From: an uncultured Fodinibius sp.
GTDB lineage: Bacteria > Bacteroidota > Rhodothermia > Balneolales > Balneolaceae
Assembly: GCA_913056235.1 (NCBI GenBank)
Contig: CAJXMW010000001.1
Coordinates: forward strand, 1,488,001-1,552,000
Direction of reading: 5' to 3'
Length of the DNA stretch: 64,000 nt
Shown here: piece by piece, positions 1 to 64,000 of the stretch
How positions within the stretch are numbered: the stretch's first letter is position 1
Layout: every line of letters begins with the position of its first letter
Program-made: the position numbers and the translations under genes
The notes under the pieces: model-generated
Seen by the model: only the letters and a program-made list of their open reading frames with translations
The model's database searches: none
Told to the model about the DNA's origin: nothing

Positions 1-731
1 ATATCCTGCTTTCGGGTATTGATCTGCCGAATACGATAAATGCTATGAGAGCCCGATACAACCTGATGGCCGGCAACTATCAAGATGCCATTGACGCATC
101 GAACCAAGTGGACATGTCAGCAACATCGGTGTTCAGTTACGATGGATCCACGATGCGGAATCCCATTTTTGACGGCGTGGCCCAAGGCGACGAAGGTCAA
201 GAGTATGCGCCCCGCGACAATTTTGGGACACCCCTTACGGAATCGGGTGATCAGCGGCTGGATTTCTATTTGAGCTCGTCCAGCGAACAAAGCACGCCCA
301 ACGGTCTCACTATTGATGACTTGGTCGGTTTCTTTAATACGGCCAGCAAGTCGATACCTGTATACTTGCCGGGAGAGATGAATCTCATCCGCGCTGAAGC
401 CCACGTCCACCTTGATGAACCGGGCATGGCGGTAAATGAGATTGATAATATCCGGACTAAGAAGCCCTCGGAAGATCCGTTTGGAGTAGGAGCCGATTTG
501 CCTGCTTACAGCGGTGGAACAAGTGATGCGGAATTGTTTGAGGAGATTTATCAGCAGCGGAGTGCCGAGCTTTATTTGACCGGTATGCGGTTCGAGGACA
601 TGCGTCGATTGAATCGACCGGTACCGTCTGATGACCCTCCCTTTTCAGCAACCCGCAATCGCGTGTACTATCCGTATCCTACCCAAGAGCGGCAGAATAA
701 CACGAATACCCCCGAGAATCCGCCGATTTAA
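1..731 (+). CDS. SusD/RagB-family outer-membrane lipoprotein, C-terminal part
   Basis: The reading frame is already open at base 3 and runs to a TAA at 729-731, so the 5' end lies outside the window. About 242 residues remain. The stretch with a YLPGEMNLIRAEAH helix, a variable loop, then YQQRSAELYLTGMRFEDMRR and a closing YPYPTQER matches the C-terminal helical part of SusD/RagB proteins, where the pattern 'R..EL...G.R..D..R' is typical. These lipoproteins sit on the outer membrane over a SusC-type TonB channel and capture glycans or peptides. The partner susC would be expected just upstream, outside the window. The substrate cannot be told from this part. Confidence 0.85.
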   Translation, partial: ILLSGIDLPNTINAMRARYNLMAGNYQDAIDASNQVDMSATSVFSYDGSTMRNPIFDGVAQGDEGQEYAPRDNFGTPLTESGDQRLDFYLSSSSEQSTPNGLTIDDLVGFFNTASKSIPVYLPGEMNLIRAEAHVHLDEPGMAVNEIDNIRTKKPSEDPFGVGADLPAYSGGTSDAELFEEIYQQRSAELYLTGMRFEDMRRLNRPVPSDDPPFSATRNRVYYPYPTQERQNNTNTPENPPI

Positions 732-780
732 ATGTTGCAGGTATTCCAAATTCGATAACTTGGGATATTAGGTTGTTATG

Positions 781-813
781 AAAGTCCGCAGATGAGAGTC
801 TGCGGGCTTTTTT
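781..813. terminator. Bidirectional terminator between convergent genes
   Basis: CCGCAG and CTGCGG arms flank a short loop and are followed by seven T on the plus strand, with A-rich sequence on the other side. It lies between the susD-like gene and the leftward lipoprotein gene and can serve both. Confidence 0.75.
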
Positions 814-1565
814 TATTGATAATGTTTTTGTCCGGGTTGATATTTCTTCTGCCGAAACCATGTATCATAGTGGAATTTGTCTAACTGTATCAGGATCTGA
901 TAGAGCTTGGCATTGGGATCAGTCTTGAAATAAACCAGTCCCCGGATGCTTTCACCGGGCCAGAGGTCAGTGATGCGGAGCGCCTCGGCCTTCCAAAATT
1001 CCTTACTACCGCGAAGGCCTGCGCGCCGGTGGTGATATCGAGCGCGATCTATTTGCTGGTTAACGGCGTTTTGTGCCAACTGTTCACCAGCCTCCTCTTG
1101 CTCTTCTTCAGTTTCGGCCATCACGCCATTGGCAGCAGTCAATCCCTGTAGTGTATAAAACAAGAGTTCATCGGTTTGTTGATTAGCTTTTTGTTGGGAG
1201 AGCGCTAAATCGAGACTAAGAATTTTCTGCTCGGGATTTTTGGCTTGATTGAAAGTGAGTAGTTGTCCCGGGTTTTCCGGAATAAACCCACTGTAGGATT
1301 TGTAGGCGAAGGAATCGGGAGCTACGCGAACAATCTGTTCGGAATTGTTAATCACCTCCACATCGAGTGCAAACATGCTCGAGGTGTGTTCATAGTAACT
1401 GATCGTTACCAGCACGCTGTCATTTTCCAGGTGAATGTACTCGACGCCCTTGTAAAAAGAGGTCTGGTTGTCATTCACCTTGGCCTTGAGGCGATAAACC
1501 GGTTCCGGTGAACAGGCTTGCAGAATCAAAAGACCTCCAATAATAAGTAGTAACGTAGATCTCAT
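813..1565 (-). CDS. Lipoprotein of unknown function
   Basis: This 250-residue protein begins with a clear lipoprotein signal: charged start, hydrophobic stretch, then LQAC with the lipidated Cys at about residue 18. The rest is hydrophilic, with a central Q/E-rich stretch (about residues 150-170) and a C-terminal part ending in FHYDTWFRQKKYQPGQ. I recognise no family. The layout (a beta-rich front half on SYYEHTSSMFALDVEVINNS and a tail about 'WPGESIRGLVYFKTDP') suggests a periplasmic or surface beta-sandwich. It is transcribed away from the next lipoprotein gene, with which it shares a 140-base intergenic region. Confidence 0.7.
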   Translation of the reverse strand: MRSTLLLIIGGLLILQACSPEPVYRLKAKVNDNQTSFYKGVEYIHLENDSVLVTISYYEHTSSMFALDVEVINNSEQIVRVAPDSFAYKSYSGFIPENPGQLLTFNQAKNPEQKILSLDLALSQQKANQQTDELLFYTLQGLTAANGVMAETEEEQEEAGEQLAQNAVNQQIDRARYHHRRAGLRGSKEFWKAEALRITDLWPGESIRGLVYFKTDPNAKLYQILIQLDKFHYDTWFRQKKYQPGQKHYQ

Positions 1566-1705
1566 ATCTGAAAAGCTGGTTGTTGATGACTTTTTCTGCC
1601 AATAACCTATTTAAATGGGGAATACGGAAAAATCACATGTTTATGTGAATGTAAAAGTGCCGCGAAATCGTAACTTACAGGAAACGTTAACTGACAGATT
1701 ATCCT

Positions 1706-2227
1706 ATGGAAATTTATATACAGAACACCGGCTTATTACTGGTGATATTATTTTTGATCTCTTGCCAGGGCGAACAGGGCCCCACTGGGCCGCAAGGTCC
1801 TGCAGGACCTGTGGGAAGTGCTTATGAGGTGCAGGCTAGCTTTAATGAGGATAATAACTACAGTGTCATTTCGGCCATCCCGGATAATATTGAGGTGCTG
1901 CAAAGCGACATTGTTATGGTGTATTTGCTCTGGGAGGTTGATCAAAACACAGGCAATGATGTGTGGCAGCCGCTGCCGGTTTCAATATTTTTTGATGACG
2001 GAGAGCTGCAGTATGGCTTTGACCACACGGTGGCTGACGTTCAGCTGTTTTTGACGGGTGATACTGATTTGAGTACCGTGGGCGATGAGTTTACCCAGGA
2101 CCAAATTTTCCGTATCGCTATACTGCCGGTGGATTATGTGCAGTCGAATAAGATTAACGTCCAGAATATGGCAGAAGTGATGAAGGCGGTAGGGCAGCAG
2201 AATTTGAAGCGCCTGGAATCCAACTAA
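1706..2227 (+). CDS. Small lipoprotein with a collagen-like stretch
   Basis: The 173-residue protein has a hydrophobic signal ending in LISC (lipid Cys at residue 20). It is followed directly by five Gly-X-Y triplets (GEQGPTGPQGPAGPVG, about residues 22-37). The remainder is acidic and beta-rich, with no family I recognise. Lipoproteins carrying a short GXY stretch next to the lipid anchor are common in Bacteroidota, where the stretch may act as a spacer or trimer-forming segment; that role is inference. The start is the first ATG after an in-frame stop at 1688. The signal has no basic residue ahead of the hydrophobic core, which is mildly unusual. Confidence 0.7.
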   Translation: MEIYIQNTGLLLVILFLISCQGEQGPTGPQGPAGPVGSAYEVQASFNEDNNYSVISAIPDNIEVLQSDIVMVYLLWEVDQNTGNDVWQPLPVSIFFDDGELQYGFDHTVADVQLFLTGDTDLSTVGDEFTQDQIFRIAILPVDYVQSNKINVQNMAEVMKAVGQQNLKRLESN

Positions 2228-2236
2228 TTAATATCT

Positions 2237-2273
2237 TAAGCTTTACTAAACCTCAGAGGTTTAGTAAAGCTTA
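2237..2273. repeat. Perfect 18-bp palindrome (REP-like), left copy
   Basis: Two 18-base arms (2237-2254 and 2256-2273) are perfect inverted copies about a single central A. The inner core reads TTTACTAAACCTC and its complement. A close relative lies at 2872-2914, on the other side of the transposase remnant. It also overlaps the end of that remnant and could terminate the rightward lipoprotein gene. Confidence 0.85.
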
Positions 2274-2864
2274 CTTTTTATTCTCTTTATTCTGGAATAA
2301 GATGCGAAATCTGATCGTAATTTTCATCTGATTGTGATAAGTTCTGAATTTTTCTCTGTTACTAAAAAGGTTCAGAATGTCTTTTCGATATACTTTTGTG
2401 GAACCACTGCTAAGTATGGATTGATACGAAGAATATTCCCACTTAAGATATTCACTTACAAAGTTGTGGTGAATGGGATTATGTAGTGTATCAGGTGTTG
2501 AAGATAATTTTTGGAATCTACTTCAACCCGTTTGAAACGTTTTTGGAAGAGACTTCCGGTTCGATCATACATTTTGTTGAAAGCAAGAGTATAGCTCGAA
2601 AAGAGGCGTTTAAATTGATCTTCAGCTGTTAACTTCAGCTTTGTCGGGAAAAGAATTTTTGTCCTTAATTTGAACTAAGAAATGAAAATGGTTAGGCATT
2701 AATACATATGCCCATATTTTGGCATGGGCAAGAATATATTTGTCCCATTTATTCCGGAAATATTGGTAGCTTTTCCCTTCTTTGAATAAACTTTCATCTC
2801 CGATGGCTCTGTTATAAATATGGTAGAAGTGACTCGATCTAAAATAGGAGTGATAGTCTCTCAT
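2271..2864 (-). pseudogene. REP-associated tyrosine transposase (RAYT / Y1_Tnp), decayed
   Basis: The first 80 codons read YHIYNRAIGDESLF...YILAHAKIWAYVLMPNHFHFLVQ, with the HUH motif of the Y1 transposase fold (PNHFHFLV). The frame then stops at about 2622. Reading on in a shifted frame gives AEDQFKRLFSSYTLAFNKMYDRTGSLFQKRFKR, which is the next part of the family and carries the usual catalytic-Tyr region (Y in FNKMYDR/GSLFQ context). Near 2492 a second shift is needed to reach NPIHHNFVSEYLKWEYSSYQS. At the first break the octamer AGCTGAAG is duplicated across a 5-base spacer, suggesting a small duplication. With two frameshifts it cannot make an active enzyme. RAYTs are known to move or maintain REP palindromes, and this one lies between two. 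Confidence 0.85.
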
Positions 2865-2871
2865 GATGATC

Positions 2872-2914
2872 TATAAAGGATTACTAAACTTCAGAAGTTT
2901 AGTAATCCTTTATA
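2872..2914. repeat. Perfect 21-bp palindrome (REP-like), right copy
   Basis: Arms 2872-2892 and 2894-2914 are perfect inverted copies about a central A. The inner core TTACTAAACTTC differs from the left copy (2237-2273) by one transition in each arm, while the outer bases differ. It lies 8 bases upstream of the transposase start codon. Confidence 0.85.
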
Positions 2915-2945
2915 AGTATGTAAAGTAGCTTATACCTTAGACATC

Positions 2946-2978
2946 AGCGGTACGAAATTTCCAAAGTTTAGTACCGCT
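2946..2978. repeat. Imperfect hairpin related to the REP-like palindromes
   Basis: AGCGGTAC (2946-2953) pairs with GTACCGCT (2971-2978). A partly paired inner stem contains GTTTAGTA, which is also the core of the two perfect palindromes. It lies 26 bases beyond the metH stop and may end metH transcription, although no T-run follows on the minus strand. Confidence 0.6.
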
Positions 2979-3003
2979 AGTAGTTAAGCCTTGTCTCCGC
3001 GAT

Positions 3004-6000
3004 CTATTCTTCTGGCTCATAATTTAAGTTCGGGCCCAGCCAGCGCTCAACCTCTTCCACACTCATATCCTTGCGCTGAGCATAATCTTTGATCTGATCC
3101 TTTTCAAAATCACCAACATTAAAATAGACCGAATCGGGATGCGCAAAATAGAGTCCACTTACCGAGGCCGCCGGATGCATAGCAAATGACTCTGTTAGCG
3201 TAATTCCCGTTTTGTCTTCCACATTCAGCAGGTCGAACAGCACGCGTTTTTCCGTGTGATCGGGCTGGGCCGGATAGCCAGGCGCGGGACGAATACCGTT
3301 ATACTGTTCCTTGATGAGCTCTTTGTTGGTTAAATCTTCATTGGGTGCATAGCCCCAAATGTCCGTACGCACCTTCTCGTGCAGGAGTTCGGTAAAGGCC
3401 TCAGCAAGACGATCCGCCAGTGCCTTGGTCAGGATAGCATTGTAATCGTCGTGATCATCTTCAAACTGTTTGACGAGCTCGGGAGCGCCAATGCCGGTTG
3501 TAACGGCAAACCCACCCATGTAATCGTTGATCCCAGATGATTTTGGTGCAACAAAATCAGACAGTGCTTTATTGGGCTGGCCGCGACGTTTCTTCGACTG
3601 CTGGCGAAGCATGTGGAAGGTTGTGAGCACTTCTTCACGATTGTCATCGGTATAGAGTTCTACATCGTCGCTTACGGAGTTGGCCGGATATAGTCCCAGC
3701 ACGGCGCGTGCCTTCAGCAACTTCTGGTCGATAATCTTATCTAACAACTGGTTAGCATCATCGTACAGCTTCTGCGCCTCTTCACCATATTTTTCATCCT
3801 CCAAAACTTCGGGGAACTTGCCTTTCATCTGCCAGGCGATGAAAAAGGGTCCCCAGTCGATGTAATTTCGAATTTCTTCCAGTGGGTAATTGTCGTACAC
3901 CTGCGTACCGAGCTGGTTTGGTTTGATGATCTCTGAGGATTCCCAATCGATATCCATAGCGTTATCACGGGCCTCTTCCAGCGACAGGTAGGTCTTGCGA
4001 CTAGATCGTCCTTCGTGACGCTTACGCAGCTTCAAATATTCATTCTTTGTTTTCTTGACAAACTCATCGCGCAGCGTCTTGGAAACGAGGTTTCCTGTTA
4101 CTGATACACTTCGGGAGGCATCTAAGACGTGTATCACCGGCTGATCGTAGTTGGGCTCAATTTTTACCGCGGTATGCATGCGGGAGGTCGTGGCACCCCC
4201 AATCATCAGCGGTTGCTTGAAATCTTCTCGCTCAAGTTCTTTGGCCACGTGCACCATCTCATCCAGCGAGGGCGTAATGAGTCCGCTGAGACCGATAATA
4301 TCCACCTTCTGTTCGCGCGCTTCCTGCAGAATCTTATCCGCCGGTACCATTACGCCGAGGTCGATTACATCAAAATTGTTACAGCGCAGCACGACCGATA
4401 CAATGTTTTTGCCAATATCATGTACATCACCTTTCACGGTGGCCAGCAATACTTTGGCCTTGGGCTCGCTGTTCTTGTTTTTCTCTTTTTCTTTCTCGAT
4501 AAAAGGGATTAGGTGGGCTACGCCTTTCTTCATCACGCGGGCACTTTTTACCACCTGTGGCAGAAACATCTTGCCCGATCCAAACAGGTCGCCGACCACA
4601 TCCATGCCGTTCATCATGGGACCTTCGATTACTTCGATAGGATGCTCAAACTGCTGGCGTGCTTCTTCCACATCATCCACAATATAGTCCACAATGCCTT
4701 TGACCAGTGCGTGTTTGATGCGCTCTTCCACGGGTTCTTCACGCCACTCCTGTTTCTTCTCCTCTTTTTCGGTGCCTTCGTCTTTGATTTCCTCGGCGTA
4801 ATCTACAAGGCGTTCAGTAGCATCATCGCGGCGGTTGAGCAGTACATCCTCAACGAGCTCCCGAAGTTTGTCAGGAATTTCTTCATAGACTTCGAGCTGA
4901 CCCGCATTGACAATAGCCATGTCGAGTCCGGCTTGGATGGCGTGGTACAGAAAGGCTGAGTGCATTGCTTCGCGGACCTTGTTGTTGCCACGGAAAGAGA
5001 ACGAAATGTTACTGAGCCCACCACTCACCTTGGCCAGCGGCAGGTTTTCTTTAATCCATTCGGTTGCCTTGATAAAATCAACCGCATAGTTCCGGTGCTC
5101 TTCAATGCCGGTGGCTACCGTCAGAATATTGGGATCAAGGATAATATCCTGAGGTTTAAAGCCAACTTCTTTGGTCAAGATGTTGTAAGCGCGTTCGGCA
5201 ATTTCGATACGTCGCTCGTAGCTGTCAGCCTGTCCCTTTTCGTCGAAGCCCATAACCACGACAGCGCCCCCAAAATTGAGGATTTCGCGGGCATGTTCTT
5301 TAAAGGTTTCTTCACCGTCCTTTAGACTAATGGAGTTGACCACACATTTACCCTGGGCAGCTTTGAGTCCCGCCTTGAGCACTGACCACTTCGAGGAATC
5401 AATCATGATAGGGACACGTGAAATATCGGGCTCAGCGGCCAGCAGCTGCAAAAACTCGACCATTACTTCTTCCGATTCCAGCATACCCTCATCCATGTTG
5501 ATATCGATGATCTGGGCGCCGTTCTCGACCTGCTGGCGCGCCACGGATAGTGCTTCTTCGTATTCTTCATTTTTGATGAGCCGCTTGAACTTGCGTGATC
5601 CCATCACGTTGGTACGTTCGCCGATGTTAACGAAGTTAGTTTCAGGTCGTACGACCAATGGCTCAAGTCCGCTGAGGCGCAGGTAGGGCTTTTGTTCGGG
5701 AATCTGGCGCGGCTCGCACTCTTGGGCTGCCTCAGCAATAGCCTCAATATGGTCGGGCGTCGTACCACAGCATCCACCCACTAGGTTTACAAAATTCGAC
5801 TCGGCATAATCCCGCAGCTGATCGGCCATGAACTCAGGCGTCTCGTTATATTCGCCCATCTCATCGGGCAGACCCGCATTGGGGTAAAGGCTGGTGTGGC
5901 AGTCAGCAATGTTGGCTAGTTCCTCGATATAGGGACGCATCTGTTTGGATCCCAACGAACAGTTGAGTCCCACACTAAGCAGGTTTTTGGTGTGCGAAAC

Positions 6001-6699
6001 AGAAATCCAGAAAGCTTCGGTGGTTTGTCCCGATAGCGTACGACCACTTTGATCTACAATCGTGCCTGAAATCATTACGGGAATGTCTTTGCCCGTTTCC
6101 TCTTGGAACTTGTGGATGGCATAAATTGCGGCCTTGGCGTTGAGCGTATCAAAAATCGTTTCTACCAGCAGGATATCTGCGCCACCTTCGACCAAGCCTC
6201 GTATTTGTTCGCTATATGCTTCCTTGAGCTGATCAAAGGTGATGGCGCGGTAGCCGGGATCTTCTACATCCGGCGACAATGAAAGTGTTTTGTTAGTAGG
6301 GCCAATAGCACCGGCCACGAACCGAGGCTTATTGGGATTTTTTTCTGTAAATTCATCGGCCACTTCGCGAGCATTTTTTGCGGCCGCCACATTTAGCTCA
6401 TAGGCTAAATCTTCCATATGGTAATCCGCCTGCGAGATAGACGTGCTATTGAAGGTGTTGGTTTCGATGATGTCGGATCCGGCCGAAAGAAATTGCCGGT
6501 GAATATCTTTAATAATATCGGGCTGGGTGAGACTGAGCAGGTCGTTGTTGCCTTGCAGTTCCGCCTTGTCAAAATCGGCAAAACGGTCGCCGCGGTAGTC
6601 TTCTTCAGAAAGGTTGTGATCCTGGATCATCGTGCCCATGGCACCATCCAGTATTAAAATGCGGTCTTGTAGCAGATCCTTGATTTGATCGAACTTCAT
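3004..6699 (-). CDS. metH: Cobalamin-dependent methionine synthase
   Basis: MetH moves a methyl group from 5-methyl-tetrahydrofolate to homocysteine through methylcobalamin. All four modules are present in 1231 residues, the usual full length. The homocysteine domain has zinc ligands in GLNCSLG and [10 protein letters not shown]. The pterin domain carries [11 protein letters not shown]. The B12 domain has GDVHDIGKN with the cobalt ligand His at about residue 760. The C-terminal AdoMet reactivation domain has [12 protein letters not shown]. It is divergent from metF, which makes its folate substrate. No cobalamin or SAM riboswitch is recognisable in the 168-base gap. The start has no Shine-Dalgarno, as is common in this lineage. 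Confidence 0.98.
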
Positions 6700-6867
6700 A
6701 TATATAACTATCTACAGGTAATATTGTTAGGTACTTGTGGTTGCACAAAAACTTTTCAACTAAGCTACGAAGTGATTACCTTAAACACCGTTAGATTTTC
6801 GATACGAAAACCGTGCAGCTTGCTGCAAAGTTTTTGGACACCAAAGGTACAAAGATTAGACGAGTAA
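6700..6867. promoter_or_regulatory. Shared metH/metF divergent control region
   Basis: This 168-base region lies between two divergent methionine-pathway genes and must hold both promoters. It contains the perfect inverted repeat TGCAGC-TT-GCTGCA at 6814-6827, about 40 bases before the metF start, a plausible operator. No known riboswitch core was seen. The operator role is inference. Confidence 0.4.
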
Positions 6868-7839
6868 ATGAAAGTAATAGAGCACTACGCACAAGCAAAA
6901 GAACCACTTATTTCTTTTGAAATTATTCCGCCCAAAAGAGGGGGATCAGTTGACAAGGTTTTTTCCTCTCTAGACCAGGTGATGCAGTATAATCCTCCAT
7001 TTATTGATGTGACCTATCATGCCGCTGAATCGTATTATGAGGAGCTGGGTGATGGTACGATGAGGCGCCATATCAAACGCAAGCGTCCGGGTACTATTGG
7101 CCTTTGTGCTGCCATTATGCATAAGTATGATGTGGATCCGGTGCCGCACCTGATATGTGAAGGTTTTACCAAGGAGGAGACCGAGGACGCCCTGATTGAG
7201 CTAAACTACCTGGGCATCGATAACGTGTTGGCTATCCGCGGGGATGCATCAGATGATTCTGTGCCTCGTTACAAAAACGGCACCTTCAATAAATTTGCCT
7301 TGGACTTGGTTAACCAGATTAAAGATATGAATCGGGGTCAGTATCTCGAGGATATCGGCAATGCCCACGAAACCGATTTTTGTGTGGGCGTAGCCGGTTA
7401 TCCCGAGAAACATTTCGAGGCACCCAATCTCGACTTTGATATTAAGCAGCTTAAGAAGAAGGTTCGTGCCGGTGGCGACTATATCGTAACGCAGATGTTT
7501 TTTGATAATGAAGCATACTTTAATTTTGTCGAAAAGTGTCGCAATGCCGGCATTGATTGCCCCATTGTGCCGGGGCTCAAAGTACTGACCCGCGAACGTC
7601 ATTTGAACTTTCTGCCTAAATATTTTCATCTGAATATTCCAGAGCCGCTGTCCGAGGAAGTACAGGCTGATCCCGACAATGCACAGAGTATTGGTGTGGA
7701 GTGGGCTGCCCAGCAGTGCACCGAGCTGCTCGAAGGCGGAGCCCCTGGAATTCATTTTTATATTATGGGCGATCCCACGCCGGCGCTGGATGCCATCGAC
7801 AAGCTCCCATTGGGACACGATGCAGTTGGTCGTAAGTAA
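6868..7839 (+). CDS. metF: Methylenetetrahydrofolate reductase
   Basis: MetF reduces 5,10-methylene- to 5-methyl-tetrahydrofolate using an FAD-bearing TIM barrel, feeding MetH. The N-terminal LISFEIIPPKRGG contains the conserved catalytic Glu. DVTYHAAES, NVLAIRGDASDD, CVGVAGYPEKH and DYIVTQMFFDNE are family motifs in the right order. At 323 residues it is somewhat longer than the roughly 300 of E. coli, with an insert near NRGQYLEDIGNAHETDF typical of Bacteroidota versions. It is divergent from metH and ends before a strong terminator. Confidence 0.97.
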   Translation: MKVIEHYAQAKEPLISFEIIPPKRGGSVDKVFSSLDQVMQYNPPFIDVTYHAAESYYEELGDGTMRRHIKRKRPGTIGLCAAIMHKYDVDPVPHLICEGFTKEETEDALIELNYLGIDNVLAIRGDASDDSVPRYKNGTFNKFALDLVNQIKDMNRGQYLEDIGNAHETDFCVGVAGYPEKHFEAPNLDFDIKQLKKKVRAGGDYIVTQMFFDNEAYFNFVEKCRNAGIDCPIVPGLKVLTRERHLNFLPKYFHLNIPEPLSEEVQADPDNAQSIGVEWAAQQCTELLEGGAPGIHFYIMGDPTPALDAIDKLPLGHDAVGRK

Positions 7840-7869
7840 CAATTCGGCTAACGTTGTAGTACAAAGCAA

Positions 7870-7902
7870 AACCCTCCAAGACAAATCCTGGAGGGTTTTT
7901 TT
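7870..7902 (+). terminator. Rho-independent terminator of metF
   Basis: AACCCTCCA (7870-7878) pairs with TGGAGGGTT (7889-7897) and is followed by seven T. Confidence 0.9.
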
Positions 7903-7921
7903 GATCTAAAGAAGAGAAATA

Positions 7922-8683
7922 TTACCGCACAAAGACGGGCTGCGTTTTGTCTTCTGTATGTTTCTCGCTGTAGCTGTAATCATTTCCATTGAAGCCTAAC
8001 AGCCCCTCGTAGCTATCGATTTCATTTTCGATAAGATAGCGTGACATCGTACCGCGGTTTTTCTTGGCATAAAAGCCAATCACTTTTAGCTCTCCATTTT
8101 TAAAGTCTTTGAACTTGGGTTTGATGACATCCACGTCTAGTTTGTTGGGTTGTAGCGCTTTGAAATACTCTTTACTGGCCAAGTTAACAAAAAGCTCATC
8201 GTCTTCCAGTTCATCATTCAGAGCTTCAGTAAGGCTATCGCCCCAGAAGTCGTACAGCCGATCATGACCATTGACTTGAAGCTTTGTCCCCATCTCAAGG
8301 CGATACGGCTGCATTAAATCAAGTGGGCGTAGCAGTCCGTACATACCTGATAATATGCGCAGACTGTCTTGCAAGGTGTCGAGGTGTGAATCATCCAAGG
8401 AATAAGCATCAAACTCTTTGTAGGCGGAACCCTTGAATGCATAAATGCAGGGACGAGCGTTTTCTTTCGTAAAAGGAGTAGAGAATTTTTGATAACGCTC
8501 ATAGTTCAGGTCAGCCAGGTCCTGGCTGATATCCATAAGTTCTTTGAGCTCCTCTTTTGATTTTTGAGCCAGCTCATTGTTCAGTGTTTTAGCCTTATCC
8601 AGAAAGCGCGGTTTGGTGGCTTTATCAGTTGGTAACTCACTTTCATAATCCAGCGTTTTAGCAGGTGAAAGAACGATTTTCAT
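7922..8683 (-). CDS. yaaA: YaaA-family peroxide stress protein (DUF328)
   Basis: The protein starts MKIVLSPAKTLDYESELP, the hallmark N-terminus of YaaA. It also contains PCIYAFKGSAYKEFDAYSL, GMYGLLRPLDLMQPYRLEMG and the C-terminal FYAKKNRGTMSRYLIENEI. In E. coli YaaA lowers free intracellular iron under peroxide stress and has a DNA-binding fold. The open frame extends 23 codons upstream to an ATG at 8752, but the family begins at MKIVLSP, so the ATG at 8683 is chosen (253 residues, normal length). Confidence 0.93.
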   Translation of the reverse strand: MKIVLSPAKTLDYESELPTDKATKPRFLDKAKTLNNELAQKSKEELKELMDISQDLADLNYERYQKFSTPFTKENARPCIYAFKGSAYKEFDAYSLDDSHLDTLQDSLRILSGMYGLLRPLDLMQPYRLEMGTKLQVNGHDRLYDFWGDSLTEALNDELEDDELFVNLASKEYFKALQPNKLDVDVIKPKFKDFKNGELKVIGFYAKKNRGTMSRYLIENEIDSYEGLLGFNGNDYSYSEKHTEDKTQPVFVR

Positions 8684-8879
8684 TGTAATACTTATAAATT
8701 TAGGATTTGTCTTTTTAAATGATAGAGAGCATAACCTGATTAAATGGAGCAATCATTCCAAAAGCCGTTATGATATCTCTGTCATCAAAAAAATTAATAA
8801 TAATGCTTTATTAATAGCTTTTGGCTTAGTTTCTTAAAACTGAGCACTTCTCTACTAAACTAATCGCAATATTGGAATT

Positions 8880-10979
8880 ATGCGTTTCTGTTTAGGGGTA
8901 CTATTTGTAACGATTTTCGTGAGTTCAGTGTTGGGGCAGTCTCAAGATCGAATTGTATTTACGGCTGATTCTGATAGCCTCCGTATTGAAAAAGTCGTAG
9001 CAAAAGCCGATTCCTTGCAAAGGATAGGCCACATACAGCAATCTTTAGGATTATTAAAACAAGTCCAGAGTACAGCTGATTCACTCCAAAGTAGCTATCT
9101 GATTCAATTGGTGAATGAGCAATTAGCAGATAATTACTTGTCGAGCAGCCACTATCAGAAAGCAGAAACGCTGTTGACAGAGATGCTCAACAAATACCCC
9201 CAAGCGGATAAAAAGGCTGAGTTGTTAAGCCTGTTGGGAAATACCTACCGATATCAAGGAAGATATAAAGAGGCGCTTGCTAAACAGGAAGAAGCAAAAA
9301 AGCTGATTGATTCACTTCAGCATCCGGTAACCTATGCACGTCTTAATTTTAACATAGCTACTGTACATAGTAGTGTAGGTAATTTTGGTACGGCCTTTAA
9401 GTACTTCAACAATAGTATTAAAGGTGCCGAAGCTGCAAAAGATAGTGTCTTGCTGGCGAAAAGCCTTAATAGCTTGGGCCTGGCTTACAATAATTATGGA
9501 AAGTACGACGAGGCAAAATACTATCTGCAACGTGCGCGGGAGATTGAGAAACAGATCAATAATAAAGTGGGAATGTTACGGGCCACTTTGAATCTAGCTA
9601 TCACTGTTCAAAATTTGAAAGATTACGATAAAGCAATCGCTTTATATAACCAAGCGTTGGATATTCATCGGGATGTACGGTCCAATGTGCCCCCGTTTCG
9701 CATTCTCTATAATCTGGGTCAGCTTCATAAGGAGCAGGGTGCCTATGACAAAGCTATCTCCAACTATCAGCAGTCGTTGGCATACAGTGAGGAGCAAGGT
9801 ATTAAACCGGGACTGGTCTATAACTATGGTGGGTTGGGCGATGTAGCCGAGCAACAGGGTCGGTTTTCCGAAGCAGAAACATACTATTCCAAAGCACTAG
9901 ACATTGCCCGGCAAATTGGGAACAACGACTTGAGGAAAAATGCCCTGAAGAGTTTATATAATTTGAAAAAAAGTCAGAATGCATATCGCGAAGCATTATC
10001 CTACCATGAATCATATGTAAGATTGTCTGACAGCCTGGAAGAAGTATCGCGCAAAGAGCAGATCGAAAAGACGAAAACTGAGTTGGGGCTTCGAAAACAG
10101 GAAAAGATTAACCAGTTACTGCAGGAAAAGCAGAATCGGCAGGAAGCACGCATAGCTTTCCAATATTGGGTGATTCTGGCTGGTGTTGCTGTTATCATAG
10201 CTGTCCTAATTACACTGTACTTGCTGTACCGTTCGAATGCCGAGAAGCAGCGTATTAATGCAGAGCTGGAAGATCAGCGCAGCCAGCTACAGGAGCTCAA
10301 CAAGGTAAAAGAAAAGATGCTGGCAATTATTGCCCATGACTTGCGATCGCCACTGTCGTCGATGCAGACCGTGCTCTACCTGATCCGCGAAGAAGATTTG
10401 TCGGTTCAGGAAATACGAGAAATGACGGCCGACCTAGAGGTATCGATCAGTCAGAATATTAGTATGATGGATAATATGTTGGCTTGGGCGCGCGAGCAGA
10501 TGTCTGGATTGGAGGTTGATCTGGAAACCATACAAGCGAGAGAGATGGTCGAAGATATTTTTGATAACTTGAAAATTCAGGCTCAAAATAAGGGCATTGC
10601 ATTACATAACAACGTTTCTGAAGATGTGAGTGTGAAGACTGATGTGAACCTCTTGAAGCTTATTTTGCGTAACTTGGTTTCGAACAGCATCAAATTTTCG
10701 CGTCAGGGTGATGATATCTCGGTGCATAGTCGCATTGGCTCATCAGGAGAGATAATATTTGAGGTTCGTGATACAGGTATTGGCATTCCTGAAGAGAAGC
10801 AACAGGTTATTTTTTCATCAGAAAGCGAATCACGACTGGGTACCAAAGATGAAAAGGGCAGTGGACTGGGGCTTCAGCTGTGCAAAGAGTTTGTTGAAAA
10901 ACAAGATGGGGAAATTACTATACAGAGTGCTGAGGGCGAAGGTACAACCTTTTCTTTCACTTTGCCCAAGGCCTCCTAA
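8880..10979 (+). CDS. TPR-domain sensor histidine kinase
   Basis: A signal peptide (MRFCLGVLFVTIFVSSVLG) is followed by about eight TPR units (residues ~30-400; GNTYRYQGRYKEALAKQEEAKKL and LGLAYNNYGKYDEAKYYLQRA are clear). A short coiled coil and a membrane segment (~427-449, WVILAGVAVIIAVLITLYLL) follow. The cytoplasmic kinase has H-box AIIAHDLRSPLSSM with phospho-His about residue 486, N-box LRNLVSNSIKFS, DTGIGIP and GSGLGLQLCKEF. The TPRs should lie in the periplasm and sense a ligand or partner. No response regulator is encoded next to it, so its output partner is unknown. It is divergent from yaaA. Confidence 0.92.
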   Translation: MRFCLGVLFVTIFVSSVLGQSQDRIVFTADSDSLRIEKVVAKADSLQRIGHIQQSLGLLKQVQSTADSLQSSYLIQLVNEQLADNYLSSSHYQKAETLLTEMLNKYPQADKKAELLSLLGNTYRYQGRYKEALAKQEEAKKLIDSLQHPVTYARLNFNIATVHSSVGNFGTAFKYFNNSIKGAEAAKDSVLLAKSLNSLGLAYNNYGKYDEAKYYLQRAREIEKQINNKVGMLRATLNLAITVQNLKDYDKAIALYNQALDIHRDVRSNVPPFRILYNLGQLHKEQGAYDKAISNYQQSLAYSEEQGIKPGLVYNYGGLGDVAEQQGRFSEAETYYSKALDIARQIGNNDLRKNALKSLYNLKKSQNAYREALSYHESYVRLSDSLEEVSRKEQIEKTKTELGLRKQEKINQLLQEKQNRQEARIAFQYWVILAGVAVIIAVLITLYLLYRSNAEKQRINAELEDQRSQLQELNKVKEKMLAIIAHDLRSPLSSMQTVLYLIREEDLSVQEIREMTADLEVSISQNISMMDNMLAWAREQMSGLEVDLETIQAREMVEDIFDNLKIQAQNKGIALHNNVSEDVSVKTDVNLLKLILRNLVSNSIKFSRQGDDISVHSRIGSSGEIIFEVRDTGIGIPEEKQQVIFSSESESRLGTKDEKGSGLGLQLCKEFVEKQDGEITIQSAEGEGTTFSFTLPKAS

Positions 10980-11041
10980 CTACAATTCTGTGACTTTATT
11001 CAGTTATCTGAATGAAAATAGGCGTTCCCAAAAATAGCCTT

Positions 11042-11494
11042 CTATAAAGTAATATCGCCTCTCAGTTCACCTTTTTGATGTTCAAAGGAGCAGATGTTAA
11101 GGTACAGTTGTCCATTGTTAAGCAGTTCTTTTGCTGCCTCAGAAAGTTCAAAAGTGTTTTCGCTGGCTTTGAGCTCACCACCGGTCTTTTGATCGTTTGC
11201 GTTTACCTTCAGCTTATAAAGCTGGTTGCCGCCTTCACCGCGACGCAGGCTCACCATGATATAGGCACCCGAAAATGGTCCTGTGAGCTCTTCGAACTCA
11301 CCCTCCACCTGCAGAGTATCGCCATGCAGCGTAACCGTAGCTATGCCCGATCCTGAAGTCCGAACCGGGGGTTTTTGCTTGTAGCCGGCTAGGGTTATTG
11401 TTTGGGAGCGCTGGGCTGTGGCATCTTGTGGGGAAGAGAATGAAATAAATCCGAAGAATACAAAAAGTACGGCAATGATCGTTATTTTGTTCAT
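11042..11494 (-). CDS. Secreted CHRD-domain protein
   Basis: This 150-residue protein has an N-terminal signal (MNKITIIAVLFVFFGFISFSS). The single domain reads SGSGIATVTLHGDTLQVEGEFEELTGPFSGAYI and ends LYLNICSFEHQKGELRGDI, the conserved pattern of the CHRD domain, first described in chordin and widespread in secreted bacterial proteins. The exact biochemical role of bacterial CHRD proteins is not established. It is convergent with the histidine kinase gene; the 62-base gap holds a weak ATTCAG/CTGAAT hairpin. Confidence 0.8.
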   Translation of the reverse strand: MNKITIIAVLFVFFGFISFSSPQDATAQRSQTITLAGYKQKPPVRTSGSGIATVTLHGDTLQVEGEFEELTGPFSGAYIMVSLRRGEGGNQLYKLKVNANDQKTGGELKASENTFELSEAAKELLNNGQLYLNICSFEHQKGELRGDITL

Positions 11495-11707
11495 AGTAAA
11501 AGAATTCTCGCTGGATTTATGTTTGTATTAGAAACTAACAAAATTGGCGAATTATTTTGCATGCTCATTGAGCTAATTATGACGAAATATTAATCCATTG
11601 TCGCAAGATGTTAATGAATATTTAACTATAATTTTTTATTAATTTATTATGATTGTAGTTATTTAAGAATTACGTATTTAATCTAGTTAAATAATTAGCC
11701 TAATATT

Positions 11708-12721
11708 ATGGCGAAGAAAGCAACGATACGAGAAGTCGCAAAGCAGGTAGGTGTAAGTGTAGCTACGGTATCGCGTGTGATTAATGAATCTCCCCATGTT
11801 TCTGATGATACCAAACGAAAAGTGTTGGATGTGATGGAGGAGATGAACTATGCGCCTCAAATTACCGCACGAAAGCTGGCCAGTGGAAAGACGCAAATCT
11901 TAGCGGTGGTCGTGCCATCTTTCACTACACCTTATTTCAATGAGGTGCTCAAGGGAATAAAAGACGAGATTGCCCAAACCGATTTGGATTTAATGATGTA
12001 TAATACCGGCTCTCGAAATCCAGAAGCGGGCATGAAACAGTTCTTCGATCGTGGCATGGCCGATGCTGTCATCATTCTGTCGATTGGCGTTCCGGATAAA
12101 GTGCACAAACAACTGCAGGCTATGCAGACAAAAACGGTGTTGGTGAATACCATGCGCCCCGAGTACAACTATTTCCAGGTTAATGATTACAAAGGGGGAT
12201 ACCTGGCCGGTGAACACTTGGCACAACAGGGATTCAAAGATATAGGAGTAATTTCAGCGGCTACTGATCCCGTACCAGCTGTGGATCGGAGACGTGGATT
12301 TACCAATGCATTGCAAGAGCACGGGCTGCAGGTAAACGAAGATTTTTCCGTTAAAGGAGAAAGCATGAAGCATGGTGGTTTTTCAGAAGAAGCTGGTTTT
12401 GAGGCCATAAAGAAGTTTCAGAAGCAAGGTGAGTTTCCTGAAGCTATCTTTTGTCTCAACGATACGTTGGCTATTGGTGCGATGTATGCGCTGTCTCGGC
12501 TTGATAAAAAAGTGCCCGAAGATATCGCTATTATAGGCTATGATAATATTAAGCTGAGTAAATACCACGATTTGACGACGGTGGATCAAAAAATGTACAC
12601 CATTGGAACTCGCGCTATCAGACGTTTGTCGGAGCTTATCAATGGCACCGATGAAAAACTACAGCAGGAAACAATAGACCCGGTACTGGTTGAGCGAGGT
12701 TCTTCGAGAAAGGTCAAATAA
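11708..12721 (+). CDS. LacI-family transcriptional regulator
   Basis: The N-terminal helix-turn-helix ATIREVAKQVGVSVATVSRVIN and hinge helix (KLASGKT) are classic LacI/GalR. They are followed by a periplasmic-binding-like sensor domain (LAVVVPSFTTPYFNEVLKGI; QGFKDIGVISA; AIFCLNDTLAIGAMYAL; IAIIGYDNIKLSKY). The length of 337 residues is normal. Such regulators usually bind a sugar and control a nearby uptake or breakdown operon, but none is adjacent here, so the target is unknown. The upstream 200 bases are very AT-rich. Confidence 0.95.
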   Translation: MAKKATIREVAKQVGVSVATVSRVINESPHVSDDTKRKVLDVMEEMNYAPQITARKLASGKTQILAVVVPSFTTPYFNEVLKGIKDEIAQTDLDLMMYNTGSRNPEAGMKQFFDRGMADAVIILSIGVPDKVHKQLQAMQTKTVLVNTMRPEYNYFQVNDYKGGYLAGEHLAQQGFKDIGVISAATDPVPAVDRRRGFTNALQEHGLQVNEDFSVKGESMKHGGFSEEAGFEAIKKFQKQGEFPEAIFCLNDTLAIGAMYALSRLDKKVPEDIAIIGYDNIKLSKYHDLTTVDQKMYTIGTRAIRRLSELINGTDEKLQQETIDPVLVERGSSRKVK

Positions 12722-12740
12722 ACGGTGAGTTTTTCCCTGT

Positions 12741-14510
12741 TTATGCCTTGGTCTTAGCTTGAAACCACTCCATCAGTTCTGTGGCACTTTTGCTATTTAG
12801 GATACGATCGCTGCCAAACTTTGCTTTGCGGGCAATGCGCACGCCGTAGGAAATGTGGTCAATACCTTTTTTGCTGTGCGCATCAGGATTAATAGCCGAC
12901 ATTAATCCCACCTCTTGGGCTTTATTGCCGTGCCGCCAGTCTAAGTCCAGCCGGCGGGGATTCGCATTGATTTCGATAGCCGTATGGTGTTCGGCTGCCA
13001 GTTCGATAAGCTCGTTCATGTCCAGGTCGCTGCCGTCGCGCTGCAGCAACAGGCGTCCGGTCGGGTGGCCAATGATATCGGTATAGGGTTTGGTAATGGC
13101 GTTGCGAAACCGCGTCATCATTTTATCGCGACTCATATCCAGGCCGTTGTGTACGCTGGCAATCACGAAGTCGAAACCTTCCAGGATTTCATCTTCGTAA
13201 TCAAGATTGCCGTCACTGAGAATATCGGATTCGATGCCTTTTAAGATACGAAAGTTGGTTCCGTTTTGGGCAAACTCTTCGTTGATTTGATCAATTTCTT
13301 TCCACTGTTGCTTAATCTCATCCACCGAAAGCCCACCAGCGTAAGCGGCTGTTTGGGAGTGGTCGGTAAGACCAAGGTACTCATATCCCCGCTCGATACA
13401 TGCCTCCGCCATTTCTCGAATCGAGAACTTGCCGTCGCTGTAGGTACTGTGGGCATGCAGTACGCCACGAATGTCATCGTTCTCAACCAGATCTATAGAC
13501 TCGTGGGTCTCAAACAACTCGATTTCGCCGTGATCTTCGCGTAGTTCAGGAAAAATAAAGTGCAAATCCAGATGCTTGTAAATATCAGTTTCTGAGCTGT
13601 AATCGATTGGCATATCAAAATTGGTGTTGCCCTCCTCATCCAGTTCGAAAAGTCCATATTCGTTGAGCGAAAGGCCCCGCTCCCGGGCACGTTGACGAAG
13701 CACTACGTTGTGTTCCTTGCTGCCGGTAAAGTACATCAGCGCGGCGGGAAATTGTTCAGGTTTTACAATGCGGAGATCTACTTGCCGGCCATCTTTGGTT
13801 CGGATGGAGCTCTTGGTGTCGCCCCGTCCCAGCACTTCGACGACCAGTTCGTGATCAACAAAGGCATCAAAGAGATCCTCAATATGCTGCTCGTCCGCAC
13901 CAATCAGGATATCCACATCACCAATTGTTTCTTTGGAGCGCCGCAGTGAGCCGGCCACGTCGATAGCTTCTACGCCTATGCGATCTTTCAGGAAGTTGTA
14001 CATTGGCTTGGCAATTTCGGTAGCTTCGTCGAGGCGGCAGCGCTCGTCGAACTGTTCCATCCACTCGATGGAGCTCAAGATCTTTTGTGCTGATTTTTCG
14101 CCCAGCCCGTCCAGCCCGGCTACGCGCCCATCTTCGCATGCCTCTTTTAATTCATCCAGCTCAGAGATGCCCAGCTGTTTATGAATTTTTGCGATGTTTT
14201 TAGGTCCGAGTCCTGATATATCCAGCCATTGTATAATCCCTTCCGGAATACGTTCGCGCAAACTTTCAAGCACTTCAATTTTGCCGGTCTTGGCGTACGA
14301 TTGAATATCTTCGCCGATGGAATCTCCAATCCCTTTGATATCTGTTAGGCTGTCATTCTCAATGTAATCGTTGATATCGTCATTAAGTGATTCAATGGTT
14401 TGAGCCGCGCGATCAAAAGCAATGGCGCGGAAGCGGTTTTCGCCGGCCAGCTGCATTAGTTGATAAATCTCGCGCAGACGCTCGGCAATTTCGTTGTTGG
14501 TTATGGACAT
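12741..14510 (-). CDS. polX: PolX family DNA polymerase / 3'-5' exonuclease
   Basis: Bacterial PolX fills short gaps and trims 3' ends during base-excision repair. Helix-hairpin-helix motifs ([36 protein letters not shown]) are followed by the family-X palm, with metal-binding Asps in [18 protein letters not shown] and [12 protein letters not shown]-terminal PHP domain from about residue 345 ([55 protein letters not shown]) carries the exonuclease metal site. At 589 residues it is full length. It is convergent with lacI across 19 bases. Confidence 0.95.
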
Positions 14511-14574
14511 AAAATGGATTGATTATCTTTTGGAAGAAATTATTGGATTCGCTGTAAAAATTCTATGACAGATT

Positions 14575-14791
14575 TAACCGCAGAGTTACACTGAGACATT
14601 CACGGAGGGGACACTGAAAAAATATACTTTAGCTTTCAGTAACTCCGCGATTATCTCTGAGTTGTCCATGGTTTTAAATAGAAAGTGGTTGATTAACCAT
14701 AGAGTTGCACGGAGGGATTTGCAGAGGCCACGGAGCAAAATGTATTTATACCCTAAGTTCTCTGTGAAATCCTCTGTTTCCTCTGCGGTTA
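14575..14791. repeat. Paired inverted-repeat element, copy 1 (two ~95-base units)
   Basis: Two successive units (about 14575-14673 and 14694-14791) each form a long imperfect inverted repeat. They start with AACC(G/A)(C/T)AGAGTT(A/G)CAC and end with its rough complement, such as CCTCTGCGGTTA. A spacer containing AAAGTGGTTGATT separates them. The same two-unit layout and spacer recur at 15221-15438, on the other side of the GxxExxY gene. The TAA stop of that gene (14789-14791) lies in the last bases of this element. Confidence 0.85.
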
Positions 14792-15172
14792 GCCATTTTC
14801 AGAATTAATTGCCCGCTTGATACCATCTCTTAAGTGAGCAACATTGAAGTTAATTAAAAGCCCAAGATTAAAGTTTCCTAGCTTCAGATAAGTTAGAGTT
14901 TGTGCTAAATGCACTTCATTTAATGTATCAACAGATTTAAGTTCCAGCACAAGCTTGTTTTCAACTAAGATATCTATTCGATAGCCGCATTCAAGTTTTA
15001 CATCTTCGAATACGAGCGGTATAGGTTTCCCTTTTTTAATGGAATAGCCCGTCCTTTCTAATTTGTAACTTAAACATTCTTGGTAAGCTGATTCTAACAG
15101 GCCGGCTCCCAATGCGGTGTGGACCTGCATGGCATTTTTGATGATACTCCGAGTAAATTTTCTTGAAATCAT
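14789..15172 (-). CDS. GxxExxY protein (PD-(D/E)XK-like)
   Basis: The 127-residue protein contains VHTALGAGLLESAYQECLSYKL, the motif GxxExxY that names the family, then GYRIDILVENKLVLELKSV, a PD-(D/E)XK-type nuclease core with D and ExK in place. Family members are scattered in bacteria and are commonly found among dispersed repeats; their biological role is unknown. Here the gene is bracketed by two copies of a ~220-base repeat, which makes a mobile or formerly mobile cassette likely. It is not part of any operon. Confidence 0.9.
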   Translation of the reverse strand: MISRKFTRSIIKNAMQVHTALGAGLLESAYQECLSYKLERTGYSIKKGKPIPLVFEDVKLECGYRIDILVENKLVLELKSVDTLNEVHLAQTLTYLKLGNFNLGLLINFNVAHLRDGIKRAINSENG

Positions 15173-15220
15173 AGTCTTTTTAAGTAAGACCTATCGGTAG
15201 GGATATCCTTACAAGATTGA

Positions 15221-15438
15221 ATTGCAGAGTTACGCTGAGGCATTTATAGAGAGGACACCGAGAAAAATATGCTTTAGCTCTGAGAAACTCCGCGATTACC
15301 TCTGAGTTCTCTGCGGTTTTTAATAAAAAGTGTTTGTCAACCACAGAGTTACGTGGAAGAATTCGCAGAGAGCGCTGAGAAAAATATATATCTTAACACT
15401 GAGTGACTCCGCCGAATCTTCTGTTTCCTAAGCGGTTA
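15221..15438. repeat. Paired inverted-repeat element, copy 2
   Basis: Two units (about 15221-15321 and 15339-15438) match copy 1 at 14575-14791 closely, in the same order and direction. Shared blocks include CAGAGTTAC(A/G)CTGAG, AACTCCGCGATTA and CTCTGAGTT, with a spacer AAAAGTGTTTGTC comparable to that of copy 1. No gene lies in this stretch. Confidence 0.85.
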
Positions 15439-15533
15439 AAAAATGTAACTCCTAGTTAGAAATGCCCCTTCCCATTTTAGGATTTATGAACCATTTCGTA
15501 TCATCTAGAATTCTTCCCAACAATATTATTTTT

Positions 15534-16034
15534 ATGACAAAATATTTGGTGCTTTTTGGCTTTATCTTGCTGGTTTCGTGCAAAGCCTCCTCGGATGCTC
15601 CGGCACCATCCACAAAAAAAGTAGAGGCTGTGTTGGATGACTGGCACGAAGCGGCCGCCGAGGCTGACTTCGATCGCTATTTTAATCACTTTGCCAGTGA
15701 TAGTGCCATCTTTATGGGTACGGATGCCTCCGAACGCTGGGAGGTCGCTGAATTTCGCCGGTGGGCCCAACCCTATTTTAAGCGCGGCTCGGCCTGGGAC
15801 TTCACGCCGGTTGAGCGTCATGTGTATTTTTCTGATGATGAAAAGATCGCTTGGTTTGATGAGTCGCTCGATACGCCTAATCTGGGTCCGGCACGGGGCA
15901 GCGGAGTGCTCAAACTAAAAGACGGCAACTGGGAAATTGCGCACTATAACCTGTCCATTCCCATCCCCAACGCTATTGTGGATACGGTGGTAAAACAGAT
16001 TGAGCAAGCCCAACAAGATTCTAGCAACAATTAG
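15534..16034 (+). CDS. SnoaL/DUF4440-like lipoprotein
   Basis: The signal MTKYLVLFGFILLVSC gives a lipoprotein with Cys at residue 16. The rest (about 150 residues) has the NTF2/SnoaL cone-fold pattern: VLDDWHEAAAEADFDRYFNHFASDSAIFMGTDASERW, then FTPVERHVYFSDDEKIAWFDE, and GSGVLKLKDGNWEIAHYNLSIPIPN at the end. This is the usual 'DUF4440/nuclear transport factor 2-like' arrangement. Enzyme activity is not implied. The ATG at 15534 is preferred over one at 15462 because it places the signal peptide at the N-terminus. It is followed after 4 bases by the M14 peptidase gene and is probably co-transcribed with it. Confidence 0.85.
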   Translation: MTKYLVLFGFILLVSCKASSDAPAPSTKKVEAVLDDWHEAAAEADFDRYFNHFASDSAIFMGTDASERWEVAEFRRWAQPYFKRGSAWDFTPVERHVYFSDDEKIAWFDESLDTPNLGPARGSGVLKLKDGNWEIAHYNLSIPIPNAIVDTVVKQIEQAQQDSSNN

Positions 16035-16038
16035 TATT

Positions 16039-18597
16039 ATGACTTATAAACAAACGAATAGTATGCGAAAGCTTTCATATTTTCTTGCCAGTTTATCATT
16101 ACTCCTCACTTTTAGTTTTGCGGATGGGATTGCCCAGGATCAACTCCAGTCGCCCTCTGAGTTTTTGGGATACGAGCTGGGCAGCCAGTGGACACCTCAC
16201 CACAAGGTGATGGATTATTTCTGGCATGTGGCGGAGCAGTCTTCCATGGTAAAGGGCGAAAAGTACGGCGAAAGCTATGAGGGCCGCGAGCTGATGCTGG
16301 CATACGTATCTAGTGAGCAAAATGTAGAACAGCTCAAAGAAATCCGTAAAAACAATTTGAAACGCACCGGCTTGCTGGAGGGTGAGCCCAGCGGATCCGA
16401 GAAACCAATTGTCTGGCTCAGCTACAACGTTCACGGCAACGAGACCTCCAGCAGCGAGGCCGCAATGAAAACGATATATGAGCTGGTGCGTCCCGGGAAT
16501 ACCGATACCAAAACGTGGCTGCAAAATACGGTAGTCATCATGGATCCGATGCTAAATCCCGATGGCCGGGATCGATATGTACACTGGTACAGGGAGACGG
16601 CGGGCGATGAGTTTAATGCTGATGGCCAGGCCCGGGAACACCACGAGCCGTGGCCGGGTGGACGTACCAATCATTATTATTTTGATCTGAACCGTGACTG
16701 GGCATGGTTGACGCAGAAAGAAAGTCGTCATCGAATCAAAAAATACCAGCAGTGGATGCCGCAGATCCACGTGGATTTTCACGAACAGAGCTACGATGAG
16801 CCCTACTATTTTGCGCCGGCTGCCGAGCCATTTCACAAGGCGATTACCGATTGGCAGCGTGATTTCCAGTACACCATTGGCGAAAATAACGCCGAGTACT
16901 TTAATAAAAATGACTGGCTCTATTTTACCCGCGAAGTGTTCGACCTCTTCTATCCAAGTTACGGCGACACTTATCCCATTTTTAACGGGGCTATCGGCAT
17001 GACGTATGAACAGGGCGGCGGCGGTTATTCCGGCCTTGGCATTATCAAGCCGGAAGGAGATACCCTAAGTCTTAACGATCGGCTGACCCATCACTATACA
17101 ACCGGACTTTCGACGGTTGAGGTGAGCTCGAAGAATGCGGATAAGCTTGTCAGCGAATTTTCCAAGTATTATCAGCGGGCGCGTAACAATCCGCAGGGAA
17201 CGTATAAAACCTATGTCATTGATGGGGATAACAATCCTGACAAATTGAAGTCGCTCTTTGAGTTGTTGGATAAGCACAAGATTGAGTATGGCAAGGCAAC
17301 GGGATCACGAACAGTAGCTGGTTACAACTATCAGACCGGTCAAAGCGAACGCATGCGCGTCACGGAAGATGACTACTTGGTAAGTGCCTATCAGCCGAAG
17401 TCGGTGATGGCGCGTATTATGTTTGAACCGCGTCCCGAGTTGACCGATTCGGTGACTTACGATATTACGGCTTGGGCACAGCACTACGCCTATGGCCTTG
17501 ACGGCTTCGCCACCAAGCAGCGATTGGATGTGGAATCGGCGTCAGCTCCAACGAAAGAAATTGACAATTCTGGCGCGGGTTCTCCTTACGCCTACATGGC
17601 GAAATGGAAAGACCTGCAGGATGTACGCATGCTTGGGGAGCTGCTCGAAAACGGTATTAAGATTCGGTATGCGACCGAAGCATTTAAGATCGAAGATGTG
17701 GAATACGAGCGGGGCACGCTCATCATCACGCGCAGCGATAACAAGCAGATGGGCCCTAAGTTTGATCGGCTTGTCCAGGATATTGCCACGGAGCACAACC
17801 AGCAACTTCGTCCGGTGGCAACCGGCTTTGTACAGTCCGGCTCGGATTTTGGATCGGAATCGGTTCGCTACCTCAAAAAGCCGCGCGTAGCGTTGCTTTC
17901 GGGCAGCGGTACTTCATCCAATATGGTGGGTGAGGTTTGGCACTATTTTGATAAACAGATTGATTATCCCGTTACAATGCTGAGCACCGATTATTTTGAG
18001 GGTGTAGAGCTCAGCGACTTTGATGTGCTAATTTTACCATCGGGTTATTACGCCGACAAAATTGATGATGAGCGTATGGACGACATAAAAGAATGGATCA
18101 GGAATGGCGGTAAGCTGATTGCCTTGCAGGGCGCTAACAGATTGTTGGTGGGCAAGGATGGATTTGGCCTCAAAATGAAAAAAGACGATGAGGAAAAATC
18201 GGATGCTGAGCCCGGGTCAGTGCTAGACGAATACGGCACGCAACAGCGGGAAAATATCTCCAGCTATAATGCCGGCTCGATTTTTAAGATTACGATGGAT
18301 CCAACTCATCCGCTCGCCTTTGGATATGACGAGTCGTACTTTTCACTTAAACTCGATTCCGATGCGTACGCTTATCTCGAGGACGGATGGAATGTGGGGG
18401 TTGCCAAAGAAGATGCCCATATGAGTGGTTTTATTGGCTACAAAGCCAAAGAAGATCTAAAGAATACGCTCACCTTTGGCGTGCAGAGAATGGGGGAAGG
18501 ATCAATTGTTTATATGGTCGACAATCCGCTTTTCCGCGCCTTTTGGTACAACGGCAAGCTGCTGTTTGGTAATGCGGTGTTCTTGGTTGGTCAGTAA
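16039..18597 (+). CDS. Secreted M14-family zinc carboxypeptidase
   Basis: A signal peptide (KLSYFLASLSLLLTFSFADGIAQ) precedes an M14 metallopeptidase domain. LSYNVHGNETSSSEAAM gives the HxxE zinc ligands, MDPMLNPDGRDRYVHWY and FDLNRDWAW shape the active site, and HVDFHEQSYDEPYYFAPA supplies the third ligand His. The C-terminal third resembles a glutamine-amidotransferase-like fold (VLILPSGYYADKIDDERMDDIKEWIRNGGKLIALQGA), as in many Bacteroidota M14 peptidases. It probably digests peptides in the periplasm or outside. ATG 16039 comes 4 bases after the previous stop; ATG 16063 is equally possible and also leaves a good signal peptide. Confidence 0.92.
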   Translation: MTYKQTNSMRKLSYFLASLSLLLTFSFADGIAQDQLQSPSEFLGYELGSQWTPHHKVMDYFWHVAEQSSMVKGEKYGESYEGRELMLAYVSSEQNVEQLKEIRKNNLKRTGLLEGEPSGSEKPIVWLSYNVHGNETSSSEAAMKTIYELVRPGNTDTKTWLQNTVVIMDPMLNPDGRDRYVHWYRETAGDEFNADGQAREHHEPWPGGRTNHYYFDLNRDWAWLTQKESRHRIKKYQQWMPQIHVDFHEQSYDEPYYFAPAAEPFHKAITDWQRDFQYTIGENNAEYFNKNDWLYFTREVFDLFYPSYGDTYPIFNGAIGMTYEQGGGGYSGLGIIKPEGDTLSLNDRLTHHYTTGLSTVEVSSKNADKLVSEFSKYYQRARNNPQGTYKTYVIDGDNNPDKLKSLFELLDKHKIEYGKATGSRTVAGYNYQTGQSERMRVTEDDYLVSAYQPKSVMARIMFEPRPELTDSVTYDITAWAQHYAYGLDGFATKQRLDVESASAPTKEIDNSGAGSPYAYMAKWKDLQDVRMLGELLENGIKIRYATEAFKIEDVEYERGTLIITRSDNKQMGPKFDRLVQDIATEHNQQLRPVATGFVQSGSDFGSESVRYLKKPRVALLSGSGTSSNMVGEVWHYFDKQIDYPVTMLSTDYFEGVELSDFDVLILPSGYYADKIDDERMDDIKEWIRNGGKLIALQGANRLLVGKDGFGLKMKKDDEEKSDAEPGSVLDEYGTQQRENISSYNAGSIFKITMDPTHPLAFGYDESYFSLKLDSDAYAYLEDGWNVGVAKEDAHMSGFIGYKAKEDLKNTLTFGVQRMGEGSIVYMVDNPLFRAFWYNGKLLFGNAVFLVGQ

Positions 18598-18688
18598 AAC
18601 GGATAAGCCTGAGGTTGGATTTGTTACAAAGCTTGGAGGACGTTATGCTCCGAAAGTGGTGTTGGTTAGCGAGCTAGATTAGATTTCT

Positions 18689-18720
18689 TAGCCCAGTCGT
18701 TCATGACTGGGCTATTGCTT
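18689..18720 (+). terminator. Terminator after the M14 peptidase gene
   Basis: TAGCCCAGTC (18689-18698) pairs perfectly with GACTGGGCTA (18705-18714) across a 6-base loop, with T-rich sequence following. It separates the peptidase from the riboswitch unit. Confidence 0.75.
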
Positions 18721-18783
18721 TGAAATCATTTTGAACATCATCGCCACGACTCCTATCTTTGCAGACGAACACTTAACCAACAA

Positions 18784-18863
18784 AAGGTTGGGGGTGCTTG
18801 CAATAGCAGGCTGAGATCATACCCTGAGAACCTGAACCGGATAACACCGGCGTAGGGAAACCA
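18784..18863 (+). promoter_or_regulatory. TPP (thiamine pyrophosphate) riboswitch
   Basis: The THI-box core is present: GGGGTGC, GCTGAGAtcaTACCCTGAG, GAACCTGA, CCGGATAACACCGGCGTAGGGA (read in segments across 18790-18857). A closing P1 helix forms between GGTT (18786-18789) and AACC (18860-18863). All invariant thiamine-box blocks are intact. It precedes a TonB receptor gene by about 95 bases. Confidence 0.95.
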
Positions 18864-18919
18864 AGGCTGTGCCACTTATTGTGCATTGCCTCATTGATCA
18901 GCATTTCTTGCAAGTTCAT

Positions 18920-18951
18920 CTCCCGCTCTTATGAATCGAATAAGACGGAGG
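18920..18951 (+). promoter_or_regulatory. Hairpin able to mask the ribosome binding site of the TonB receptor
   Basis: CTCCcGcTCTTAT (18920-18932) can pair with ATAAGACGGAG (18940-18950) around a 7-base loop, with two single-base bulges. The strong Shine-Dalgarno GGAGG (18947-18951) is thus mostly buried 5 bases before the ATG at 18957. This fits a translational off-switch downstream of the TPP aptamer. Confidence 0.55.
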
Positions 18952-18956
18952 AACTT

Positions 18957-21242
18957 ATGTTATTCAAACTACTACGAAGCACAACTCTTCTGTGCTTTTT
19001 ATTGACCATATCCACTTCACTTTTTGCACAGACGATTACGGGGAAAGTATTAAGCAAAGAAACCGACGAGCCTATCACAGGGGCCAATGTGTATGTTGCC
19101 GATGCCAATAAAGGTGCGGTAACCGATCGCAATGGAGCTTTTAGCCTCGAGGTCCCCGAAAGTGCTCAGACATTGACCATCAGCTATGTGGGCTACAAAA
19201 CCAAACAGGTGTCAATCGAAGAAAATCTTACTGTTTATTTGAGTCCATCACTGAGCCTTGAGGAAATAGTTATTAAAGGCGTTCGGGCGGAGAAAAATGA
19301 TCCTGTTGCGCAAAGTATCGTACAAAGAAAGGAGCTCGAAGAAGTCTACAACGGGCAGCAGCCGAGTTTCTATCTCGAGAATCTGACGCCGGCAATATTT
19401 TCCTATTCAGAATCGGGTACCAAACTAGCCAACTACGGTAGCATGCGCCTGCGCGGAATCAGCGATAATCGAATTAATATGACGCTTAACGGCGTGCCTC
19501 TGAACGATATGATCGACCACGGGGTGTTCTTTTCCAACTTCACAGATATCAGTGACAGCTTTGAGTCGGTGCAGGTGCAGCGCGGCGTGGGCACCAGCAG
19601 CAACGGCGTGGCTTCATATGCCGGCTCTATTAATTTTGAAAGCATCAATATCGAGGGCCGTGACAAAGGCGGACAGCTGGAGCTCGGGCTCGGGTCCTAT
19701 GACAGTTACCGGATGAATGCCAGCTTGTCCTCCGGCATGATTGATGATAAGTGGTCGTTCTATGGCAGTTACAGCCGCATATTATCAGATGGCTATCGGT
19801 ATCATACCGGTACGAACGCTCATTCGCTGTTCTTTTCGGGAGGATATTTTGGTGAGAACGACATGATTAAGATCAACGCTTTTGATGCCGGATCGAAAAA
19901 CGGGCTGGGCTATTCTGCGGTTGCGGAAAGTGATCTCGAAGAGGATCCGCGTACGAATTATCTGAACGAAAATGACGATGATGATTTTGGTCAGCGGCTG
20001 GTTCAATTGCAGCATACGCATATTTTTAGTGACAAATTCTCGACGACGTCCTCTCTTTATTACGGAGGATCTGGAGGGGATTATCTCTACACCTATGCGG
20101 ATACCGATTCCACCATGGCACAAATCAACTATCCGCTGTATAACGATCATTATGGCTTGATCGTCAACGGCTTCTGGAACTCGGGCAATTGGGAGATAAG
20201 TTCAGGTATCCACGGCTACATTTTTGACCGGATCAACGAAGAGTCATTTGCACCGGATTTTGAGAATCCCTATTACCGGGATACCTCCGACAAAAAAGAG
20301 TTTAGCTGGTTTGCCAAAGCCGAGTGGATGCACAACGATTTCAAGGTGTTTGCGGATCTTCAAGTTCGAACGATGGAGTTCTCCATTCACCCGGATTACA
20401 GCTTTATCGGGATTCCATCGGAAGGGCCCATTGTGAAAAACTGGACTTTTATAAGCCCCAAGCTGGGTCTCAGCTATTCGTTCAGCGACAATGTAACGAC
20501 GTATGCTTCAGCCGGCCGGATGGGAAGAGAGCCCACACGCACTGATATTCTGGGCGGTTTTCGGCTGGGACCGCCAAACTATAGTCAGGCTAGGGCTGAT
20601 AACTTTGATCCCGAGTATGTTAATGATTACGAGGCGGGGATTAAGCTGAATTACCAGAATCTGGCTTTACAGGCGAATTATTTCTATATGGACTTTACGG
20701 ATGAAATTGCTCCCATCGGTGAAGTCATCGCCTTTGGCGTGCAGAAACGAAGAAATATCCCGGATAGCTACCGCACGGGAGTCGAGCTGGAATGGAACTA
20801 TCTCCCTGCGAATTTCCTGACCTTCCAGGGTAATCTCACGTACATGCAGAGCAAGATAGACTCTTTCACTACAGGTACGGGTGATACCTTTACTGATAAA
20901 ACTCCAATTTTGAGTCCCAAATGGATTGTAAACGGGAAGGTGAAAGTTTATCCGATTGACAACCTGACGATTGTTCTTTCTGGCAAATACGTGGATGAAT
21001 CGTATCTGGAGCTCACCAACGATCCGGAGATGGTTCTGCCTTCTTATACGGTCTTTGATGCTTCGGTCTCATATGAGTTGGACAAGCTTTCCTTTCAGCT
21101 GGAGATCAACAACCTGGAAGACAAGGTCTACTATTCCGGAGGGGCACCGGTTGATACCAATGCCGATGGCATAAACGACGAGCCTGGCTATTTTGTGAAT
21201 GCTGATCGTAACGTCTTCTTTTCAATACGTTATAGATTATAA
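18957..21242 (+). CDS. TonB-dependent outer-membrane receptor, probably for thiamine or a precursor
   Basis: After a signal peptide (MLFKLLRSTTLLCFLLTISTSLFAQ) there is a carboxypeptidase-like domain (ITGKVLSKETDEPITGANVYVADANKG), a plug domain (MRLRGISDNRINMTLNGVPLNDM; VQRGVGTSSNGVASYAGSINFES) and a 22-strand barrel ending in a C-terminal strand with aromatic/hydrophobic alternation (VFFSIRYRL). The TPP riboswitch ahead of it makes thiamine or a thiamine precursor the likely cargo, as known for similarly regulated receptors in Bacteroidota. ATG 18957 is chosen because it follows a GGAGG site; the open frame extends to 18879, inside the leader. Confidence 0.93.
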   Translation: MLFKLLRSTTLLCFLLTISTSLFAQTITGKVLSKETDEPITGANVYVADANKGAVTDRNGAFSLEVPESAQTLTISYVGYKTKQVSIEENLTVYLSPSLSLEEIVIKGVRAEKNDPVAQSIVQRKELEEVYNGQQPSFYLENLTPAIFSYSESGTKLANYGSMRLRGISDNRINMTLNGVPLNDMIDHGVFFSNFTDISDSFESVQVQRGVGTSSNGVASYAGSINFESINIEGRDKGGQLELGLGSYDSYRMNASLSSGMIDDKWSFYGSYSRILSDGYRYHTGTNAHSLFFSGGYFGENDMIKINAFDAGSKNGLGYSAVAESDLEEDPRTNYLNENDDDDFGQRLVQLQHTHIFSDKFSTTSSLYYGGSGGDYLYTYADTDSTMAQINYPLYNDHYGLIVNGFWNSGNWEISSGIHGYIFDRINEESFAPDFENPYYRDTSDKKEFSWFAKAEWMHNDFKVFADLQVRTMEFSIHPDYSFIGIPSEGPIVKNWTFISPKLGLSYSFSDNVTTYASAGRMGREPTRTDILGGFRLGPPNYSQARADNFDPEYVNDYEAGIKLNYQNLALQANYFYMDFTDEIAPIGEVIAFGVQKRRNIPDSYRTGVELEWNYLPANFLTFQGNLTYMQSKIDSFTTGTGDTFTDKTPILSPKWIVNGKVKVYPIDNLTIVLSGKYVDESYLELTNDPEMVLPSYTVFDASVSYELDKLSFQLEINNLEDKVYYSGGAPVDTNADGINDEPGYFVNADRNVFFSIRYRL

Positions 21243-21304
21243 AGGCGGGCAATTTATTTCAATGACTGAACGTTTAACCTACAGTCGATAGATATGTTTG
21301 TTTT

Positions 21305-21337
21305 AAAAGGACGGGCCTGAGGGCTCGTCCTTTTTTT
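21305..21337 (+). terminator. Terminator of the TonB receptor gene
   Basis: GGACGgGCC (21309-21317) pairs with GGCtCGTCC (21322-21330) and is followed by seven T. Confidence 0.9.
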
Positions 21338-21395
21338 ATTTTACTGGAAATATGAGGCTTCCGAAGTTGTCAAAACTTTGAATCCTTTTAATAAT

Positions 21396-22331
21396 TCACC
21401 CATCCTGTTTTGCACTGGCGAACAGTGATAAGTCCCCTTCTTTTGCTTGGTGGGGAGTTGCTCCTGCCTCAGTATCTATAACCTGGATAAATATAGCGCC
21501 CGCGATGATAAATACAGCTGAAACTATTTCAAGAATGGAAGGATTTTCACCGATGCTGAGCCATGCAATCAGCAGTGCGGCAATGGGCACCATATTGCCA
21601 TAGAGAACAACCTGTGTGGGGCCCAGTTTTTTGAGCGCACGCACCTTTACCCATTGTCCAACACCAACACCAATAGCACCACCCGCCAAAATAGCGATCC
21701 AGGTCCACAGGCCCAGCGACAGCCATGTAACTTCCACCAGCGCCGGCGAAGCGATCAGCAGGTATAAAGAGCCGCCGATGGCCGTGCGAATGGCCACCAC
21801 CGACACCGATCCATATTCGCGGGCCAACGGTTTGATGAGATGGAGTTCAATGACGGTCAGTATCAGTGCTATAATTAGGATAAGGTCGCCCAGCCAATAG
21901 CCCTGCTCAGGGCGCAGCCCATCCCAGGCTAGTATAACGGTACCGATAACGGCCAGCAAAACGCCCAGGTAACCCCATTTGCCCATCTTTTCCGTGCTAA
22001 GCAGATAGCCAAAGCCGGTGCTTACGGCCGGTCCCAATGCCAGCCAAAGCGAGGCACGTGCGCCGTGCGTAAGCCCGAGTCCCTCAATTCCCAGCCATGG
22101 TGCCAGGGTAGCTCCAATAACCGAAACGAGCAGGAGCCTAGGCCAGTGTTTCTTTTTTACCTTGGGAATAAATGAGACATGACCGGAGTTGTTGGCGCAC
22201 TCTGCGCGGTATTGCAGATACATTACCAATAACATAGCCAAGCCGCCCATGGCAAAACGCGAGACGCTGAAAGAAATGGGCGACATATCTTCAAGCGCGA
22301 TCTCTGCCAGGATAAAGTTGGCACCCCACAA
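21396..22331 (-). CDS. EamA/DMT-family transporter
   Basis: The protein has about ten membrane segments in two EamA repeats (WGANFILAEIALEDMSPISFSVSRFAMGG; LAPWLGIEGLGLTHGARASLWLALGPAVSTGFGYLL; GPTQVVLYGNMVPIAALLIAWLSIGE), typical of drug/metabolite exporters. Substrate unknown. The coordinates start at a TTG (22331) inside the first membrane segment, which is too short. The same frame continues upstream as PHHGLLILFVFLWGANF and is open back to about 22422, but contains no ATG, GTG or TTG; an ATT near 22412-22415 or the CTG at 22367 would be needed. An ATG at 22357 is in another frame and would join only with one extra T in the 7-T run at 22330-22336. The preceding DUF2911 gene ends at 22418, so the two genes are probably coupled. 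Confidence 0.88.
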   Translation of the reverse strand: MWGANFILAEIALEDMSPISFSVSRFAMGGLAMLLVMYLQYRAECANNSGHVSFIPKVKKKHWPRLLLVSVIGATLAPWLGIEGLGLTHGARASLWLALGPAVSTGFGYLLSTEKMGKWGYLGVLLAVIGTVILAWDGLRPEQGYWLGDLILIIALILTVIELHLIKPLAREYGSVSVVAIRTAIGGSLYLLIASPALVEVTWLSLGLWTWIAILAGGAIGVGVGQWVKVRALKKLGPTQVVLYGNMVPIAALLIAWLSIGENPSILEIVSAVFIIAGAIFIQVIDTEAGATPHQAKEGDLSLFASAKQDG

Positions 22332-22417
22332 AAAAACAAATAATATAAGTAGCCCATGGTGGGGCAGTGCCCCTTTTGGGGATGTATCTATATTCGACTG
22401 TTCTTTTGAAATAATGG

Positions 22418-22963
22418 CTATACTTTAATCGTGAATGGTACCTTGGTGTTACTCCAGTGAAGTACGCATTCAGCAGAACGGTTTGTTACGTCCTCGAAAT
22501 AAATCATAAACTGTTCCATATGCTGAGCTTCTTGCGGCGTAGTGGTGACTCGCAGTACATCCTGGCTTTTGTCGTATTGGGTACCCCAGGAGAGCTTTGA
22601 ATTAAAGATGATCGTCCATTCGTTCTTACCGGGAATGGTATACAGCGAGTAGGTACCGGCTTCCACTTTTTGGCCTTCGATCATCACATCATCCGAGAAT
22701 GTGATAGCGGTGGATTCATTGGCTCCGGTGCGCCAAATTTCTCCATAAGCCTCGAGTCCGCCAAAAACCTCACGATCGTTAACAGAAGGTCGGCCGTACG
22801 TAATAGATACTTCAGTTGTGCCTATAGTTTGACTTACGCTAGCATTGGGGCTCGTGCGCGCCTCTTTATTACCTCGATCCTGTGCCGAACTGGTGGTTGC
22901 CAGTCCAAAGAGAAGTAATGCCGTAACGAATATTGTAGTAGTTGATGAAATTAATTTTTTCAT
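22418..22963 (-). CDS. Secreted DUF2911 protein
   Basis: A signal peptide (MKKLISSTTTIFVTALLLFGLATTSSAQ) is followed by one DUF2911 domain: SVSQTIGTTEVSITYGRPSVNDREVFGGLEAYGEIWRTGANESTAITFSDDVMIEGQKVEAGTYSLYTIPG and a C-terminal LHWSNTKVPFTI. The family is common in Bacteroidota and of unknown function. The ATG at 22963 starts directly at the signal; ATG 22975 (four residues longer) is possible. It overlaps or abuts the transporter gene downstream. Confidence 0.88.
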   Translation of the reverse strand: MKKLISSTTTIFVTALLLFGLATTSSAQDRGNKEARTSPNASVSQTIGTTEVSITYGRPSVNDREVFGGLEAYGEIWRTGANESTAITFSDDVMIEGQKVEAGTYSLYTIPGKNEWTIIFNSKLSWGTQYDKSQDVLRVTTTPQEAQHMEQFMIYFEDVTNRSAECVLHWSNTKVPFTIKV

Positions 22964-23299
22964 AAAAGTGGACATTGGTTGAACATTAACGGTGTTGTAA
23001 CTAAAAAAACTATAGCTTCGTTTGCATTCAGCAAAACCTACTACTGTTATCAATCTAGGTTATTTTGCGGAGCGTTGCCATAAATAAACTGTTACTATCC
23101 GAGTAACAGATCCCAATGAGTTATGGCTTTGGCTGATGAACCATTGCAAACCGTCAATTGTAGCAATAAGCCTGCTATGGGCTGTCATGCTGGTTATTAG
23201 GTAACATTATTCCTTTTATAGAATGTTAGAATTAATTAATATTCATGGAATAATAATTGTGGGGTAGCGAATATTCCCTTTTCGGGAAGCACTTTCTTT
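22964..23299. other. Intergenic region without a gene
   Basis: This space between divergent genes holds no open frame of note and no repeat seen elsewhere in the window. The part near 23210-23265 is AT-rich and probably carries the promoter of the histidine kinase gene. Confidence 0.5.
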
Positions 23300-25651
23300 A
23301 TGGGAGATGACTCTGAGGAGCTAAAAAACGAGATCGATAAGCGAAAGGATGTTGAAAAACAGATTCAGCAACGCCTTTCGTATGAGCAGGCTATATCAAA
23401 ATGTTCGAGTCTGCTACTAGAGAGTACGTCGCTAGAAGCCCTTCGCCAAAGTTTGGCAATCCTTCGCCAGGTAACAGATTCTGATCGGGTATATATTTAT
23501 AAAAACCGGCAGAAAGACGATGGTTTGTATATGGATCTGACGATGGAAAAGACGGCTGATGGGGTATCGGCGATGCACAAAATAATGGAAACGCAATTTA
23601 AGTACGATGATTTTCCCTGGTGGTACGAGCGGCTGTCTGCCAACAAGATCATCAACGAACATGTGGAAGACATTCCGGGACCAGCCGGTTCACAGCTGAA
23701 AAATCAGCAGATAAAGTCGGTATTGGTGATTCCAATACGCGTAAATGACGAGTGGTTTGGATACATTGGGTTTGCGCAGATTCAGCGCCATCGGACATGG
23801 GAAGAGAATGAAATTTCACTGTTGGAGACGGCAGCTGGTATTATTGCGGCCTTTGAGAAACGGCGACAAATTGAACAGTCGCTGGTACAACAGCGCAATT
23901 ATACCAAAACGATTCTCGACAGTCTGCCAAGTATTTATCTGCTCATGGACAAGGAGCTGCAGTTTGTTCAGTGGAATAGTAATGCTGAGCGCTACACCGG
24001 ATACAGCGGTGAAGAGCTCGAACAAAAGAGTGCCTTTGATCTGGTTGTCTCCGAAGACCATGAGGAACTGAGGGCTGCCACAGAACGCGTACGCAACAAT
24101 AAATCGGAAGGCACAGAGCTTCGCTTATTGACAAAGTCTGGAGAGGTTATCCCATATTTTTGGAAAGGCTATTTTATCAATGTCGAGGGAGAAGAGCGAT
24201 TTTTATGCGTAGGTCTGGACATTACGGAGCAAAAAGAAACAGAAAGAGAGCTTATGGATGAAAAACGATTTAATGAGGCGTTAATGGAAAGCCTGCCCGG
24301 TATCTTTTATATGATAGATTCCGAAGGCAATTATGAGCGTTGGAATCAGAATTTTATTGATGAGCTGGGATATACCTCGGAAGAAATCGAAGAGATGACC
24401 CCGGCTGATTTTTATAGCGATAAGGAGTACCAACGTATCAAAGAGGGGATACAGGAAGTGTTTGAGGAGGGGGAATCTGATATTGAAGCCACCATCATAA
24501 CAAAGGATGGAACGAAGATCCCCTATTATTTAACCGGGAAATTATTTAAGCAGAATGGTGAAAACTACCTGGTAGGTGTGGGTTATGATATCTCGGAGCA
24601 GAAACAAGCACGCGAGCAGCTTCGAAAAAGCGAAGAGCTGTTTCGTAATTTGTTTTTAAAAGCCCCAGCCGCCATCGTGATGGTATCGCCAGACAACAAA
24701 GTCCGGAATATTAACAATAGTTTTAAAGATCTGTTTGGCTATTCAGAGGAAGAGCTGAAAGGCCGGGATATTGATGAGGTGCTGGTACCGGATGATGAGT
24801 ACGGAGAGGCTCCCAAGATGGGGGGCAACAGCCATGCCATGGCTAGTTTTAACAAAGAAGCCAAACGGATTGCAAAGGATGGGACGGTAGTTGACGTTTT
24901 TGTAGCAGCTATTCCAGTCTATGTTGATGGAGAACCGCTGGCCGGCTTTGGCATGTACATCGATATAACCGAACAGAAGCGTTACGAAGAAAAAATTTAT
25001 TCCTCACTGAAGGAAAAGCACGTACTACTCAAAGAAATTCATCACCGAGTAAAAAATAACCTGGCCGTAGTGTCGGGATTGCTGCAGCTTCAAATGTACG
25101 AGACCGACGATCCGGTTATCAGGGATACGCTCAAGGAAAGCGAGAGCCGTATCCAGACCATGGCCATGATCCATGAAAAGCTGTATAACTCTCAGAACCT
25201 GTCCCGTATTTCCTGCGAGTCGTATATTGGTGACCTCGTAGAAACCATCCGCAATACAAACCGTTCTGAAAAAGATCTGTCTGTTGATATCGATATTGCA
25301 GAGGTAGAGCTGACTATAACCAAGGCTGTGCCATTTGCGTTACTGGTTAACGAAGTGGTGACGAATTCTTTTAAACATGCTTTCAAAGAACAGGATGAGG
25401 GTACCATCAGCATAGAAGTGGAAGACCAGGGTGATGAACTGTTTGCTCATATCAGCGACAATGGGAGGGGATTGCCCAAGGAGTTCTCGTTTGATGACAG
25501 CGATTCGCTGGGTATGACGCTCATCCAGAATTTTATCAAGCAGCTGGATGGGGATTTTGAGATAGGATCCAACAATGGGACTTATCTCGAGCTTACCTTC
25601 CCGATCGAAAATTCAAACGGTTCTACAACTGTTGACCTTATCGATCTCTAA
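23300..25651 (+). CDS. GAF/PAS sensor histidine kinase (HisKA_2 type)
   Basis: The 783-residue soluble protein has a GAF domain (about 30-195; VLVIPIRVNDEWFGYIGFAQIQRHRTWEENEISLLETAAGIIA), three PAS domains with PAC tails (about 205-315, 330-435, 445-560; ILDSLPSIYLLMDKELQFVQWN, VGVGYDISEQKQAREQL), then the HisKA_2 box LKEIHHRVKNNLAVVSGLLQLQ with the phospho-His at 581/582. The ATPase motifs are LVNEVVTNSFKHAF and ISDNGRGLP. There is no membrane segment, so it senses something inside the cell, such as light, redox state or a small molecule. No response regulator is adjacent. The first four residues carry no signal. Confidence 0.93.
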   Translation: MGDDSEELKNEIDKRKDVEKQIQQRLSYEQAISKCSSLLLESTSLEALRQSLAILRQVTDSDRVYIYKNRQKDDGLYMDLTMEKTADGVSAMHKIMETQFKYDDFPWWYERLSANKIINEHVEDIPGPAGSQLKNQQIKSVLVIPIRVNDEWFGYIGFAQIQRHRTWEENEISLLETAAGIIAAFEKRRQIEQSLVQQRNYTKTILDSLPSIYLLMDKELQFVQWNSNAERYTGYSGEELEQKSAFDLVVSEDHEELRAATERVRNNKSEGTELRLLTKSGEVIPYFWKGYFINVEGEERFLCVGLDITEQKETERELMDEKRFNEALMESLPGIFYMIDSEGNYERWNQNFIDELGYTSEEIEEMTPADFYSDKEYQRIKEGIQEVFEEGESDIEATIITKDGTKIPYYLTGKLFKQNGENYLVGVGYDISEQKQAREQLRKSEELFRNLFLKAPAAIVMVSPDNKVRNINNSFKDLFGYSEEELKGRDIDEVLVPDDEYGEAPKMGGNSHAMASFNKEAKRIAKDGTVVDVFVAAIPVYVDGEPLAGFGMYIDITEQKRYEEKIYSSLKEKHVLLKEIHHRVKNNLAVVSGLLQLQMYETDDPVIRDTLKESESRIQTMAMIHEKLYNSQNLSRISCESYIGDLVETIRNTNRSEKDLSVDIDIAEVELTITKAVPFALLVNEVVTNSFKHAFKEQDEGTISIEVEDQGDELFAHISDNGRGLPKEFSFDDSDSLGMTLIQNFIKQLDGDFEIGSNNGTYLELTFPIENSNGSTTVDLIDL

Positions 25652-25660
25652 CATAGGGCA

Positions 25661-25692
25661 ATAAAAAATCCCCGGAATCAGATCCCGGGGAT
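25661..25692 (-). terminator. Terminator of msrA
   Basis: ATCCCCGG (25668-25675) pairs with CCGGGGAT (25685-25692). On the minus strand the stem is followed by TTTTTT, as needed to end the leftward msrA transcript. Confidence 0.85.
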
Positions 25693-25715
25693 GAAGTCAT
25701 GAGAAATGACAAAGC

Positions 25716-26375
25716 CTATTTCGATTGCTCGACCTTGTCTTTTAGCAGATGCTTAAACTCCTTGCGGAACTTCTTGAGCTTGGGGGCAATAACCACCGAA
25801 CAGTATCCGGCATTGGGATTGTTTTCGTAGTAATTTTGGTGGTAATTTTCAGCTTTTGAATAATTAGTCAGAGGCTGAATTTTTGTAACAATGGGATCTT
25901 CCCAGAGGTCTGAGCTATCGGTTTTTCCCAAGGATTTTTCCGCAATTTCTTTCTGCTCTTCGTTGTGATAGAAAATCACCGAGCGATACTGCGGTCCAAC
26001 ATCAGCTCCCTGCCGGTTTTTAGTCGTAGGATTGTGGGTATGCCAGAAGACTTCCAGTAGCTGCTCGTACGAAACCACTGAGGGGTCATAGGTAATACGA
26101 GTCACCTCAGCATGACCGGTGGTTCCGGACGAAACTTGCTGATAGGTAGGGTCTTTGACATCGCCGCCGGCATAGCCTGCCACGGCCGATTTGACCCCTT
26201 TAACCTCTTCAAATACTGCTTCTACACACCAGAAACAGCCCGCTCCAAACGTGGCTTTTTCTAAGTTGGTTGCATCCATTGCCTTCTCCATTTTATTAGA
26301 TTGTTGTCCGTATGAAACAGACGCGGTGGTAACTATAAGTGCCAATACCGCCAGTAAACGACTTAAGATTTTCAT
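25716..26375 (-). CDS. msrA: Peptide methionine sulfoxide reductase MsrA, exported
   Basis: MsrA reduces methionine-S-sulfoxide in oxidised proteins. The catalytic motif GAGCFWCVEAVFEEVKGV is at about residues 43-60, followed by VAGYAGGDVKDPTY, TGHAEVTRITYDPSVVSY, FWHTHNPTTKNRQGADVGPQYRSVIFYHN and AENYHQNYYENNPNAGYC. The N-terminal MKILSRLLAVLALIVTTASVSYGQ is a signal peptide, so the enzyme probably repairs periplasmic or surface proteins. Length and resolving residues are normal. The terminator downstream separates it from the kinase gene. Confidence 0.97.
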   Translation of the reverse strand: MKILSRLLAVLALIVTTASVSYGQQSNKMEKAMDATNLEKATFGAGCFWCVEAVFEEVKGVKSAVAGYAGGDVKDPTYQQVSSGTTGHAEVTRITYDPSVVSYEQLLEVFWHTHNPTTKNRQGADVGPQYRSVIFYHNEEQKEIAEKSLGKTDSSDLWEDPIVTKIQPLTNYSKAENYHQNYYENNPNAGYCSVVIAPKLKKFRKEFKHLLKDKVEQSK

Positions 26376-26503
26376 AACGCTATTATTTTTTGATAAGTCA
26401 GATTGTGAGCCAGTACGGCCCTGTTCTGCCCATCAATACGAAGTAACAGTAATATTGGATTTCACGTTTGCTCTTAATTCAGACTCCTTAAGTCGGTGAA
26501 TTC

Positions 26504-26947
26504 TTACTTGCGTGTTTCTTCGTATGTCTCAATAAATTCATCCGGCGTTTGGTGAGATACAATCTTGGAGATTGCATTGAGCGGCAGATCGTTAACGGTC
26601 TGAAAACGCAGGCAGGATCGTCCCATATCCATTTTTTTGTTCGCCTTTTTGAACTCTTCTTCAAGCCATTCTTCCAGTTCTTCATCTTGATATACCGGCA
26701 TCAGGTACAGCGAATTATGATTTTCCTGTGCGGCCAGTCCCAAGTAGCTGAGTGGCTGGTTGTTATAGGTGTCGGGATATTTTTCCAGCGGGATCTCGTA
26801 GCTGATCATCCCCCAATTAATAGTTTCTTCATATCCATCAGGGAGATGGTCCAGGATGAGTTCCCGAATTTCTTTGATGGTATCCCGGCGGTATTCCGGA
26901 AGTTCTTCCAAGTATTCTTCTACCGTTTGAGCATTATTCTTTGCCAT
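26504..26947 (-). CDS. DUF1801 (YdhG-like) protein
   Basis: The 147-residue protein reads AQTVEEYLEELPEYRRDTIKEIRELILDHLPDGYEETINWGMISYEIPL at the start and continues with PLSYLGLAAQENHNSLYLMPVY and KKMDMGRSCLRFQTVNDLPLNAI, the pattern of the small DUF1801/YdhG fold. Function unknown; family members are small cytoplasmic proteins. It stands alone between leftward genes. Confidence 0.88.
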   Translation of the reverse strand: MAKNNAQTVEEYLEELPEYRRDTIKEIRELILDHLPDGYEETINWGMISYEIPLEKYPDTYNNQPLSYLGLAAQENHNSLYLMPVYQDEELEEWLEEEFKKANKKMDMGRSCLRFQTVNDLPLNAISKIVSHQTPDEFIETYEETRK

Positions 26948-27004
26948 AATGTAGCTTTTGTTTACGATTATTAAATAGACTGCTCGATTGAAATCTAAAA
27001 ATCT

Positions 27005-27469
27005 TTATGCAATTTGTGCATCAATAGTGATCGCTGTTTTAACCGAGTGGGCAATAAAACATTTTTGATGCGCCTGTTGATGCAACTCATCAAAAACCTT
27101 TGTCTCGGGATTGTCACCATCGAATCTGACAACCGGCCGTAATATAACCTCTGTAATTGCCAATTTCCCCTCTGCATTTTTTTGCATCATACCCTCGGCC
27201 TCATCGCGATATTCGGCTACCACGTAACCTTGCCGGGCAGTCAGAGATAAAAACCAGAGCATGTGGCAGCTCGAGAGTGAAGCTACAAAAGCTTCTTCGG
27301 GATCAACTGCTGAGGAGTTAGCATGGGTATCGCCGACAATGGTTGGCGAAGCTGAGGCCGGTACCTCCAGGCCGCCGTCGAAATGCCAGCTGTGCTTCCG
27401 GGAGTATTTGTTGTCAGTAAAGACTTCATCATTGTTTTGCCACTGTACCGTTGCCCGGTATTGATGCAT
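27005..27469 (-). CDS. OsmC-family peroxide/organic hydroperoxide-related protein
   Basis: The 154-residue protein has the OsmC fold motifs VDPEEAFVASLSSCHMLWFLSLTARQGYVVAEYRDEAEGMM and FDELHQQAHQKCFIAHSVKTAI. The two cysteines (SSCHM and QKCFI), which form the thiol-peroxidase pair of the family, are both present. It probably detoxifies organic hydroperoxides. Neighbouring msrA fits an oxidative-stress theme, though the genes are separate units. Confidence 0.92.
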   Translation of the reverse strand: MHQYRATVQWQNNDEVFTDNKYSRKHSWHFDGGLEVPASASPTIVGDTHANSSAVDPEEAFVASLSSCHMLWFLSLTARQGYVVAEYRDEAEGMMQKNAEGKLAITEVILRPVVRFDGDNPETKVFDELHQQAHQKCFIAHSVKTAITIDAQIA

Positions 27470-27685
27470 GGTTCGTTATAAAAGTAAATGTTAATACGTT
27501 CGACAACTCCTTCGCTGAAAATAAACAATTGTGAGAGGTTTATTGAAAGTCGATTTTGATAGTAATATTGACTATAAACAGTTTGTAGTTTCAAATTTTT
27601 CGAAACGACGAGGTATTAAAATCCTTTCTGTAAATGTACATCATTTCAAAAAACTATTACTTAAAAATTAGACCACAATTTTATT

Positions 27686-28687
27686 ATGAAATATCGATTT
27701 CTAGGACGATCAGGACTCAAAGTTTCGGCACTTTCATTTGGTTCCTGGGTTACATTTGGAGATCAAATTGACGAAGATAAAGCATATGAGTCGATGAAAG
27801 CGGCCTATGATGCCGGCGTTAATTTTTTCGACAATGCAGAAGTCTATGCCGAAGGACAGTCAGAGATTATGATGGGCAATATTATTCAAAAAGCGGGATG
27901 GAAGCGCTCGGATCTGGTGCTTTCGACCAAAATATTCTGGGGCGGCGAAGGTCCCAATGATCAAGGATTGTCTTTCAAGCATGTCAAAGAGGGTACCGAG
28001 GCGGCCTTAAAGCGACTGCAAACCGATTATGTGGATCTTATTTTCTGCCACCGACCCGACAAGCATACGCCCATTGAAGAGACCGTCTGGGCGATGAATC
28101 AGATGATCCAGGAGGGCAAAGCATTGTATTGGGGAACCAGCGAGTGGAATGCCCCGCAGATTCGCCGCGCTTATGATTTTGCCAGGCAGGAGCACTTGCG
28201 ACCCCCGCTGATGGATCAGCCGCAATACAACATGTTTAAGCGGGACAAAGTTGAGCAAGAATTTTCAAACTTGTACGATGAGATTGGCTTGGGTACGACC
28301 ATCTGGAGTCCGTTGGCCAGTGGCCTGTTGACGGGCAAATATAACGATGGGGTACCCGAGGGTAGCCGGCTGTCGCTGGAGAAGTACGACTGGCTGCGTG
28401 AGCGTCTGCTGGAGACTGAAAGCGGACGCCGCAAGCTGGAGAAGGTGAAAGAGCTCTCGGACATTGCTGATGATGCGGGTATTCCCATGCCGCAGTTTGC
28501 GCTGGCCTGGTGTCTGAAAAACAAAGATGTGAGCACTGTTATTACCGGGGCTTCAAAACCTGAGCAGGTGAAACAGAATATGAAAGCCATTGAGGTGGTA
28601 GATCAGATGACGCCCGATATCATGGAGCGTATCGAGGAAGTGCTTGATAACAAACCTGAGCCAGAGCCAGACTTTCGGCAAAATTAA
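27686..28687 (+). CDS. Aldo/keto reductase, Kv-beta (YghZ-like) subfamily
   Basis: MKYRFLGRSGLKVSALSFGSWVTFG begins an NADPH-dependent aldo/keto reductase barrel. The catalytic tetrad is in place (D in NFFDNAEVYAEG with Y; K in VLSTKIFWGG; H in IFCHRPDKHTPIEE). WGTSEWNAPQIRRAYDFARQ, MDQPQYNMFKRDKVE and WSPLASGLLTGKYNDGVPEGSR follow the potassium-channel-beta-like subgroup, of which E. coli YghZ reduces methylglyoxal-type carbonyls. Length 333 is normal. A strong terminator follows. Confidence 0.95.
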   Translation: MKYRFLGRSGLKVSALSFGSWVTFGDQIDEDKAYESMKAAYDAGVNFFDNAEVYAEGQSEIMMGNIIQKAGWKRSDLVLSTKIFWGGEGPNDQGLSFKHVKEGTEAALKRLQTDYVDLIFCHRPDKHTPIEETVWAMNQMIQEGKALYWGTSEWNAPQIRRAYDFARQEHLRPPLMDQPQYNMFKRDKVEQEFSNLYDEIGLGTTIWSPLASGLLTGKYNDGVPEGSRLSLEKYDWLRERLLETESGRRKLEKVKELSDIADDAGIPMPQFALAWCLKNKDVSTVITGASKPEQVKQNMKAIEVVDQMTPDIMERIEEVLDNKPEPEPDFRQN

Positions 28688-28703
28688 TTCAGCTTTTCAT
28701 AAG

Positions 28704-28736
28704 CTTCCGGAGTTTAGAAAGCTCCGGAAGTTTTTT
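28704..28736 (+). terminator. Terminator after the aldo/keto reductase gene
   Basis: CTTCCGGAG (28704-28712) pairs with CTCCGGAAG (28722-28730) and is followed by six T. The loop TTTAGAAAG resembles the GTTTAG core of the REP-like hairpins near 2240-2980, perhaps by chance. Confidence 0.85.
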
Positions 28737-28738
28737 AT

Positions 28739-30955
28739 TTAAAAATGATATCCTACATCAATTTTGAGCGCATACCCGCCGGAAAAATCCGGTGTCGATA
28801 GCGAAAGCTCTATGGGACCAATGATGGAAGTGGCCCCGATTGACAGGCCGTAGCCATACTCCATCCGTTCGTTGTCGATATGGAATGTCCACTGATCTGC
28901 CAGGTGCGCCAGATCTACTCCGCCACTCAGGTAAATGTTTTTACTGAGCCTGAGCTGCAGTTGCGATTGCAGGGCAATGGCATTGGAGGTGCGTAGCTGT
29001 TGGGCCGCGTATCCCATAAACGGGAGTTGCCGGAGCTCAAAAACGGGGTTTCGCGCCATACCCCCAAAATAATAGTTATAGTGTAATGGTGTTTCGCCGC
29101 TTGTATATCCCATGAATAGCCGGCCAGACAGGTTTAGGTCTTCAGTCAGCGATATCGTCGAAAACCAGTTGCCGGAAAATTGCACAAAATTCGACAAGCT
29201 ACCCCACCACTGGTCAGACACAACTGTCTTAAATTTTAGCGCATGACCTTTCGTTGGGAAATAAGGTCTGTTGAGCGTGCTAAAATCAACTTTAAAGAAT
29301 GGCTTCAGCAAGAAGCTGGTGTTCTCTAGGAACAGGGTATTGCCTACGGCCTGATTTAAATTGTACAGTTCAGCTTCCATACCTGTTTCGAGGTTGGTGC
29401 GCTGGAGAAATCGTACAGATAGAGAGGGGCGGAAAGTAAGCCTCTCTACACTGATAGTGGATAATACCCGGTTTTGGCTGTAGGTATCAATGGGAGATCG
29501 TTGGAAGTCGATGCCAAAATTTGCTTTCGAAAGCGGAGCCAGAGTAAGTGGTATACTGTAATTGGTATTCAGCTCCAAGATTTCGCCGGCGCGCAGTTGC
29601 ATGGTCAGCCGATCACTCCAAAAAATATTGTCGGTCACAGAAGCTCCAAAGAGTAGCGAGGCTTTGTACTGGCTGTCGTACCGGAGGCTGAAACCGGCGT
29701 ATTCCTGCTCTTTTTGTTTGAATTCCAGAATAAGCTGGTTCTTCTGGCTATCCGGATTATATGACAGCCGGTAAGAGATTTGGCTGAAGAGTCCCGAATT
29801 ATAGAGCCTGTTTATTTTTCGTTCGAGATCTGATAGCGTAAGTCGGGTGGGCGTTTGTATATCGAGGGCAAGGCTGGCCTGCTGTTGCAGCAGGCCGCTG
29901 ATGTTGGTATAGGTGATATCGGAGACCATCAGGCTGTCGTGTGGAGAAGACCGTATTGATTCAAATTGGGAAGCAATAGGTGGATGATCACGGAGATAGG
30001 CTTTGATTTCCGGGACCATCTTTCGGGCAGCCTGTTCTCCGCGTTTAATGATGGCCTGCACGTTATTGTAGCTGAAGCTGGAAAACGAATTGATATCGGG
30101 TCGAATATAAAAGTCGGTTAATTGGCGTTGTTGAAGATCCGATTCCTGCTGGTGAAAACCCACGGATTGGAAGAGTACATCCACAAAAGTGTTGAGGCTA
30201 TCTACCGGTTTTACCGGTTCGCCTACATCGGATGCAATGACCAGGTCGGCGCCGAGTTTTTGTACATCTTCAGCCGGGATATTTCGTGCAATGCCGCCAT
30301 CAATATATATTTGCCCCTCGATGGTGACAGGTTTAAATATGGTAGGAATAGCTATGCTGGCCCGGACGGCATCCGGCAGGTATCCTTTTGTAAAGGTATG
30401 CGCTTCGCCGGTGGACAGGTTGGTGGCGACTGAGGCAAAGGGAATGGGCAGCTTTGAAAAATCACGTACGTCGTGATAGGGCAGCATCAGCCGGTAAAGC
30501 AGCATGGCAATGTTCTGTCCATCGATAAGTCCGGTTGGCAGCGACAGGCGTCTGCCCTTGTAGGGGAAGGTAAACAGGTAGGTGTCTTTGTTTGAGACGC
30601 TGTTGGCAATGTTTTGTGGATTAATTTGGTAGCTGTCGTTGAACAGGATGCTCCAGTCGGTAGATAAGGCGATATCCTCAATTTCGCTGGGCGTGTAGCC
30701 AATGGCATACAGCGAACCCACGACGGATCCCATGCTGGTGCCGGTGATCATGTGAACGGGAATGCCTTCCTCTTCAAGCACTTTGAGGACCCCGATATGG
30801 GCAAAACCTTTGGCACCTCCGCCGCTCAATGCCAATCCCACGCTAATATTTTTGGTAGCCTCCGCAGATTGATGTTGCGTTTGTGCTACGCCCACGACGG
30901 TGAGCATCGCGAAGAGAAACGTGCCTATTACTCTCTTTAGGATAGTATTGTTCAT
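28739..30955 (-). CDS. Patatin-like phospholipase fused to an outer-membrane barrel (PlpD-like)
   Basis: A signal peptide (MNNTILKRVIGTFLFAMLTVVGVAQ) precedes a patatin domain (about 40-310): oxyanion loop LALSGGGAKGFAHIGVL, nucleophile Ser in GTSMGSVVGS, and the Asp of the dyad in YIDGGIARNIP. A POTRA-like segment (about 345-420; LDIQTPTRLTLSDLERKINRLYNSGLFSQISYRL) leads into a C-terminal BamA/TPS-type barrel ending with a typical final strand (GGYALKIDVGYHF). This is the architecture of type Vd autotransporters such as PlpD, in which the barrel exports the lipase. It likely acts on phospholipids at or beyond the cell surface. ATG 30955 is preferred over 30970. Confidence 0.93.
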   Translation of the reverse strand: MNNTILKRVIGTFLFAMLTVVGVAQTQHQSAEATKNISVGLALSGGGAKGFAHIGVLKVLEEEGIPVHMITGTSMGSVVGSLYAIGYTPSEIEDIALSTDWSILFNDSYQINPQNIANSVSNKDTYLFTFPYKGRRLSLPTGLIDGQNIAMLLYRLMLPYHDVRDFSKLPIPFASVATNLSTGEAHTFTKGYLPDAVRASIAIPTIFKPVTIEGQIYIDGGIARNIPAEDVQKLGADLVIASDVGEPVKPVDSLNTFVDVLFQSVGFHQQESDLQQRQLTDFYIRPDINSFSSFSYNNVQAIIKRGEQAARKMVPEIKAYLRDHPPIASQFESIRSSPHDSLMVSDITYTNISGLLQQQASLALDIQTPTRLTLSDLERKINRLYNSGLFSQISYRLSYNPDSQKNQLILEFKQKEQEYAGFSLRYDSQYKASLLFGASVTDNIFWSDRLTMQLRAGEILELNTNYSIPLTLAPLSKANFGIDFQRSPIDTYSQNRVLSTISVERLTFRPSLSVRFLQRTNLETGMEAELYNLNQAVGNTLFLENTSFLLKPFFKVDFSTLNRPYFPTKGHALKFKTVVSDQWWGSLSNFVQFSGNWFSTISLTEDLNLSGRLFMGYTSGETPLHYNYYFGGMARNPVFELRQLPFMGYAAQQLRTSNAIALQSQLQLRLSKNIYLSGGVDLAHLADQWTFHIDNERMEYGYGLSIGATSIIGPIELSLSTPDFSGGYALKIDVGYHF

Positions 30956-31116
30956 GGTACCAGCCGCCACTAAAATGGAATGCCAATTGGTATTAAATAT
31001 AGGGTTTCAAGCTCTGAGTTACACCAGCCAAATTCAATATTTATGAAAACATAATATGACTGTGGTGTCAACCGGACCCCTGGAAAATTCTAAGGTCGGG
31101 AGTTTAGAGAGTGAAT

Positions 31117-31908
31117 CTAGTAATCGAAATTTTGTTCGTACTTACGTCCTTCAACCAGCGAATCCGGGAGGTTTCGAAATTTAATGGGGACGGAACGGTC
31201 TCCCACCATCACAGAAAAGTGGAGGTGAGGTCCGGTGGTGTACCCCGTATTTCCGCTGAAGCCGATAACCTGACCGGGAAATACCTTTTCGCCAATATCT
31301 ACCAGTGCACCTTGGTATTTGAGGTGAGCATAGATGGCTACTGTACCATCATCATGACAGACCATGATCAGGTTAACTTTATTCATTAGCTGTTTGTTAT
31401 CGCCCCCTTCTTTATTGTCTTCCTTCACGAAGCCAACCACCCCACCGCGAGCAGCAGAAACATAGCTGCCTTCATCCATTTCAAAATCGAAAGCATATTC
31501 AGACCCGGGGGTGTTGTGAGTATGCTGGCCATGGTTGCCCTGAATTAAGCGATGTGATTTGCCCGGCGGATAGGGTAGCATATAGTGATATTTCGGATCC
31601 GGGAGTGCGTTCATATTCCCTAGAATAAAGTTGTACTGTAGTTGATCCTTAAAATTACTTGCACTCTGGATAGAGTCGATAGGCAGTTTAGCTAGTAAGC
31701 GTTCGCTGTTTTTGGGCAGTGATAGCTGAAACCTTTGGTCTACTGATTGTGCCTCCGCAAAAACTTGTGAGTGACAGGGTAAGTTGCTTTTAACCCAGAG
31801 CACAAGCTGTCCATCTTTGATTTCCTGATGCACATTAACTGCAGGCGTCTGTGCCGACAAGGTACCGACCAGCCCAATAAGCAGGATAAAAAGTGTGAGC
31901 GTTCGCAT
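31117..31908 (-). CDS. M23-family metallopeptidase
   Basis: A signal peptide (MRTLTLFILLIGLVGTLSAQ) and a ~110-residue leader domain precede the LytM/M23 zinc peptidase domain: NTPGSEYAFDFEMDEGSYVSAARGGVVGFV, IYAHLKYQGALVDIGEKVFPGQVIGFSGNTGYTTGPHLHFSV. The HxH motif GPHLHF is intact and the first zinc Asp is in YAFDF. Where the classical first ligand His would be, the sequence is NTPGSEYAFDFEM; the zinc site looks complete only if His of the TPGS region is replaced, so activity is likely but not certain. Most M23 enzymes cut peptidoglycan cross-links or activate amidases. Confidence 0.9.
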   Translation of the reverse strand: MRTLTLFILLIGLVGTLSAQTPAVNVHQEIKDGQLVLWVKSNLPCHSQVFAEAQSVDQRFQLSLPKNSERLLAKLPIDSIQSASNFKDQLQYNFILGNMNALPDPKYHYMLPYPPGKSHRLIQGNHGQHTHNTPGSEYAFDFEMDEGSYVSAARGGVVGFVKEDNKEGGDNKQLMNKVNLIMVCHDDGTVAIYAHLKYQGALVDIGEKVFPGQVIGFSGNTGYTTGPHLHFSVMVGDRSVPIKFRNLPDSLVEGRKYEQNFDY

Positions 31909-32072
31909 GGTATCAGGATTATTGGAAGGAACTAACGTGCGTATACTTAATAGGATCCTTTCCGGTTGCGATAAAATTTAACGTACAACCGCATCTATTT
32001 AAGAGGATAGTAAAATCCAGCCAGAGGTTGCAACTTTCGTTAGTTGTAATCTCTGAACTTAACTAATAGCAG

Positions 32073-35000
32073 CTAGTTGATGCTGCCTGTCAACGGAGCG
32101 ATGTCAGTTTCTTCGCCAGCTGGCGCTTCGGTTGTGAAATTCCACACCACATCTTCTGTCAGAGCATTACCAGCCAGATCCTCAACGCCTGTAGTTATGG
32201 TAGCGGTGAAGTCAGAATTGAATGCCAGGTTGGCCGACGGGGTCAAGGTAGCCGTATTGGATCCGGCCTCGTAGCTGATACTTCCACTAACCGGCGTGCC
32301 GCCCTGGCTGAGGCTAAATGTAGTTTCATTGATGGTGGTTTCGTCCATAGCTTCGTTAAAAGTAGCTGTTATTGCGGTGTTCACGGGAACGTCGGTGGCA
32401 TTCTCCGCCGGACTGGTAGCGCTGATTTCCGGCGGCACGGATTCCTGTTCGGTGGTGAAGGTCCAAACAAAATCGCTCACCATATTATTACCCGCCTGAT
32501 CTGAAGCTCCGGTTGTTATCGTAACGGTAACCAGACTGCCAAAGCCAAGATTATTGGTCGGATTAAAGGTTGCCGTGGTTCCGGAGTAGTTGATTGATCC
32601 GGCTACCGGGGACTCATTTTGAGATACAGAGAAAGTGGTGCCGTTGAAGGTGGCTGGGTCCATATTTTCACTAAAGGTAGCGGTTATATCACCGGCTACC
32701 GACACATCGGATGTTCCATCGGGTGGGGTCGTAGATGTTACTGTTGGGGGCGTGGATTCCTGCTCGGTGGTGAAGGTCCATACCTTATTACCAACCAGAG
32801 GGTTTCCTGCAGGGTCTTGTACCCCATTTGTAATCGTAACAGTAAAGCTACTGCCGAACGGCAAGTCAGCATCCGATGTAAAGGTGGCGGTGTTATCTGA
32901 ATAGGAAACCGTTCCCGAAATTGAGGATCCACCAACCTCAACGCTGAAAGTTGAGCCGTTGACGGTGGCGGGATTTAATGGTTCACTAAAAGTGGCTGTG
33001 ATGGACGTGCTTGTTGACACGTTGGTTGCTCCATCAGATGGGGTGGTTGAAATTACCGACGGGGGTACTGATTCCTGCTCAGTTGTGAAGCTCCAGCTGA
33101 GGTTACTAGCCAGGTTGTTGCCTGCCACATCCGTCACTCCCGTGGTGATGGTAGCTGTGTAGGTAGTACCCAATGTCAGGTTGTCCGACGGGGTAAAGGT
33201 AGCGATGTTGGATCCGGCCGCGTAGCTGACACTTCCACTAACCGGCGTGCCGCCCTGGCTGAGGCTAAATGTAGTGCCATTGATGGTGGCTACGTCCATA
33301 GCTTCGTTAAAAGTAGCTGTTATTGCGGTGTTCACAGGAACGTCAGTGGCATTTTCCGCCGGACTGGTAGCGCTAATTTGTGGCGGCACTGACTCCTGTT
33401 CGGTGGTAAAAGTCCAGACTTTATTGCTAGCCAGGTTGTTGCCGGCTACGTCCGTCATTCCCGTGGTGATAGTAGCTGTTATGGATGCACCAAAAGCGAG
33501 ATTACTTGTGGGATTAAATGTGGCTGCGGTTCCGGAATAGTTGATTGATCCGGCTACCGGGGAGCCATTTTGGGATACAGAAAATGTGGTGCCATTGATA
33601 GTTCCGGGATCCATGGCTTCACTAAAGGTAGCGGTTATATCACCAGCTACCGACACATCGGACATTCCATCGGTTGGGGTCGTAGATGTTACTGTTGGCG
33701 GCACGGATTCCTGTTCAGTGGTAAAGGTCCAAACAAAATCGCTTACCATACTATTACCCGCCTGATCTGAAGCTCCAGTTGTTATCGTAATGGTAACCAG
33801 ACTGCCAAAGCCAAGATTGTTGGTCGGATTAAAGGTTGCCGTGGTTCCGGAGTAGTTAATTGATCCGGCCACATCTGCTCCATTCTGCGAGACAGTAAAG
33901 GTAGTTTCATTGATAGAACTCTGATCCATCGGTTCGCTAAATCCGGCCGTGATATTTGTGTTGACTGCGATATCGGATGATCCGTTAGCGGGACTGACGG
34001 TTGTCACCTGGGGTGCGGTGATTTCTTGTGCAGTTGCGAAAGTCCATGAAAAATCGCTGGCCAAAGCATTTCCTACTACATCCTGAGCCCCGGTGGTTAC
34101 AGTTGCTGTGAACGTACTGGCAAACGCCAGGTTGTTGTTGGGCGTGAAAAGGGCGGTAGTTCCCGAGTATGTTACATTGCCCGCAATCGGTGTCCCCCTT
34201 TGGGCCAGGGTAAATGTGGTGTTATTGATGGTGCCCGGATCCATTGGCTCGCTAAAGTTAGCTGTTATCGACGTATTGGTTTGAATATTTTGGGCCTCGT
34301 TAACGGGATTAGTTGACGTGATGGTGGGCGGTGTGGATTCCTGCTCGGTGTTGAAACTCCAGCTCACATTGTTGGATAAGTTGTTGCCGGCCAGGTCGGT
34401 AGCGACTGTCGTAATGGTTGCGGTAATTGCAGCGTCAAAAGCAAAATCATTATTGGGATTAAACGTGGCTGTAGTTCCGCTGTAGCTTACTGTCCCGCTT
34501 ATTGGGTTTCCATTCTGGGTAACCGTAAAACTTGCATTGTTGATGGTGTCAGAGTTCATGTCTTCGTTAAACTCAGCAGTAATATTACTGCTGACCGTAA
34601 CATTGTCAGCACCATCAGCAGGAGTAACTGTAGTGATCTCCGGCGGGGTAGATTCCTGCTCAGTAGTAAACGTCCAGACAAAATCGCTTTCCATAGCATT
34701 ACCCGCCAGATCTTGTGCGTCGCTTGTGATGGTGGCCGTGTAGGTGGTGCCCAACGCTAAATTGCCTTCTGGCGTAAAGGTGGCTGTGTTGGATCCTTCA
34801 GCGTAAATGACGCTGCCGGCTACGGGTGTATTGCCCACGTTTAGCATAAAACCACTGCCGTTAATTGTTGAGGCATCCATAGCTTCGTTGAAAGTGGCCG
34901 TAATGGCGGTGCCGGCCGAAACATTGGTGGCATTATTGGCCGGACTTGTATTGCTTATCACCGGTGGAGTAGATTCTTGCTCAGTTGTGAAGGACCACGA

Positions 35001-35195
35001 AAAATCACTGCCCAGGGCATTTCCAGCCAGGTCGGTAGCAGCTGTCGTAATGGTTGCGGTAATTGTAGCGTCAAAGGCAAAATTGTTATTGGGATTAAAC
35101 GTGGCTGTGGTTCCGGAATAGCTGATCTCTCCATTAACAGGAGTACCGTCCTGGGATACTAAAAAACTTGTGTTATCAATGGTGGTTGTACTCAT
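32073..35195 (-). CDS. Big_5 (SbsA Ig-like) repeat protein, C-terminal part after a frameshift
   Basis: About 1040 residues contain nine and a half Ig-like Big_5 repeats of ~103 residues, each starting (S/T)(V/T)PP..(S/T)TxPxxxxxxVxxxTxITATF(S/N)E(P/A)M and ending VWTFTTEQES. They continue the repeats of the upstream frame; the 'start' codon at 35195 is simply an internal Met inside repeat 6 (FNEPMSTTTI). The frame is really open upstream to about 35260, where a one-base loss separates it from the N-terminal half. Repeats of this kind form rod-like stalks on the cell surface. Several are nearly identical at the DNA level (see the finding). It ends with the short tail GEETDIAPLTGSIN and no sorting domain. 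Confidence 0.85.
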   Translation of the reverse strand: MSTTTIDNTSFLVSQDGTPVNGEISYSGTTATFNPNNNFAFDATITATITTAATDLAGNALGSDFSWSFTTEQESTPPVISNTSPANNATNVSAGTAITATFNEAMDASTINGSGFMLNVGNTPVAGSVIYAEGSNTATFTPEGNLALGTTYTATITSDAQDLAGNAMESDFVWTFTTEQESTPPEITTVTPADGADNVTVSSNITAEFNEDMNSDTINNASFTVTQNGNPISGTVSYSGTTATFNPNNDFAFDAAITATITTVATDLAGNNLSNNVSWSFNTEQESTPPTITSTNPVNEAQNIQTNTSITANFSEPMDPGTINNTTFTLAQRGTPIAGNVTYSGTTALFTPNNNLAFASTFTATVTTGAQDVVGNALASDFSWTFATAQEITAPQVTTVSPANGSSDIAVNTNITAGFSEPMDQSSINETTFTVSQNGADVAGSINYSGTTATFNPTNNLGFGSLVTITITTGASDQAGNSMVSDFVWTFTTEQESVPPTVTSTTPTDGMSDVSVAGDITATFSEAMDPGTINGTTFSVSQNGSPVAGSINYSGTAATFNPTSNLAFGASITATITTGMTDVAGNNLASNKVWTFTTEQESVPPQISATSPAENATDVPVNTAITATFNEAMDVATINGTTFSLSQGGTPVSGSVSYAAGSNIATFTPSDNLTLGTTYTATITTGVTDVAGNNLASNLSWSFTTEQESVPPSVISTTPSDGATNVSTSTSITATFSEPLNPATVNGSTFSVEVGGSSISGTVSYSDNTATFTSDADLPFGSSFTVTITNGVQDPAGNPLVGNKVWTFTTEQESTPPTVTSTTPPDGTSDVSVAGDITATFSENMDPATFNGTTFSVSQNESPVAGSINYSGTTATFNPTNNLGFGSLVTVTITTGASDQAGNNMVSDFVWTFTTEQESVPPEISATSPAENATDVPVNTAITATFNEAMDETTINETTFSLSQGGTPVSGSISYEAGSNTATLTPSANLAFNSDFTATITTGVEDLAGNALTEDVVWNFTTEAPAGEETDIAPLTGSIN

Positions 35196-37027
35196 CGGCT
35201 CGTTGAACGTAACCGTAATATTAGATGCAATGGCAACATCAGCCTGGTTATTGGTGATGTGGTTGTTACTTCGGGAACGCTTTTGTCGGGGTCTTTAGCT
35301 GTTGAAAAGGTCCAGCTAAAATTGTTCTGCAAATTATTTCCGGCTAGGTCTTGAACGCCGGTCGTAACACTGCCGGTGTAAGTTTTGTCAAAAGAAAGGT
35401 CGGCTGATGGTGTAAAAGTGGCTGTATTATCTGAATAAGTGATAGTTCCGTTAATTTGATTATCGTCATCATCCAAGAGATTAAAGGTAGTCGCATTGAT
35501 AGTGGTTGGGTCCATGGGTTCGCTAAAGGTCACAGAAATGGTGGTTCCAACTGCTATATTCTCGGCATCCTTGGCTGGAAAGGTGGATGCAATCACAGGC
35601 GGAATCGTCTCCTGTACTGTGGTAAAACCCCAGTTAAAATCTGCCGACAGGTTGTTACCAGCTAAATCCTGTACGCCGCTGGTAATGGAGGCTTCAAAGT
35701 TAGATCCAAACGACAGATTGTTGCTCGGGTTAAAAATAGCTGTGAGCCCGGAATATGTGATGGTACCGTTGATGATTGTTCCATTTTGCCTGACCGTAAA
35801 GGTTGAATTGGTAACCGTAGAACCATCCAGCGGTTCGCTGAACGTAGCCGTGATATTGCTGTTTACCGGCACGTCCACCTCGTTGGCCTCGGGATCAGTA
35901 GTTGCTACGACGGGGGCTGTTTCATCAGGTTCAGATCCCGTAGTAAAGCGCCACCTTATGTCATCGGACAGATTATTGCCGGCCAGGTCTTCCACCGCGT
36001 CGGTGATGGTAGCCGTGTAAAGGGTCCCGAACGAAAGTTCGCCCGAGGGGATGAAGGTGGCACTGTTGCCCGAATAGCTAATACTGCCGGTGATTCCGAT
36101 GCTACCCTGCCGTAGTGTGAAGGTGGAACTGTTGATACTGGTCGGATTCATCGGCTCATTGAACGTAGCGGTGATGACGGTGTTCGGAGCCACATTTTCC
36201 TGCTTGTCCACGGGTTCGGTGGCACTGATCTCCGGAGCAGTATTATCGGGATTAGCTTCAGTGGTAAAACTCCAGCTCAGATCGTTTTCCAAGGCGTTGC
36301 CGGCCGTGTCTTTGACAGAACTTGTAACGGTCGCCGTAATAATTGTTCCAAAAGGCAGGGGATCGGAGGGGGCAAAACGGGCGGTGTTTTCCTCATAGGT
36401 GACCGTCCCGTCAATCAGTATTTCATCATGGGAGACTGAAAAACTACTGCTGTTGATTGTAGCGTCATTTATTGGCTCACTAAAGGTAACACTGATAAGT
36501 GTATTTACGGATACTTCTTTATCGTTGTCAGCTGGATTGGTGGATACGGCCTTCGGGGGATCGGTGTCGGTGACGAGGGGTTGTGCAAGCGTGGAAAAGC
36601 TCCATTCGTGATTGCGTTCCAGACCGGTACCGCTCAAACTCTGTGCACCGGAAGTGATGGTGGCCGTGTAATTGCTATTGTAACTAAGTTTGTTGACCGG
36701 CACAAAGGTTGCCACGCTGTCCGCATAGGAAATGCTGCCGGTTATAGCCACGGTATCATTTTGCAGGATGAAGGTGCTGCCAGAGACCGTGCTGGGATTC
36801 ATGTCGTCGCTGAAAACAGCGCTAATCGTCGAGTTAACGGGTACATCAATGGCGTTAGTGGTTGGTGCCGTGGTGCGCACCACCGGGGAAGCGTCGATTT
36901 TCGTGAGACCCGATTTATTCTTGCATCCCCACTGGAAAAACAGACACAGCGCTACTAATATTGGTAAAGCGCGAATCTTCTTTTGAATGTACAGGATGCT
37001 CGTCCGGGGAAGAGTATTGGGATCCAT
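35192..37027 (-). CDS. Big_5 (SbsA Ig-like) repeat lipoprotein, N-terminal part before a frameshift
   Basis: The signal (IRALPILVALCLFFQWGC) gives a lipoprotein with Cys about residue 35, then five Big_5 repeats (VRTTAPTTNAIDVPVNSTISAVFSDDMNP ... IASTFPAKDAENIAVGTTISVTFSEPMDP) and the start of a sixth. The frame then reads SPITRLMLPLHLILRLRSTSR and stops at 35192. One frame over, the expected sequence NNQADVAIASNITVTFNEPM follows at once, showing that a single base is missing near 35254. The intact protein would have about 15 repeats and ~1650 residues: a surface lipoprotein stalk. A sequencing error in the TTGGTGATG region, or true inactivation, are both possible. Confidence 0.85.
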   Translation of the reverse strand: MDPNTLPRTSILYIQKKIRALPILVALCLFFQWGCKNKSGLTKIDASPVVRTTAPTTNAIDVPVNSTISAVFSDDMNPSTVSGSTFILQNDTVAITGSISYADSVATFVPVNKLSYNSNYTATITSGAQSLSGTGLERNHEWSFSTLAQPLVTDTDPPKAVSTNPADNDKEVSVNTLISVTFSEPINDATINSSSFSVSHDEILIDGTVTYEENTARFAPSDPLPFGTIITATVTSSVKDTAGNALENDLSWSFTTEANPDNTAPEISATEPVDKQENVAPNTVITATFNEPMNPTSINSSTFTLRQGSIGITGSISYSGNSATFIPSGELSFGTLYTATITDAVEDLAGNNLSDDIRWRFTTGSEPDETAPVVATTDPEANEVDVPVNSNITATFSEPLDGSTVTNSTFTVRQNGTIINGTITYSGLTAIFNPSNNLSFGSNFEASITSGVQDLAGNNLSADFNWGFTTVQETIPPVIASTFPAKDAENIAVGTTISVTFSEPMDPTTINATTFNLLDDDDNQINGTITYSDNTATFTPSADLSFDKTYTGSVTTGVQDLAGNNLQNNFSWTFSTAKDPDKSVPEVTTTSPITRLMLPLHLILRLRSTSR

Positions 37028-37281
37028 GATGGAATAGGTTCAGTTGATTTGGTTCAGCAATGCTTACTGTCTACAAAACTGTACGTATCAACTAACGTGC
37101 CAATGTAGGCTTGTTGGAATGATCCCTGCTATTGAGAAAGGAGCCCCTGTTTCGGGGGATACAAGATTAGCTATTCACTTATGAATGGTCTGCAAAAGAT
37201 GTGTAAAAAATGGCCCGGTGGGTGGGCGTATGTGTAATTTTTCTCCAGATTTATGTCGCCAAGTATATTAAAAACAGCTGT

Positions 37282-37740
37282 TTATGGACGGGATTTTTTG
37301 GATTCAGCCATCCATTCAAAATTGTCGGTCCGGGGAAACCGGTGTATCACCTTTTGCATCTGGTCGGGCGGGGTGCCGAGCTTCCGTTTATCGAGATCCA
37401 GCCATGCACCGTCCACGATTATTTCGGCAGCCTTTTGCCCAGTCTCTTTGAAGATCTGATGTAAAAAAGTCCAGCGGCTGCCGTCTTTTCGCATGGTTGT
37501 AAGCTGTGCTGTAACGGTGATCTTTTCGGAAAGCCCGATCTCTTTTAGGTATTTCGTTTCCTCTCTGAACAGAACGGGGCCGAGTCCCAGTGTTGAAATT
37601 TTATTAATAGGCAGCCCGTATTCCTCGAATATGGCAACCCGCGTTTGGGCGGCGTAATCATTGTAAACCGAATGGCGCATGTGTCGATTGGGATCCATGT
37701 TGGCCCAGGTTACTTCGTAGGTGTGAGAGTAGGAGCTCAT
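37282..37740 (-). CDS. Acyl-CoA thioesterase (4HBT hotdog fold)
   Basis: The 152-residue protein SYSHTYEVTWANMDPNRHMRHSVYNDYAAQTRVAIFEEYGL has the 4-hydroxybenzoyl-CoA thioesterase/YbgC pattern: an acidic catalytic residue (D in MDPNRHMR) in a hotdog fold, then REETKYLKEIGLSEKITVTAQLT and the closing HQIFKETGQKAAEIIVDGAWLDL. It probably hydrolyses acyl-CoA thioesters; substrate unknown. No operon partner. Confidence 0.88.
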   Translation of the reverse strand: MSSYSHTYEVTWANMDPNRHMRHSVYNDYAAQTRVAIFEEYGLPINKISTLGLGPVLFREETKYLKEIGLSEKITVTAQLTTMRKDGSRWTFLHQIFKETGQKAAEIIVDGAWLDLDKRKLGTPPDQMQKVIHRFPRTDNFEWMAESKKSRP

Positions 37741-37854
37741 AGTGTCAGTTTTGTTTGCTTGTTGCTTTACGTTAAGCCATAAATGATGATTGCGAAGTCA
37801 TCTTGTTACTCAGAGTTTACTGGTTCTCGAATTTAAGCTCGCACCCCAGTCCTG

Positions 37855-38853
37855 TTACTTTTCTTTGGAATTCACAAAGCTCATAGCCTTTGTCATCATT
37901 TTGGCAGATCCCACGTAAAAGGGCGTTCGCTGGTGGAAATCGGTGGGCTGTAGGTCCAGTATTCGCTGCTTACCATCACTTGCCTTGCCGCCGGCTTGCT
38001 CGCAAAGGAACGCCAGGGCATTACATTCATACAGCAGTCGGAGTTTCCCATTCGGTGTTTTTTGGCACGGCGGATACATATAGATACCGCCCTTCAGCAT
38101 ATTCCGGTGGAAGTCGGTAACCAGTGAGCCCGTGTAGCGAAGCGTGTGATTATTTTCTTTACAGTACTTCAGGTAGCGAACAACCGACTCGTCAAACTCA
38201 TGTACAAGGCTTTCATTGACGGAATAGATAATCCCATCATCGGGAAATTTCATGTCGGGATGGGAGAGAAAAAATTCGCCGATAGAGGGTGAAAAGGTAA
38301 ATCCGTTGACGCCTTTGCCTGTGGTGTATACCAGCATGGACGAAGATCCGTAAATTACGTAGCCGGCTGCCAGTTGTTGTGATCCCTTTTGCAATACATC
38401 CTCTTCATTGACGGCAGTGCCGAGTTTAGATTTTCGTCTGAAAATTGAAAAGATAGTACCAACCGAAACGGTTACATCGATGTTGGAGGAGCCGTCCAGC
38501 GGATCCAGCGCAATGATATACTTTTTATCTCGATCCACCTCGATGATCTCATCCTCTTCTTCAGAGACGATGGCACAGATTTCGCCGCCATCCGAAAGTG
38601 CCCGGATGAAGCGCGTATTGGCAATGACATCCATCTTCTTTTGCTCTTCCCCCTGGATGTTTTCCGTGCCTATTTTTCCACCGATGTCGAGCAGTCCGAA
38701 GTGATTGAGTTCGCGGTTGATGATACGGGCCGCCAGTCCTATATCCCGTAGCATTTGCGAAAACTCACCGGTGCCGCCTGGCGATTCGTCCTGCCTCAGC
38801 TTGATGAATCGATCGAGTGAAATACCTACGGGTTTGGCAAATTCTTTTTCCAT
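37855..38853 (-). CDS. fbp: Class I fructose-1,6-bisphosphatase
   Basis: FBPase hydrolyses fructose-1,6-bisphosphate in gluconeogenesis. Metal- and substrate-binding motifs ICAIVSEEEDEII and YIIALDPLDGSSNIDVTVSVGTIFSIFR are intact, as are the sugar-binding YTGSLVTDFHRNMLKGGIYMYP and the C-terminal KLRLLYECNALAFLCEQAGGKA. About 332 residues, normal length. The frame runs to a TTG at 38895, but ATG 38853 (MEKEFAKP) follows a clear AAAGGAG site 9 bases before it, so that start is chosen. Confidence 0.96.
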   Translation of the reverse strand: MEKEFAKPVGISLDRFIKLRQDESPGGTGEFSQMLRDIGLAARIINRELNHFGLLDIGGKIGTENIQGEEQKKMDVIANTRFIRALSDGGEICAIVSEEEDEIIEVDRDKKYIIALDPLDGSSNIDVTVSVGTIFSIFRRKSKLGTAVNEEDVLQKGSQQLAAGYVIYGSSSMLVYTTGKGVNGFTFSPSIGEFFLSHPDMKFPDDGIIYSVNESLVHEFDESVVRYLKYCKENNHTLRYTGSLVTDFHRNMLKGGIYMYPPCQKTPNGKLRLLYECNALAFLCEQAGGKASDGKQRILDLQPTDFHQRTPFYVGSAKMMTKAMSFVNSKEK

Positions 38854-38980
38854 AGTGTGATACTCCTTTTTTAGCGGTATGTGTGTTTTCGACAATGCAA
38901 TTCCAGCGTCTGGCCGTAAGATAGGTAAGCAGGAAAATGTATAACTGCAACAAATAATGTGTCATCCATTATTGGGATAG

Positions 38981-39631
38981 CTATAGCGGACGCACCTTGA
39001 TATTCTTGAAATAGACCTTACTATCAGGGTCATGGCCTTGCAGGGCAAAGGTACCGCTTTCCAGGAAACGTTCTTGTTGCGTAGCATCTTTCGGCTGCAT
39101 GTAATCTACCAGCTGTTTGCCGTCCACGCTGATGGTAATATGCCGTCCTTCAACCTTGATGCGGAGGGTAAACCAGCTGTTGTCGTTGACCACTGTCTTT
39201 TTGACGTCGTCGATGCCGTAGAGACTGCCGGTCCGCCGGGGATCCTTGTCATAGCTGTTGTTAACCTGCGCTTCGTATCCTTTCGACGGCCAGCCCTTTT
39301 CCTGGTACTGCGTTAGAAAATAGATACCCGAGTTGGAGCCCTCGGTCGTCATTACATCAGCCTTGAACTCGAAGTTGTCGAACGAATGATTTTCAACCGG
39401 TCCTGTATAAAATAGATGCGCCTTCTTGCCGTGGGCAACGATCTTGCCATCTTCTACCGAAAAGGTCTCGGGATGTTGACCCACTTGCCATCCATCGAGC
39501 GATTGGCCGTCAAACAGCGGAATCCATTCACTTTTAGCCTGGGGATTTTGGGATTGTATCGAGCCCGTAAAAAAACCGAGAAGAAGAATTGTCAGTGTTA
39601 TAGTCGAGATCTTTTTTAGCATGACTTTCAT
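38981..39631 (-). CDS. Secreted DUF1080 protein (3-keto-disaccharide hydrolase-like)
   Basis: A signal peptide (MLKKISTITLTILLLGFFTGSIQS) precedes a concanavalin-like DUF1080 domain: WIPLFDGQSLDGWQVG, FEFKADVMTTEGSNSGIYFLTQY, GYEAQVNNSYDKDPRRTGSLYGID and GTFALQGHDPDSKVYFKNIKVRPL, all standard family blocks. Some DUF1080 enzymes cleave 3-keto-glycosides; activity of this one is unproven. A second ATG at 39622 may be the true start. Confidence 0.93.
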   Translation of the reverse strand: MKVMLKKISTITLTILLLGFFTGSIQSQNPQAKSEWIPLFDGQSLDGWQVGQHPETFSVEDGKIVAHGKKAHLFYTGPVENHSFDNFEFKADVMTTEGSNSGIYFLTQYQEKGWPSKGYEAQVNNSYDKDPRRTGSLYGIDDVKKTVVNDNSWFTLRIKVEGRHITISVDGKQLVDYMQPKDATQQERFLESGTFALQGHDPDSKVYFKNIKVRPL

Positions 39632-39758
39632 CTTTTTAACATAGATTAACTGATAGCAGCATTTTTATACGCAACATCGGTATGGTATGAAATTGCACTT
39701 GCAATCTCTATCCGGTTTTGTGCTATCGTAGCATTTGCCGGTCCAGGTAATCGGGCAT

Positions 39759-39785
39759 TGTCACAAATCGGAAGTCTAATTCGTC
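39759..39785 (+). promoter_or_regulatory. ECF41 sigma-factor promoter
   Basis: TGTCACA (39759-39765), 16 bases, then CGTC (39782-39785) is, as I recall it, exactly the published consensus for ECF41-dependent promoters (TGTCACA-N16-CGTC). It lies 21 bases before the start of the carboxymuconolactone decarboxylase gene, the first gene of the operon that encodes an ECF41 sigma factor, so the operon is probably self-activated. Confidence 0.8.
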
Positions 39786-39806
39786 ATAATACGTAAGCAA
39801 TATTAA

Positions 39807-40406
39807 ATGAACGTTCTAATTATGACTTCTTCCAATATCACATTAGCTAAAAACAATACTGAGCCGCGATTGGAGCCAATCAACAATCCAAAATCAATAA
39901 AGCTCAAACTGGCCTACTGGTATACCAAACAACAGATGGGCAAGGTGGTTACTCCCTTGAAGGTCCATTATGCCCGGTTTCCCGAGGGGTTGGGATTGCC
40001 GCGGAAAATTGACCAAATCGTTGAAAGTATTGACCTTGATCCAAAGCTGAAGCACCTCATCAAAGTATATGTGGCTACGCTGAACGGCTGTTCTTTTTGC
40101 GTGGATATCGGAAAAGCCTCGGCTCAAAAACAGGAGGTAGATACAGCCGTTTTTGACGATCTGCTTCGGTTTGAAGAAAGCCCAAATTTCACTGATGCTG
40201 AAAAAGCAGCACTGAGCTATGTAGAGGAGGCTACCCAAAATAAACATGTTGATGATGCTACCTTTGACACTCTGCAAAATCATTTTAGTGACAGGGACAT
40301 TGTACAGATAACCCTGCTTAACGCCATTGAAAATTTCTATAATTTAATGAATGCGCCTCTGAATATTGACTCCGACGAACTATGCGAAATCTGGAGTTCT
40401 AATTAG
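39807..40406 (+). CDS. Carboxymuconolactone decarboxylase/AhpD-family protein
   Basis: The 199-residue helical protein carries the thiol motif LNGCSFCVDIGKASAQ (CxxC with the downstream acid/His-type residue of the AhpD active site) and a second helical block FEESPNFTDAEKAALSYVEEATQNKHVDDATFDTL. AhpD-like proteins are thiol-disulfide or peroxidatic enzymes. The gene is directly upstream of an ECF41 sigma gene, the typical pairing ('COE' partners: carboxymuconolactone decarboxylase, oxidoreductase, epimerase), and an ECF41 promoter precedes it. ATG 39822 is an alternative start. Confidence 0.92.
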   Translation: MNVLIMTSSNITLAKNNTEPRLEPINNPKSIKLKLAYWYTKQQMGKVVTPLKVHYARFPEGLGLPRKIDQIVESIDLDPKLKHLIKVYVATLNGCSFCVDIGKASAQKQEVDTAVFDDLLRFEESPNFTDAEKAALSYVEEATQNKHVDDATFDTLQNHFSDRDIVQITLLNAIENFYNLMNAPLNIDSDELCEIWSSN

Positions 40407-40453
40407 CTGACGAAATTTTCAACATCTCTAGAATCCGAAAATGTTGCAAAGTG

Positions 40454-41332
40454 ATGGATAAGAAAGCAGAAATTTTTGAGGCTCAACGCCCGTCATTATT
40501 CAGGCTGGCATATGGAATGTTGGGACGAGTTGCCCCTGCAGAAGATGCCGTACAGGAAACATTTCTACGGTGGCAAAAGCAGGATATCGACAAGATTAAC
40601 TCCCATCAGGCCTATCTGGCAACCATCGCCAACCGAATTTGCCTGGATGAGATAAAGTCGGCCCGTAATCAAAGAGAACAGTATATTGGACCTGATTTGC
40701 CCGAACCTATTTTAAATGATCATACTGAAACGCCCGAACAGGAAGTTGAGCTTGCCGAGTCGCTTTCCATGGCGCTACTTGTGGTATTAGATCAACTTAG
40801 CCCGGTGCAGCGGGCCGTCTTCATCCTTCGGGAAATTTTCGACTATGATTACGACATGATCGCCGATATCGTGCAAAAGTCAGAATCGCACTGCCGAAAA
40901 ATTGCGCAACGAGCTCGGGATCAGATCCGGGATCATAAACCCGAGTTTGAAAAAAATCATGATGAGCAACAGCAGCTGGTTGGCGCTTTTCTTGAAGCAG
41001 TTAAAGGTGGTGACTTATCCCAAATAGAGAGCATGCTGGCGGAAGAAGCCATCCTTTATTCCGACGGAGGAGGCAAAGTGACGGCGGCCCGGAAACCGGT
41101 TGACGGCGCGGCCAAAATCGCCAAATTTTTGGTGGGCATACAAAAGCAGGTTCCGTCTGGAACTGAATGGTCGATAGAGCGGGAACAAGTCAATGGAGAA
41201 CCGGGAATGATCGTCCGCATGGACGGGGAGCTCTACAACGTCTGGTCATTTCATGTGGAGGAAGGCAAAATACAGAGCATTTACACGGTGTTGAATCCCG
41301 ATAAACTGCAGCACGTAAAGCATCAACTTTAG
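40454..41332 (+). CDS. sigJ: ECF41-family RNA polymerase sigma factor with C-terminal SnoaL-like domain
   Basis: Region 2 (FEAQRPSLFRLAYGMLGRVAPAEDAVQETFLRW) and region 4 (LSPVQRAVFILREIFDYDYDMIADIVQKSESHCRKIAQRARDQI) are followed by a ~100-residue SnoaL-like extension with the ECF41 signatures SDGGGKVTAARKPVDG and NPDKL at the end. In ECF41 proteins this extension both helps and restrains activity in place of an anti-sigma factor. The preceding GTG (40451) may also be used; ATG 40454 is chosen. It is in an operon with the AhpD-like gene, 47 bases downstream. The inducing signal is unknown. Confidence 0.94.
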   Translation: MDKKAEIFEAQRPSLFRLAYGMLGRVAPAEDAVQETFLRWQKQDIDKINSHQAYLATIANRICLDEIKSARNQREQYIGPDLPEPILNDHTETPEQEVELAESLSMALLVVLDQLSPVQRAVFILREIFDYDYDMIADIVQKSESHCRKIAQRARDQIRDHKPEFEKNHDEQQQLVGAFLEAVKGGDLSQIESMLAEEAILYSDGGGKVTAARKPVDGAAKIAKFLVGIQKQVPSGTEWSIEREQVNGEPGMIVRMDGELYNVWSFHVEEGKIQSIYTVLNPDKLQHVKHQL

Positions 41333-41410
41333 AAGGGATGCTCTTTTGTAGCATTTGGTAACTGTCAACCGCCTCTTACTTCCGCTTCTTGATGCCGGCT
41401 GTCAGTAAAG

Positions 41411-41444
41411 GGAGTGGGTCGAAAGATGCACTCCTTTTCTTTTT
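41411..41444 (+). terminator. Probable terminator of the ECF41 operon
   Basis: GGAGTG (41411-41416) pairs with CACTCC (41429-41434) around a 12-base loop, followed by TTTTCTTTTT. Confidence 0.6.
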
Positions 41445-41579
41445 GGTGCATTACTTCATCACCGGATTTTATAGCCAACATGGTAGGTTGAGTGAAGCAA
41501 ATATGTGAGCTGGATTTAGGGCAAATATCGGGGGAAAGGGCACCCCTGGGCTTGTTTATAGTCCCATAACTCACTGAAA

Positions 41580-44060
41580 TTATTCGTTATTATTATTTTT
41601 ACGTTCTAACTCGTATAAATCATCAAATATATTTTGTTTCCTACTATGTGGTAAGTTAGAAATATCTTCAATCAATAATTTTGCGTCATAGATATTTCCA
41701 TTTAGTGCTTCTAGAGAGGCTTTCCTCATTATATACAAAGTACTGTTCTTGCCTACAATATCTTTAATGGATTCGACAGTTTCCTCCATTTGTTCGGTCT
41801 TACCTTGTTGTTTTAGGACTTCAAATTTTTGAATATATGGATAAGGCGATTTTGGAAATTGTTTTATTCCTTGCTCTGCAAACTCAAGAGCTTTTTGTGG
41901 GTTATCTTTTACTTTTTGATAAAAAAGACTTTTAGTTGTTAATGCAATTTCCTTTCCTTTATTGGTTTTAATTTTTTCCAGATCATCAATTAGCTTTTTT
42001 AAAGTTTGTTTTGTTTTGTCGTCAAATTTTTTGTTTGTATTCAGAATACAAACAAAATATGATTGTATATGTAGAGGATTGTTTGAATTGTGGATGTAAT
42101 TTTCTTTAGCATATTCTAAAGCTTGTCCATATTCTTGTTTGTCCATATATGATTGGACAAGTTCGTGTTTTGCCCGATGAAAGTTAGGGTGTTCTTCTAA
42201 AGTTTTTTCAAAACTACTAATAGCATCTGAATACCTACTTACCCTCCGATAATAGAAACCTAGTAAAAAATCATACTCTCTTGTACCATAAAAGAACTGA
42301 ACTTCTTGGAGAAATTTTTCACTTCTTATTCTTGCAAGTGATAAACACAGCCAGTACTTAATTTCTCTTAGAATAAATTCATCTAAGTTCTCCTTATTTT
42401 CTAAAATATTTTGTGCCAGATCGATAACTCCATCATAATCCCTGTCATTTTGATACTTATCGATCATAGATTTTAGATAATGGGATGGGATCAAGTATCT
42501 TTTCGGAATCTTATATCCGTTATTAAGTGCTTCTTTTATTGAAATGAAAAAGTTTGAAATATCGTCGACATGCAAATCATCATTTTGGACCCATTCATTT
42601 ACATGTTGTTTTAATTTTTTGTCGTATCTATTGGGTAAGCTTTCATTTCCCCGCAAAATATAATTTCTAACAGCGTCTATTATGCGAATATATTCTTTAT
42701 TTCTACCAAATAGTTCGCAAATTCCTTGGTTAATAAACTGATCGATGTAATTAATACATTTGGTTTCATCTTCATGCAAGTCGACTAAAAAATCATAACT
42801 TATGAAATCAAACTCTGATAGTAATCGAAGTAACTCTAATGCATCATCATTGTTTTCGAAATCACTAAGCAATGTACTTACATGATCATTGTTGTATTCT
42901 TTAATTAGATCAATATTTTTCTTTGCATAGGGTATTCCATTTTTCTTGATATGATTGGCAGTAAAATAAGCATGTTGAGGATAGCCTGATAAGTATTTGG
43001 AGAAATATTTTAAATCATCTTTTCTCAAGTTAAGTCCAATAACTTCACTATATCTTTTAAAAAGCCCTTTCCTTTCTCTTCGTGATAGTTCAGGCACTTC
43101 CATGTAGTAAATTTCACCATATTTTTCTAGAAATCCTCGATTTGTGTGAAATCTGGAAGCTATAGAAAGAGCAATTTTATCCCGCTTTAAACCACCAATA
43201 TTTAGGATTTTTAAAAACCACTCTGCAATATGTCCTCCAGGTAAAATTATACCGCCTGTATCTTCTATAAATACTATTTCATTTGCCGCCTGAATATCAT
43301 TTATCAGGTTCCTTGCTAAACGGGCTTTTTCATCGATACTTTTTTCTAATAGGTTTTCTGTATCAATTTCACTTGTAATGCCAAGGTCATAGCACTTAAG
43401 AATGAAATCTTCTATACTTTCATGACTGTCAATTAATATTACTGGTGGGTCAAATGATTCCTTTAAAACCACATTTGATTTAATTAAGCAGTGCTTCATT
43501 AAAGATTTTCGCCCAATGTTTGGTAATCCAGAAGCGAATATTACGATCGGAAGGTCTTTTTCGTAATCATCTATTCTTTGTTCAAATTCATTGATAAGAT
43601 CATTCCTTCCTACAAAAATGGATTTTCTTTCTTCTAATACTGGGTGTTTACTCCAAGAAAGCTCTTTTAATTTTTGTCTAATTAGTCGAGCTACAATATT
43701 GGATCTAGCAATAAATTTTAAGTTGTAATTTTCTTGGAGCCAATGTGGTATAGATTTATCGTCGTGTTTAATATTTTCATCAATGATTATGGGGTACAAT
43801 TTATTAATTACATTATTATCCTTTAGATCTTTGGCTTCTTTGATTTCTCTTTTTACCCAGTCAGATTTTAAAGCTGCCTCAGAAATAAAAAGGATAAATA
43901 AATCAGATTTATTTAAACCGTTTAATATTTCTTCAAGAGTTTTTTCTCCGGCTTCAAATGAAAATTTATCATAAATAATATCTGTTTGCCGAAGCTTTTG
44001 AATTACATTTTTAACAAATTCTTTATCCTTACTACTATGTGATAAGAATGCTCTTGGCAT
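41580..44060 (-). CDS. TIR - STAND-type NTPase - TPR protein, probable phage-defence effector
   Basis: Residues 1-135 are a bacterial TIR domain (RAFLSHSSKDKEFVKNVI ... GLNKSDLFILFISEAALKSDWVKREIKEA), with the presumed catalytic Glu of the SxWxxxE motif at residue 72. Such TIRs cut NAD+ or make cyclic-ADP-ribose signals. SIFVGR (147-152) opens a STAND-like NTPase; its Walker A is unusual (GLPNIGRKS, 178-186, where the usual GKT Lys is Arg and Lys follows), and IVFIED (262-267) is a Walker B-like strand. The last ~240 residues are TPR-like (YSDAISSFEKTLEEHPNFHRAKHELVQSYMDKQEYGQALEYAKENY), a probable sensor. The gene is far more AT-rich than its neighbours: counted 60-base samples give 20, 27 and 38 percent G+C against 52 percent in a metH sample. 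No integrase lies beside it. Confidence 0.9.
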   Translation of the reverse strand: MPRAFLSHSSKDKEFVKNVIQKLRQTDIIYDKFSFEAGEKTLEEILNGLNKSDLFILFISEAALKSDWVKREIKEAKDLKDNNVINKLYPIIIDENIKHDDKSIPHWLQENYNLKFIARSNIVARLIRQKLKELSWSKHPVLEERKSIFVGRNDLINEFEQRIDDYEKDLPIVIFASGLPNIGRKSLMKHCLIKSNVVLKESFDPPVILIDSHESIEDFILKCYDLGITSEIDTENLLEKSIDEKARLARNLINDIQAANEIVFIEDTGGIILPGGHIAEWFLKILNIGGLKRDKIALSIASRFHTNRGFLEKYGEIYYMEVPELSRRERKGLFKRYSEVIGLNLRKDDLKYFSKYLSGYPQHAYFTANHIKKNGIPYAKKNIDLIKEYNNDHVSTLLSDFENNDDALELLRLLSEFDFISYDFLVDLHEDETKCINYIDQFINQGICELFGRNKEYIRIIDAVRNYILRGNESLPNRYDKKLKQHVNEWVQNDDLHVDDISNFFISIKEALNNGYKIPKRYLIPSHYLKSMIDKYQNDRDYDGVIDLAQNILENKENLDEFILREIKYWLCLSLARIRSEKFLQEVQFFYGTREYDFLLGFYYRRVSRYSDAISSFEKTLEEHPNFHRAKHELVQSYMDKQEYGQALEYAKENYIHNSNNPLHIQSYFVCILNTNKKFDDKTKQTLKKLIDDLEKIKTNKGKEIALTTKSLFYQKVKDNPQKALEFAEQGIKQFPKSPYPYIQKFEVLKQQGKTEQMEETVESIKDIVGKNSTLYIMRKASLEALNGNIYDAKLLIEDISNLPHSRKQNIFDDLYELERKNNNNE

Positions 44061-44156
44061 AAGAAATATTTCCTACGTTAGATGTTATTTGTCACTTAAA
44101 TCTTTTATAAATACATAATGTATAGGTTATATAGAGACATGCAACCAAATATTGTT

Positions 44157-44178
44157 TGTACCAATACTTGTACCAATG
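44157..44178. repeat. Tandem decamer TTGTACCAAT beside the tRNA gene
   Basis: TTGTACCAAT occurs at 44157-44166 and again at 44169-44178, separated by AC. It lies between the AT-rich TIR gene and the tRNA-Leu terminator and may mark an old insertion boundary. Confidence 0.5.
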
Positions 44179-44183
44179 AAAAA

Positions 44184-44223
44184 GCCGTAAGGGTTAAGTT
44201 ATTGCTTCTTAACCACTTACGGC
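44184..44223 (-). terminator. Terminator of tRNA-Leu
   Basis: GCCGTAAGGGTTAAG (44184-44198) pairs with CTTAACCACTTACGGC (44208-44223) with one bulge; on the minus strand the stem ends in TTTTTC. It lies 20 bases beyond the tRNA 3' end. Confidence 0.85.
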
Positions 44224-44242
44224 AATTTTTTATCGCTAAGTG

Positions 44243-44328
44243 TGCCCTGGACTGGAGTCGAACCAGCACTCCCAAAAATGGGAACTGACCCCTCAAGCCA
44301 GCGCGTCTACCAATTCCGCCACCAGGGC
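44243..44328 (-). tRNA. tRNA-Leu (anticodon GAG)
   Basis: Read on the minus strand, GCCCTGG pairs with CCAGGGC to form a perfect 7-bp acceptor stem, followed by discriminator A. The D-arm (GGAATTGGTAGACGC), a long variable arm (TTCCCATTTTTGGGA) and the T-arm (GGTTCGACTCC) are those of a class II leucine tRNA. The anticodon loop TTGAGGG gives GAG, reading CUC/CUU. CCA is not encoded. An adjacent AT-rich gene on its 3' side fits the common use of tRNA genes as insertion sites. Confidence 0.95.
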
Positions 44329-44838
44329 AAAAGTCAATATGTAAAAGAGGACCGCTCTTGTACGAACGTTTTTGTGCGCAAATTTCAAGCGGCTTCAAAT
44401 ATAGGATTTAATAGGTATAATTTGAAACAAAATTTTGAAGAAATATCTCTATTCTCTTTCGGCGGTTAAATAGGATTGCCTATCAAGAGAAATCCCGTTT
44501 AAAAGGGAGGCAGGTTGTTTTCTGTATCGAAAATCTGTGAGTTCTTATTCCAGGCTGTTGAATAGCGTATTCACATAAATATCAAGGATTTTGGGTAGCG
44601 AAATTCTTACACAAGCTGGGTCCCTAACCCAAGGTAATGTTTACACAAACCGTTCTGGTACAAGCTCCATTTCGGACCATTAGCCCTTCTTTTAATGGAA
44701 TAGGTTCTTCCGGGTCATGTAATGAGTTATATAGCGTATTTGGCACAGTAATTGAGATATAAATAAGTGAGCGATTTAGTAAGCGGCAGCATTGTGAGGG
44801 CCAAATTGCGATAACATTATAACAGACGTTGGCGAAAA
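44329..44838. other. 510-base region without a recognisable gene
   Basis: Between tRNA-Leu and the pilin-like operon there is no open frame with recognisable protein features, no repeat seen elsewhere in the window, and no obvious remnant of a mobile element. The last part must hold the promoter of the operon starting at 44839; I could not identify it with confidence. Confidence 0.5.
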
Positions 44839-45219
44839 ATGAATGACTACTCAGATCTTTTTATGGTGATAGGGGCTAGCCTCCTTTATGCGATATTGTT
44901 GATTGATATCAACATTACGGTCTTGCATGGCACCAAATATAAAACAGAACGCGAAGTGGAGTATACGGCCATTGCCTTGGCCCAGGATATAATTGACGAA
45001 GCCCGATGGGTGCCCTATGATCAGTTTAATACACGTTTTGCCAACACAGATAGCACCTACAACACCACGCTGGGCGACTACCGTGTGACTACTAAAACCC
45101 TTTCCAACACCTTGAGTGGCATCGGAGTATCAAATGATCATATTCAGCTGGATGTACGTGTCCAGAGCGTATCTACGCCGGATACGGTGTCGGTGCTGTT
45201 AAGCTATGTGAAAAACTAA
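44839..45219 (+). CDS. Minor-pilin-like membrane protein, PilV-like position
   Basis: A 126-residue protein with one N-terminal membrane segment (LFMVIGASLLYAILLIDINITVL), then a helix EVEYTAIALAQDIIDEARWVPYDQF that recalls the 'A..lAqd.le..r..pyd.f' region of PilV/GspI-type minor pilins, then a small beta-rich domain. It lacks the prepilin peptidase motif (G^FxxxE), so it would not be processed as a normal pilin. It is the first of three co-directional genes in a row with the same design, in the order PilV-, PilW-, PilX-like. Homology to pilins is an inference from layout, not from a clear family match. Confidence 0.55.
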   Translation: MNDYSDLFMVIGASLLYAILLIDINITVLHGTKYKTEREVEYTAIALAQDIIDEARWVPYDQFNTRFANTDSTYNTTLGDYRVTTKTLSNTLSGIGVSNDHIQLDVRVQSVSTPDTVSVLLSYVKN

Positions 45220-45271
45220 GGAGCAGAGCGATGATTGTATTAAACGAATTACTAACGGGAGATTTCAGGAG

Positions 45272-45838
45272 ATGAATATTTACATCAGTTTTTTTGTGGG
45301 AGGCGTGTTATTAATGTCGCTTATTTTTCTGCAGGTAAACATGAGTCAAAATTCGGTAGATACTACTTTCGCAACTATTTCGAGCAAGCAGGTGGAGTCG
45401 CTGGGAGGGCTGCTAGATCATGACTTCCGAAAAATGGGGATGGGCAACACCGGCAGTGGCACATCTATTCAATCTGCCGACTCCAACGCAATTACTTTTG
45501 TTGCTGACCTGGACAAGGATCTGGTTGCTGAAGTCGTCACCTGGAGATATGACAATACCGGCATCAGCCCCGCAGAAACGCCCAATCCCAATGACTATTA
45601 CTTTACCCGGTCCGTCAATTCGCAGGTTGACACTTTGGGCGCAGTGGTGACCCGTTTCCGGTTGAATTACAGAATGAGTGACGGCACCATGAATTCATCG
45701 CCGTCAGCCGCCCAGCTGGAAGAAATATCGAGCATTTATGTGGAGATGATATGCGAATCACCGGTGCCAGTCAACGGTTCAGCTTATGCAAAATCGACTT
45801 GGCGAAAGGTGTTTACGCCGGCCAATCTTCAATTTTAA
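45272..45838 (+). CDS. Minor-pilin-like membrane protein, PilW-like position
   Basis: The 188-residue protein has an N-terminal membrane segment (YISFFVGGVLLMSLIFLQVNM) followed by a helix with TTFATISSKQVESLGGLLDHDFRKMGMGNTG and a beta-rich part with ITFVADLDKDLVAEVVTWRYD. 'LL..Df...G.' after the helix and 'ITFVADLD....V..RY' are reminiscent of PilW/GspJ minor pilins. No prepilin cleavage motif is seen. An AGGAG lies directly before the ATG. It follows the previous gene by 52 bases and precedes the next by 17, so one operon is likely. Confidence 0.55.
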   Translation: MNIYISFFVGGVLLMSLIFLQVNMSQNSVDTTFATISSKQVESLGGLLDHDFRKMGMGNTGSGTSIQSADSNAITFVADLDKDLVAEVVTWRYDNTGISPAETPNPNDYYFTRSVNSQVDTLGAVVTRFRLNYRMSDGTMNSSPSAAQLEEISSIYVEMICESPVPVNGSAYAKSTWRKVFTPANLQF

Positions 45839-45855
45839 TATCAGGATAAATCATC

Positions 45856-47097
45856 ATGGGACGCGCATTATTAATTTTAAGTATTGCCATGTTTTTCCTC
45901 TTTGGGATGGTGCAGGTTTCCGAATGGGGACGCATGAAGATTGTTGCCGATCGCAATAATGCACACGTTGAGCAGGCACAAGCACTTTATATTGCCAGCA
46001 GCGTAGCTGATATGGTAATTGAAGATCTTCGTATCAATTTTGGCAACCGCAATAATATCAGCCTGCAGAACTATCTGGGCGGAGCTGGTACCGTAGAAGT
46101 GTACGACATGGACAGCCCAACTATACCTGCATCCAGTAGTGTTACCACGCTGGGTCCATACCAGGTATTGTTGATGGCCAGAGGAGAATATGAGGGCGTG
46201 CTGCGTAATATCGAAGTTTTGCTATCTCTTCCGGCATTTTCGAAATACGCCTATTTCACCAACCAGGAAGTTATGTCTGGTGGTTCTAAAATCTATTTTT
46301 ATGATGATGACAAGATCAGTGGCCCCACGCACACCAACGGAACTTTTTCGATGATGGGCAGTCCTGTATTTAATGGTGAGGTGACCAGTGCCAACATGTG
46401 GATAGATAGCGGTGGGGCAGGGGATCCCATTTTTAACAAGGGATTTGAGGTGCTGAGTGAACCGATAGAGCTGCCCGGTGCTGCTCAACTTAACATGTTG
46501 GTGGATGAGGGAATAAACGGAGGGCATCAGTATGACATGGATATCACGCTGCAATTTAATGAAAATGGCACGGTATCGGTCTCAAAAGGTATTGGTCGTA
46601 ATGCTACCCCGTATGAGACGATAACTCTGTCATCGTTTAATGGTGTAATTTCTTCGAATCAGCGAATACATATGCAAGGCATAATCGATGGACAAGTGAC
46701 CGTGCATGCCAAAGAAGATATTGTGATTACCGGAGATTTGAAATACAAGGATGACCCACGCTCCACAAAATCGGATGACGTGCTCGGTATTGTAGGCGAA
46801 AAGGACGTTATTGTCGACAGAAAGGCTCACAAAGCCGATGGGCAGAAGGATGTAAATATTGAGGCTACTATTATGGCCCTGGGTGAGTCGTTTCGGGTAG
46901 ATGGCTATAATGAGAGGGAAGACAAGGGGACGATACATCTTCTTGGCGGTATTGTCCAAAATCGCAGGGGACCGGTTGGACAAACCAACGGTAACGGTTA
47001 TGCCAAGGATTATAACTATGATGGACGCCTGCGATCCATCTTTCCGCCCTTTTATCCACGGGCCAGCCGATTTAGTATTGTATATTGGAACGAGTAG
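45856..47097 (+). CDS. DUF4900-domain protein, PilX-like position
   Basis: The 413-residue protein starts with a membrane segment (ALLILSIAMFFLFGMVQVSEW) and a helix rich in A/Q (EQAQALYIASSVADMVIEDL) like PilX/GspK-type pilins. Its main part is a DUF4900 domain: YAYFTNQEVMSGGSKIYFYDDDKISGPTHTNGTFSMMGSPVFNGEVTSANMW is the characteristic 'GPxHTNG...G.PvF.G.VT' block. The domain occurs in bacterial surface or pilus-linked proteins, but its function is not established. It closes the three-gene set and is followed by a hairpin terminator. Role in surface attachment or a filament is inference. Confidence 0.75.
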   Translation: MGRALLILSIAMFFLFGMVQVSEWGRMKIVADRNNAHVEQAQALYIASSVADMVIEDLRINFGNRNNISLQNYLGGAGTVEVYDMDSPTIPASSSVTTLGPYQVLLMARGEYEGVLRNIEVLLSLPAFSKYAYFTNQEVMSGGSKIYFYDDDKISGPTHTNGTFSMMGSPVFNGEVTSANMWIDSGGAGDPIFNKGFEVLSEPIELPGAAQLNMLVDEGINGGHQYDMDITLQFNENGTVSVSKGIGRNATPYETITLSSFNGVISSNQRIHMQGIIDGQVTVHAKEDIVITGDLKYKDDPRSTKSDDVLGIVGEKDVIVDRKAHKADGQKDVNIEATIMALGESFRVDGYNEREDKGTIHLLGGIVQNRRGPVGQTNGNGYAKDYNYDGRLRSIFPPFYPRASRFSIVYWNE

Positions 47098-47136
47098 AAG
47101 TTGAGTTGCTACTGCTCATACACTTCTATGAGAAAA

Positions 47137-47160
47137 GGGGAAGCCTTTTGGGGCTTCCCC
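47137..47160. terminator. Hairpin terminator between convergent operons
   Basis: GGGGAAGCC (47137-47145) pairs with GGCTTCCCC (47152-47160). TTCC follows on the plus strand, and TTTTCT follows the stem on the minus strand. Confidence 0.75.
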
Positions 47161-47202
47161 TTCCTGTAATTACTTAGTACGAAAGCTTTAAGCGATCAGC
47201 TG

Positions 47203-47751
47203 TTATTGCATTTCAGCCAGCTGATTTTTCACATACTCATTTTCCGGATCCATTTTGCTGGCCTGCTCATAATAGGTTTTGGCCTTGGCTTCCTGGCCGG
47301 CGCGCTGCATAATGTCGCCCATCAGAATCCAGTTTTCAACATCCTTGGGATTCTGCTTGATTCGATCCAGCAGGTAGGTGATAGCCTCGTTGCCCTGGTC
47401 ATCCATAATCATGTAGAGCACCTTGTTGCGGTGGGCGGCAGGTGAATCATCAAGGTCAATGGCTTTGTCGAAATCTTCAATGGCCAAGTCTAGATTTTCT
47501 AGCTGCATATTGGCAAAGCCGCGAAGGTTGTACAAGCCGCTCTTTTCCTCATCTTTCTCAATGGCTTTTTCGAGTGCATTAATGCTTTTTTCCCATTGGT
47601 TGAGCTTCTGCATAACCATTGCTTCCAGGTGATAGCCTTCCACCGACTCGGGCTCCATGCTCTGGAGCTGGTGGGAAATATCCAGCGCGTGGTCATAGTC
47701 GCCTTCGTGCAGTAGTGCTAATCCTTCTTCTAGCTGGTCTTCAAACTTCAT
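47203..47751 (-). CDS. TPR-repeat protein
   Basis: A 182-residue cytoplasmic protein made of about five TPR units (EEGLALLHEGDYDHALDISHQLQSMEP, EAMVMQKLNQWEKSINALEKAIEKD, NLRGFANMQLENLDLAIEDFDKAI, GDIMQRAGQEAKAKTYYEQASKMDP). No signal or membrane segment. TPR proteins serve as protein-binding scaffolds; the partner is unknown. It is the last gene of the leftward dnaA operon. Confidence 0.85.
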   Translation of the reverse strand: MKFEDQLEEGLALLHEGDYDHALDISHQLQSMEPESVEGYHLEAMVMQKLNQWEKSINALEKAIEKDEEKSGLYNLRGFANMQLENLDLAIEDFDKAIDLDDSPAAHRNKVLYMIMDDQGNEAITYLLDRIKQNPKDVENWILMGDIMQRAGQEAKAKTYYEQASKMDPENEYVKNQLAEMQ

Positions 47752-47822
47752 GCGATATAAGAGCTTAAATTATTAGTGGGTAATATTTGTCGAACGCCCA
47801 AAAGATAAGCAAAGTTGGAGCG

Positions 47823-48104
47823 TTATTCAGACGTTTTGGAGGTGGTTTCTTCGTCGTCGGTAATCTCTTCAAACTCGGCTTCTTCGATCTCCTCGAAACG
47901 CTGCGATTGGTTGTTGTTAGTGCTGGAATTACCGCGACTGCGGTTCTGTTGCTGGTTTTGCTGGGCATACTGCTGAAAAACACGGTAAAGCGTGCTGGCC
48001 GTACCTCTGCTGCGTTGTTGCTGGTTGGATTGTAAAAAAAGGCGGCTGATGATTTTCACCAGAAAATACATCACCACAAAAAATAAAAGTGTGCGAAAAA
48101 TCAT
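47823..48104 (-). CDS. Small membrane protein, DUF4834-like
   Basis: The 93-residue protein has one N-terminal membrane segment (MIFRTLLFFVVMYFLVKIISRLFL) and a Q/N/R-rich linker leading to an acidic tail (FEEIEEAEFEEITDDEE). This layout (TM, Q-rich arm, E/D-rich 'eeAeFEeI' motif) resembles the DUF4834 family found near folate or nucleotide genes in Bacteroidota; the family assignment is tentative. It sits directly after the deoxynucleoside kinase gene. Confidence 0.6.
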   Translation of the reverse strand: MIFRTLLFFVVMYFLVKIISRLFLQSNQQQRSRGTASTLYRVFQQYAQQNQQQNRSRGNSSTNNNQSQRFEEIEEAEFEEITDDEETTSKTSE

Positions 48105-48109
48105 TGAAA

Positions 48110-48751
48110 TCAGTCGGTAATGTGAATATGCGTGTTACCGCGAATAGGTTGATTGAAAATTTGTTCTTCGATGTAATCTAAGTGTTTTTCGTTACTAACG
48201 AAATCAATCTCTGATGTATTAATGATCATCAGGGGTGATTTATTGTAGTGATGGAAAAAATGATTATACGCATCACTTAGTTCCTGCAGGTACGAGCGCG
48301 TAATTTCCCGCTCATAGTCGCGATCGCGTTCGCGAATGTTTTGCATCAGACGATCCACGTTCGACTGCAGGTAAATCACCAAATCCGGCGTAGCCGAAAT
48401 GCCCGCCATGATATTAAAGATAGTATCATAAAGCGCCAGCTCGTCGTCTTCAAGATTAAGCCGTGCAAAAATACGATCTTTCTCAAAAATATAGTCCGAG
48501 ATGGTCATCTGCTGGAACAGATCCTTGTTCATCATCTCTTGCTGCTGTTTAAACCGGCTGGCCAGGAACGACATCTGTGTGGGAAACGCATATCGCTCAC
48601 GGTCTTTGTAAAATTTGGGTAGAAAAGGATTGTCTTCGAACTGTTCGAGCACTAGTCGCGCATTATGGCGTTCGGTGAGTAGCTTGGCCAGCGAGGTTTT
48701 GCCCACCCCAATGACGCCTTCAATTGCGATAAACTCAAATTCGTTTTCCAT
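48110..48751 (-). CDS. Deoxynucleoside kinase (deoxyadenosine/deoxyguanosine kinase family)
   Basis: The P-loop in FIAIEGVIGVGKTSLAKLLTER begins a dNK-family kinase; QFEDNPFLPKFYKDRERYAFPTQMSFLASRFKQQ and ISDYIFEKDRIFARLNLEDDE, then PDLVIYLQSNVDRLMQNIRERDRDYE (LID) follow. The family salvages purine deoxynucleosides. ATG 48751 is chosen over the TTG at 48760. It starts two bases after the folK stop, so the genes are translationally coupled in the dnaA-folB-folK operon. Confidence 0.9.
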   Translation of the reverse strand: MENEFEFIAIEGVIGVGKTSLAKLLTERHNARLVLEQFEDNPFLPKFYKDRERYAFPTQMSFLASRFKQQQEMMNKDLFQQMTISDYIFEKDRIFARLNLEDDELALYDTIFNIMAGISATPDLVIYLQSNVDRLMQNIRERDRDYEREITRSYLQELSDAYNHFFHHYNKSPLMIINTSEIDFVSNEKHLDYIEEQIFNQPIRGNTHIHITD

Positions 48752-48753
48752 AG

Positions 48754-49242
48754 CTACCAACGTAGATCAGTTTTCTGTAATCTCAGCTCCGGTGCCTCCT
48801 CAATAAGTTGTCGGATAGCCGTGCCGCTTCGGGGATCTTCCCATTGCGGCATCACTTCCTGTAGCGGCACCAAAACAAACAGCCGTTTGCCGTATTCAGG
48901 ATGCGGAATGATAAGATTATCCGTTTGAATCACCAAGTCGCCGTACGAGATAATGTCGAGGTCTATAGTGCGTGCACTCCACTTTGGCTGGTCCGCTGCG
49001 CGGCCGTGCGCCTGCTCAAAATCCTTGAACTGCTTGATCAGCGGCTTCGGATTTTCGTTGGTTGTCATTACCACTACGGCGTTGTAGAAATCCCGCGTCG
49101 AGGGACCAACCGGCTCGGTGATATAAATAGCTGATTTCTGCAGCTCCGTCTCCGAAAGTTCGTCTAGAAACTCCGCCGCATCCGACAGGTGCTGCTGGCG
49201 GTTACCTACGTTTGATCCCAGTGCGACAACTACTGTGGCCAT
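48754..49242 (-). CDS. folK: 2-amino-4-hydroxy-6-hydroxymethyldihydropteridine pyrophosphokinase
   Basis: HPPK transfers pyrophosphate from ATP to the pterin in folate synthesis. [16 protein letters not shown] starts the family; [47 protein letters not shown] (metal Asps) and [21 protein letters not shown] are standard. 162 residues, normal. Its start overlaps the end of folB by 13 bases, as in many bacteria where folB and folK are neighbours or fused. Confidence 0.97.
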
Positions 49243-49589
49243 TGCATCGTAATTTCAGAGTAGGCAGTTTCTACGTCGAGAGGAGGATGCAGCTTGCGCA
49301 CCGACACTTCCAGCTCTTGCACCTGGTTGAAATGGCCAAAAAGCTGGTCACCAATCTTTTTCGCCAACGTTTCAATCAGCTTCACCGACGGACCGGTCAT
49401 CACGGACTCAACCGTTTGGAGTACTTCCTGATAATCAACCGTATCACGCAGGTCGTCACTGTCGCCCGCTGGCCGCAGGTTGGCCGAGAATACGAGGTCT
49501 ACCTCAAAATCATTACCATCTTCGCGCTCCTCCGGGTAGTAGCCGTGGTAGCCGCGGAATTGCAGACTTTTTAAGGTCAGGGTCTCCAT
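49230..49589 (-). CDS. folB: Dihydroneopterin aldolase
   Basis: FolB splits dihydroneopterin to 6-hydroxymethyl-dihydropterin, the substrate of Fol[35 protein letters not shown] carries the pterin-binding Glu of [25 protein letters not shown] and [16 protein letters not shown] follow, the latter giving the second family Glu. 119 residues. Immediately downstream of dnaA (3 bases) and overlapping folK. Confidence 0.96.
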
Positions 49590-49592
49590 AGC

Positions 49593-51044
49593 TTACAACG
49601 TCGACACTTCGATCTTCTGGTGCAGTTCCTCCACCATGCGTTTGTGTTTGGCGGTCGTCTGCATTCGTTCTTCTACCGTAGAGATAGCGTGAATCACTGT
49701 CGAGTGATCGCGTCCGCCAAAATGAAGCCCAATTGTTTTCAGGCTCGAGTCGGTAAACTGCTTGGCCAGGTACATAGCAATCTGCCGCGCTTCCACAATC
49801 TCTTGCTTGCGTGTCTTTTCGCGCACCTTGTTGGTGTCGATGCCGAAGTAGTCGCAGACGTATTCCTGGATCTGCTCGATCGAAATAGTGGTCTGTGACT
49901 CCTGGATCATATCCTTGAGCACGCGCTTGGCCATCTGTGGCTCAATCTCATCCACATGTTGCAGCGAGGCAAAAGCCAGCAGCTTGATGATGGCGCCTTC
50001 GAGATCGCGCACGTTCGATTTAAAATTGTGAGCGATAAATTCGAGTACTTCGTGCGACAGCTCGATGCCATTGTCCGAAGCCTTGCGCTCCAAAATGGCA
50101 TAGCGCGTCTCGTATTCCGGTACTTGCAGGTCGGCACTGAGGCCCCAGCTAAAACGGGAGATCAGTCGTTCCTCAATATCCGGAATCTCTCGCGGCGCGC
50201 GGTCACTGCTCAGGATAATCTGCTTTCCATCCTGGTGCAGCGCGTTAAAAATATGAAAAAACTCTTCCTGGGTTTTCTCCTTGCCGCTGAAAAACTGGAT
50301 GTCGTCGACAATCAATACATCGATCTGACGGTAGAACATCGTGAACTCGCTGGCGCGGTTGTTACGGATCGCCTGTACGAACTCATTGGTAAAGCTCTCG
50401 GATGAGATGTACAGCACAGCCAGCTCGTCTCCGTGTTCTTGCTTTACTTTATTACCAATACTCTGGATTAAGTGCGTTTTCCCAAGCCCGGTGCCTCCAT
50501 ATATAAAGAATGGATTAAACGAACTGCTGCCCGGGTTTTCGGCAATAGCCATCGCAGCTGATCGCGCCAGCCGGTTACAGTCGCCCTCAATGTATCGCTC
50601 GAAGACATAATTATTATTAAGGTTGCTATCGATCTTGGTTTTTTGAATGCCGGGAATTACAAACGGATTCTCAATTTTGCCCGGACTATATTCGGAATAC
50701 CCTTTCACATCCTGCCCCTCATTGTTATCGGGCGGCATAGGTCGTTGTGGCAATCGCACCGATTTATTTTCGGATTCATTGTCAGATTTTTCTACCACTA
50801 CGGAATATTCCAGTTTCCCATCATCACCCAACACTTTGGCCAATGTCGACCGCAACATCCCATAATAATGCTCTTCTAACCATTCGTACCAAAACTGGCT
50901 CGGTACCTGAATCGTTAGGGTGTTATCCTCTAGCTTGACAGGGTCAATTGGCTCAAACCATGACTTGTACTTTTGGTAACTGATATTGTCCTTAATAATT
51001 TCTAAACACTGCTCCCACGCAGTATCCGCAGAAATTTTACTCAA
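49593..51044 (-). CDS. dnaA: Chromosomal replication initiator DnaA
   Basis: DnaA binds DnaA boxes at oriC and opens the duplex. The N-terminal domain I (SADTAWEQCLEIIKDNISYQKYKSWFEPI) is followed by a linker, the AAA+ domain with Walker A GGTGLGKTHLI, Walker B VLIVDDIQFFSGKEKTQEEFFHIF, arginine finger region ISRFSWGLSADLQVPEYETR, and domain IV with IVEARQIAMYLAKQFTDSSLKTIGLHFGGRDHSTVIHAI. At 483 residues it is complete. It heads the folB-folK-dNK operon, and oriC lies upstream. Confidence 0.99.
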   Translation of the reverse strand: MSKISADTAWEQCLEIIKDNISYQKYKSWFEPIDPVKLEDNTLTIQVPSQFWYEWLEEHYYGMLRSTLAKVLGDDGKLEYSVVVEKSDNESENKSVRLPQRPMPPDNNEGQDVKGYSEYSPGKIENPFVIPGIQKTKIDSNLNNNYVFERYIEGDCNRLARSAAMAIAENPGSSSFNPFFIYGGTGLGKTHLIQSIGNKVKQEHGDELAVLYISSESFTNEFVQAIRNNRASEFTMFYRQIDVLIVDDIQFFSGKEKTQEEFFHIFNALHQDGKQIILSSDRAPREIPDIEERLISRFSWGLSADLQVPEYETRYAILERKASDNGIELSHEVLEFIAHNFKSNVRDLEGAIIKLLAFASLQHVDEIEPQMAKRVLKDMIQESQTTISIEQIQEYVCDYFGIDTNKVREKTRKQEIVEARQIAMYLAKQFTDSSLKTIGLHFGGRDHSTVIHAISTVEERMQTTAKHKRMVEELHQKIEVSTL

Positions 51045-51440
51045 CGTCCCTTAACCTCCACATAATTTGAATTGTTAGTGCCTGGGAAGCCCTACAGTTA
51101 TCCACACGCTTTGTGTGCTGTCCCTAATTAGCGTGGAACGAAAATGATAATTTCAGCAGCAGATGTCAAAAAAATAATTACACGATATTGAAAAGTTATC
51201 CACATCGCTCTAAACATTGTAAATTCATGGGCGCCAGTGGTTTAGTATTTTATACACATTTCTATCAAATTTGACTTGACAGTACATAATACTGCGCTAA
51301 CATAGATTTTACCATTCAGTAACATCCCAAAAGTTGACAGGAAAAAGTTTTCCACAAGTTATCCACATGTAAAAAGTACTAATTATTGGTCCAACACAGA
51401 TAGCAGAAATGCAAACTTTGGTAAGGCTTCTGAGGTAGAT
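51045..51440. other. oriC: Chromosomal replication origin (oriC) with DnaA boxes
   Basis: This gene-free interval upstream of dnaA has three perfect DnaA boxes TTATCCACA (51098-51106, 51196-51204, 51359-51367), all in the same orientation, and a one-mismatch box TTTTCCACA (51348-51356) beside the last one. Long AT-rich stretches (51150-51190, 51240-51300) could be the unwinding element. Gene strands switch about this point: leftward genes to the left, rightward genes eno-recF-dciA to the right. Position next to dnaA plus the box cluster make this the likely origin. Confidence 0.85.
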
Positions 51441-52304
51441 TTAAGAACGTTTTGCGACGATAAATCGGGGTTTTTTATCGTAGTCTTTCTGAACCTGTGC
51501 GGACCAGGAATTTCGGTCAAAAAGGTCCAGTATTTCGTCGCTATATTTCTCGTGCAGCTCAAGGTATAAAACACCCTGTTGAGACAGGTGTTGGCCGGCA
51601 AATTTGATGATACTGCCATACATGGTTTCGAGGTCGTCAAAAAAGAGCGCTTCGGCAGGTTCGTACTCTTTGACCTGTGGTTCCAGCAGATCTTTTTCGT
51701 CGGGTTTTACATAGGGGGGATTGGAGACAATAATATCTAGTGGAGTGTCCACATCAATACTGTCTGGCGAAAGTATATCGCCGTGGTCAAAGGTGATATT
51801 CACCTCATTGTCATCGGCATTGGAGCGCGCTACTTCAAGGGCACCCTCAGAAATATCAATGCCGCGAACGGCCCACTGGGGACACTCCATTTTTAGTGCA
51901 ATAGGAATACATCCCGAACCGGTACCGATATCCAGAACCGAAAGCGGTTCTTCCGGAGCATGGGCATCGACAATAATTTCGACCAGCTGCTCCGTTTCCA
52001 GGCGTGGAATAAGCACCTCTTCATTAACCTGAATGCGTGCATTCATGAAATCAGTGAATCCCACGATGTATTGGAGCGGCTCATGCTGGGCCCGCCGTTT
52101 CACCATTGGCCGCAGTCGATCGAGCTCGTCAGAAGAAAGTGGACGATCGAATTTGAGATATAGGTCGAGGCGTTTGATATCAAGTGTCTCGGCCAGTAGC
52201 CATTCAATGCTGTGGCGGGGATCAGGAATTCCTTTTTCTTTAAAGAAGTCCGTCGCCCACTCGAGCATCGAAAGAACGGTCCATTCCTCGACCTTTGTAC
52301 TCAT
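51441..52304 (-). CDS. prmC: Release factor glutamine methyltransferase
   Basis: PrmC/HemK methylates the Gln of the GGQ loop of release factors. N-terminal helices (SIEWLLAETLDIKRLDLYLKFDRPLSSDELDRLRPMVKRRAQHEPLQYIVGFTDF) are followed by VLIPRLETEQLVE, SAM-binding VLDIGTGSGCIPIAL and the signature DIIVSNPPYVKPDE. 287 residues, normal. It runs leftward towards oriC. Confidence 0.96.
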   Translation of the reverse strand: MSTKVEEWTVLSMLEWATDFFKEKGIPDPRHSIEWLLAETLDIKRLDLYLKFDRPLSSDELDRLRPMVKRRAQHEPLQYIVGFTDFMNARIQVNEEVLIPRLETEQLVEIIVDAHAPEEPLSVLDIGTGSGCIPIALKMECPQWAVRGIDISEGALEVARSNADDNEVNITFDHGDILSPDSIDVDTPLDIIVSNPPYVKPDEKDLLEPQVKEYEPAEALFFDDLETMYGSIIKFAGQHLSQQGVLYLELHEKYSDEILDLFDRNSWSAQVQKDYDKKPRFIVAKRS

Positions 52305-52322
52305 AACTTAAATGTAAAGGGG

Positions 52323-52715
52323 TTACGACTCGTTTTCTTCGGCTTCCTGTTCTTTTTCTTGCTGAACAGTGAGCCCGAATCGTTTACTGAAATCCAGGAT
52401 AAAGTCAGTGACTTCATCATCAATGGTGCGCTTCTCTTCATCAAGAGAGCTGCCACGGAAGCCCATGCGTCCACCGGTTTTCTTGAGCTCAAACCGATTT
52501 TGCTTTCCTGTAAATTCAATAATGCAAGTTAATGTTACGCTCGAATTAATCTGTTTTTCATATTCTTCATATACCGCAACGTGCACTTCGTCTTTGGTAT
52601 CAGACGATTTATACTTGTACAAGTATTTGGGTTCGATACTGTTGAACAGTTGGCTCGGCATTCTTCTTAGGGTATCGGCCGGACCGAAAACAAGGTACTT
52701 GCTTACAGTTGACAT
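52323..52715 (-). CDS. Conserved-looking hypothetical protein
   Basis: A 130-residue acidic protein with no signal or membrane segment and no family I recognise. A first half SKYLVFGPADTLRRMPSQLFNSIEPKYLYKYKSSDTKDEVHVAVYEEYEKQINSSVTLTCIIEF reads as alternating strands and the C-terminal part RTIDDEVTDFILDFSKRFGLTV as a helix, followed by a Q/E-rich tail. It is transcribed leftward, 18 bases before prmC, and may be co-transcribed with it. Confidence 0.65.
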   Translation of the reverse strand: MSTVSKYLVFGPADTLRRMPSQLFNSIEPKYLYKYKSSDTKDEVHVAVYEEYEKQINSSVTLTCIIEFTGKQNRFELKKTGGRMGFRGSSLDEEKRTIDDEVTDFILDFSKRFGLTVQQEKEQEAEENES

Positions 52716-52777
52716 AATGTGTTAACTTCTATTGGTGAATTGCTTAGATTGGTAAAGAGCCTGAATAAAAGTTTTTA

Positions 52778-52792
52778 TTGACTCAGAGTCAA
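52778..52792. promoter_or_regulatory. Palindrome upstream of the outer-membrane protein gene
   Basis: TTGACTC-A-GAGTCAA is a perfect 7-bp inverted repeat with a central A, 145 bases before the ATG at 52937. It may be an operator for the rightward gene or the leftward hypothetical; no regulator can be named. Confidence 0.3.
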
Positions 52793-52936
52793 ATTTATTC
52801 TACCTAGAAAATATTTTTGAGATATAAAATTCTACATACTTTTTTAGTACGTGGATTGTTATAAACTGTAACGTTGTTATACCGCTTGAATACTAATAGC
52901 GACCGGACCATTGCCCAACTATTTATGGAGAAATTA

Positions 52937-53758
52937 ATGAAAGCAAAATTTGCTTCACTACTGATCATTTTCGTGTTGCTCGGTTTCGCAGCGAATACGG
53001 CTCAGGCACAGCTCAAAGAGCCCGACGTTGTAGACTTGCCCGATCCCAAGACCCCTTTGTCTGAGGGTCTTCACAACAGCCTTGGCTTTGATGTGTTTAT
53101 CAATAATTTCGGTTTTGGTATCGGTGGTACCTACGGACGGGTTATCGGGCCTTATTCTGAGCTGACCTTTCGCACCGGTATTACGGGGATTCGCGATGCT
53201 AGTGAGCAAAATTTTCAGAGCTTCGTTACCGGTCAGCAAATTGTACCCAATAAATACAAAAGAGCATTTGGTTTTCCTTTTTTGGTGGGCTTAAAGCATC
53301 GTGTGTTTGCACGTCACATTGATGATAATTTGCGCTTTTTTGTGAGCGGTGCCGCGGGGCCAGCCATGGCGTTTTCCTATCCCTATGTAGATGAACAAAT
53401 CAATGATGGTTTCCGTACTTTTCAACTTACACAACAAGGATTTCTAGTACCGGTAGAGCAAGTCAACGATTTTTTTACGGGATGGAAAGATGGTGAAACC
53501 CATTGGGGCTACAGTGGAGAGATCAAAATTGGCGTTGATATTGGCAGTACGTTCTCATCGAAAACAACCATTGAATTCGGTTACTTCTTCTACTATTTCA
53601 AAGAGGGGCTACAGATTATGGAACCGTATAAGCCAACTCGATATGCCGCTCCTCCTCCCGAGAATAATGGATTGCCAACAGAACGAAAAGAGTTCTTTGA
53701 TGCTCAGAGTTATTTTGGAACGCCTCAAATCAAGTTTACCTTTGGCGGGATGTGGTAG
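52937..53758 (+). CDS. Probable outer-membrane beta-barrel protein
   Basis: After a signal (MKAKFASLLIIFVLLGFAANTAQAQ) the protein has alternating hydrophobic/polar strands with aromatic girdles (SLGFDVFINNFGFGIGGTYGRVIGPYSELTFRTGIT; FPFLVGLKHRVFARHIDDNLRFFVSGAAGP; TTIEFGYFFYYFKEGLQIM) and a final strand IKFTFGGMW ending in an aromatic residue, as expected for an outer-membrane barrel. No named family. ATG 52937 follows a GGAG site 6 bases upstream and places the signal at the N-terminus; the frame extends to 52874. Confidence 0.75.
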   Translation: MKAKFASLLIIFVLLGFAANTAQAQLKEPDVVDLPDPKTPLSEGLHNSLGFDVFINNFGFGIGGTYGRVIGPYSELTFRTGITGIRDASEQNFQSFVTGQQIVPNKYKRAFGFPFLVGLKHRVFARHIDDNLRFFVSGAAGPAMAFSYPYVDEQINDGFRTFQLTQQGFLVPVEQVNDFFTGWKDGETHWGYSGEIKIGVDIGSTFSSKTTIEFGYFFYYFKEGLQIMEPYKPTRYAAPPPENNGLPTERKEFFDAQSYFGTPQIKFTFGGMW

Positions 53759-53893
53759 AAAGAGCAAATACCGTGTTCAGGAATCAGCCAAAATTTACTG
53801 ACTCTGACTCCTAAATTTTACTCTTTTACTGGTTCTATTTTAAGTTTTTGATGCTTCCTTTCTTTTCTTCTTTATCACTATCTCAAAACCTTG

Positions 53894-53901
53894 TACATTT
53901 G
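53894..53901 (+). promoter_or_regulatory. Possible Bacteroidota-type -7 promoter element of eno
   Basis: TACATTTG matches the TAnnTTTG -7 consensus described for Bacteroidota primary sigma promoters, 35 bases before the eno start. A matching upstream TTG element is not obvious, so this is tentative. Confidence 0.35.
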
Positions 53902-53936
53902 TCTACAATTCTACCTGTAACAAAAATTATGCTTAG

Positions 53937-55223
<1,287 letters not shown>

Positions 55224-55236
55224 TATCTATTAAAAC

Positions 55237-55338
55237 CAACCCCCTCTTATCCCTCTTTTTATTAAGAGGGATTTTAGCAGGCAATATCAATTCAGCTCGA
55301 AAAACTCACCCTTTATAAGGGGAGGTGTAAGAGGGTTG
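55237..55338. repeat. MITE-like repeat with terminal inverted repeats; internal terminator
   Basis: CAACCCCCTCTTA (55237-55249) at the left is matched by TAAGAGGGTTG (55328-55338) at the right, with a 2-base difference. Inside are two hairpins: ATCCCTCTT/AAGAGGGAT (55249-55257 and 55264-55272) followed by TTTT, able to end eno transcription, and CCCTT/AAGGG near 55309-55321. The 102-base unit has no coding capacity and looks like a small non-autonomous element. Confidence 0.6.
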
Positions 55339-55354
55339 TTTATCCAATGAATAA

Positions 55355-56488
55355 ATGGAAATCACGGAGCTTAAACTTCAGAATTTTCGCAATCACGTTG
55401 AGACCAACGTGGAGTGGGCTCCGCATATGAATGTGATTACCGGTCAGAATGGGGCGGGCAAAACCAACCTTATTGACGCTATCCATTATCTGTGTATGAG
55501 CCGCAGTTTTGTATCCACAAGCGATATGTATGTGGTGAACCAGGATGCCACCTTCTTTATGATAAAGGGGCATTTTGAGGGGAATATCCGGTCCAGTTTT
55601 GACGTGGGATGTTCCTATTCTAGGGGAGAAGGCAAGAAGATTTTCGTAAATGAGAGCCCTCTCGACCGGCTCTCGGATCTTATTGGGATGGTGCCGGTAG
55701 TGGTGCTATCGCCTAGCGATAAGAAGCTTACCAGCGAAGGCCCCAAAGAACGTCGCTCGTTTATTGATTCTTTTATCAGTCAGATTTCGCCGGGATACCT
55801 GCAGGACCTGCTGGATTTTCGGAAAGCGCGCAAACAGCGCAACAAACTGCTGCAGGAGTTCCGAGGCAGCCGAGAAGTACTGCAGGCTTACCTTGAACCG
55901 TGGAATGTACAGTTGATGGAGTACGGTTCGCGTATTGTGGCCAAGAGAACCAAAGTACTGAATCAGTTCCAGGATTATCTGGCCAAAGAATATGAAGTAA
56001 TTTCAGGCATGCGCCACGAACCGCACTTGGAATACCAGACATTTTGCGAACCTTCTGAAGATGAGGATACTGTTCGAGAGCGGTACGAGGCGGAGTTGGC
56101 TGACGAACTGAATCACGAAATTGAACGCGAGCTCACGCTGATTGGTCCGCACCGCGATGAGATTGTATTTTATCTTGACGACTTCGAACTGCGCAAATTT
56201 GGGTCCCAGGGGCAGCACCGGCTTTTTGCACTTGCTTTGAAACTGGCCCAGCTTTTGTATTTTTCAGAGGAGTTGGACGATCTGCCAATTTTTCTGCTGG
56301 ATGATGTCTTTGGAGATCTGGATGCTCAGCGCACTGATGTGTTGCTTAATGCGTTGCTGGATCATGCCGGACAAACATTTGTAACGGCGGCCAATCCAAT
56401 TCCATTTGATGAGTACCTCACGTTTGACGGAGAAAAAAATAGAAAATATAACGTAGAGCAGGGCACGGTTTCCCTGGTCAGTAACTAA
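55355..56488 (+). CDS. recF: DNA replication and repair protein RecF
   Basis: RecF loads RecA at gaps with RecO and RecR. MEITELKLQNFRNHVETNV, Walker A TGQNGAGKTNLIDAIHYLCMSRSF, DRLSDLIGMVPVVVLSPSDKKL, ELTLIGPHRDEIVFYLDDFELRKFGSQGQHR (ABC signature region) and PIFLLDDVFGDLD (Walker B) are present. 377 residues. It is followed by a dciA-like gene 5 bases later, a common replication cluster. Confidence 0.97.
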   Translation: MEITELKLQNFRNHVETNVEWAPHMNVITGQNGAGKTNLIDAIHYLCMSRSFVSTSDMYVVNQDATFFMIKGHFEGNIRSSFDVGCSYSRGEGKKIFVNESPLDRLSDLIGMVPVVVLSPSDKKLTSEGPKERRSFIDSFISQISPGYLQDLLDFRKARKQRNKLLQEFRGSREVLQAYLEPWNVQLMEYGSRIVAKRTKVLNQFQDYLAKEYEVISGMRHEPHLEYQTFCEPSEDEDTVRERYEAELADELNHEIERELTLIGPHRDEIVFYLDDFELRKFGSQGQHRLFALALKLAQLLYFSEELDDLPIFLLDDVFGDLDAQRTDVLLNALLDHAGQTFVTAANPIPFDEYLTFDGEKNRKYNVEQGTVSLVSN

Positions 56489-56493
56489 AAATC

Positions 56494-56796
56494 GTGGGAC
56501 GATATAGATCAAATAAGCCAAAGCTGCTGAAAGATGCGCTAAAGGATTTTTTGGATGATTACCCGCATCGCAAGCGTTTAAAGCGGGGCATGATCTTGTC
56601 GCTATGGGAGCGGACGGTCGGGGAACGTATTGCCGAACAGGCAGAAAATGTGCATTTTGAACGTGGTAATTTGATAGTACATGTAAAGAATCCGGCCTGG
56701 CGGCAAGAAATCCACATGAAGCGATTTAGCATTGCCAAAAAACTTAATGACAAGGTGGATGAGCAGATCATCAAGGAAATTGTGGTTCGTTCGTAA
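56494..56796 (+). CDS. dciA: DciA-family (DUF721) helicase-loading protein
   Basis: The 100-residue basic protein reads LLKDALKDFLDDYPHRKRLKRGMILSLWERTVGERIAEQAENVHFERGNLIVHVKNPAWRQEIHMKRFSIAKKLN, the DUF721 pattern (W..vvG..ia.hT...f..g.L.V.v.s..w..el). DciA is the ancestral loader of the replicative helicase DnaB in bacteria lacking DnaC/DnaI. GTG 56494 is the start, 5 bases after recF. It lies close to oriC, fitting the role. Confidence 0.9.
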   Translation: MGRYRSNKPKLLKDALKDFLDDYPHRKRLKRGMILSLWERTVGERIAEQAENVHFERGNLIVHVKNPAWRQEIHMKRFSIAKKLNDKVDEQIIKEIVVRS

Positions 56797-56833
56797 CGAC
56801 AGCCGTAAAATTATCGATTGATCAGCCCTTTTT

Positions 56834-57844
56834 ATGGATACACCCAAATTCGAAGAACTAAAGGAAAAGTTTCTGGCTGCCTGGCAAAATATTGTCAAGA
56901 AGTCGGATGAGGATGATATTGCCGGTATAGGGCGCGAGCGCATTGTGGTGTTTGTGGTTGCGATGATCCTTGCGTTCTGTTTGTGGCTGATGGTTAATCT
57001 GAGTCTTGTTTACAATTTAAATATCGACCTGCCAATTAAGTTGGGAGCGGTACCCACAGAACAGGCACTTGCCGAAGATTTACCGGAAGAGGCTACGGTT
57101 AGCGTAACAGGAGAGGGCTGGAAGCTGATCAACCTGTACAACAACCCACCCAGTATTAATATCGATGTGAGTGATACCGAAGTGAACCTGTTTGATCAGG
57201 TGCAGCAGCAGATGAATGCGTTCTCCGGGATTAGTATCCAGAAGGTTCAGCCGCTTATTTTGACGGTCGATCTCGAAAAGCGCATTTCCAAAACAGTACC
57301 CATCCGTTCACGCATAAATATTTCTTTTGAAAAGCAGTATAATTTCGTGGGCAAACCTACGCTGCGGCCTGATAGCGTGACGATTGATGGGGCGGCTTCG
57401 CTGATTAAAGGTATCAGTTCCTGGCCCACAGACTCTGTCCAGCTAAGCGATGTTTCTAAGGATCTCTCTCTCGCGATCTCTCTCAAATCGTCTGGAGAGC
57501 TGATTACACTGTCGCATGATGAAGTGCAATATAGTGCTACAGTCAGTCAGTATACCGAAGGTGAGGCAAAGGTTAATATCGCTACGCGTAATCTACCGCA
57601 GGGACGATTAGTTAGTTATAGTCCTTCCGAGATTACGGTAAAATATGATGTGCCTATCGACGAATATACCGAGGTTCGGGATCAAAACCCGTTTGGGGCT
57701 TTTGTGATGTATCAGCAGATTAAGCAGGATTCGACGGGATTTGTGACGCCACAGATAGAGCAAATGGCCAATAATAATCACATTAAGATCCGGTCATTTC
57801 AACCGCGCAATGTGGCCTACTATATGGTGCTGGGAGAGCAGTAG
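56834..57844 (+). CDS. YbbR-domain membrane protein (CdaR-like)
   Basis: One membrane segment (IVVFVVAMILAFCLWLMVNLSLVY, about 35-58) anchors an extracytoplasmic part with two or three YbbR repeats (VSVTGEGWKLINLYN; INISFEKQYNFVGKPTLRPDSVTIDGAASLIKGI). YbbR/CdaR proteins control the c-di-AMP synthase CdaA where the two are neighbours, but no cdaA is adjacent here. In other Bacteroidota the protein likewise stands near recF or lies alone. Function here is inference only. Confidence 0.85.
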   Translation: MDTPKFEELKEKFLAAWQNIVKKSDEDDIAGIGRERIVVFVVAMILAFCLWLMVNLSLVYNLNIDLPIKLGAVPTEQALAEDLPEEATVSVTGEGWKLINLYNNPPSINIDVSDTEVNLFDQVQQQMNAFSGISIQKVQPLILTVDLEKRISKTVPIRSRINISFEKQYNFVGKPTLRPDSVTIDGAASLIKGISSWPTDSVQLSDVSKDLSLAISLKSSGELITLSHDEVQYSATVSQYTEGEAKVNIATRNLPQGRLVSYSPSEITVKYDVPIDEYTEVRDQNPFGAFVMYQQIKQDSTGFVTPQIEQMANNNHIKIRSFQPRNVAYYMVLGEQ

Positions 57845-57863
57845 ATTATTTGCTTATCTGTTG

Positions 57864-57899
57864 TTCGTTAGTGGCTATTAAGAAAAATTCACTAACGAA
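57864..57899. terminator. Inverted repeat between convergent genes
   Basis: TTCGTTAGTG (57864-57873) pairs perfectly with CACTAACGAA (57890-57899) around a 16-base A-rich loop. It lies between the YbbR gene and ispH and may end both transcripts, although no T-run follows. Confidence 0.5.
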
Positions 57900-57908
57900 T
57901 ATTAACAA

Positions 57909-59162
57909 TTAAGCCACTTCGTCGAGTTGCTCTTCGAATGGCTTGATGATCTCCTCAACCGATCGGGTATCATCAAAATAGGATAGGATCTTTAGAATCA
58001 CCTCGTCTACCAGTACATCCGGACAAGAAGCGCCAGAAGTAATCGCGATATTTACAGGCTCTTCTTTATCAGTGGGTAGCCAATCAGCCGTTTGTTTAAT
58101 TTCCTTGTCCCACTGATTAAAGTGTTTGATCTCCGACGGTGAGTCGATTTCTTCAGCATCACGCACGTGGTAAGTTGGGAAAACATCTTCGAGAATTTCC
58201 ACCAAGTGCATAGTATTTGACGAATTGTATCCGCCAACGACAATAGAAAAATCGGCGTCGGTCTCAGCCAGCGCCAGCGTGGCCGACTGATTTTCGTTGG
58301 TAGCATAGCAGAGCGTATCCGAAGTGTCGGCAAAGTGGTCGAGGATGTCAGCTTCACCGTACTTTTCGATGGCCGCTTCTTTGAGAATCTGCATTACTTC
58401 CTCAGTCTCGGTAGCCAGCATCGTTGTCTGATTGATTACCCCAAAATGTTTGAGTACCTCATGGGGATCAAAACCGTCGGTGCTTTTGTGCCCAAAGTAC
58501 TCCTCAAAATCAGATTTGGGCCGGTCGCCGGTGAGAATATCCGCCAGAATTTGCGCCTCTTCAGGGTTAAGTACCACTACGCACTCCGAGTGATTAGCGC
58601 TGTGCGAGAACGTGGCTCGGGTTTCTTCATGGCGATGCTTGCCGTGAATCACCAGCGAATAGCCCTTCTTGCCAAGCTGTTTGCCTCGTCGCCAAACCTT
58701 CTCAACAAACGGGCAGGTGGTGTTATACTCGTAAGGATCGATACCCTGCTCTTTCAGCTTTTCCTGGATTTTTAGCGTGGTCCCGAAAGCGGGGACAATA
58801 ACAATATCATCTTCGTCAAGTGTTTCAATAGGGATAAGCTCGGTGCCGTCGGTCTCAAAAAGGAACTTCACCCCACGCGCTTGCAGATCCTCGTTAACCG
58901 TCGGATTGTGAATCATCTCGCTGAGCAGATAAATATCTTTATCAGGATTCTCCTGGACGGTCTTGTAGGCAATATCGATAGCATTTTCGACACCATAGCA
59001 GAAACCAAAGTGCCGGGGTACATAAAACCGAATCGGCCCAAAATCGAGCACGCTTGGTTCGAGGTCTTTCTTGGTTGGATCTACCACCTTATTGGCATCC
59101 TTGACCTTTTGGATGATGGGCGATTGATAAATTTCAGGGATGTCGAACTTCTTGCGAGCCAT
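57909..59162 (-). CDS. ispH: 4-hydroxy-3-methylbut-2-enyl diphosphate reductase
   Basis: IspH makes IPP and DMAPP in the MEP isoprenoid pathway with a [4Fe-4S] cluster. The three cluster cysteines are in HFGFCYGVENAI, NTTCPFVEKV and TSGASCPDVLVDEV; MIHNPTVNEDL and IVVGGYNSSNTMHL are substrate-side motifs. At 417 residues it is longer than the ~315 of E. coli, with an N-terminal extension and an insert, like other long bacterial and plant IspH proteins. Confidence 0.96.
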   Translation of the reverse strand: MARKKFDIPEIYQSPIIQKVKDANKVVDPTKKDLEPSVLDFGPIRFYVPRHFGFCYGVENAIDIAYKTVQENPDKDIYLLSEMIHNPTVNEDLQARGVKFLFETDGTELIPIETLDEDDIVIVPAFGTTLKIQEKLKEQGIDPYEYNTTCPFVEKVWRRGKQLGKKGYSLVIHGKHRHEETRATFSHSANHSECVVVLNPEEAQILADILTGDRPKSDFEEYFGHKSTDGFDPHEVLKHFGVINQTTMLATETEEVMQILKEAAIEKYGEADILDHFADTSDTLCYATNENQSATLALAETDADFSIVVGGYNSSNTMHLVEILEDVFPTYHVRDAEEIDSPSEIKHFNQWDKEIKQTADWLPTDKEEPVNIAITSGASCPDVLVDEVILKILSYFDDTRSVEEIIKPFEEQLDEVA

Positions 59163-59303
59163 AATATCTGCTGAATTTTTATTTAACGCTTAATATACGG
59201 AGCTGAGTGTTAAACATCACCACCTGACAACAAGCGAAAAGAGGGAATCGATCAGACTGAGGTAGATTTTATTCTGCAATCCGCCTCGTTCACAACTAAG
59301 TAA

Positions 59304-62300
59304 TTATGCCTCAGCTACTTCGTCCATCTTGACGGCAACGAGACGACTGATACCGGTTTCCGGCATGGTCACACCGTACATCATCTCAGCCTTGCTCATA
59401 GTCTTTTTGTTGTGGGTAATGATGATAAATTGAGTTTCTTCGCTAAAATTGCGAATCATTTCAGCAAAGCGTTCGATATTAGCATCATCCAGCGGGGCAT
59501 CAACCTCGTCAAGCACGCAGAAAGGAGAGGGCTTCACCAGATAAATAGCAAACAGCAGTGCAATGGCCGTCAGCGTTTTTTCGCCGCCCGAAAGCTGGTT
59601 GATCGTCGACGGACGTTTCCCTTTGGGATTGGCCTTGATTTCGATCTTGGCTTCAAGCGGATCTTCGGCCTCCTCGTCAATGACCAAGTCGCAATAATCA
59701 TCTTCGTTAAACAATGTATGAAAGACTTTAACGAAGTTTTTGCGTATTTTTGAAAACGTCTTGTTGAATCGTTTTGTGGCCTCCTTATTGATCTCTTCTA
59801 TAGTCTCGCGGAGCTCCTCGGCCGCCTGACGCAGGTCACCGATCTGTTCTTCGTAAAAGTCGAGCCGCTCTTTTTCCTCCTCGTATTCTTCAATAGCCAG
59901 CGGGTTGACTTCCCCAATCTTGTTGAGCTTCTGCTTGAGCCAGGCAATGCGTTCTTTGGCTTCTTCGGGTTCCGTATCGTCAGGTAATTCCTTGTCGATC
60001 TGATCCATCAGCACGCCGTAGGTTTCCCAGATGTGATCGGAGAGATTTTCGATCTGCATCTCATACTTCTCCTTCGACATCGCCAGGTGATGTACAAGTT
60101 CCATGTTTACTTCCTTGCGCCGACGCACTTCCTTCAGATCTTTCTCAATTTTGTTGATGCGTCCACGCTGTTTCCCTGCTGCTTCTTCGGCCTGCTCAAG
60201 CGACTTGTCAGCTGCCTGCTTTTTCTCTTTTAGGGTGCTGAGCTTGTCCTCAAGCTGATCAATCGACGACTTATACTTCTTGATGCGTTTCTTGGCTTCT
60301 TCGGTCTTCTCCGAGCGATTCTGGAGCCGTTCTTTCAGATTTTTGATGCCTTCTTCGGCGCGCTTAATGTCGCGCTCGTGATTTTCGACCTTGTTTTTTA
60401 GATCCTGGTGCTTGAGTTGTGCGTCGTTGTATCGGCTCTGGGCGATGGAGCGCTCTTCTTCCAACTCTTCGAGAACCTGCTTCTTTTCTTCCTGCTGTTC
60501 GTGCAGATCCTTCAGCTTTTGCTGCAGTTCCTTTTGTTTAGGCTGCAGCTTGTCGAGCTCCTCCTTTGAGTTATCTTCATTGCTGATTAGCGACTCCCGC
60601 CGATTTTCCAGCTCACCAATATTTTTCTGATAAATCTCAATCTTTTGCTCAAAACTGCTGATTTGGTTCTCATATTCACGAACCTGCTGTTCTTTTTGCT
60701 TGAGTTCCTGCTCAATTTCTTGCAGGTCAATTGCCTCATATTTTTTTTGGACTTCTTGCAGCTCATTTTCGGCCTTCCGGATATCTGTTTGGATTGAGCC
60801 TGCCTTGTCTTCGAGTTTCGAGATTTTGTCCTTTAGTCCAACGCGGATGCCGGCATTTTTGCTTTTGCTGCCACTCTGCAAAAATTGGTTATTGGTGATC
60901 ACTTCACCGTCCAAGGTAACGCCCGTTACTCCATCTCCGTTGAGCGAAGAATATGCTTCATCGACCGAGTCAAAAACGCGAACATTACCGAGCAGGAGTT
61001 CTTTTAACGCATTGAACTTCTCATCCGCTTCTACATCTTCCACCAGCGACCCAGAGACAGTCGAATATGATCCAGAGAGCTGGTCAAGGGGGATGAATGT
61101 TGCTCGGCCCTTGTCGTTTTCTTTCAGTAGCTTAGCCGCCTTTTGAGCGTCATCCAGTGTGTCAACGACCACGTAGTTGAGTACTTCAGAAAGTACTGCC
61201 TCCAAGGCCACGGCGTGTTTTTCATCCGTGGATAAAATATCGGAGACCACCTCAAGTTGAGAAAACTGGTCACTGTGATTTTCAAGCAAGAACTGTACGC
61301 TGCTGGGAAAGGCCTCGTTGGAATCAGCGATATCGCGCAGCAGCTCAATTTCTGAGGTCACGGAGTCGAGTTTGCTCTGGTGATCCCGGATCTGATCTTT
61401 CAGGGCATTCTGTTTTTCGCTGAGTTCTTCGCGCTTCTCACGAGCTTCTTGCAGGGTTTTCTGCTGTTTGTCACGTTCATTGGTCGCTTTTTCAAGCTTC
61501 TCTTTCACTAATTTTTTTTCACCGCGAAAGTTCATGATCTCATCTTCGAGATCCTCAATTTCCTCGCGAATACGGATCAGATCCCCTTCCGTATTTTCAA
61601 GGCGCGACTCAATTTTGATACGCTTGGTCTGAAGGTCGTTTAGGTCCTGATTGGCCTGGGAAAACTCGCGCTCCAGCTTATTGAGTTTTTCGCGTTCTTC
61701 AGAATACTGCTGCTGGATCTCGGAATAACGTTCTTTGGATTCCTTAAGATTTTTCTCCGCTTTTTGCAGATCGTCATCGAAGGATTCCAGCTTCTGTTGG
61801 CTGCTCTGAAACGCTTCGCGCAGGTCCTCGAGATCTTTTTCGCCCTGCTCGATGTCCTGAGTGTACTGTTCAATGACGCTTTTTTCATTGCTTATTTTTT
61901 CGCGCGTAATCTCCAGTGTGGTCTCATTGTCGCGAATTTTGGAGTGGAGCTGACTTACGCGGCGCTGAGCTTCGGACTGCTTGCGTTCTTTTTCATTGAG
62001 GGTATTACGAGCTTCTTCAACCTCGTCTTCAAGGTTCTCAGCTTTGGCAAGAATTTCCTTTTTCTCTTTATCGGCATTTTCAATGCGTTCCTCCAGAGGT
62101 TCGAGCTCTTCCTTAATCTGCACGAATTCGTGCTTGTTAAGGGCTTTGTCGAGATGCTCCAGCTCCTTTTTGTATTTCTTGGCTTTTTTGGCTTTTTCTG
62201 CCTGTTTCTCAAGCGAGTTTGCTTTCTTTCGGACCTCTACCAGAATATCCTCAACGCGCTGTAAATCGGCCTCGGTATCATCAAGCTTGCGGAAAGTTTT

Positions 62301-62825
62301 CTTGCGCTTTTCTTTGTACTTAGTGACGCCAGCCGCTTCCTCAAAAAGTCGTCGTCGGTCGTTGTTCTTGTCGTCCAGGATATCCTCGACCATGCTCAGC
62401 TCAATCACCGAGTAGGCATCCGAACTCATTCCAGTATCCATAAATAATTCGGTGATATCCTTCAGCCGACAGGTGGTACCATTGATGAGATATTCGCTTT
62501 CCCCCGATCGGTACAAGCGCCGCCCGATAGTTACTTCATTATACTCGGTAGGGAGTAGACCTTTATTGTTGACGAACGTCAGCGAAACCTCGGCCATGCC
62601 AAGCGCATTTTTCTTGGCCGTGCCATTGAAAATTACATTAGCCATGCTCGTAGAGCGCAGAAGGGTAGGTCGCTGTTCGCCCAGCACCCAGCGCATGGCA
62701 TCAACAATGTTGGATTTGCCGCATCCGTTGGGGCCGACGATGGCAGTGATGCCTTTATCAAACGTTACGTTCGTTTTATAGGCAAAACTCTTGAAGCCCT
62801 GAAGTTCAAGTTCGGATATATACAT
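59304..62825 (-). CDS. smc: Chromosome segregation ATPase SMC
   Basis: Walker A GPNGCGKSNIVDAMRWVLGEQ (about residues 32-52), two long coiled coils (~165-500 and ~675-1000, strings of E/K/Q heptads), a hinge (~510-665; FPSSVQFLLENHSDQ ... GVTLDGEVITNNQFLQSGS), and a C-terminal head with signature LSGGEKTLTAIALLFAIYL and Walker B PFCVLDEVDAPLDDANIERF. At 1173 residues it is complete. SMC with ScpA/ScpB organises the chromosome from oriC, which lies about 8 kb away. Confidence 0.98.
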   Translation of the reverse strand: MYISELELQGFKSFAYKTNVTFDKGITAIVGPNGCGKSNIVDAMRWVLGEQRPTLLRSTSMANVIFNGTAKKNALGMAEVSLTFVNNKGLLPTEYNEVTIGRRLYRSGESEYLINGTTCRLKDITELFMDTGMSSDAYSVIELSMVEDILDDKNNDRRRLFEEAAGVTKYKEKRKKTFRKLDDTEADLQRVEDILVEVRKKANSLEKQAEKAKKAKKYKKELEHLDKALNKHEFVQIKEELEPLEERIENADKEKKEILAKAENLEDEVEEARNTLNEKERKQSEAQRRVSQLHSKIRDNETTLEITREKISNEKSVIEQYTQDIEQGEKDLEDLREAFQSSQQKLESFDDDLQKAEKNLKESKERYSEIQQQYSEEREKLNKLEREFSQANQDLNDLQTKRIKIESRLENTEGDLIRIREEIEDLEDEIMNFRGEKKLVKEKLEKATNERDKQQKTLQEAREKREELSEKQNALKDQIRDHQSKLDSVTSEIELLRDIADSNEAFPSSVQFLLENHSDQFSQLEVVSDILSTDEKHAVALEAVLSEVLNYVVVDTLDDAQKAAKLLKENDKGRATFIPLDQLSGSYSTVSGSLVEDVEADEKFNALKELLLGNVRVFDSVDEAYSSLNGDGVTGVTLDGEVITNNQFLQSGSKSKNAGIRVGLKDKISKLEDKAGSIQTDIRKAENELQEVQKKYEAIDLQEIEQELKQKEQQVREYENQISSFEQKIEIYQKNIGELENRRESLISNEDNSKEELDKLQPKQKELQQKLKDLHEQQEEKKQVLEELEEERSIAQSRYNDAQLKHQDLKNKVENHERDIKRAEEGIKNLKERLQNRSEKTEEAKKRIKKYKSSIDQLEDKLSTLKEKKQAADKSLEQAEEAAGKQRGRINKIEKDLKEVRRRKEVNMELVHHLAMSKEKYEMQIENLSDHIWETYGVLMDQIDKELPDDTEPEEAKERIAWLKQKLNKIGEVNPLAIEEYEEEKERLDFYEEQIGDLRQAAEELRETIEEINKEATKRFNKTFSKIRKNFVKVFHTLFNEDDYCDLVIDEEAEDPLEAKIEIKANPKGKRPSTINQLSGGEKTLTAIALLFAIYLVKPSPFCVLDEVDAPLDDANIERFAEMIRNFSEETQFIIITHNKKTMSKAEMMYGVTMPETGISRLVAVKMDEVAEA

Positions 62826-62836
62826 TTACCGTTTGT

Positions 62837-62913
62837 GGGTTGCGGGTTGCGAGTTGCAAATTTTCATTTCATGGTTGTGACAAATATAAACCCGTAACCT
62901 GCAACTCGTAACG
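62837..62913. repeat. Heptamer repeat and imperfect hairpin between smc and frr
   Basis: GGGTTGC (62837-62843), GGGTTGC (62844-62850) and GAGTTGC (62851-62857) are three tandem heptamers. Their end TTGCGAGTTGCA (62847-62858) pairs, with one wobble, with TGCAACTCGTAA (62900-62911). The whole 93-base gap between frr and smc is taken up by this structure. Confidence 0.6.
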
Positions 62914-62918
62914 TACTT

Positions 62919-63488
62919 TTAGACTGTCATTATTTCTTCTTCCTTGTTCTCCAGTATGGTATCTACCTTCTCGGTGTGCTGGTCCGTTAAGTTCTGAATT
63001 TCTTCCTCGGCTTCATAGCGGGAGTCTTCAGGTAAAGACTGCTTCTGAACTTTTTTCTTGATTTCTTCATTGGCATCCCGACGGGTATTGCGGATAGAAA
63101 TACGTGCATCTTCTGCAAGTTCTTTTACACGTTTTACCAGCTCTTTTCGCCGTTCTTCAGATAGAATTGGGAGAGGCACGCGAATAATATTTCCGTCGTT
63201 ATTCGGATTTAGCCCCAGCCCAGCCGACATAATTGCTTTTTCAATGTCCTCAAGGGCAGATTTGTCGAAAGGTTGCACAGTAAGTAGTCGCGACTCGGGA
63301 GCACTTACATTGGCAAGCTGTTCCAGTGGAGTTTGAGAGCCGTAATATTCGACTTTGATACCCTCCAGCAGAGATGGCTTTGCCTTGCCCGCACGAATGT
63401 GCGAAAGTTCAGTTTTGAAGTATTTAACCGCTTCATCCATTTTTTTATCTGCACTCTTAATAGTAGACTGTAGCTCTGGTGGTATCAT
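62919..63488 (-). CDS. frr: Ribosome recycling factor
   Basis: RRF splits post-termination ribosomes with EF-G. MDEAVKYFKTELSHIRAGKAKPSLLEGIKVEYYGSQTPLEQLANVSAPESRLLTVQPFDKSALEDIEKAI and the basic helix SEERRKELVKRVKELAEDARISIRNTRRDANEEIKK are textbook. 189 residues; follows pyrH, its usual neighbour, in the same direction. Confidence 0.98.
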   Translation of the reverse strand: MIPPELQSTIKSADKKMDEAVKYFKTELSHIRAGKAKPSLLEGIKVEYYGSQTPLEQLANVSAPESRLLTVQPFDKSALEDIEKAIMSAGLGLNPNNDGNIIRVPLPILSEERRKELVKRVKELAEDARISIRNTRRDANEEIKKKVQKQSLPEDSRYEAEEEIQNLTDQHTEKVDTILENKEEEIMTV

Positions 63489-63548
63489 AATGCCTGTAAT
63501 TGTTCTAGATTTATTGGCTTTTAAAACTCCAAAATGAATTTAAGAAAT

Positions 63549-64000
63549 CTAGGAATCTTCCCAAACTACCTTTGATCCAACGGAGCTTTCTCCATTCAAT
63601 ACTTCCTTGAGATTCCCGACTTTATTCATATCAAAAACGATGATCGGGGTTTTATTTTCGCGACAAAGGGTAAAAGCGGTTAAGTCCATAATATCAAGGC
63701 GTTTGCTAAGGACTTCTTCTCCGGTGATAGTCTGAAATTTCTCAGCATCAGGGTTCTTTTCAGGATCAGAATCAAAGATACCATCCACACGAGTACCCTT
63801 TAGGATGACTTCCGCCTCAATTTCAATGGCTCGGAGCGAAGCCGCCGTATCGGTTGTGAAATAAGGATTGCCAGTACCGGCACCAAAAATGACGACACGG
63901 CCCTTCTCTAGGTGGCGAATGGCACGCCGACGAATATAGGGCTCAGCAATTTCCTCCATCCTGATAGCTGACATCAGCCGGGTGTGAACGCCCATACGTT
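63549..64000 (-). CDS. pyrH: UMP kinase, 5' end outside the window
   Basis: The frame is open to the window edge. The remaining ~150 residues give the C-terminal part of UMP kinase: [67 protein letters not shown] and the C-terminal [16 protein letters not shown], with [12 protein letters not shown] as the nucleotide-binding block. PyrH phosphorylates UMP to UDP. It heads the pyrH-frr pair; about 85 residues are missing. Confidence 0.96.

Follow-up and report, generated by a model that had tools for sequence, protein, structure and literature searches.

The GxxExxY gene that lies between polX and a SnoaL-like gene in an uncultured Fodinibius sp. is part of a discrete insertion of about 0.9 kb which it shares with two copies of a palindromic composite repeat, and across related genomes the words of such repeats co-vary with the clade of the GxxExxY protein. 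We favour, with confidence slightly above even, an interpretation in which this unit is a selfish single-gene palindrome cassette whose RecB/Cas4-like nuclease would act on cognate hairpins during the handling of single-stranded DNA in competence. The window referred to throughout is the whole stretch of 64,000 nt that was analysed (window position 1 is contig position 1488001); G000 is the genome carrying the cassette, G001 onward are relatives, and L numbers denote loci.

Table 1 Features of the GxxExxY cassette and its flanks, in window coordinates
Feature	Position	Strand	Basis
Inserted unit, ~0.9 kb, limits approximate	14574..15467		Alignment to empty sites L154, L156, L158
Left composite repeat, units 14576-14676 and 14694-14793	14575..14795		
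Right composite repeat, units 15219-15320 and 15337-15438	15218..15441		
GxxExxY / PDDEXK_3 nuclease gene, 127 aa	14789..15172	-	TIGR04256, PF13366, AlphaFold2
TAA stop codon, from end of left repeat	14789..14791	-	Sequence and ORF
Promoter-like motif TGTAAGG-N17-TCTTAC, in interval between right repeat and gene	15184..15213	-	Exact match at G000:C1:1503184-1503213, minus strand
Flanking PolX-type DNA polymerase gene with PHP domain	12741..14510	-	Pfam
Flanking SnoaL-like gene	15462..16034	+	ORF, Pfam SnoaL_3

The initial annotation had described a gene lying between two direct copies of a composite repeat, each made of two palindromes with a shared spacer, with the stop codon of the gene inside the left copy, and this description is confirmed, the units measuring ~100 nt. 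The two composites, each ~220 nt, are direct copies that match at 79% in one block of 53 nt and at 84% in another of 74 nt; in each of them a similar spacer connects two units with the pattern AACCRCAGAG...CTCTGYGGTT. The four units of the window align with one solo copy from elsewhere in the G000 genome, and the repeat end GGTTA contains the TAA of the gene on the minus strand. The four units in the window are worn, and when each was folded by itself as DNA it did no better than shuffled sequences (z of -0.98, -0.49, -0.13 and 0.22); of the whole composites the left one folds well (z -3.64) whereas the right one does not (z -0.32). A covariance model built from these four units and the solo copy (R1) matched three of the four on the minus strand as well, which is the behaviour expected of inverted repeats. 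Rfam returned no RNA family at gathering score, and no rRNA, between window positions 14000 and 16000. The ATG at 15534, outside the insert, is the likely start of the SnoaL-like gene. Perfect inverted repeats of 18 and 21 nt with TTTAGTAAA-like arms, found at window positions 2237-2273 and 2872-2973, are unrelated to the cassette.

The encoded protein scored 134.7 bits against TIGR04256 (GxxExxY; cut-off 35) and 130.9 bits against PF13366 (PDDEXK_3; cut-off 22), its sole Pfam match; it matched no HUH Y1, IVP/S23p or known transposase family. A sequence search found no relative of solved structure at E <= 1. An AlphaFold2 model (pLDDT 95.3) has as its best match among solved structures SSO0001 (4ic1; VIA Z 9.8 over 101 residues at 3.5 A, Foldseek E 4.7e-3), which we take to be a Cas4 nuclease. 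G24, E27, Y30, D67, E77, K79, Q91 and Y95 were invariant in an alignment of 15 sequences, as would fit an intact RecB/Cas4-type PD-(D/E)XK site, presumably formed by D67, E77 and K79. G000 holds four GxxExxY genes, two of them with an internal stop codon (L071, G000:C8:89915; L072, C1:663013), and in a relative we observed a tandem pair of near-identical GxxExxY genes whose flanks carry long direct repeats (L036, G028:C4:66200-72200).

Comparison with congeners showed that the ~0.9-kb unit is a discrete insertion between polX and the SnoaL gene in this lineage. The polX gene was present in all 12 genus genomes searched, with the SnoaL gene adjoining it in 7 of 11 congeners; no GxxExxY match (E <= 1) was found in the polX locus of any of the 11, and the 900 nt upstream of polX held 0-2 CRCDRAG words in these genomes versus 15 in G000. 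In alignments with three empty sites (L154, L156 and L158), homology runs up to 14565-14573 and is regained from 15468-15475 onward; about 10-11 nt of the empty site have no counterpart, and no target-site duplication is evident. Neither these three sites nor the 11 congener polX loci contain a palindrome or a target-like copy of it. The opposite arrangement, a gene at a conserved position in relatives lacking the repeats, was sought and not found, all 11 congeners being without the gene upstream of polX.

The repeat units also occur alone. A genome-wide search of G000 with the covariance model, of the kind suggested in the initial annotation, recovered five gene-less copies, none with a GxxExxY match by tblastn within ~2 kb on either side; four fold strongly (z -3.75, -4.62, -4.57 and -3.98), and the fifth has a z of -1.46. 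Two of these solo copies were examined in congeners and are missing from the same junction in most of them. At the DNA ligase gene the G000 palindrome occupies an intergenic region of 137 nt; in the ten congeners with a match, the corresponding interval is 1-6 nt (five genomes), 25-33 nt (two), 84-89 nt of different sequence (G002 and G011) or 115 nt with another palindrome-like sequence (G004). At the trpE-trpS junction, with palindrome types assigned by eye, G000 has a CACAGAG palindrome and G007 a CACAGAG remnant; a GTCAT...TTCAGGATGAC palindrome is found there in 6 of 11 congeners, and G010, G006, G001 and G011 have neither. A GxxExxY gene was present in 8 of 9 genomes with hits to the model versus 22 of 49 without (p 0.026), a comparison made with a model biased to G000. 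A strict dependence of the palindromes on GxxExxY fails, given that G013 (with a model hit) and G007 (with the CACAGAG remnant) have no such gene.

GxxExxY loci were sampled from two sources, namely 58 genomes belonging to this and related genera, and 80 named contigs. For the contigs, a single pattern near the clade of the window protein had given 575 confirmed matches, of which the best 80 were used. The gene occurs in 30 of the 58 genomes at 0-6 copies each, several with internal stops. Among the best 80 of 575, the named contigs are mostly Bacteroidota and many are metagenome bins; Proteobacteria, Cyanobacteria, Chloroflexota, Planctomycetota, Verrucomicrobiota, Acidobacteriota, Spirochaetota and two archaeal bins are also represented. 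The 300 nt preceding each gene were aligned to the 300 nt following it in reverse complement, a test that took 139 of the 142 GxxExxY genes. Of these 139 loci, 85 scored at least 28 (30 of 63 in relatives and, among the named loci drawn from the best 80 of 575, 55 of 76) and the other 54 scored lower; the same threshold was reached by 7 of 268 neighbouring ORFs (100-450 aa). Neighbouring ORFs were taken as the control because shared words inflate a null of mismatched pairs (such nulls kept 65/67, 31/32 for IVP, and 76/80 flank pairs).

The repeat words follow the same inverted arrangement: around the 142 genes, CRCDRAG words are 211 sense and 63 antisense upstream, and 219 antisense and 86 sense downstream. 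In the 48 loci with words on both sides, an arm scored higher against its own partner than against the arms of other loci (median 40.5 versus 19), and the own partner was the single best arm in 17; the words recur mostly every 9-10 nt. At many loci (L010, L012 and L050, for example) the gene sits exactly in the loop of the palindrome. The window's gene fails a simple inverted-flank test against shuffles (given below), its repeats being direct copies of palindromes. The association of GxxExxY genes with inverted repeats is general and spans many phyla, which bears out the initial annotation's remark that such repeats are seen around GxxExxY genes in other genomes; evidence that repeats elsewhere are unrelated to these genes was sought and not found. 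In several genomes GxxExxY genes sit beside recQ, radC or a succinate-dehydrogenase-type gene. Seven lie directly upstream of recQ (L060, L027, L031, L033, L046, L053 and L066), and in L060 (301-2949, minus strand) GxxExxY and RecQ share one open frame of 883 codons, perhaps a natural fusion.

Repeat words and protein clade co-vary. At least two CRCDRAG words were found at 19 of 26 loci whose protein has the YRxD[LIM] motif and at 0 of 23 loci of the RRADF type (Fisher 3.5e-8), a comparison that omitted three fragmentary loci; 14 of 63 proteins were not assigned to a clade, and 1 of those 14 loci had at least two words. We also reconstructed a tree of 45 proteins, with one locus per recurrent site chosen by judgement and including L038, which is not beside radC. 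The deepest split (SH-aLRT 97) separates 19 loci without the word from 26 of which 17 have it, and the word label requires 6 changes on the tree versus a mean of 14 when shuffled, with none of 500 shuffles as low. A k-mer classifier predicted clade from the repeat arms with an AUC of 0.82, versus 0.59 from distant sequence and at most 0.68 with permuted labels. The arms of IVP and GxxExxY loci, which use different words, were told apart with an AUC of 0.91 (distant sequence 0.65, permuted labels at most 0.67).

The motif in front of the window's gene suggests when the cassette might be expressed. TGTAAGG-N17-TCTTAC has 15 exact sites of 30 nt in G000 versus 1 for the reversed pattern, and a motif score of at least 11 of 13 was found upstream of 26 of 66 GxxExxY loci (within 320 nt) versus 3 of 196 other ORFs (within 300 nt). 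Of the four G000 copies, the window's has the exact motif, two match a relaxed pattern, and the fourth follows a radC gene with an exact site. Genes behind the G000 sites include ComEA-, ComF- and YifB/ComM-like genes, ssb, recA, recN and radC, together with an integron integrase, a REP-type Y1 transposase, IVP/four-helix-bundle genes and several unnamed genes; the ComEA, ComF, RecN, ComM and Y1 assignments scored below NCBIfam full-length cut-offs, RecN and ComM from cut sequences. Exact sites number 5-19 in 9 of 10 genomes of the same family and 1 in the tenth, versus 0-1 in three genomes of other families, and G001, G005, G007 and G023 are motif-bearing family genomes without GxxExxY.

In seven genomes (G000, G001, G005, G007, G016, G020 and G023) an exact motif site lies at most 15 nt after an ECF-type sigma gene (Pfam Sigma70_r2, 21.1 bits with a cut-off of 24), a position that would be expected of autoregulation; at L076 (G000:C1:666085-666660) this sigma gene is followed by the motif and an anti-sigma-like gene, and like places occur in the other six genomes. 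The sigma factor is a candidate master regulator of a competence-type regulon, and in this family the motif very probably identifies DNA-uptake and recombination genes as members of one regulon of the ECF-sigma type. It is the gene content that points to competence; taken by themselves, recA, recN and ssb would be compatible with DNA repair as well. An excerpt of PMC6560143 lists comEA, comFA/comFC, radC, ssbB and recA among pneumococcal late-competence genes. Control by the SOS response is not favoured; the motif differs by eye from the Balneolaeota LexA site TTACACATATTTTWTACATA, which is a direct repeat according to an excerpt of PMC7739468, and recA and recN are possibly under both. In G023, recQ itself stands behind the motif without GxxExxY (L380). 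Given this locus and the single frame of L060, the motif at recQ, radC and sdh sites may be that of the host gene.

Other small genes in the regulon are built alike. A census of exact motif sites yielded 125 in 14 genomes (80 of 83 remaining sites were retrieved), of which 94 were classed by similarity to seeds. Host genes accounted for 41 (ssb 9, anti-sigma-like 7, radC 6, comF 4, recA 4, comM 4, comEA 3, recN 3, endA-like 1); the non-host classes were IVP (18), GIY-YIG (17), integrase (7), Y1 (6), DUF559 (3) and GxxExxY (2). Inverted flanks beat all 100 shuffles in 12/17 GIY-YIG, 11/18 IVP, 5/6 Y1 and 1/3 DUF559 sites, and in 2/35 host genes, 0/7 integrases, 1/23 unclassified sites and 0/1 GxxExxY sites (the window's), sites with short flanks (6 host, 6 unclassified, 1 GxxExxY) having been omitted. 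Taken together, GIY-YIG, IVP and Y1 genes behind the motif are bracketed by palindromes in 28 of 41 cases versus 2 of 35 for host genes. When IVP loci were collected by family alone, the motif was present at 13 of 29 (score at least 11, spacing 16-18), and 7 of 31 IVP loci were above 99% of the mismatched null.

For the enzymology and the trigger of the favoured palindrome cassette, we infer the following course. The unit is ordered as palindromes, promoter motif, GxxExxY nuclease gene and palindromes; when the regulon is on and single-stranded DNA is being handled, the repeats would fold into hairpins, the PD-(D/E)XK protein would recognize the words cognate to it, spaced at one per 9-10 nt, and cut or trim the hairpins, and the cassette, along with solo palindromes acting in trans, could then enter new intergenic sites. 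Several observations count against this reading: the window's units fold poorly singly and its gene fails the inverted-flank test, 54 of 139 loci score below the threshold, G013 and G007 have palindromes without the gene, no target-site duplication was seen, copies occur at shared recQ, radC and sdh sites, and there are the single frame of L060 and the recQ gene behind the motif at L380. The initial annotation had proposed a self-contained mobile or selfish cassette. The general association with inverted repeats, the discrete insertion, the solo copies and the pairing with protein clade give this proposal partial support, but because some copies adjoin recQ, radC or an sdh gene in several genomes, not every GxxExxY copy can be recently mobile. 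That annotation contained neither the promoter-like motif nor the competence-like genes that share it, nor the other gene families of similar build.

The strongest rival is homing timed to transformation, in which the nuclease cuts chromosomes lacking the cassette during DNA uptake, RecA copies the cassette in, and the palindromes serve as a landing pad and not as mobile ends. GIY-YIG and PD-(D/E)XK folds occur in known homing enzymes, and the nuclease fold, the occurrence of the motif at recA, ssb and comEA-like genes as well, and the presence of different cassettes at the same junction in different species (radC-argS holds GxxExxY in L070 and IVP in L137) would all suit this scenario. Nevertheless, the window's empty sites have no palindrome or target-like copy, and homing alone leaves the cognate palindromes and solo copies unexplained, so that we give it a modest chance of being correct. 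One may alternatively postulate that the GxxExxY gene is a passenger on, or later settler of, palindromes spread by another enzyme such as a Y1 transposase. The gene-free palindromes of G007 and G013 fit this, as does the occurrence, in this genome and within the regulon, of a Y1 gene that has REP-like repeats, yet the repeat words follow the GxxExxY clade and differ from IVP words, which makes a passenger unlikely.

We consider it still less likely that the protein is a host nuclease for DNA processing in competence or repair, with the repeats as regulatory or protective sites. The company it keeps in the regulon, the recQ adjacency at seven loci and the single-frame GxxExxY-RecQ ORF would be in keeping with such a role, but the distribution of the gene is patchy, with variable copy number and internal stops, and the insertion here is clean. 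An RNA element resembling 23S rRNA intervening sequences (IVS), with the palindrome forming an RNA stem around the ORF, has its precedent in Coxiella, where an excerpt of PMC4990558 places an S23p ORF in the loop of terminal inverted repeats. This is very improbable for the present locus, which is intergenic and has its promoter motif between the upstream arm and the gene, so that this arm would usually lie outside the transcript.

The cassette resembles several known systems. The initial annotation had compared it with RAYTs acting on REPs. According to an excerpt of PMC8266576, single-stranded REPs are processed by their cognate TnpA-REP, with which they co-evolve; the tnpA-REP gene occurs mostly in single copy, with no evidence that it is mobile. 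The likeness to such a REPtron (TnpA-REP/RAYT) lies in short palindromes paired with a co-varying DNA-acting enzyme, cleavage being conjectural here, and the comparison holds insofar as repeat type follows protein phylogeny; it breaks down in that the enzyme is PD-(D/E)XK (PF13366) rather than HUH Y1, and in that the gene lies inside or between the palindromes and is inserted with them. The Coxiella IVS with its S23p/IVP ORF likewise combines a small ORF in an inverted-repeat loop with short tandem words, which precede the ORF, and is called selfish in the same excerpt of PMC4990558; the GxxExxY cassette differs in its intergenic site between polX and SnoaL, its protein and its own promoter motif. 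As enzyme and location fail the defining tests of these systems, the cassette is neither a REPtron nor an IVS. Gene-less inverted-repeat inserts at intergenic sites recall MITEs and insertion sequences, but the cassette has no known transposase family by Pfam and no target-site duplication was seen; a small nuclease gene inserted at discrete sites recalls homing endonuclease elements, but here the unit lies between genes and is accompanied by cognate palindromes and solo copies.

Many genomes contain scattered GxxExxY and 'four helix bundle' genes, for which no role is known. A literature search outside preprints returned papers naming GxxExxY in passing, none linking it to palindromes or competence, and none explaining the repeats around GxxExxY and 'four helix bundle' genes. 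The testable role proposed here is that the protein and its cognate palindromes form a selfish cassette acting at the time of DNA uptake, and the word sets would offer ready-made substrates for enzymology. More tentatively, there may be a general and hitherto unrecognized class of palindrome cassettes whose vehicle is natural transformation rather than replication or conjugation. Its members would be unrelated small proteins (GxxExxY nuclease, IVP/four-helix-bundle, GIY-YIG and Y1, perhaps also DUF559). Each would use a palindrome vocabulary of its own and, in this family, carry the competence-type promoter of the host, and they would spread as hairpins on transformation ssDNA. If so, there would be a class of mobile elements peculiar to natural transformation.

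Several individual loci behind the motif deserve mention. GIY-YIG genes at L095, L096, L115, L327, L376 and L392 are flanked by GTCATCCTGAACTTGTTTCAGGATCT-like palindromes, and the same palindrome also occurs alone at trpE-trpS in six congeners. At L085 (G000:C4:55563) a REP-associated Y1 transposase gene has GATGGAGTCCACCT-type palindromes on both sides, and integron integrase genes at L087 (G000:C6:225) and six other sites have no inverted flanks.
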